DNA of 24,913 bases from a virus, in IMG/VR virus record IMGVR_UViG_3300022929_002072, positions 1 to 24,913 of that record. One strand, given 5' to 3'. Made by a program: the position numbers and the translations under genes. Below the pieces are notes generated by a model. It did not search any database and had not been told where the DNA came from. It saw only the letters and a list, made by a program, of their open reading frames with translations. Positions 1-24,913 of this stretch are shown here, in pieces (position 1 is the first letter of the stretch; each line of letters opens with the position of its first letter).

Positions 1-19
1 GACTGGTTTTGATCTAGCT

Positions 20-211
20 TTAGTGTATAAGTTCTGTATCTTCTTTATCATAATCTATATTCTCCTCTTCACGATAGATTTCAGACCCACAAAAGGTACA
101 GTAGTGTGGTATGTACTGTAATCCCATTTCGTGTTCTATCGTAAAATCTGCACCACATTCATCACAAAATAACTCGATACAATTCTCGTCATGATGTTCA
201 AGGTCTTCCAT
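20..211 (-). CDS. Small zinc-ribbon protein
   Basis: This 63-residue acidic protein has two CxxC knuckles, CDEC and CTFC, about 19 residues apart. That spacing suggests a single zinc ribbon. The function is unknown; such small proteins in phages often bind nucleic acid or a host protein, but nothing here says which. Its ATG shares one base with the stop of the glutaredoxin gene (TAATG), so it is the last visible gene of the primase-nrdA-nrdB-glutaredoxin operon and is probably translated by coupling. It ends 20 bases from the window edge, and no further gene can be seen beyond it. The sequence just before its start, AATAAATAC, resembles a T4 late promoter but also encodes the end of glutaredoxin, so I give it little weight. 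Confidence 0.75.
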   Translation of the reverse strand: MEDLEHHDENCIELFCDECGADFTIEHEMGLQYIPHYCTFCGSEIYREEENIDYDKEDTELIH

Positions 212-456
212 TAGTATTTATTCTCTCTTAAAAACGCTTCGAATTCTGTATAACCACCGATAGACTCTCCGTCTATAGTGATCTGTGGAAATGTTCTAGC
301 TGTTGGAAACTTCTCAAAGAGTTCTTCTCTAGTGAAGTCTTCGTTCAACATATACTTGTTGTAAGTATGACTTGATTCTTGTACTACTTGTTGTGCTAAA
401 AACAAAGCTTTATCACAAAAAGGACAAGCTGGTTTACTGTATATCTCTATTTTCAT
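211..456 (-). CDS. grx: Glutaredoxin
   Basis: An 81-residue glutaredoxin with the dithiol active site CPFC at residues 11-14, the cis-proline segment TFPQI and a GG turn (SIGGYTEF) that binds glutathione in the family. It is a cytoplasmic thiol-disulfide reductant. Lying directly downstream of nrdA and nrdB, its likely job is to re-reduce the C-terminal cysteines of the phage ribonucleotide reductase, the role of T4 NrdC. It might also reduce the phage type II peroxiredoxin encoded at 7.2-7.7 kb, since that family commonly uses glutaredoxin. Its ATG overlaps the stop of the small membrane gene upstream by four bases (ATGA). Family assignment is firm; the partners are inferred. Confidence 0.92.
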   Translation of the reverse strand: MKIEIYSKPACPFCDKALFLAQQVVQESSHTYNKYMLNEDFTREELFEKFPTARTFPQITIDGESIGGYTEFEAFLRENKY

Positions 457-581
457 TTAAAAAAGTATCCTATCGTTAACATAGATACACCCATAAGAAT
501 CAACATAATGACTTGTACTATTGACGCTACAAATATGTGTTTCATTGGGTGTACTTTTTCGACTATATCGTCTAGTTTCAT
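453..581 (-). CDS. Small single-span membrane protein (42 aa)
   Basis: This short ORF fills the gap between nrdB and glutaredoxin. It starts at the ATG whose last bases form the nrdB stop (ATGA, 578-581) and ends at a TGA inside the glutaredoxin start (ATGA, 453-456), so it is joined to both neighbours by four-base overlaps. The 42-residue product has a charged N-terminus (MKLDDIVEKVHPMKH) followed by about 26 hydrophobic residues ending in GYFFK, which predicts one transmembrane helix. No family is recognised. The exact fit between two coupled genes is the main reason to believe it is real. Confidence 0.7.
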   Translation of the reverse strand: MKLDDIVEKVHPMKHIFVASIVQVIMLILMGVSMLTIGYFFK

Positions 582-1675
582 AATTTAAAGTCTCCAAATG
601 TGTTTTCTTCTATGTCTTGTTTGATCCCACCAATGATGTAAGACTCAATTTCCGTCTCCTGAGGAGCGTTTTGTTGTCCTCTAGACGATAACCAGTGCTT
701 AGTCCATGGCAAAGGGTTATTTCTACTTGATATATCATATATAGGATCAAGTCCAATACCTCGTAATCTCTTATTACAGATATATTCTACATAATTACCG
801 AGTAGAGTTTCAGAAAGACCGATCATAGATCCATCTTTAAACAAGTATTTCGCCCATGCTTTTTCTTCTTCGACTGCTTGTCGATACATATCATAGACTT
901 CTTCTTCACATTCTTTCATGACTGACAACATTTCTTTATCATTTTCAAACTTCTTATAGTTCTTAATGATATGTTGTGATATAGCTAGATGTTGTGATTC
1001 ATCTCTTGCTATCAAAGAAATGATCTTTGCAGACCCTTCCATGAGTCTTAATTCACCAAATCCAAATGTACAAGCAAATGATACATAGAATCTTATACCT
1101 TCTAGTATATTGATTGATATCATCATCAAATAGAATCGTCTTTTGAGTTCTCTGACATCATTTACTTGTCCAAGTTTCCATCTCATAGCGTATTCTATGA
1201 AATCATCATATCCTTTTGTTACCGACTCAGCTCTAGATACAATCTCTTTCGTGTCAAGTATCGTATCAAAGACTTCTGTTGGATTTGGATATAAGTTCTT
1301 AACAATATAAGTGTATGATCGACTATGTATAGACTCCATAAAGTCCCAAGCTAATATACAACCCTCAAGTTCTGGAATAGAACAGTACGGCAGTAGGGCT
1401 AAAGCAGGACCACGACCTTGTACAGAATCAAGTAGTGTTTGATACTTGAGATTTGCTGTAAAGATGTGTTTTTGTCCTTCGTCTAGTGATTGATAATCAT
1501 TTCGATCTTTCTGTAATGAGACTTCTTCGGGTCTCCAGAAGTAACCTAATTGTGTTTGTGTTAGTTTGTCAAATATCGGGTATTTGAATTCATCATATCT
1601 TTGCGTGTTAAGTTCCTCACCAAAGAACATAGGTGCTTTTAATGTGTTTACTTTCTTTCTATTGAATATACTCAT
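578..1675 (-). CDS. nrdB: Ribonucleotide reductase class I, beta (R2) subunit
   Basis: This is the diiron radical-generating subunit that works with NrdA to make deoxyribonucleotides. Counting from the chosen start, the ligands and radical tyrosine match E. coli R2: Asp83 in KYQTLLDS, Glu114 and His117 in MESIHSRSY, Tyr121 in the same segment, then Glu in NILEGIRFY and Glu/His in ARDESQH. The tyrosine is kept, as in class Ia. The frame is open three codons further upstream (ATG at 1684), but a GAGG lies only one base before that ATG and ten before the ATG at 1675. The latter also gives an ATGA overlap with the nrdA stop, so I choose 1675 (MSIFNRKK, 365 aa). It lies in a primase-nrdA-nrdB-glutaredoxin operon. 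Confidence 0.95.
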   Translation of the reverse strand: MSIFNRKKVNTLKAPMFFGEELNTQRYDEFKYPIFDKLTQTQLGYFWRPEEVSLQKDRNDYQSLDEGQKHIFTANLKYQTLLDSVQGRGPALALLPYCSIPELEGCILAWDFMESIHSRSYTYIVKNLYPNPTEVFDTILDTKEIVSRAESVTKGYDDFIEYAMRWKLGQVNDVRELKRRFYLMMISINILEGIRFYVSFACTFGFGELRLMEGSAKIISLIARDESQHLAISQHIIKNYKKFENDKEMLSVMKECEEEVYDMYRQAVEEEKAWAKYLFKDGSMIGLSETLLGNYVEYICNKRLRGIGLDPIYDISSRNNPLPWTKHWLSSRGQQNAPQETEIESYIIGGIKQDIEENTFGDFKL

Positions 1676-4020
1676 ATTGCACATGCCTCACAATCTTCTT
1701 CATCTTGTTCAAAATCTTCATAACTGTCATTCGCTACTATGTCAACTACTTCTTTCTCTGTATCAGCTTCTATATCTTCATCTGTTTTACTATCGTATGT
1801 ATTCTGATAATAAGATGTTTTCCACCCATACTTGTATGTATTCAACATATCTTTTGCCATTTCAGATAATGGTACTTCGTTATTATCATAGTTTTCTGGA
1901 TTATAACTCCAATTACCTGATATAGCTTGATCAAAAAACTTTTGCATGATTGCTACTATTTTGATATAACCATCGTTATTAGGTTGTTCCCATAACAATG
2001 TATAAAAATTCTTTAAATGTGGGTATCCAGGTACTATCTGTTTCAAAGGTCCTTTCTTAGATTTCTTGATACTAAGATAGTCTCTAGGTGGTTCTATACC
2101 ATTTGTCTCATTTGATACTACAGAAGAACTCTCACTTGGCATTTGTGCTGACAATGTAGAGTTTCTTAGACCATACTTAATGACTTCTTCTCTTAATGAC
2201 TCCCAATCACACTCTAAAGGTGTTGATACGATATCATCTACATCTTTCTTGTAGTGATCTATTGGTAGTAATCCTTGATGATATTTTGTTTGACTGATAT
2301 AACCACATGGACCTTTCTCTTTAGCTAGTTCTACTGATGCTTTGATAAGATTGAATTGAAAGTGTTCAGATAGTCTATGTACTAGTTCATGAGCACCTTC
2401 ATCATCATACTTGACTTTATTCTTTGCAAGAAAATGTGCTAGACCAATATAACCAATACCCAAACTTCTTCTGTTTACTGTTGAATGTTCAGCTGCTAGT
2501 ACTGGATACTTCTGATAATCGATTACTTCATCTAGAGCTCTCACTGCTAGTTCACATAACTCTGGTAATTCTTTCAAATCACTTGTTAACTGACCAACAT
2601 TGAGTGCAGATAGAATACACAACGCTATCTCACCATTAGAGTCATTAGGACTTTGTAGTGGTTCTGTCGGTAATGTAATCTCTTGACATAAATTTGACAT
2701 ATTGATTTTACCACAATCTTCATCTACATTAAAAGATGAATGACTGTTACAATGATCAATATTCATGATGTATATACGACCTGTCTCTGCTCTCTCTTTG
2801 AGTAACTCCATGAACAATGTCTGAGCACTTATTTTAGTTTTGGGTACTGAATATGCTCTTTCGTATTGTTCATAGAGTTCATCAAATTTGTCTGTACCAA
2901 AAGCATCATATAAACCAGGTACTTCATGAGGACTGAACAAAGATATTTCTTCGTTTTTCAAGAATCTTTCATAAAACAATTTCGATATCTGTATCGAATA
3001 GTCTAGTTTTCTGACTCTGTTGTCTTCTGTACCTTTGTTGTTTTTGAGTACAATAATGTCTTCAATCTCTTGATGCCATATCGGGAAATGAACCGTCGCC
3101 GACCCTCCACGAACGCCGTTTTGAGTACAACAACGAACTGTCGATTCAAACTTTTTAAGAAACGGTATGACTCCTGTATGTTGGACCTCACCACCTCGTA
3201 TCTTAGAACCCAATCCTCGAATTCTACCAGCATTAATACCAATTCCCGCACGCTGAGCAACATAACGACCAATAGCCATATCAGAACTAAAAATACTGTC
3301 CAGAGTATCATCAGAATCAACCAATACACAACTAGCAAACTGTCGTAAAGGAGTCCTAATACCAGCCATAATAGGTGTAGGAATGTTGATTTTGAATGTT
3401 GATATGGCGTCGTAGTATCTTTTGACATACGATAACCTCTTTTCCATCGGATAGTTCTTGAATAAGACAGCAGCTATCAACATATACATATATTGTGGTG
3501 ACTCAAATAACTGTCCAGAACTTCTGTCTTGAACTAGATATTTGTCAACTATCTGTCTTAAACCAGCATATGTAAACAACAAATCTCTGTCGTGTTTCAT
3601 ATAACTGTCTAATTTATCCCACTCCTCGTCACTATAATAGGTTAGTAACTTATCATCATACACATTATAATTAATGTTTCGTGTGACGATATCCTTCAAT
3701 GGTGGATAAATCTTAGAATCTTTCCATTTAGTGTTGAATACACTTTTTCTTACTTGAAACAACAACAGTCTCGCAGCCACATATTGATAGTTTGGACTAT
3801 CTAATGATATAAGATCAGCAGCACTCTTTATTAGAATACTCTGTATCTCTGTTGATGTTATACCATCATAAAATTGTAATCCTGAGTTCATTTCTACAGA
3901 AGACTCTGAAACACCTGCTACATCTTTACAAGCTGCTTCAACCATTCTATGAACTTTTTGTAAATCGATTGGTTCTGACTCACCATTTCTCTTTACTATC
4001 TTTGTTTCGTTCTCACCCAC
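1672..4020 (-). CDS. nrdA: Ribonucleotide reductase class I, alpha (R1) subunit
   Basis: This is the catalytic subunit reducing ribonucleoside diphosphates. An N-terminal ATP-cone is visible (KIVKRNGESEPIDLQKVH). Active-site residues are in place: Cys in ASCVLV, the Asn-x-Cys-x-Glu set in SNLCQEI, and the second redox Cys in ALCILSALN; in E. coli these are C225, N437/C439/E441 and C462. The radical-transfer Tyr pair is in SYYQNT. The tail ends DCEACAI, a CxxC pair expected to be reduced by glutaredoxin or thioredoxin. There is no intein or split. The start is uncertain: the frame opens at GTG 4038, but GGAG lies eight bases before a second GTG at 4020, which overlaps the primase stop by eight bases. 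I prefer 4020 (782 aa). Both options use GTG. Confidence 0.95.
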   Translation of the reverse strand: MGENETKIVKRNGESEPIDLQKVHRMVEAACKDVAGVSESSVEMNSGLQFYDGITSTEIQSILIKSAADLISLDSPNYQYVAARLLLFQVRKSVFNTKWKDSKIYPPLKDIVTRNINYNVYDDKLLTYYSDEEWDKLDSYMKHDRDLLFTYAGLRQIVDKYLVQDRSSGQLFESPQYMYMLIAAVLFKNYPMEKRLSYVKRYYDAISTFKINIPTPIMAGIRTPLRQFASCVLVDSDDTLDSIFSSDMAIGRYVAQRAGIGINAGRIRGLGSKIRGGEVQHTGVIPFLKKFESTVRCCTQNGVRGGSATVHFPIWHQEIEDIIVLKNNKGTEDNRVRKLDYSIQISKLFYERFLKNEEISLFSPHEVPGLYDAFGTDKFDELYEQYERAYSVPKTKISAQTLFMELLKERAETGRIYIMNIDHCNSHSSFNVDEDCGKINMSNLCQEITLPTEPLQSPNDSNGEIALCILSALNVGQLTSDLKELPELCELAVRALDEVIDYQKYPVLAAEHSTVNRRSLGIGYIGLAHFLAKNKVKYDDEGAHELVHRLSEHFQFNLIKASVELAKEKGPCGYISQTKYHQGLLPIDHYKKDVDDIVSTPLECDWESLREEVIKYGLRNSTLSAQMPSESSSVVSNETNGIEPPRDYLSIKKSKKGPLKQIVPGYPHLKNFYTLLWEQPNNDGYIKIVAIMQKFFDQAISGNWSYNPENYDNNEVPLSEMAKDMLNTYKYGWKTSYYQNTYDSKTDEDIEADTEKEVVDIVANDSYEDFEQDEEDCEACAI

Positions 4021-5014
4021 TAACTTTACTCCAGTCACTCAAGGCCATCTTTGCAGATAGACCTGAAAATTTATTGTTATTAATTGTATCTTCTACAATC
4101 TTCGCTGAGAGTCCATTCAGAACCATGTCGTTGATATCTTTTTGTACTATGTTCTTTGGCCATAGACAAATTGTAAATCCATCTTCAATGATCTGATCCA
4201 TTTTCTTGACTAGTTCACTATTTCTTCGTTCATTATCAAAGACCACGACAGCTTGTTCTGTCGGGACTATTGATTTTAGTTTTGAGAAATCACTACCTGC
4301 AACTGCGATAGCATTTGGTAGAAACAGACTGTCAATGGGTCCTTCAGTAACATAAACTCTTTTATTATAATCGACATTTCGTAAGCCGTAGATGAGAGAT
4401 TCTTGATCATCAAATTTAAGTGTTAGATATCTTAGTTTGTTACTGTTAAGAGCCCTGCCTGAAACACCAACAAGTTTTCCTTGTCTCGAATAGAAAGGTA
4501 AAACTAGTCTTGGATCATTTCCAAACACTCTATCTTTATACTTATAATCCAAGGAACTTAGAGATTGGCTATTTTCAACATAGTACAATTCGTCCCACTT
4601 GTGCTTGGGAATTTGTCTATGTCTGAGATAATCTCTTGCTCGAGGTGCTTCAACTGCTGGTATACAACCGACTTTCTTTAACGGATCATCTTTGAAAACT
4701 TTTGTTGATTTCGGTACTTTGATCGGTGTGAATGTCGGTTCTTTCTTATAGAACTTCTCTACAGCATATTGTTTCCATAGTGAAGGATCTTGTTCTTTTA
4801 AAAACTTACCAAATGACTTTGACTCACCACAATTATGACATTTATAGATAAATGTCTCTTTGAGTTTAAAATGATATCCTCGTGCCTTATGTAGGTTCTT
4901 TTCAGAATCACCACAATACGGACACGAATGATTTAATAGTTCTTCATTCTTCCACTTACTGTTGCGAAAGCGAGAACTAACTAATCGTAAATATTTCTTA
5001 TCGACCCAAAACAT
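4013..5014 (-). CDS. 61: T4 gp61-type DNA primase
   Basis: A 333-residue primase that lays RNA primers for lagging-strand synthesis, in T4 acting in a complex with the gp41 helicase. A gp41-like helicase is encoded at 21.9-23.3 kb. An N-terminal zinc-binding domain has Cys31/Cys34 (CPYC) and Cys59/Cys62 (CHNC). A TOPRIM core follows, with the conserved Glu224 in VTEGPIDSL and an acidic motif at Asp260 in VVVFDNE. There is no helicase domain, so this is the separate T4-type primase and not the T7-type fusion. It is the first gene of the left operon, directly under a strong sigma70-type promoter, with no good Shine-Dalgarno sequence visible in the short leader. Confidence 0.9.
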   Translation of the reverse strand: MFWVDKKYLRLVSSRFRNSKWKNEELLNHSCPYCGDSEKNLHKARGYHFKLKETFIYKCHNCGESKSFGKFLKEQDPSLWKQYAVEKFYKKEPTFTPIKVPKSTKVFKDDPLKKVGCIPAVEAPRARDYLRHRQIPKHKWDELYYVENSQSLSSLDYKYKDRVFGNDPRLVLPFYSRQGKLVGVSGRALNSNKLRYLTLKFDDQESLIYGLRNVDYNKRVYVTEGPIDSLFLPNAIAVAGSDFSKLKSIVPTEQAVVVFDNERRNSELVKKMDQIIEDGFTICLWPKNIVQKDINDMVLNGLSAKIVEDTINNNKFSGLSAKMALSDWSKVSG

Positions 5015-5027
5015 AATGTATACTACT

Positions 5028-5055
5028 ATTATACTAGCATACTCTGTTTTGTCAA
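5028..5055 (-). promoter_or_regulatory. Sigma70-type promoter for primase-nrdAB operon
   Basis: On the minus strand TTGACA (5055-5050) is followed by a 16-base spacer ending in TAG and by TATAAT (5033-5028). Both hexamers are perfect consensus. The primase ATG lies 13 bases past TATAAT, so the expected leader is only about six bases. It lies in the gap after the probable o-spanin gene and should start a new unit reading primase, nrdA, nrdB, glutaredoxin and the zinc-ribbon gene. No hairpin terminator was seen in the gap. The same TTGACA-N16-TATAAT arrangement recurs at 24492-24519. Confidence 0.85.
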
Positions 5056-5065
5056 GCTTGTAATT

Positions 5066-5614
5066 CTAGTCTTTTAGTTTAACTTCTGCACCGACTGCAG
5101 GTTCGTCATTGATTGTGACATTTCGATAATAGACAACAACTTCTTGAACTTCTCGAATGTATCTTCTAAGTTCTTGCATGTTGTATGCCATGAGTTCATA
5201 ATCTTCTACTGATATAGCAAAGAATACAACATCACCGTTGTTCTTCTTCTTGACATCATCTAAAAATCTATCTAGATATGTGTATCCGTCTGGCCAATCA
5301 GGATTCTCTTTACCAAGTTTACATACTCTTACAGGTTTACCATTCTCTTTTAGTAAACCATCAGGATGATCCATCTTAGGTCTTTTACCTTCTTCATCTT
5401 TGACACAAGGATTAGTTATTTTAGCTGTAGATACTACATGCCATACTGGTTCTTTGAGATCAATATTTCTAGGCATAGTTGGTTGAATGATATCAATCTG
5501 AATAGGTTTAGAACTAACCGTTATAGGTTTAGTTCCGAATGTAGAACAACCACTAATTATTAGGGTTGATATCAGTGCTGGGATCGTCCAGCGAGTCAAG
5601 CTCTTTGCTATCAT
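5066..5614 (-). CDS. Putative outer-membrane lipoprotein, o-spanin-like
   Basis: A 182-residue protein with a lipoprotein signal: Lys4 and Arg8, a hydrophobic stretch (TIPALISTLII) and the lipobox ISGC with Cys23. After lipidation the rest would face the periplasm. The C-terminal third (EDYELMAYNMQELRRYI) is predicted helical. Its 5' end overlaps the preceding gene by 62 bases in another frame, and that gene encodes a membrane-anchored coiled-coil protein. An inner-membrane coiled-coil protein with an overlapping lipoprotein is the classic Rz/Rz1 (spanin) arrangement that disrupts the outer membrane at lysis. It is longer than most Rz1 proteins. The role is inferred from architecture; no holin or endolysin is recognised here. 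Confidence 0.65.
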   Translation of the reverse strand: MIAKSLTRWTIPALISTLIISGCSTFGTKPITVSSKPIQIDIIQPTMPRNIDLKEPVWHVVSTAKITNPCVKDEEGKRPKMDHPDGLLKENGKPVRVCKLGKENPDWPDGYTYLDRFLDDVKKKNNGDVVFFAISVEDYELMAYNMQELRRYIREVQEVVVYYRNVTINDEPAVGAEVKLKD

Positions 5615-5948
5615 TTTCTATTGCCTCAAATACGGCCTTTGTTTGATCATTGGCCCTTGTTTCAATCATACCTGGTTTAGCTATTGCTAACTTATTCAGA
5701 TTATGTCTTCTGAATATATCCAAGTAACCGTTCATCTCAGCTTCAATCTGAGCATTCTTAGAAGCTAGTTGATTCAAGGCTGCACCTTGTTTCTCATAAC
5801 TCTCTTTAATAGCAGCTATAGCTTCTTCTTGTTGTTGGATTGCTACTTCTAGTTGCATGTTATTCATTGTCAATGTCTGATTCTCTGAATATAACCACCA
5901 ACAAGCTATCCCCAGGATTGCTATTATTGCTATAAAAAACTGTTGCAT
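5553..5948 (-). CDS. Putative inner-membrane coiled-coil protein, i-spanin-like
   Basis: A 131-residue protein starting with an uncleaved-looking transmembrane helix (FFIAIIAILGIACWWLY, residues 4-20). It is followed by a long polar helix rich in Gln, Glu and Ala (about residues 27-75) that should form a coiled coil, then an acidic tail. This is the usual build of an Rz-type i-spanin. It overlaps the lipoprotein gene downstream by 62 bases, and its ATG overlaps the acyl carrier protein stop by one base (TAATG). Spanins are so diverse that gene layout is the main evidence. An unrelated membrane-tethered protein is possible. Confidence 0.62.
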   Translation of the reverse strand: MQQFFIAIIAILGIACWWLYSENQTLTMNNMQLEVAIQQQEEAIAAIKESYEKQGAALNQLASKNAQIEAEMNGYLDIFRRHNLNKLAIAKPGMIETRANDQTKAVFEAIENDSKELDSLDDPSTDINPNN

Positions 5949-6163
5949 TATGAATTGTCCTCAATATACTGTTTTAACTGTCCTACAGTATGAAGTGTCT
6001 CAGCATCATCATCTGGTATTTCGATATCAAATTCTTCTTCGATACCCATAATTACTTCTACTATATTTAGTGAGTCAGCACCCAAGTCATTTACAAAGTT
6101 TGATTCATCTTTGATCATTCCTTGATCTATCCCTAAGTTCTCTGCTATTATTTTTTCTATCAT
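5948..6163 (-). CDS. acpP: Acyl carrier protein
   Basis: A 71-residue acidic protein with the clear acyl carrier protein pattern. The phosphopantetheine site is Ser31 in [13 protein letters not shown], preceded by a helix I segment and NFVNDLGAD and followed by [12 protein letters not shown] and the closing helix. A host phosphopantetheinyl transferase would have to load it. In the cell ACP carries acyl chains for lipid and lipid A synthesis and also touches partners such as SpoT and MukB. No other fatty-acid gene is present, so its use to the phage is unknown. Candidates are lipid remodelling before lysis, suggested by the spanin-like genes next to it, or sequestering a host partner. Coupled upstream by ATGA and downstream by TAATG. 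Confidence 0.9.
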
Positions 6164-6417
6164 GAAAATTTCCTCTGTATATATTTAAATATGGCGTAAA
6201 TTGATAAACCATAAAAAGCTAAAACACCCATAGGAATAGAGATATACGCTAACTCCCACGGAGATAAAAATAATAGTTCCCATGCAAAGTTAGTCGCTGC
6301 TTCTACATCACCTAATTCAGATGGTACTTCAATATTATTTTCATTAAATAAATCTACAATATCGTCCCATTCTTCTTCGGTGAGACACTCGTAATATTCT
6401 TCTGGACACTCAGCCAT
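6160..6417 (-). CDS. Small membrane protein, acidic N-domain plus C-terminal TM
   Basis: An 85-residue protein, unrecognised. Residues 1-45 are strongly acidic ([19 protein letters not shown]) and probably helical. Residues about 56-79 form one transmembrane helix ([20 protein letters not shown]) followed by a basic tail (KYIQRKFS). That predicts the acidic part outside the cytoplasm if the positive-inside rule holds. It is coupled by ATGA to the acyl carrier protein gene downstream and by TAATG to the gene upstream. Being next to spanin-like genes makes a lysis-related membrane role worth considering, but there is no holin signature. Confidence 0.7.
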
Positions 6418-6728
6418 TAGTCAAAATGCTTTACTTCACCAACTATTGTCTCTGTCATGTAGTCCATTGGTGTTGCTGTTTTTAATTCTACTAGTGTACC
6501 TTCATAAGTCTTAAACTTTATATGTTTTGCTGTACACTTATAAAACTTTCTTACTGTAAAACTCTTTACTAAAGTATCAACTACTTGACCTTCTGTATCA
6601 TACTTAGTATGTGTTACATGAAGATATTTATGATCTTCAAATACTCTCATAAATCTGAGATATAACCACACAAAGAAGTCTTTGATTCTGACTCCTAATT
6701 TCTTTAAGAAGTCTAAAAACTTAGACAT
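6417..6728 (-). CDS. Conserved phage protein of unknown function
   Basis: The product is 103 residues from the ATG at 6728. The frame is open to a TTG at 6755, but the ATG at 6728 overlaps the previous stop by eight bases and has AAAGG in reach upstream, so I use it. The N-terminus (MSKFLDFLKKLGVRIKDFFVWLYLRFM) is a basic, aromatic amphipathic helix that could lie on a membrane. The remainder looks like a beta-rich domain (THTKYDTEGQVVDTL, SFTVRKFYKC). I recall similar short proteins in marine T4-like phages but cannot name a function. It belongs to the peroxiredoxin-HNH-ACP-spanin run. Confidence 0.65.
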   Translation of the reverse strand: MSKFLDFLKKLGVRIKDFFVWLYLRFMRVFEDHKYLHVTHTKYDTEGQVVDTLVKSFTVRKFYKCTAKHIKFKTYEGTLVELKTATPMDYMTETIVGEVKHFD

Positions 6729-7233
6729 TATGACCACCCTTTCTATTGTAATCAATCGTGTCTTTTATTCTTTTCAAAACCTTTTTTCTTTTCTTTACTA
6801 CTACAGTAGATGAATCATCACCTGTACCTGCTATGTGAGGACCTGTAACTGTACCCATATCTTCTTCTACTGACTTCATAAAGTCTTGTACATCACTCAT
6901 TACAAGTGTTGATAATTGATTAACCATAGTAGTCAATACAGGTGTAGGTAATGTTAACAATACTTGAACTTGTTTTTTAGTCAAACCTTTAACTTTTTTG
7001 AGTGCTTGTTTGATGTCTTTGTTTTCTCTCAATCTAGGTTCCTTTCTATTGTAGTTTTGTGATACGACTGATAGATTCTTTTTGTCATTGTTCATCGGAT
7101 TGTTATCTTTGTGATGTACATCTTTACCTTTTGGAGCATTTACTGACCTTCGAGCTGCATTTCTAGCAGCTCTTCTCAATTTCTGCTCTGGTTTAGAATG
7201 ATAATTATCGTATTCTTTTTTATAGTTTCTCAT
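6721..7233 (-). CDS. HNH-type protein
   Basis: From the ATG at 7233 this is 170 residues: an arginine/lysine-rich N-terminus (YHSKPEQKLRRAARNAARR), then an HNH-like segment with adjacent histidines 40-41 and Asn-rich loop (GKDVHHKDNNPMNNDKKNL) followed by SVVSQNYNR. This pattern is common in phage HNH proteins, either homing-type nucleases or packaging-associated nickases. The C-terminal half is helical, then a Gly/Thr linker (GPHIAGTGDDSSTVVVK) and a basic tail, which are unusual for a homing enzyme. The frame is open to a GTG at 7284, but the usual family start (MRNYKKEYDNYH) lies at 7233, inside the end of the peroxiredoxin gene. Nuclease activity is inferred, not certain. Confidence 0.7.
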   Translation of the reverse strand: MRNYKKEYDNYHSKPEQKLRRAARNAARRSVNAPKGKDVHHKDNNPMNNDKKNLSVVSQNYNRKEPRLRENKDIKQALKKVKGLTKKQVQVLLTLPTPVLTTMVNQLSTLVMSDVQDFMKSVEEDMGTVTGPHIAGTGDDSSTVVVKKRKKVLKRIKDTIDYNRKGGHNV

Positions 7234-7693
7234 AGACATTTTCAGGAGATGAGATATCGTAAGGATCTTCGCCATGATCATCACATTTCCCTTCTTCAGC
7301 GAACATTTGTTCTACTATACCATTATTTATAACAGCAGCGTATCTCCAACTTCTCGCTCCGAATCCCAAATTGTCTTTACGAACTAACATACCTAATTTT
7401 TCTGTTAGAATACCTGAACCATCAGCTATCCATTTTACATTAGCTATATCTTGATCAGCAAACCATTTACCCATAACGAAAGCATCATTTACTGAGACAC
7501 ATATAATGTCATCTATACCTTTTGATTGAAACATATCCCACATTGCTTCATATCCTGGTAATTGTTTTGTAGAACAGGTTGGTGTGAATGCACCTGGTAA
7601 TCCAAATAGAATAACTCTCCTATTTTGAAAGTATTCAGTAGTGTCTACAGTTGGATGTGGTGTTTGTGGTAGTGTTAAATTTTTGATATCCAT
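7220..7693 (-). CDS. Type II peroxiredoxin (Prx5 family)
   Basis: A 157-residue thiol peroxidase. The active site is Cys40 in LPGAFTPTCSTKQLPGYE, with the conserved Pro/Thr and the distal Arg in GFGARSWRYAA. Cys65 in IICVSVNDAFVM lies 25 residues later, the spacing of the resolving cysteine in plant-type PrxII, so a Grx- or Trx-recycled two-Cys mechanism is likely. Cys137 is extra. It reduces H2O2 and organic peroxides in the cytoplasm. The phage glutaredoxin at 211-456 could be its reductant. It has one of the best ribosome sites here (AAAGGAG, six bases before ATG), which fits strong expression. Peroxiredoxin would protect the infected cell or the radical-based ribonucleotide reductase from oxidants. 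Family call is firm; role inferred. Confidence 0.92.
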   Translation of the reverse strand: MDIKNLTLPQTPHPTVDTTEYFQNRRVILFGLPGAFTPTCSTKQLPGYEAMWDMFQSKGIDDIICVSVNDAFVMGKWFADQDIANVKWIADGSGILTEKLGMLVRKDNLGFGARSWRYAAVINNGIVEQMFAEEGKCDDHGEDPYDISSPENVYEKL

Positions 7694-7710
7694 AATATAC
7701 TCCTTTTAGT

Positions 7711-8277
7711 CTATCTCAAATCGTGACCTGAACAGATCATCATTTTGTTTTTGTCAATGTTATACATTCGAAAGAGTTTGACTCCGTACACTTTACCAAC
7801 AGGCTTTGCACCTGAATTGATTAATGTATCACCTCTTTCTGCATCGTAATTTTCATCTATGATCATATTTCTTCTTAGATGAAATGTTTTTTCAGTCTCT
7901 AATTTATCTATTGGTTCAAATTCTTCCAAAAGATCCTCAGGTATATAATCACCTTCTTTTAGATACTTGAAAACTTCTTTGTCTAGTTGTGTGCCTTTGA
8001 TGTTACAATGTTCTTTGATAAGAAACAAGGCTGCAGCGTATGATGCTAATCGATTCTTACCCATTGGTAATAGTTCGATTATTTTCTTTAGATTGAATAC
8101 TAGTCTATGTAGATAAGTGTAAGCGTCTTTCTTTTCTTTTGTATCAATTTTTACTGACTTATTTCTCTTACCTTTTTCGTCAATGATACCAAGTTTATAC
8201 GCTTCGTGATCTTCAAATTTAGTGGTTAATAATTTTAATACTCTGAAAACAATTACTGTATCTATTGCTCTTGACAT
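7711..8277 (-). CDS. Conserved marine-phage protein, unknown function
   Basis: A 188-residue protein without a recognised domain. The N-terminus (MSRAIDTVIVFRVLKLLTT) is hydrophobic-helical but not a clear signal or membrane span. A helical middle follows (AYTYLHRLVFNLKKIIELL, then RLASYAAALFLIKEH), then an acidic segment and a beta-like C-terminus (KVYGVKLFRMYNIDKNKMM). From memory, proteins starting MSRAID occur next to a MNIF-type partner in many marine T4-like phages, and that partner is the next gene here. The two genes abut exactly (TAA followed at once by ATG), so they form one coupled pair. No function can be given. Confidence 0.7.
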   Translation of the reverse strand: MSRAIDTVIVFRVLKLLTTKFEDHEAYKLGIIDEKGKRNKSVKIDTKEKKDAYTYLHRLVFNLKKIIELLPMGKNRLASYAAALFLIKEHCNIKGTQLDKEVFKYLKEGDYIPEDLLEEFEPIDKLETEKTFHLRRNMIIDENYDAERGDTLINSGAKPVGKVYGVKLFRMYNIDKNKMMICSGHDLR

Positions 8278-8649
8278 TTATAACTCTCTCATTCTTTTTG
8301 TTACTTCTTCGTCCAATGGAATTTCTAATTTCCACTTCTCATCAATATATCCTAAGTACAAAAGGCAAGTCTTTAGTGTCGGCCAAAACTCATCTTCAAG
8401 TTTGAACTCTAACATTCTAATTGTGTTATCTACACCAAAAAGATTACTCAACACGATAAGATGATTCAGAATCAGTCTTTCTCTCAACTCACCTGACTTT
8501 AGATATCTTTTTAAAAGTCTTTTTAGATACCTAAATCGTCTTATGTCTTCATAGAATTCTTCTGTAGAAGTACATTGTGGATTGTTATAGTGTCTTATCG
8601 CGAAAAGAGTAAAGTTCTCCTCGTTGAGTTCTTCAAATATATTCATCAT
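8278..8649 (-). CDS. Conserved marine-phage protein, partner of the next gene
   Basis: A 123-residue, all-helical looking, acidic protein (MNIFEELNEENFTLFAIRHY, IRRFRYLKRLLKRYLKS, LILNHLIVLSNLFGVDNTI). No domain recognised. It starts with two adjacent ATG codons (8649 and 8646) and has no Shine-Dalgarno sequence. Instead it follows a TTGAAC-N16-TATATA promoter by five or eight bases and a seven-base-pair hairpin. It is therefore likely to head a transcript that continues through the abutting 188-residue gene into peroxiredoxin. I recall this pair as conserved in marine T4-like phages, without a known role. Confidence 0.7.
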   Translation of the reverse strand: MMNIFEELNEENFTLFAIRHYNNPQCTSTEEFYEDIRRFRYLKRLLKRYLKSGELRERLILNHLIVLSNLFGVDNTIRMLEFKLEDEFWPTLKTCLLYLGYIDEKWKLEIPLDEEVTKRMREL

Positions 8650-8668
8650 GTAAGTATATAGTACTTAC
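8650..8668 (-). other. Seven-base-pair hairpin at the start of the 8278-8649 gene
   Basis: GTAAGTA (8650-8656) and TACTTAC (8662-8668) are perfect inverted repeats around a five-base loop, touching the first ATG of the gene. There is no following U-run, so it is not a standard terminator. It covers the TATATA box and the spacer end, so it could be an operator-like dyad or, if transcribed from upstream, an RNA hairpin at the start codon. Confidence 0.4.
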
Positions 8669-8682
8669 AAAAACTAGTTCAA
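8655..8682 (-). promoter_or_regulatory. Probable sigma70-type promoter, near-leaderless
   Basis: Minus strand: TTGAAC (8682-8677), a 16-base spacer, TATATA (8660-8655), then five bases and ATG ATG. The spacing equals that of the two perfect-consensus promoters in this window, and the short distance to the start codon matches those at 21.9 and 24.5 kb. The gene after it has no ribosome site, which supports a leaderless start. It lies at the boundary between the virion block and the peroxiredoxin-ACP-spanin block. The hexamers are imperfect, so confidence is moderate. Confidence 0.5.
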
Positions 8683-9069
8683 CTGAGCTTGGATCTTAAA
8701 ACTACCATGACCACTTGTCATGTAATCAATTTTCATTGACAAGTCTTCTGGTATAGTTGGTACTAAAACATGAGTTTCAGCTGGATCCATTTTTTCTCCA
8801 AATTGTGAAACAGGTAGTGTAAGTGAACCTTCACTGCCTGAAATTTCTGGTCTAGTTTCGAATGTAAGTCCTAATTGTTGTACTTTTCCTGCTAGTTGAG
8901 TTAAAGCTGCTTCAACACTCATAAATTCTTGATTAGAACAACCTTCTAACCACGCATTCACTCTTGTCTTTACATCTTCTTGATCAAGTCTATGAAAATC
9001 TGCTGGGATATCAGTTGATATCCCTCCAGACCCATTACTTTCTTTTACAAATGTTCTAAAAGATTTCAT
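8674..9069 (-). CDS. Putative head-packaged or structural protein with capsid-targeting-like N-terminus
   Basis: A 131-residue protein starting MKSFRTFVKESNGSGG. The first ten residues resemble the T4 capsid-targeting sequence MKTYQEFIAE, with Glu10 followed by Ser as a possible gp21-type cleavage point, then a Gly/Ser-rich stretch. The body has a helix (SVEAALTQLAGKVQQLGLTF) and beta segments (EGSLTLPVSQFG, THVLVPTIPEDLSMKIDYM). No enzyme signature was seen. It has a clean ribosome site (AGGA, seven bases before the ATG) and is the gene after the late-promoted SwmB-like structural gene, so late expression fits. Packaging into the head is inferred from the N-terminus only. Confidence 0.7.
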   Translation of the reverse strand: MKSFRTFVKESNGSGGISTDIPADFHRLDQEDVKTRVNAWLEGCSNQEFMSVEAALTQLAGKVQQLGLTFETRPEISGSEGSLTLPVSQFGEKMDPAETHVLVPTIPEDLSMKIDYMTSGHGSFKIQAQLN

Positions 9070-9082
9070 TATATTATCCTAA

Positions 9083-9676
9083 TTATGCTGTAACTGTTAA
9101 TGAACCAGCTGCTGTTCCAATAGCTGAACTATTAGTAATAGTAGCATTTGTTGAAGTTCCAGCATCTTTAATAGTACCAGAGTTCAAGTTCATTGCATTA
9201 GCACCGATTGTTAATACATCATCAGCATTTGTAGCTGCATCATCTGCTGCTATCGCTAGTGAGAATACAAGTTCATTAGTACCTGTACCTGAAGCGTATG
9301 CTAAGTTGTGTGGTCCACGACCTGTACCAGAACCTTCGTTTCCGTTAGTTACTGCTAAGTAAGGTGTTCCACTTCCTGTATCAACATCAACTGCTTCGTT
9401 AAATCTAGCTCTTACTGATAAAGTAAATCCATCAGATTTATCTGCAGCTGTTGTGATCCATTCGATTTCTGTTATGTCTGCTGAACCGATAGATGTTGTC
9501 AATGAACCAATGGCCACTAAAACTTCTGGTGTGGCACTTGTATTCCCATTACCAGACATTGTAGAACCTGCTTCAACTGTCCAACCTTTATCTGTAGCGT
9601 AGACTTCTTTCTTTTGTGCAGTAGTCAAATGTTTAGGTTTTGACTCGTCTGCGTCTGTTGCTCCCCATAGTGGCAT
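9083..9676 (-). CDS. Virion structural protein with SwmB-like Ig-fold domain
   Basis: A 197-residue protein. The N-terminus (MPLWGATDADESKPKHLTTA, then KKEVYATDKGWTVEAG) is of a kind I know from marine T4-like virion proteins. The C-terminal two thirds reads like one SwmB/bacterial Ig-like repeat: FTLSVRARFNEAVDV, GTPYLAVTNG, NLAYASGTGTNELVFSLAI, DDVLTIGANAMNLNSGTIKD. It is rich in Gly, Ser, Thr and Ala and has no cysteine. SwmB-like domains are found in large bacterial surface proteins, so this may be a surface-exposed capsid or tail decoration that touches the host or sugars. It has its own T4-type late promoter (TATAAATA at 9714-9721) and a GAGG ribosome site eight bases before the ATG, which suggests high late expression. 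Confidence 0.78.
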   Translation of the reverse strand: MPLWGATDADESKPKHLTTAQKKEVYATDKGWTVEAGSTMSGNGNTSATPEVLVAIGSLTTSIGSADITEIEWITTAADKSDGFTLSVRARFNEAVDVDTGSGTPYLAVTNGNEGSGTGRGPHNLAYASGTGTNELVFSLAIAADDAATNADDVLTIGANAMNLNSGTIKDAGTSTNATITNSSAIGTAAGSLTVTA

Positions 9677-9713
9677 TGTATTTTCCTCGTTTAAATAAAT
9701 TTAACTCTATATG

Positions 9714-9721
9714 TATTTATA
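9714..9721 (-). promoter_or_regulatory. T4-type late promoter
   Basis: The minus strand reads TATAAATA, the full T4 late-promoter box, 37 bases before the ATG of the SwmB-like structural gene. The box overlaps the stop codon of the gene upstream. In T4 such promoters need the gp55 sigma factor and the gp45 clamp, neither encoded here. The position just before a virion-type gene with a good ribosome site supports it. Confidence 0.7.
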
Positions 9722-10172
9722 CATTTAGAATCTTTACATACTTTTGAAAGGTCTTTTTATCCTTCTGCATGGCCTTTTGTACTTGTCCACGCTGAGCTGG
9801 TTTGACTCTTTCTAAGTTTTTGAGTATTCGTTCAGCATCTTTTTTAGATATCTTCACTTTACTCTTATCATCTAATTTAATTTCACTGCCTCCCCTTAGG
9901 TCAGCAGCACCTTTAATTTGAACAAAAACATTTCGATCAGCTGTACCTTGTTCACCTTTGTTACCTCGGTTATTAAAAGCATCTACAGCCGCTCTAGTTA
10001 TTAGTTCATCCTTAGCATCTTTGTATTTACCACCCATTTTGAGTGCTAATTTATCAATCATGCTAAGTAATTCTTTTTCAGACTTAGCTTGTCTGGTTAA
10101 TTTGTATAGAAGATTATTACCTGCTTGTGTAGGCATTCCCAAATCTGGTGCTCTCCTACCTTCATTAATCAT
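9717..10172 (-). CDS. Basic helical protein of unknown function, virion block
   Basis: The product is 151 residues from the ATG at 10172 (MINEGRRAPDLGMPTQAGNN). The frame is open to a TTG at 10193, but the ATG forms a TAATG overlap with the upstream stop, the coupling used throughout this window. It is lysine-rich and mostly helical (LLYKLTRQAKSEKELLSMID, KKDAERILKNLERVKPAQRG), with a central short segment RNVFVQIKGAADLRGGSEIK. No domain recognised. Charge and context, between a late-promoted structural gene and the large modular protein, suggest a DNA-associated internal or core protein, but this is a guess. Confidence 0.68.
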   Translation of the reverse strand: MINEGRRAPDLGMPTQAGNNLLYKLTRQAKSEKELLSMIDKLALKMGGKYKDAKDELITRAAVDAFNNRGNKGEQGTADRNVFVQIKGAADLRGGSEIKLDDKSKVKISKKDAERILKNLERVKPAQRGQVQKAMQKDKKTFQKYVKILNV

Positions 10173-10582
10173 TATTTTGCCGGATACGCCCAAGTCCCAG
10201 GTCTAAAAGGTGATGCGTAATCAGCATCCCAATCTAACTGAACATCTTGTGCTCTTGCTTTTTTATCTTTTGTCTTTTTAGCAATTTCCATAGCTACTTT
10301 ATTCATTTCTATAAATTCACCAGCTACTTCTACATCATTCTGATGCCCTATAGATATTATTGGACCATATTTTGGGTCCTTATAATACCGAGCTGTATTT
10401 CCTCCACCAGCTCTTCTTGTTAAACTTTTAGCTATTGGAAGCATTCTTTTCGCTTCTTTTTCATCTGAAAACACAATATCCATCTGTGCTATTTCATCAT
10501 CTCTTTTCAACTTTTTAAGATCCTTTTCAAGTTGTGATGTTTCAGTTATAAAATAACCTTGTCCAGGTGTTGTCCAACTCAT
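10172..10582 (-). CDS. Protein of unknown function, virion block
   Basis: A 136-residue protein, unrecognised. It begins MSWTTPGQGYFITETSQLEK, has charged helices (DLKKLKRDDEIAQMDIVFSD, EIAKKTKDKKARAQDV) and a Gly-rich turn (RRAGGGNTARYYKDPKYGP). The C-terminus (DYASPFRPGTWAYPAK) is rich in Pro and aromatics and could be a docking tail. The ribosome site is good (GGAG, six bases before the ATG). It is coupled to the basic protein gene downstream by TAATG, so the two are probably made in similar amounts. Confidence 0.68.
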   Translation of the reverse strand: MSWTTPGQGYFITETSQLEKDLKKLKRDDEIAQMDIVFSDEKEAKRMLPIAKSLTRRAGGGNTARYYKDPKYGPIISIGHQNDVEVAGEFIEMNKVAMEIAKKTKDKKARAQDVQLDWDADYASPFRPGTWAYPAK

Positions 10583-10592
10583 ATTATTCTCC

Positions 10593-11120
10593 CTATTTTG
10601 CCTTGATGTAACCCAACTTTCTCATTTTCTCACGAAAGTTAGTTCTTCTACCATCTATTTTTGTTTTTGAAGGATTAAGTTCTTCGTCTTTTGATTTTCT
10701 CTTATCACCTTCTTTAACTCGTCTTCTAGCACCATCTTGAGAAATCCATTCATCTGTTTCAGTTTTACCAGACCAGTTTTTGTCTATGTAATTATAAAAT
10801 TCTTTTTCTTTATCACCTGATAACTCAGCTGGTGATTTTACACCGAACTTTTTGAGTACTGATTGAAAGAATTTTTGATATTCTGTTTTCTCTTTTTCAG
10901 ATAACGCTTTGTAAAACTCATTATTGAATGCTTCATTAGCTAATCTCAACATTCTTTTTACTTCTGGATCATCTGATAATCCTTTTTTGATCTTTTCGAT
11001 AGCTTTGACAGCACCTGTATAGTTACCACCAACATATCTTTTATCGAATGCTATACCACCAGCCATTCTAACTAGTTTCTTTGGAAATTTTGCTTCTGTA
11101 ATTTGTCTGAATGTTTTCAT
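10593..11120 (-). CDS. Possible nested in-frame gene: capsid-targeted C-terminal module
   Basis: This is an internal start within the 729-residue gene. ATG 11120 (Met555) begins MKTFRQITEAKFPKK, the closest match in the window to T4 MKTYQEFIAEA. GAGG lies five bases before this ATG, and TTTAAATA, one mismatch from the T4 late box, lies 16 bases before it (11137-11144). Initiation here would give a separate 175-residue basic helical protein ending KMRKLGYIKAK. It may equally be the relic of an ancestral stand-alone gene now fused into the larger protein. I list it as a hypothesis. Confidence 0.35.
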   Translation of the reverse strand: MKTFRQITEAKFPKKLVRMAGGIAFDKRYVGGNYTGAVKAIEKIKKGLSDDPEVKRMLRLANEAFNNEFYKALSEKEKTEYQKFFQSVLKKFGVKSPAELSGDKEKEFYNYIDKNWSGKTETDEWISQDGARRRVKEGDKRKSKDEELNPSKTKIDGRRTNFREKMRKLGYIKAK

Positions 11121-12782
11121 ATCATCCTCATCTTCATATTTAAATGTGAATGACTTACCCGTGTGTTTATCTTTTACATTATAGGTGTTTTCACACATTT
11201 TTAGAATTGGACCTACAGCTTTCATACCATCAGGTTTTACAAATTCTATTTCTAATTCTGTTTCTAACGCTTCGTCTATTTGTGATCTAGTGTAAACAAT
11301 AGGATCCAACGGTTCATCTTCTACAACTGACTCTAATGCTAAAATCATTCTTTCTGTTTCTCTTTCATCAAATACATCATTTAGTTCTGATATATTATAT
11401 GTCAAGAAACCATTTTTACCTAGTGTTTTTTGTAATTGTTCTATTTGTAATTCTTGATCAGTAATCATACCGAAAGAATCACATGCTTCTACTATATCTT
11501 CTCTAGTAGCGTGTCTTACACCAAAACCTTCTGTCTCGATACCTAATGCTTTTGGATATGCTTGAGACTTTAATTTGAATGGTGATCTCTGTGCTGATTC
11601 TTTAGCTGATTGTAATTGTTCTGTTTGAGATTTACCTAATCTTTTTTGTCTATCTCTGAATGTTTCACCACTTTTTCCAATCGATAAGTTTCTTTCTCGT
11701 TCTTTCTTTCTTCTTTCTTGTTCTTTATCTGATTGTGCTTTTTTCTTAGCAGCATCCATAGCAGCGACATTTCTAGCTCTCTCAGCATCTCTCATTTTCT
11801 TTCTTCTGAGTTCGTCTTTTTCTCTTGGTGTTAGTTCTGAAGCTGGTTTTTTCTCTAACTCTGAATCTTCTTTCATAGCTTTAGAGATAGCTGCTCGTCT
11901 TTTCTTGAGATACTTATCAGAAGAATCTACATCACCGTCATTGTCGATATCAGCATCAGCTTTACCGACAGGATCTAATTTGTCAGCCATTAGATTTACT
12001 TTCATTGACCTACCAAGACCTCTTGGTTTAAGATTACCTGATTTTCTTTTCTTAGCAGACTCAGCTGGATTAGCTGTCATATTGTCTATCCACTTCTCTG
12101 GTGCATGTGTAATTTGATATTTAGCACCTTTCTTAAATTTAAGACCCCAAGGTTCTAAATGTTTAACTATTAAATTTCTTAAATCGTCTGTTTCAGCACC
12201 GTCCATTCCTTTTTCTACTCTTAGTAAGTCATCAAAGAAACCATCATCACCAAATATATTGTATATATTTTTAGCCATTCTCTTGGCATTATTTGGAGTT
12301 GGTTTTGATGGCATCTGTAAGAAACCTACTTGTAGATTATACAGTTTCTTATATGAATCGGGTATAGCCCATGTGCCTTCTTGAAGATTTTCTACTTCTT
12401 CATTGAGGTCATGATTAGTTTCTTCTTTCATACCCATGACTTTTTGTGCTAGTTTAACTAATGTCTGAACATTAGCTTTTTCCATTTTCTTCTTATTAGC
12501 ATCGTTTACTTTATCATATGCTTGTGTTATGACACTAGCAGTAAACATATCAACCATTACACCATTGACTTTCTTAGCACCTTTAGTTTTAACGATATCT
12601 TTTATACCATCTAAAGCTGAAGCTTCTGATAATTTTTGTTCTGCTACAACAGCTTTGTCTTTTGTATAACCCATTTTCTCAGCCTGCTGTTTGTATCTAG
12701 ATTTAGCAGGTTGTTTTTTTGTTACTTCTTCGATTGCCTTTCTCAGGTCTTTGAAGTCCGTGACTACTGTTGTATCTTTCAT
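10593..12782 (-). CDS. Large modular head/core-type protein with dockerin-like calcium loop
   Basis: A 729-residue, lysine- and glutamate-rich modular protein. Residues about 45-120 hold a module I associate with marine phage structural proteins (LSEASALDGIKDIV, VNGVMVDMFTASVITQAYD). Residues about 137-240 are a separate domain. Residues 278-289 form a perfect EF-hand/dockerin loop, D-I-D-N-D-G-D-V-D-S-S-D, inside GKADADIDNDGDVDSSDKYL. Residues about 300-400 are a long charged helix. At Met555 the sequence MKTFRQITEAKFPKK looks like a capsid-targeting N-terminus, followed by a helical module (GAVKAIEKIKKGLSDDPEVK). Motifs of the form [LI]-x-E before Ala or Gly at residues 51-54, 133-136 and 561-564 could be prohead-protease sites. 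That suggests a scaffold or internal polyprotein cut during maturation. The whole reading is inference; the ORF is certain. Confidence 0.8.
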   Translation of the reverse strand: MKDTTVVTDFKDLRKAIEEVTKKQPAKSRYKQQAEKMGYTKDKAVVAEQKLSEASALDGIKDIVKTKGAKKVNGVMVDMFTASVITQAYDKVNDANKKKMEKANVQTLVKLAQKVMGMKEETNHDLNEEVENLQEGTWAIPDSYKKLYNLQVGFLQMPSKPTPNNAKRMAKNIYNIFGDDGFFDDLLRVEKGMDGAETDDLRNLIVKHLEPWGLKFKKGAKYQITHAPEKWIDNMTANPAESAKKRKSGNLKPRGLGRSMKVNLMADKLDPVGKADADIDNDGDVDSSDKYLKKRRAAISKAMKEDSELEKKPASELTPREKDELRRKKMRDAERARNVAAMDAAKKKAQSDKEQERRKKERERNLSIGKSGETFRDRQKRLGKSQTEQLQSAKESAQRSPFKLKSQAYPKALGIETEGFGVRHATREDIVEACDSFGMITDQELQIEQLQKTLGKNGFLTYNISELNDVFDERETERMILALESVVEDEPLDPIVYTRSQIDEALETELEIEFVKPDGMKAVGPILKMCENTYNVKDKHTGKSFTFKYEDEDDMKTFRQITEAKFPKKLVRMAGGIAFDKRYVGGNYTGAVKAIEKIKKGLSDDPEVKRMLRLANEAFNNEFYKALSEKEKTEYQKFFQSVLKKFGVKSPAELSGDKEKEFYNYIDKNWSGKTETDEWISQDGARRRVKEGDKRKSKDEELNPSKTKIDGRRTNFREKMRKLGYIKAK

Positions 12783-12786
12783 TTTA

Positions 12787-13062
12787 TTAGTTTGAGTTGA
12801 TTGCTACACCAACAGCCATAACAGCTGCGTTTGCTGCGAATAATTTATCGGAAGGGTCTTTCTGAATGATGGCTTCTTGTTGACCATCAAGTGTGAATGT
12901 ACCTATATCAGTACCACCAGATTGTTCTAATGTTACTAAATGTTCTGTGCCTACAGCTGCTGTATTAAACAGTCTAACATATCTGCTTGACCCAATATTA
13001 GATGCTGCACCTGTATTTGTACCTAGTGCTGCTTCAGTTGTAATTGGTTTCCAAGGTCCCAT
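12787..13062 (-). CDS. Small virion-type protein
   Basis: A 91-residue protein (MGPWKPITTEAALGTNTGAA) rich in Gly, Ala and Thr with beta-strand pattern (SSRYVRLFNTAAVGTEHLVT, IGTFTLDGQQEAIIQKDPSD) and no Cys. I recall similar short proteins in marine phage virion clusters. The fold may be a small beta-sandwich that decorates the capsid or tail, but this is not shown. It has the most elaborate late promoter in the window (two TATAAATA-like boxes in tandem) and an AGGAG ribosome site eight bases before the ATG, which predicts very high late expression as for a high-copy virion component. Confidence 0.72.
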   Translation of the reverse strand: MGPWKPITTEAALGTNTGAASNIGSSRYVRLFNTAAVGTEHLVTLEQSGGTDIGTFTLDGQQEAIIQKDPSDKLFAANAAVMAVGVAINSN

Positions 13063-13086
13063 GGTTTTTATCTCCTAATTATAATG

Positions 13087-13102
13087 TATTTATGTATTTA
13101 TA
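13087..13102 (-). promoter_or_regulatory. Tandem T4-type late promoter boxes
   Basis: The minus strand reads TATAAATA (13102-13095) directly followed by CATAAATA (13094-13087), then AGGAG and the ATG of the small virion-type gene at 13062. The first box is the full T4 late consensus, and the second differs by one base. The doubled box may raise strength or give two start points eight bases apart. A TATAAT follows but has no matching -35, so I read this as a late and not a sigma70 promoter. Confidence 0.72.
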
Positions 13103-13107
13103 ATTCT

Positions 13108-13494
13108 CTACTCTTGAACACCATCATGTTCTCGGTGTTCGTCCATTAATTCTTGTTCTATTCTTAAAACATCACTATCTTGTTGATATAATGTTCTCCA
13201 TTCCCATATTAAAGAGTCATAAGCTGTGTTTGTTTCTCTATTAGCTGTTGGAAATGTGTCTGTTTGTTTATTTTCTGGTATTAAAAATTGATGTTTTTGT
13301 GATCCTAATTTTTGTGAATTGTCCCAATCATATTCTTTAACATTTATTGTTGGTTCAGCATCATCAAAGTTTTCTCTAACGAATCTATCTTTCATAGCTA
13401 TTGGTTCTTTGTAACATTCAATATCTATGTCTATAGCGTACGCTTCATCCATAGCGTTTCTTAAAATTGTTTCTTTATGTCTTATTATTAACAT
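13108..13494 (-). CDS. Protein of unknown function, virion block
   Basis: A 128-residue acidic protein (MLIIRHKETILRNAMDEAYA at the start). It has a middle region with aromatic turns (NVKEYDWDNSQKLGSQKHQF) and a C-terminal helix (SLIWEWRTLYQQDSDVLRIE). The composition and the WxWRxxYxxD-like pattern remind me of small tail-assembly or tail-fibre chaperone proteins, but I cannot confirm that. The ribosome site is good (AAGGA, eight bases from the ATG, in the recurring AGGATAATATA context). It sits between a putative virion protein gene upstream and a late-promoted small virion gene downstream. Confidence 0.66.
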   Translation of the reverse strand: MLIIRHKETILRNAMDEAYAIDIDIECYKEPIAMKDRFVRENFDDAEPTINVKEYDWDNSQKLGSQKHQFLIPENKQTDTFPTANRETNTAYDSLIWEWRTLYQQDSDVLRIEQELMDEHREHDGVQE

Positions 13495-13503
13495 ATATTA
13501 TCC

Positions 13504-14307
13504 TTAACAACACTCATTTATATTAGTAGTCATAAGAGATTTAATGGCTGTATAAAAATTAATTGTTCTAACTCTCTTACCTACAGGTGTAATATTAAAC
13601 CCATGACGCCACACTTTTACAAGATCAGCACCATTTGGTATACACTCACCCATAAAACTACCATAATAATTATATCCAATTTTTGTACTCGTACTTGATG
13701 TGTTACCAGATGTACCAGATAATCCTGTAGTGTTAAATGCTACAGCACCAGTGATACCACCTGCACCAATACTGTATATAGATGTAATATTTTGTGAAAC
13801 AGCAGTAGCACCTGTACCTACACCAGCTAGTCTAGCTAATTCTTGAGTACCACTAACAGAAGTGCCTTCTCTGTAATGATAATTTATACTTCCATGTGAA
13901 CCTTCGTCAGCATAGAATACAAGGTCATTACCACTTCTCTGAACCCAAACTCTAACTGAAGTTAACAAAGGTACTTGACAAGCACCTGAAACACTTGTTT
14001 GATGTTGATATGATTCAACTTCTGTATATCTAAGACTACTTGCCGAACTAAATTGAATACCGTCTTGTCCGAAAGATTTAAATTCACTTACTTCATCAGG
14101 TCCTGATGCTAAGTTCATATTATCAGCAACAGTAGCATCAGCTGTAGTTAGAGTTAAATTATCAGTCAATGTATATGTCTGTCTACTGTTCGCTGGGTCT
14201 AGTATTATTTGTTTTCTACATAAATCTGAAAGACTTAAATTACTATTAGCTAATCCTACTTCTGTAGCTATTGTACTGAAACCTATGTTACTTGTTGGTA
14301 TTGTCAT
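13504..14307 (-). CDS. Putative virion (tail/baseplate-type) protein
   Basis: A 267-residue protein. The N-terminus (MTIPTSNIGFSTIATEVG then SLSDLCRK) has the IPTS...SLSDL pattern I know from marine phage tail-associated structural proteins. The rest is Gly/Ser/Thr-rich beta sequence (TYTLTDNLTLTTADATVADN, GAGGITGAVAFNTTGLSGTS) with aromatic strands (GYNYYGSFMGECIPNGADLV), suitable for a fibre or spike. It ends in two cysteines (NINECC), unusual for a phage structural protein. Its ATG overlaps the upstream kinase-fusion stop by four bases (ATGA). A tail role is inferred from style and not from a named domain. Confidence 0.68.
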   Translation of the reverse strand: MTIPTSNIGFSTIATEVGLANSNLSLSDLCRKQIILDPANSRQTYTLTDNLTLTTADATVADNMNLASGPDEVSEFKSFGQDGIQFSSASSLRYTEVESYQHQTSVSGACQVPLLTSVRVWVQRSGNDLVFYADEGSHGSINYHYREGTSVSGTQELARLAGVGTGATAVSQNITSIYSIGAGGITGAVAFNTTGLSGTSGNTSSTSTKIGYNYYGSFMGECIPNGADLVKVWRHGFNITPVGKRVRTINFYTAIKSLMTTNINECC

Positions 14308-14672
14308 TTATTATTACCTGATCTGATTGCACCTATTCTATCTCTCTCAGCTTTCTTTGCTTTGGGTAGAAGTTTCTTTGTCAACTTAGCTATTGCTGCT
14401 TTCTTCTTGTCTAATTTTTTACCAAGTTGAACTTTTTGTGATATTGTTAACTGACTCAATGGAATACCACCTGATAATTTCATAGCTAATTTATTTCTGG
14501 CCATCATACCAGCTTTTTTCAACATATCATCAGGTCCTTTCATTCTCATTTTTTTCTTAGCAGCTGCTCTAGCTCTTTTCTTAGCTGTTCTTTTAGCTAC
14601 ACGACCTCTAGCAAGTCTTTGTTGCATTGTTAATGCCTCTTGCATTTCTATAAATTCTTTAAATGAGTCCAT
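14304..14672 (-). CDS. Possible nested in-frame gene: basic capsid-targeted core protein
   Basis: Internal ATG 14672 (Met238 of the kinase fusion) begins MDSFKEFIEMQEALTM, a capsid-targeting-like N-terminus. CATAAATA, one base from the T4 late box, lies just eight bases before it (14681-14688). Start here would give a 122-residue, strongly basic helical protein. Because the kinase and core parts look like separate proteins and the join carries promoter and targeting-like signals, separate late expression of the core module is plausible. No clear ribosome site is seen, so it would rely on a leaderless or weakly led transcript. Confidence 0.38.
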   Translation of the reverse strand: MDSFKEFIEMQEALTMQQRLARGRVAKRTAKKRARAAAKKKMRMKGPDDMLKKAGMMARNKLAMKLSGGIPLSQLTISQKVQLGKKLDKKKAAIAKLTKKLLPKAKKAERDRIGAIRSGNNK

Positions 14673-15383
14673 TATACTAATATTTATGTCTTCATTTACA
14701 CTTGAATCCATACCTCTTTTTATAGATTCAATCCATTCTAAAGCTGATGAATTTAATTTTCTTGACCATACTGTTAATTTACCTGCTACAGAAATATCTA
14801 TATTACCGCCATTGTTTTCTATCTCATGATAATCTCTATTACCTACTAATTTTCTGAGAGTTGATTTAACTTTCTGAGCTGCTTTCCAAGAGACTTCAAC
14901 TATCCTTGGTGGTATCGTTCTAGCTCTTTCATTATTTCTCATGAGAGCTACTTCTAAATTTGTTTCTATGAATATTACTTTAACATCATATCCTACTGTC
15001 TGTAATCTTTTTATAATTTTAGCTGTCTTAGCTTGATCACCAGATGTTGAATCAATAATAATACCCATTCTACCATCAATTAATGTACTTAATCTTCTAC
15101 TAGTCAAAGCCTTAGCTGCCATTCTAGCTGCTTCTCTTTCTTCTGTTTCATTAGAAGGCATCTTTAATGAAAGACCTTTCTTTTTCATTAACAGTTCAAA
15201 GAAACTATCTGAGTTTACTACCAGTAATCCTAATGTCTTTAGACCTAGTTTTTTAGCAACATAAGATTTACCACTACCAGGACCTCCAGCTAATACAACT
15301 GCTTTGAAGATACCAGGGTCATTGACACCTTCATCTAAATCTAATACTAAGTCTTCTTCTTTATAATTAAGAATCGATTCCAT
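14304..15383 (-). CDS. P-loop kinase (zeta-toxin-like) fused to a basic head-core module
   Basis: A 359-residue fusion. Residues about 25-180 are a P-loop kinase: Walker A GGPGSGKS at 33-40, Asp59 in VNSDSFF, IIIDSTSGD near 108-116 as a Walker-B-like strand, and Arg-rich lid segment (RNNERARTIPPR). The type is that of zeta toxin/AAA_33 small-molecule or nucleoside kinases; the substrate is unknown. From Met238 a different protein seems to begin (MDSFKEFIEMQEALTMQQRL), with a very basic helix (VAKRTAKKRARAAAKKKMRM) and KLTKKLLPKAKKAERDRI. I recall this module as a stand-alone marine phage protein, possibly a DNA-condensing or core protein. The gene overlaps its NMNAT-like neighbour by 17 bases, so the kinase may act on related nucleotide chemistry. 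Confidence 0.8.
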   Translation of the reverse strand: MESILNYKEEDLVLDLDEGVNDPGIFKAVVLAGGPGSGKSYVAKKLGLKTLGLLVVNSDSFFELLMKKKGLSLKMPSNETEEREAARMAAKALTSRRLSTLIDGRMGIIIDSTSGDQAKTAKIIKRLQTVGYDVKVIFIETNLEVALMRNNERARTIPPRIVEVSWKAAQKVKSTLRKLVGNRDYHEIENNGGNIDISVAGKLTVWSRKLNSSALEWIESIKRGMDSSVNEDINISIMDSFKEFIEMQEALTMQQRLARGRVAKRTAKKRARAAAKKKMRMKGPDDMLKKAGMMARNKLAMKLSGGIPLSQLTISQKVQLGKKLDKKKAAIAKLTKKLLPKAKKAERDRIGAIRSGNNK

Positions 15384-16245
15384 ATTTCTTTTTAGCCATA
15401 TTCATAGCTACTCCATGCATGATTTCATCTGCTTTGTCACCATATCGTTTAACAAAATCATCTCTTTCTTTTTTTAATTCTTTGTACATTTTTTCTTTGT
15501 ACAATAAAACTTCTTTTGGTAAGTCTTCAGCTTCTTTTATTTTTTTCACATAAGATACGACATTTTGACCTGGTGTAGCTTTCTGAGCATACTCTCTACC
15601 TTTATCTGTACCCCATTCTCCATTATAGACTTCATACATAAAGTCTTCAAAATCTTCTCTTATACCCATACCTTTTTGTACAGCTTTGTATAATTGTTTA
15701 CCGAGTCTATAGTTTTTTGGTAGTGCATCAATAAATTCTTGTTCTTGACCTAATGAAACAAACTGTCTCATTTTAGATGCAGACATACCAACATCACCAG
15801 CAGCATCAGGATCTCTTTCACCTGCTGATACTACATCAATTTTATCAAATTTATAGTAACCATGTCTAGCTTTGACACCGTTATACTTTTTAAGTAATGA
15901 ATCAAATTCTCTAATTCTATCTGAACCGACAACCATTTTAACACTTGTATATCCTTTATCATGTAAATCCGATACTACATCAAATACTGTTTTTGAATCT
16001 GACTTAGCAACTTCTACACCTCTTGGTAACATTGGATTCATAAACTTACGAATCTGACTATTTGTCAAAGGATTCTTTTTCTTGTCTGTAGTATGTGATG
16101 TGAATATCATTACATCATCACCTGATGAAACTGATTTCATTTTCTTTGCAAGTTTCATGTGTCCAACTGTCGGTGGATTAAAACGACCAAAAGTAAATGT
16201 TACTCCTTTACTTCTAGCTTCTGTTATGTCTTTAAATTTTTTCAT
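15367..16245 (-). CDS. NMNAT-like nucleotidyltransferase with capsid-targeting-like N-terminus
   Basis: A 292-residue protein. Residues 1-10 (MKKFKDITEA) look like a capsid-targeting sequence with ITE|A as possible cleavage point. Residues about 14-165 form a cytidylyltransferase-fold domain: GRFNPPTVGH at 20-29 (the T/HxGH motif), VGSDR at 106-110 and MSASKMR at 154-160 in place of the ISxTxxR motif. NMNAT and NadR enzymes, which make NAD from NMN and ATP, have this pattern, but related enzymes use other substrates. The C-terminal part (MYKELKKERDDFVKRYGDKA, HGVAMNMAKKKYGI) is helical and unrecognised. The ATG overlaps the cupin-like gene by four bases (ATGA), and the 3' end overlaps the P-loop kinase gene by 17. 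Confidence 0.85.
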   Translation of the reverse strand: MKKFKDITEARSKGVTFTFGRFNPPTVGHMKLAKKMKSVSSGDDVMIFTSHTTDKKKNPLTNSQIRKFMNPMLPRGVEVAKSDSKTVFDVVSDLHDKGYTSVKMVVGSDRIREFDSLLKKYNGVKARHGYYKFDKIDVVSAGERDPDAAGDVGMSASKMRQFVSLGQEQEFIDALPKNYRLGKQLYKAVQKGMGIREDFEDFMYEVYNGEWGTDKGREYAQKATPGQNVVSYVKKIKEAEDLPKEVLLYKEKMYKELKKERDDFVKRYGDKADEIMHGVAMNMAKKKYGIDS

Positions 16246-16511
16246 GATCTTTCTATTCGTAAGACTAAATCTGTTTTACCTCTAATTATTCTATGATACA
16301 TACCCATTGGTATCTCAAATTTATAATCATTTTTCAGTTCAAAAGGTAAATTACCATTAAACTGAAATTGCCAACCCTCACCTTCTAATACTGTTACTTT
16401 TCTATGTTCTAAATCACGATGCCAAATCAACTCTTGATCTGCAACATCTTTTGAGAATGTTCTTATCTCACCCTCATCAACATATGGTTTACCAGAAGAA
16501 ATTTCCACCAC
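16242..16511 (-). CDS. Cupin-like small protein
   Basis: An 89-residue protein that reads as a single small beta-barrel: ELIWHRDLEHRKVTVLEGEG, WQFQFNGNLPFEL, YKFEIPMGMYHRIIRG, DLVLRIE. This is the strand and turn order of a cupin, with the late PxGxxH turn kept (PMGMYH), but the usual HxH metal pair is reduced to WHRD and HR, so metal binding is doubtful. It starts with GTG at 16511, with GGGG seven bases upstream; the next codon is also GTG. The start lies inside the preceding gene (23-base overlap). Function unknown; it may be a small virion or ligand-binding protein. Confidence 0.7.
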   Translation of the reverse strand: MVEISSGKPYVDEGEIRTFSKDVADQELIWHRDLEHRKVTVLEGEGWQFQFNGNLPFELKNDYKFEIPMGMYHRIIRGKTDLVLRIERS

Positions 16512-16857
16512 CAGTTAACCCCAAATCTTTTGCATAGTATGGTAATCTACAACTCCAATATCTTGGTGTTGTTTTATCGTTTGCTGTATCACAATTATGT
16601 CTGTCGGCAAAAGCTTTTCTTCGTGCTGGGTCTTTTAATTTTACTGACAAATTAGACCCACCATCTTTAGCACCGAATGATACTTTTTTTACTTTGTCTC
16701 CATCTTTTACATAGACATAAAATTTCTTAGCACCACCTCTTTTTGGTTTGTTGATTTCTTTGTTATCATCTTCTGTAACTTCAATCATAGGTCTTTCTAA
16801 AGGTACATACTTACCTTCAAATTTACCGTAATCTATATGTTCTAGAAATGATTTCAT
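16489..16857 (-). CDS. Conserved small phage protein (RHNCD...YWSCR type)
   Basis: A 122-residue protein. It begins MKSFLEHIDYGKFEG, partly like the capsid-targeting N-termini nearby but without a clear cleavage glutamate. After a charged linker comes a compact domain: KKFYVYVKDGDKVKKVSFGA, NLSVKLKDPARRKAFADRH, NCDTANDKTTPRYWSCRL. The Cys of HNCD and of YWSCR recur in a family common in large tailed phages, often within other late proteins, and may be structural or bind metal. The function is unknown. It overlaps the genes on both sides (ATGA upstream, 23 bases downstream). Confidence 0.72.
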   Translation of the reverse strand: MKSFLEHIDYGKFEGKYVPLERPMIEVTEDDNKEINKPKRGGAKKFYVYVKDGDKVKKVSFGAKDGGSNLSVKLKDPARRKAFADRHNCDTANDKTTPRYWSCRLPYYAKDLGLTGGGNFFW

Positions 16858-17558
16858 TTTTTAGCTTTTCCTTTCATTTTGTTCTTTCTTCTTCTAGCTG
16901 CATCAGCTTTTGGACTGTCACTAAACGCTACTGCTTTGTCAAAAGCTTTTTGTGATACTGCACCTTTTGGATTCATTTTCTCACCAGAACCTCTTTTAAT
17001 TCTTTCTCTTTTCTTTCTGATATTATCCCAAAGACTTTCAGCTTTTCTTTTACCGTCTTTATCATACTTACCAGATTTCTTTTTAGCAATAGCTATTGCT
17101 GCTTGTTGTGCTGGTGATACAGCTTCTCCTCTGACTTTAGCTGCTAAGTCACTATCGGCTTTACCCCAAGTACCTTTACCTTTTGTAATAAAAGAATTTA
17201 CTCTAGCCAATCCCCATTGGACAGCTGTAGTTCCTGGTCTATGTCCTGTTTGCCATGCTTTGACACCTCTTTTATATACTTGTTTTAATACACCCAATGG
17301 CATACCTGACTTCTTAGCTTTATTTGATAATGCTTTGTCTGGATTACTTTCACCAAACATCTTTTTAAACTTCAAAGTATGTTTACTTGGTTTAGTCTTA
17401 GCATCATCATCACCAGGAGCAGGTTTAGTACTACCTTTAGCAAAGTGTTTTGCTCTAGCTTCTTTTTCTTTCTTACTCAATCCTTTGTAATACTTTTTAG
17501 GTTGTGTCCCAGGTTCGTCTTTTACTTGTGGGTCTTGTGGTTGTTTTCTCTCTTTCAT
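16854..17558 (-). CDS. Basic multi-module protein (DUF5824/DUF5872/DUF6321-like)
   Basis: A 234-residue, very basic protein that looks like three short phage modules in a row. Residues about 20-70 (PKKYYKGLSKKEKEARAKHF, TKPSKHTLKFKKMF) match what I recall as DUF5824. Residues about 80-145 (KSGMPLGVLKQVYKRGVKAW, TGHRPGTTAVQWGLARVNSF) match DUF5872. The region near SLWDNIRKKRERIKRGSGEK resembles DUF6321. The domain names are from memory and need a search. None has a known activity; the positive charge suggests DNA or nucleoprotein binding. It is coupled by TAATG to the ligase-like gene upstream and by ATGA to the gene downstream, so it is part of the overlapping packaged-protein candidate cluster. 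Confidence 0.75.
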   Translation of the reverse strand: MKERKQPQDPQVKDEPGTQPKKYYKGLSKKEKEARAKHFAKGSTKPAPGDDDAKTKPSKHTLKFKKMFGESNPDKALSNKAKKSGMPLGVLKQVYKRGVKAWQTGHRPGTTAVQWGLARVNSFITKGKGTWGKADSDLAAKVRGEAVSPAQQAAIAIAKKKSGKYDKDGKRKAESLWDNIRKKRERIKRGSGEKMNPKGAVSQKAFDKAVAFSDSPKADAARRRKNKMKGKAKK

Positions 17559-18769
17559 TACTTGTCCCAGTTTTTAGCTACAGTAAAGTTATTAAAACTG
17601 AATTCCATTTTGTCTACAATTTTAACAGCTTCACCTGTTCTGTCAATAGCAACATAACCTTCTGGTGCTACTACTTTAAGTCCATTATCAACTTTAACGA
17701 ATGTCTTTGCTAGACCCTTTGCTTGGTCCATTTTCTTAACAATCATTAACTTTGCTTCAATCAAAAATCTCATAAAATCTACGACTTGTTCTAATGTTTT
17801 AAGTGAACTATTGATCACTCTTATATGTTCTCTTAACTTAGATTGTTGTACAGGACTATCTGATTTGTTCTTCTTCCACCAATTTTGAAAGTGAACTAGA
17901 TATCCTTTTACAGCATCTTTACCTTTCGGTAATTTTTTTCCTTCTCTTGTATATGTATTTAGATAAGTTTTGAACCCAGCTCCAGCAGCTGATGTACCTA
18001 AACTATCTTGCCATTTTAAAAACTTATTGAATTTACCTGAGTTTATTCTATGAAATTGTTTACCTGCACCTGACAATAATTTTGTAACTTTTACAGTATC
18101 TTTTGCTGTAAATGTAGCTGCTCCTGTTACATCTCTATATGTTGCATCATCTTGCCATACAGTAGATGATGAACCCGGTAACTTAGCTCCAAACGATGCT
18201 TTTAAATCTTGTATTGTATTACCTTTATATGTTGTATGCCATACAATACCCACTTTAGCTTTTTTTATTTGTCTACCAATCTCTGAATCAGATGGTACAG
18301 CATACAAAATAGTATTTGGTTGAAATGTAATGTGTTTAACACCATCGATTGTCATTGTTGATAAATCGTCTGTAAACATTAAATCACCTTGAAGTATTTC
18401 TTTCATACCCAATTTACTGAATTCATCTAAACAGACTTTCATCTTTTTGTTTAACTCACCATCAGTATCTGCATCGATATCTTCGTATGTATGATAATAA
18501 GGTTGTGGATCTTGAGTTTTTCTAAACAAAGCTTTCTTAGCTACAAAGAATTTACCTGTCTCAGGATGAGGACCAGCAAACACTGCTGGAGCTCCGTCCC
18601 ACTTGACTGTAACATTTAGTTTAGATTTACCACCACCAGCAAACATATCTCTTAATGATTGAAGAAACTCTATTGCACTTCGACCACCAGCAATACCAAA
18701 ATTTAGAATTTCATCTTCTAGATGTTCTAAATGTAAATTTTTACCTGCTGCTTCTGTTAGATATTCCAT
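17558..18769 (-). CDS. Nucleotidyltransferase (RNA/DNA ligase)-like protein, DUF6267-type
   Basis: The product is 403 residues from the ATG at 18769 (MEYLTEAAGKNLHLEHLEDE); a TTG at 18790 is possible, but the ATG forms TAATG with the upstream stop. I recall this family as DUF6267. It has motifs in the order of covalent nucleotidyltransferases: KWDG at 56-59 (motif I KxDG), a strand ending LQGDLMF at 127-132 (motif III-like), APEGYVAI at 368-375 (motif IV) and AVKIVDKMEF at 381-390 (motif V-like). T4 RNA ligase 1 has a KxDG and an EGYV in these roles. The large insert between motifs is unusual. The N-terminus YLTE|A fits the capsid-targeting/cleavage pattern. Ligase or capping-like activity is a prediction. 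Confidence 0.72.
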   Translation of the reverse strand: MEYLTEAAGKNLHLEHLEDEILNFGIAGGRSAIEFLQSLRDMFAGGGKSKLNVTVKWDGAPAVFAGPHPETGKFFVAKKALFRKTQDPQPYYHTYEDIDADTDGELNKKMKVCLDEFSKLGMKEILQGDLMFTDDLSTMTIDGVKHITFQPNTILYAVPSDSEIGRQIKKAKVGIVWHTTYKGNTIQDLKASFGAKLPGSSSTVWQDDATYRDVTGAATFTAKDTVKVTKLLSGAGKQFHRINSGKFNKFLKWQDSLGTSAAGAGFKTYLNTYTREGKKLPKGKDAVKGYLVHFQNWWKKNKSDSPVQQSKLREHIRVINSSLKTLEQVVDFMRFLIEAKLMIVKKMDQAKGLAKTFVKVDNGLKVVAPEGYVAIDRTGEAVKIVDKMEFSFNNFTVAKNWDK

Positions 18770-21144
18770 TACTTCAATGAACCTTTCCAATTCTTAGTTG
18801 TAGTATTTATTTCAAACTTGGTAGCGAAACCCGATCCAGAACTTGTAGCAATACCTACAACATTCCATTGTGGTTCAGGTGGCATACCATCTAGACTTTC
18901 GACTAATAATACATTGATACTATTATACTCTTTACCTGATACTTTCATTATCTTAATGACTAATACAGGAAAATCATTATACTCTTTACCGATCTTTGCT
19001 AAGTCTTCTACTTTTTTCTTTTCAAAATCATCTCTTGTACCCATGTGTTTTAGTTTGTTACCACCATACACAATTACTAGAGGTAAAGCTGTGTTACCGA
19101 ATCTTGCTTCACCTTCAAATTCAGCTGCTAATGCAAACAATGATGTAGATAAATTTTCATAACTACTCATTTTACTTTCTACATATTTTAATATACCTTT
19201 GATATAATTCATACCAGACCAATTAGAAGTCAATTTGAATACAGTATCCATTGATGTGCCTAAACCTAATACAACTTCATCACCTTCTTTTACAGAATCT
19301 AGTTCTCTTAATTTTTTAAGATCACTTGATGATATTTTGACATCACCACCCTCAATCACAACTATAGGTTCTATTGGTCTATCTTTTACAGCAAATTGAG
19401 AGTTTAGTTTTTTAATGAGTTTTTTGTTTTCTTGATGTAGTTTATTGATTGGATCACCTGTCATAGCTTTATTAAATGCTTTGATTTCTCTAACTAAAGG
19501 TTTATTAGCTTTAATAGTTCTAGTACCTTCTGTTATGACACCACCTTGTGATTGTAATTCTTTGACTATTGAATTAGCAGATTTACCAATTTTATTTGAT
19601 TTAACTTGTTTATCAGTAAATGATTTTGCTGCTTGATTTGCTGACTTAGCAAGTTTTGAGAAAACACCTTTTATTTTCTTGTATAAAAAGTCTACACCTT
19701 TAGATACTTTAGCACCCAACTTAGCTAGAACAGCAGTTCCTTTATTAAATATATCACTTATACCTTCTGAAATAAGTTCAGCTTCAGTATCCCATTCTAA
19801 ATGATTCTGTTGAATTGTTTGAATTTTAGTAGGCATATTACCAGCTATACCTGTCATAAATCTAGCATTAGCAAACATACCGACTTTACCAATTCTAGCT
19901 GCTCCGACTTTAGCATCTTTTTTTAATGATACTTGATAAAATTCTACAACCGATTTATCATTAGAATCTAATAAAGTTATTTTACTTTTAGTATCTGTTT
20001 TTATTCTTCTATGTTGTGCTTGTAAATCTAGACCTTTCATTTCTTTCATTATTCTGAATAAATCTGATCTAGTACCTTTTGATATCATCACAGCATCTGC
20101 AGTATTTACTTTATCTGGATTTGGTACTTCAAATATTTCAGGTGCGTTATCATAATAATCACCAACACTATTATGAATAAAATCTTTAAAAGATCCTAGT
20201 TGTCTCATTGAACCACCTAATTCTTTACAGTAGTCTAACATTATTTTCTCACCATTATCAACATTAGATGTAAATTCTTCTATCCAAGATTTACATATTG
20301 GTGAAAATTCTTGATGTGATAGTATCGACAACCCTTTACCCATACCTTCAACAATTGCACAACCCTCATAAATTTGTGTTCTGGCTGTAGGTGACTTTGG
20401 TAATGTATCATTAATTGATATGAATACATCTTCTTCTTTGAGTTCGAATGATTCTAATTTTAGATCAGGTTCCATACCTTTTTTAGATAGATCATATAGA
20501 TGATCAGCTAATCTGATACCAAATTCTGTATCAGTAGGATAATGAGCACCTGCTATTTGTCTACTATGACCAATCCTTTTACCTATATCTAGAATGTTCT
20601 TTCTATGTTCTAATGGTGCTTCATCAGCAACTAATAATGATACTAATCTACCTTGAGTAGCATGTCCCGAAGGATATGAAGGTGTACCTGCTGTTTTAAG
20701 TGGGAATGTATTTAATGGTAGACCTAACTCTTTTGCTAATGCTTTTGGTCTAGGTCTATTGTAATGTCTTTTGAGTGCTAGTATAATAGGATTCGATTGA
20801 TCTCGTAATGATTTTATTCGTGTGAAATCTACTTCAATACCATATTCATCTAAGTATTCTTTGAATGGTCTAATAACTTTGATGTCATATTCAACCATTT
20901 CATCTTCCCATTGAGTTCTAAACTGACCAAGAGAAATAAGATGTTGTATTTCTTTCTTAGTCTTTTCAGATGAATTTTTAGGAAAAGGATATTGTTGCCA
21001 ATCTTCTAGATTGATATGTTTGAATTCTGAATAATCTTTTTTAAGTTGTTTTAATCTATCAGCTGATAGCTTTACACTATGACCTAGTTTGTCTAACTTA
21101 CTTTCTTTTGATTCTTCTTGGATTATTTCTGCAAATGATTTCAT
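18769..21144 (-). CDS. Giant PAP2-type phosphatase fusion with capsid-targeting-like N-terminus
   Basis: A 791-residue multidomain protein. It begins MKSFAEIIQEESKES, a capsid-targeting-like sequence with IIQE|E. Residues about 115-220 are a PAP2/haloperoxidase-type acid phosphatase with all catalytic motifs: K125-x6-R132-P133, PSGH at 158-161 and SRQIAGAHYPTD with Arg195, His201 and Asp205. There are no clear membrane helices, so it is a soluble class A-like enzyme. Residues about 330-440 (NTADAVMISKGTRSDLFRIM, VEFYQVSLKKDAKVGAARIG) form a second, unidentified domain that could be nuclease-like. The C-terminal 300 residues (LALAAEFEGEARFG style helices, PLVIVYGGNKLKHM strands) are unrecognised. 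It follows a late-type box at 21151-21158. Substrate unknown: lipid phosphate, nucleotide or polyphosphate are candidates. Confidence 0.78.
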   Translation of the reverse strand: MKSFAEIIQEESKESKLDKLGHSVKLSADRLKQLKKDYSEFKHINLEDWQQYPFPKNSSEKTKKEIQHLISLGQFRTQWEDEMVEYDIKVIRPFKEYLDEYGIEVDFTRIKSLRDQSNPIILALKRHYNRPRPKALAKELGLPLNTFPLKTAGTPSYPSGHATQGRLVSLLVADEAPLEHRKNILDIGKRIGHSRQIAGAHYPTDTEFGIRLADHLYDLSKKGMEPDLKLESFELKEEDVFISINDTLPKSPTARTQIYEGCAIVEGMGKGLSILSHQEFSPICKSWIEEFTSNVDNGEKIMLDYCKELGGSMRQLGSFKDFIHNSVGDYYDNAPEIFEVPNPDKVNTADAVMISKGTRSDLFRIMKEMKGLDLQAQHRRIKTDTKSKITLLDSNDKSVVEFYQVSLKKDAKVGAARIGKVGMFANARFMTGIAGNMPTKIQTIQQNHLEWDTEAELISEGISDIFNKGTAVLAKLGAKVSKGVDFLYKKIKGVFSKLAKSANQAAKSFTDKQVKSNKIGKSANSIVKELQSQGGVITEGTRTIKANKPLVREIKAFNKAMTGDPINKLHQENKKLIKKLNSQFAVKDRPIEPIVVIEGGDVKISSSDLKKLRELDSVKEGDEVVLGLGTSMDTVFKLTSNWSGMNYIKGILKYVESKMSSYENLSTSLFALAAEFEGEARFGNTALPLVIVYGGNKLKHMGTRDDFEKKKVEDLAKIGKEYNDFPVLVIKIMKVSGKEYNSINVLLVESLDGMPPEPQWNVVGIATSSGSGFATKFEINTTTKNWKGSLK

Positions 21145-21150
21145 AAACAG

Positions 21151-21158
21151 TATTTATG
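21151..21158 (-). promoter_or_regulatory. Probable T4-type late promoter box
   Basis: The minus strand reads CATAAATA, one mismatch from the T4 late box, six bases before the ATG of the PAP2 fusion gene, in the only gap between the replication block and the overlapping late cluster. The position marks an early-to-late boundary. The short distance would make the transcript leaderless, as with the host-type promoters here. Confidence 0.5.
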
Positions 21159-21164
21159 TTAATA

Positions 21165-21374
21165 CTATTTTTGAATTCTGTGCTTACTGAGGAACTTTTC
21201 GATCTTTGTGATCTGGTCGATCAATTCTAGTTGTCTATCCTCGTTTTGATGTGTCTTTTTCAACTGAATGAGTTCTTTTTTTATTTCAGTTTTCTCTACC
21301 AATAAATCGACAAGAGGTTTACCTTTAATAATCCCCTTGTCTTTAATTGTTTTAGTCTGAGTTGATGATTTCAT
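21165..21374 (-). CDS. Small coiled-coil protein
   Basis: A 69-residue, lysine-rich protein, unrecognised. The first part (MKSSTQTKTIKDKGIIKGKP) is polar; from about residue 20 it is a continuous charged helix (LVDLLVEKTEIKKELIQLKK, QLELIDQITKIEKFLSKH) with heptad-like leucine and isoleucine spacing, so a short coiled coil or dimer is likely. Its ATG lies 23 bases inside the end of the HAD gene in another frame. It is the last gene of the replication block before a late-type promoter. Such small helical proteins near gp41 could be helicase accessory factors, but there is no direct sign. Confidence 0.65.
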   Translation of the reverse strand: MKSSTQTKTIKDKGIIKGKPLVDLLVEKTEIKKELIQLKKTHQNEDRQLELIDQITKIEKFLSKHRIQK

Positions 21375-21858
21375 TTAACTGTCTGATTGTATCGTCTGCA
21401 GTAGTATGTAGTATTCCTATACCACCTGCTTCTACCCAACAATCGATATTTTTATCTCTGTCGTCAATCAATACTGCTTTCTTATGAGCGAAAGCTGCTT
21501 TCTGACTACCTTTGAATGTAGGTATAACTGTCCAATAAGGATTTATATGTTCTCTTATCCATTCGATCTTATCTCTTACAACAAGTTCTCTGTTAACAGT
21601 ACCTGCTGCAGTTAATATTTCAGTATGAATACCAGAATTTAGACACCAATCAGTCAATTTCCAAGCATCTGGAAGAGGATCCATCTTTCTAAACATATGC
21701 TTAGAAGTCAATTCTCTCTTATGTTCGTCATACACTTTATGACCAGCATCGTTATTCCAAACCTTTTCACCTAACATTTCTGCTATTTTAGACTCAAAAT
21801 CAGCTAAAACACCGTCCATATCTAAGAATATTTGTCTTATTTTCATATCTTTTTTCAT
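21352..21858 (-). CDS. HAD-family 5'(3')-deoxyribonucleotidase-like phosphatase
   Basis: A 168-residue HAD phosphatase. Motif I is FLDMDGVLADF with nucleophile Asp13 and Asp15; motif II is EILTAAG; a Lys lies in FKGSQKAAF; motif IV is VLIDDRDKN. The small size and DMDGVLADF are typical of the deoxyribonucleotidase (NT5C) group that removes phosphate from (d)NMPs, so a role in nucleotide pool control during replication is likely. The frame is open 26 codons further (to 21936), but those codons overlay the helicase stop and the promoter. Starting at ATG 21858 (MKKDMKIRQIFLDMDG) places the start six bases after a TATAAT and keeps the family N-terminus. Confidence 0.85.
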   Translation of the reverse strand: MKKDMKIRQIFLDMDGVLADFESKIAEMLGEKVWNNDAGHKVYDEHKRELTSKHMFRKMDPLPDAWKLTDWCLNSGIHTEILTAAGTVNRELVVRDKIEWIREHINPYWTVIPTFKGSQKAAFAHKKAVLIDDRDKNIDCWVEAGGIGILHTTADDTIRQLNEIINSD

Positions 21859-21864
21859 ACTATT

Positions 21865-21894
21865 ATTATACAAAAAAGGTACCTGCGGTATCAA
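21865..21894 (-). promoter_or_regulatory. Sigma70-type promoter for the HAD gene, leaderless
   Basis: Minus strand: TTGATA (21894-21889), an 18-base spacer, TATAAT (21870-21865), six bases, then ATG at 21858. It lies in the 70-base gap after the gp41 helicase. With a start point about seven bases past the -10, the mRNA would begin at or next to the ATG. No ribosome site is present, as expected for leaderless initiation. The same TATAAT-N6-ATG layout occurs at 24.49 kb. Confidence 0.65.
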
Positions 21895-21928
21895 GTCTGG
21901 CATCTTTAAATGTCTAAATTCCCACATA

Positions 21929-23314
21929 CTAATCAAAATTTAAATCTTTTGTATTTTCAGAAGATATTCTTTTACCTGTTGATGTATTATCCATAACAGG
22001 ACCTATATCAACTAATTCATCTTGTGCTGATTGTTCACAATCATACAATCTCATTTTTGCCCTATCAACACCCAATACAAACCTCTTATGATAAGTCGGA
22101 TCATTATATCGATTCTTTAACTGTTTGACCATTACTTGATCAAGTTCTTGCATTTCTTCTGTAGATATCAAAGCAAACATAAAGTCTGCAGTTGCTGGTA
22201 AACCAAATGATTCAGAAGTATCTTCAAGACCTACATCTGTAGATACAAAACCTGTTCTATTAGTTTGTGTTGCAGACATAATTGGTACATCAAATTCAAC
22301 TGCTAGTCCTCTAAGTTCTTCTGCAATAGACTTAATATATGAATAAGTATTCACATTACTACCAGGTCTTACTCTGAATGAACTACAGATATTCAAATAG
22401 TCAATGAATATAATGTCTGGTTTGAAATCTCTTTTTAAATCTAATTCTTGAAGTAGATGTCTAATGTGACCACTATGTGCTGTTGCTGTTGGATATTCTT
22501 TAATGATCAATTTACCTTTTGTCTTCTCTCTAATTCTAGTGATCTTTTTCTCATACATCAACTTTGGTAAGTCTTGTAATTCATTCAAAGATATATCAAG
22601 TAGATTCGCATCAATTCTTTCAGCGATCTTTTCTTCTGCCATTTCCATAGTAATGTATAATACATTCTTACCTTGAATCAAAGATGATGATGCACAATGA
22701 CACATGAATAATGATTTACCAACACCCGTACCTGCCATGACAATATTCAATGTCTTATTTGGAAGACCACCTTTACTGATCTTATTCATAAGTTCTAAAT
22801 CAAATGGTATTCTTTCTTCTTCTCTGTGCATGAAGTCATATCTAGAATCCCAATCTTCTATAAAGTCATGACCAATATTTGAATCGAAAGATACAGACAA
22901 AGCTTCTCTTAGAATATCAGGTATCTCACCTTGATGTCCTTGTTTATCTTGAATGATTGCAATAGAATTCATTACACCATTGTAAACTGCTCTGTCTTTA
23001 CACCATTTCTCTGTAGAATCGATCAACCATTCATCAGGTGTTTCAGAATTATCTTCTTTGATATCTCTGATTAACACCATTGTATCAGACAATAGTTGTT
23101 GATCAACATCATCTTTTTCATCAATGTCAATGATAAGTGCTTCTGGTGTTGGTGAAGTTTGATACTTTAGAAAGTACTCACGAATTTGTTTGAATAAAAA
23201 TTCTTCGTCCCTTTCAGAAAAAAATTCTGATTTTATGTAAGGTAAAGTCTTTCTAGTAAATTCTTCATTCTGTATCAGATTCTTGAGAATCGTCTGTTCT
23301 AATCGCGTTGCCAT
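21929..23314 (-). CDS. 41: T4 gp41-type replicative DNA helicase (DnaB family)
   Basis: A 461-residue hexameric helicase. An N-terminal helical domain ([20 protein letters not shown]) is followed by the RecA-type motor: Walker [10 protein letters not shown] ending at 201, an [14 protein letters not shown] segment (motif 1a), Walker [12 protein letters not shown] near 296-306, then TQTNR and the KQLKNRYND region. It unwinds DNA at the fork and in T4 recruits the gp61 primase, which is also encoded here. Its 5' end overlaps uvsX by 50 bases in another frame, with no strong ribosome site, so translation is probably coupled to UvsX. The acidic C-terminal tail may be a partner-binding region. Confidence 0.93.
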
Positions 23315-24308
23315 ATAAAAATTCTTGTTTCGCTACTTCGTTAATTTGATCAAGTACTTCTGGTGTGAAATACTTCTCTGGATTGTTGTTAATTGTTTTA
23401 CCAAATTGTGTTGTACCATCAGGTAACTCAATTCGTGTAGATGATTGTTTGAAGATACCATACTTCACTGCTAAGTCTAATAGACCATAATGTCTATCTA
23501 AACCTGAATCATATTTTAGTATAACATCTACCATTTTATTTTCTATTGTAAGTCTAGACTTCTCATTCTTACAATGAATAATATTACCGATAACATCTTT
23601 TCCGTCTTTCTCTTTTTTCTTTGATAAAAAGATAATTGATGATGCAGCGTATTTAAGACCACTACCACCACCCATAACTTTCTTAGCGAATAAACCCATT
23701 TCATCATAAGTGTGATTTGTTACGATTAATGGTACTCCTGCTTTACCAAGTTTAAGAGTTAGAACTCTGAAAGCTGCTTTGACTAATTGTGCTCTTGTCA
23801 TATCTCTAGTCTCTGCACCTGCAGCTGTATCTTCAATCTCTTTAGTTGTTGATAACATACCAAGTGAATCTAAAACAAATAACATTTTCATTTCTGTTTT
23901 ATCTTTGATATATTGATCTAGAATTTTTATAGATTGAGTTCTAAATTCTTGAACTGTTGTTACAGGAACAATAACGATTCTAGAGGAATCGATACCTCTT
24001 TCTTCGATCATGTCTTTCGTGATTGCACTTTCTGATTCAAAATAGATAACCGCTGAATCTGGATTATCATTTAAGAATTGTTTACACATTCCAAGTGCGA
24101 AGAATGTTTTACCTGTTGCTGATTCACCTGCTAGTGCTGTGATCTTATTATTAGGTAACCCATCATATATTGAACCTGATAAAAGAGCATTAAATATATA
24201 AGAACCTGTGTCAATGTATCCACTAACATCAGCTGCTTGTACACCTTCTTCTACAATAGAAGCAAACTCATTACCCGTTGTTTTAATTAAGTTTTTCAAA
24301 TAACTCAT
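23265..24308 (-). CDS. uvsX: UvsX recombinase (RecA/RAD51-like)
   Basis: A 347-residue recombinase that forms filaments on single-stranded DNA and drives strand exchange, repair and recombination-dependent replication. Walker A is GESATGKT at 61-68 and Walker [12 protein letters not shown]. The loop region ([16 protein letters not shown]) is typical of UvsX. It ends in an acidic tail ([11 protein letters not shown]), common for single-strand-binding or mediator contacts. The ribosome site is GAGG within GAGGATAATATAGT before the ATG. It lies after the 53-residue membrane protein gene under the 24.5 kb promoter, and with gp41 downstream makes the recombination-replication module typical of T4-like phages. 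Confidence 0.94.
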
Positions 24309-24323
24309 ACTATATTATCCTCA

Positions 24324-24485
24324 TTATTTATTTCTTGTTCTTCTCCTGAGAGCTTTCAAACTATTATCGTAATCGATATGTTCTCTAATTTCTCTTTTCC
24401 ATGACTGCAACTCAATGAATATTAATATTAACATCACCCAAGTTACTAGATGAAACGATAAGAACAACCAACTAATTTCAGTCAT
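24324..24485 (-). CDS. Small membrane protein (53 aa)
   Basis: A short ORF between the nuclease and uvsX genes. It begins MTEISWLFLSFHLVTWVML, has one predicted transmembrane helix at about residues 5-26, then a charged, basic cytoplasmic-type tail (WKREIREHIDYDNSLK, ALRRRTRNK). No family is recognised. It fills an otherwise empty 184-base gap, has a complete reading frame ending 15 bases before the uvsX start, and its ATG lies six bases after a perfect TTGACA-N16-TATAAT promoter. It would be the first product of that operon, from a leaderless mRNA. A role at the host membrane early in infection is conceivable but unsupported. Confidence 0.65.
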   Translation of the reverse strand: MTEISWLFLSFHLVTWVMLILIFIELQSWKREIREHIDYDNSLKALRRRTRNK

Positions 24486-24491
24486 ATTACT

Positions 24492-24519
24492 ATTATACTA
24501 CCAAACCTGATTCTGTCAA
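24492..24519 (-). promoter_or_regulatory. Consensus sigma70 promoter, leaderless start
   Basis: Minus strand: TTGACA (24519-24514), 16 bases ending in TAG, TATAAT (24497-24492), six bases, ATG of the 53-residue gene at 24485. Both hexamers are perfect, and the core TAGTATAATAGTA matches the primase promoter at 5.0 kb. It lies over the last codons and stop of the nuclease gene and should read the small membrane protein, uvsX and gp41. The expected start point is at or beside the ATG. Confidence 0.85.
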
Positions 24520-24903
24520 GTGCGTACGATTCTTTAAATGATTTGCTTCGATATCTTCTTTTGACTGACCATCGTATGGTACTGCATGATGATTATCAAT
24601 CATTATTCTATTGATACTGTAAGTACTACTTCCAACAAATAGTTCTCCAAGTATTCTACCGAACTTACCTTTGTCATGAGATACTAATTCTATTTCTTGA
24701 TCTTTTAATTGTTCTTTTAAAAATTCTTTTGAAGCTAGTCCGAATTTCTTTTCTTCTAAATCTCTAGTTCTTGACTCTGGTGTGTCGATACCTTTCATTC
24801 TGACTCTTTGTTTTTTGTATGTCATACCGAAACCTAAATCGATATCAACATCAACGGTGTCACCATCGACAACGCGGGTTACTGAAACTTTATATCTGTA
24901 CAT
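24493..24903 (-). CDS. Staphylococcal-nuclease-like (thermonuclease) enzyme
   Basis: A 136-residue SNase-fold protein, complete in the window. It begins MYRYKVSVTRVVDGDTVDVD; the family signatures VVDGDTVDVDIDLGF and QRVRMKGIDTPESR hold the acidic calcium ligands, Arg35 and Glu43, and GKFGRILGEL holds Arg83, the likely second catalytic Arg. No signal peptide is seen, so it would act in the cytoplasm, perhaps on host DNA or RNA or in processing phage DNA. The ribosome site is AGAGGT just before the ATG. Its last codons contain the promoter for the next operon. Family assignment is strong; the target is not known. Confidence 0.9.
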   Translation of the reverse strand: MYRYKVSVTRVVDGDTVDVDIDLGFGMTYKKQRVRMKGIDTPESRTRDLEEKKFGLASKEFLKEQLKDQEIELVSHDKGKFGRILGELFVGSSTYSINRIMIDNHHAVPYDGQSKEDIEANHLKNRTHLTESGLVV

Positions 24904-24913
24904 ATTTACCTCT

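Follow-up and report, generated by a model that had tools for sequence, protein, structure and literature searches.

A candidate in-frame nested gene with a T4-type capsid-targeting-like tag inside a modular gene of a T4-like marine phage

In-frame nested head genes are known from phage lambda, in which the protease-scaffold pair C/Nu3 yields a shorter product from an internal start that shares the stop codon of the outer gene. Internal starts of this kind are annotated in genes 17 and 21 of T4 (NC_000866), where the shorter product likewise has the same frame and the same stop. The T4 internal proteins IPI and IPIII carry, at the head of their own genes, a 10-residue tag that is cut by gp21. 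According to an excerpt of PMC9026906, a 10-residue stretch of IPIII is enough for packaging, targeting rests mainly on residues 4 and 7 and processing on residues 8 and 10, and L/I-x-E is the sequence after which gp21 cuts. The N-termini in RefSeq NC_000866 read MKTFKEFTSTTTPVSTITEA for IPI and MKTYQEFIAEA for IPIII, and the [L/I]xE rule places their cuts, marked here and below by a slash, at MKTFKEFTSTTTPVSTITE/A and MKTYQEFIAE/A.

We analyzed a 24,913-base virus record (the window), a fragment from a T4-like marine phage, parts of which align with DNA of Synechococcus and Methylophilales phages at 60 to 80% identity. Inside a 729-residue reading frame of the window lies a putative nested gene, the product of which would begin with a T4-type tag (Table 1). 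Like IPI and IPIII, this product has an MKT[FY] start, a hydrophobic residue 7, and a predicted [L/I]xE/A cut at residue 9 to 10; an S77 protease occurs in related records. Unlike theirs, the tag is nested in a long modular gene, has its own conserved ribosome site, and is associated with packaging by prediction. As in T4 genes 17 and 21, a shorter product would share frame and stop with the outer one, but the outer gene is neither a terminase nor a protease gene, the nested product bears its own targeting tag, and the start-plus-tag header stays while the surrounding modules are exchanged. In contrast to the lambda pair, the outer gene matched no protease family in Pfam, PHROGs, or NCBIfam, and a Pfam search with the 729-residue protein returned no family above the cut-off. 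Neighboring genes of the window belong to the module-shuffled T4-like families phrog_3041, phrog_455, DUF6267, and DUF5824, and in other phages they are divided or joined in other ways; in contrast to the nested site, the column scan showed no conserved internal start in these families. What is new here is the combination of an in-frame nested gene with a T4-type capsid-targeting tag, each kind being known separately.

Table 1. Positions in the window of the outer reading frame, the candidate nested gene, and associated features
Feature	Position	Strand	Remark
729-residue modular ORF (outer frame)	10593..12782	minus	homologues 672-993 residues stop-to-stop
Candidate nested in-frame product, 175 residues + stop	10593..11120	minus	same frame and stop as outer gene
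Putative internal start codon ATG	11118..11120	minus	Met555 of the 729-residue ORF
Shine-Dalgarno-like GAGG	11126..11129	minus	5 nt 5' of internal ATG
T4-type capsid-targeting-like tag MKTFRQITE/A	11091..11120	minus	predicted gp21-type cut after ITE
Module A, FPKKL...GGIAFDKRY...LSDDPEV	10929..11087	minus	nested-product residues 12-64; common to many other marine phage proteins
Module B, YQKFF...KEFYNYIDKNW	10758..10892	minus	nested-product residues 77-121; phrog_28651 region
Conserved C-terminal segment RRTNFREKMRKLGYIK of nested product	10602..10649	minus	
Conserved module EIEFVKPDG...TGKSFTFKY	11136..11270	minus	directly 5' of tag
TTTAAATA	11137..11144	minus	earlier called promoter-like; judged chance plus coding constraint
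91-residue gene upstream	12787..13062	minus	stop 4 nt before full-length start

Met555 opens the peptide MKTFRQITEAKFPKKL. A sequence-only reading of the window had described MKTFRQITEA at this position as nearly the T4 sequence, and comparison with the N-termini of IPI and IPIII bears this out. Both MKTFRQITEA and MKTFNQVISEA, which occurs in relatives, fit the T4-type capsid-targeting motif; among the family sequences listed, residue 4 is Phe or Tyr, and Ile, Val, or Leu stands at residue 7. Two of the 34 window proteins match the tight pattern M[KR][TS][FY].{1,6}[ILV].E[AGS], at the nested site and at the N-terminus of 8674-9069, versus 0.0000 matches per window in residue-shuffled proteins. 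Among the literature matches listed, no title concerned capsid-targeting tags in marine T4-like phages, and no relative was found among 272 pattern stretches from the genome collection.

To assess conservation, we used a family of 20 distinct IMG/VR-contig homologues with the motif internal, made up of the window and 19 of 25 collected loci. Two loci were left out as a cut fragment of the L136 type (L145) and a near-copy of L149 with the TTA codon described below (L150), and four as remote and tagless at that place (L039, L172, L179, and L193). The pattern used to locate the site accepted M, V, or L as the first residue and F/Y as the fourth; residues 1 and 4 of the tag were therefore partly selected for, whereas the codon choice and the Shine-Dalgarno sequence were not. 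The codon at the Met555 position is GTG in 15/20 members, ATG in 4/20, and TTA in 1/20, corresponding by parsimony to four changes on the tree. GTG accounts for only 23/838 of the other valine codons of the 20 members and, in 26 other valine-rich columns, for 11/306. Third-base changes were found on the tree in 25/26 of these columns versus none among the 15 valines at the site.

The GAGG five bases 5' of the ATG is present as previously noted (11129-11126), and a Shine-Dalgarno sequence (≤ -5 kcal/mol, calculated with an assumed anti-Shine-Dalgarno sequence that may not be the host's) precedes the site in 19/20 members, or 19/21 when L150 is counted in. Depending on the member, it is spelled GAG-GAx (Glu-Glu/Asp), GGG-GAA (Gly-Glu), or GGA-GAA (Gly-Glu). 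These codons encode different amino acids across the members, indicating conservation of the nucleotides rather than of the protein sequence. Among the 591 family columns scanned, the Met555 column alone has a start codon with a Shine-Dalgarno sequence in >55% of members. In a wider scan, 24 window genes were entered, of which 4 had too few relatives, and the 4,748 columns of the resulting 20 gene families gave two matches, the Met555 site and a genuine gene start. The latter, the true start of gene 9083-9676, scored 29/29 and serves as a positive control, and the Met555 site scored 16/18 in the scan's own family build (distinct members with coverage of ≥50% and a closed 3' end).

The pattern might be an accident of codons or of sampling, if GAGG with ATG or GTG comes about readily in acidic linkers and the relatives are too few or too alike. 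GAGG-N(3-9)-ATG is indeed no commoner in the window than chance would have it (9 seen versus 14.95 expected) and is not unusual alone; the Met555 site stands above chance because it is conserved in relatives, not because GAGG and ATG occur together. The family also includes near-copies (L099/L138/L139/L140), but it forms 15 clusters at 80% identity, with a median pairwise identity of 53%. The codons that spell the Shine-Dalgarno sequence are also in the minority in the family genes, where GAG makes up 245/1,491 Glu codons and GGG 28/1,095 Gly codons. Considering these figures and the uniqueness of the column in both scans, we regard an accident as extremely improbable.

The internal header might instead be a relic of a once separate gene that is no longer used. 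A stand-alone tagged version of the gene does exist in a related cassette, and modular fusion is seen elsewhere in the cassette of the window (see below). However, third bases have largely turned over elsewhere (third-base identity of 0.36 to 0.67 at conserved GAPTV codons in the 16 pairs listed), yet the start and the Shine-Dalgarno sequence persist in 19/20 members. This is not how an unused relic behaves, and we consider this explanation very unlikely. The proposal that internal initiation has been retained thus agrees with the comparison: the conserved start and Shine-Dalgarno sequence, the unique column, and the GTG bias together provide good support for a putative internal translation start at 11120 that is under selection.

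The member with TTA belongs to the L149/L150 lineage (the same as L020/L021), which has no Shine-Dalgarno sequence, yet the peptide LKSYAELTEGKF is retained. The peptide can therefore matter without the start, and the motif might act as a peptide only, for targeting or as a gp21-type cut site in a polyprotein, with no internal initiation. Consistent with this, [L/I]xE lies within 17 residues of the tag start in 18/20 members, the TTA member included (at residue 10 in 11, residue 9 in 5, and residue 13 in 2), and remote relatives of the nested modules keep a cut-like site at the module border without a tag or start codon. In Melnitz and C48C1, for example, module A follows LDE/G or VQE/S with no tag. 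A role confined to the peptide, however, leaves unexplained why all 15 valines at the site are GTG and why the Shine-Dalgarno sequence is kept despite changing amino acids; we judge it unlikely. The long ORF of L149 also has an insert near residue 700, ENSWTKPGQG, that resembles MSWTTPGQG, the first residues of the window's next gene (10172-10582), which may point to recombination at the junction.

Cleavage itself is predicted from the motif. The strict [L/I]xE after the tag is missing in 2/20 members; followed by A/G/S, it is present in 16/20 and missing in 4/20. Across the 20 long proteins, [LI]xE[AGS] occurs 94 times versus 35 expected from shuffled sequences and the reversed motif 11 times versus 37 expected, although these counts are drawn from related, non-independent sequences and the control motif [LI]xK[AGS] is likewise above expectation (104 versus 60). 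An S77 prohead protease was found above the cut-off in three of eight related records (Melnitz, C48C1, and G003), with one weak match below the cut-off in G001; the 24.9-kb fragment contains no prohead protease gene. The predicted nested product is likely to be a packaged protein.

The sequence-only reading had also placed TTTAAATA 16 bases upstream as a promoter-like signal. The position is correct (11144-11137), but the promoter assignment is not supported. TTTAAATA occurs four times in the window versus 3.68 expected, which is chance level, and in 4/20 members the match is broken by AAG as the Lys codon. A late promoter at this place would make a separate short message, and TATAAATA or a one-mismatch form of it does recur at -21 to -33 in 13/20 members. 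This recurrence, however, follows from conservation of the peptide T-[FY]-K-Y, and L149 and L151 lack TATAAATA. The late-promoter reading of TTTAAATA was rejected, and separate internal transcription is highly improbable.

The same reading had seen such signals together twice in the window. The other nested motif that we could identify, MDSFKEF, lies in 14304-15383, an ORF in which a Zeta-toxin/AAA-type kinase domain is joined to a module rich in Arg/Lys. Initiation is not supported there: relatives have Met or Ile at this motif with no Shine-Dalgarno sequence, and the column scan of the family gave no conserved internal start. A second internal start was therefore rejected, and the motif serves as a negative control. 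The ORF terminates at the tag-like peptide in several relatives, whereas Melnitz (4586-4978 of L006), L046, L054, and L055 encode the C-terminal module in a gene of its own that has a tag-like start.

The suggestion of modular fusion, by contrast, was borne out, since modules have been exchanged or inserted on either side of the tag and a stand-alone tagged gene exists. Among the distinct ORFs in the loci collected, 89 have module A only, 50 have module B only, and 41 have both. Inserts lie 5' of the header in L010/L151 and 3' in L152-L154, and the header is intact. L260 encodes module A in a 244-residue gene of its own, which starts with MKIFKEIREKYRSKFPPALV and has GGAG before its ATG. An in-frame stop lies ~30 nt upstream of this ATG, so that the comparison proposed earlier, for a stop codon just before the motif in relatives, gave a positive result. 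Family and solved-structure matches assigned no function to the modules of the nested product. A search of the nested-product sequence against solved structures gave nothing better than an E value of 0.26, and its AlphaFold2 model is poor (pLDDT of 50.1, pTM of 0.36).

The surroundings of the gene have a similar character. Starts of the form M[KRE]x[FY] occur in 5/15 genes of 8674-21144 (one from TTG) versus 0/19 genes outside, and at 5/212 internal methionines of the window. By inference, 8674-21144 as a whole resembles a packaged-protein cassette. L260 is a related cassette, with tag-like starts in 6/14 genes. In the window, the 791-residue product of 18769-21144 contains a PAP2-type phosphatase domain and has the tag-like start MKSFAEIIQEES, and the cytidylyltransferase, DUF5824, and DUF6267 genes of 15367-18790 are separate, their counterparts being fused in phrog_3041 and phrog_455.

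We consider it likely that the internal start at 11120 is functional and would give a tagged 175-residue protein that is targeted to the prohead and cut by a gp21-type protease, with the full-length form made by coupling. Ribosomes would bind the GAGG and begin at the ATG, or in most relatives at a GTG that is read as fMet, and the tag MKTFRQITE/A would lead the short protein into the prohead core. The gp21-type (S77) prohead protease would then remove the tag after ITE, leaving ~166 residues of small modules, with a presumed function, in the head. The full-length polyprotein, which has further [L/I]xE/[A/G/S] sites, would enter the prohead too and be cut at the same place.

The start of the full-length frame has no Shine-Dalgarno sequence (+2.0 kcal/mol). 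It lies 1 to 8 nt from the stop of the preceding gene in 16/20 members; for the other 4 members, among them the window with its 4 nt, the script returned no value. The missing Shine-Dalgarno sequence and the short distance to the stop of the 91-residue gene suggest that the full-length form is made by translational coupling at a lower level and the short form by independent initiation. The products of the two starts would then differ in amount, and a single gene is probably the source of two packaged proteins. More tentatively, the ribosome site, start, and capsid tag might form an evolutionary translation-and-packaging header around which modules are inserted, with protease-cut polyproteins supplying mixed injected modules at two dosages.

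If the internal start is used as proposed, a packaged protein is overlooked when genes are called in T4-like marine phages, and the tag would let one predict which uncharacterized genes are head-loaded and injected. T4-type phages may then swap packaged proteins by moving modules around a fixed start-and-tag header in one gene. Elsewhere in the window, by our own reading, 5066-5948 contains an overlapping pair that resembles inner and outer spanins, 5948-6163 is an acyl-carrier-protein-like gene, and 7220-7693 is a peroxiredoxin-like gene.
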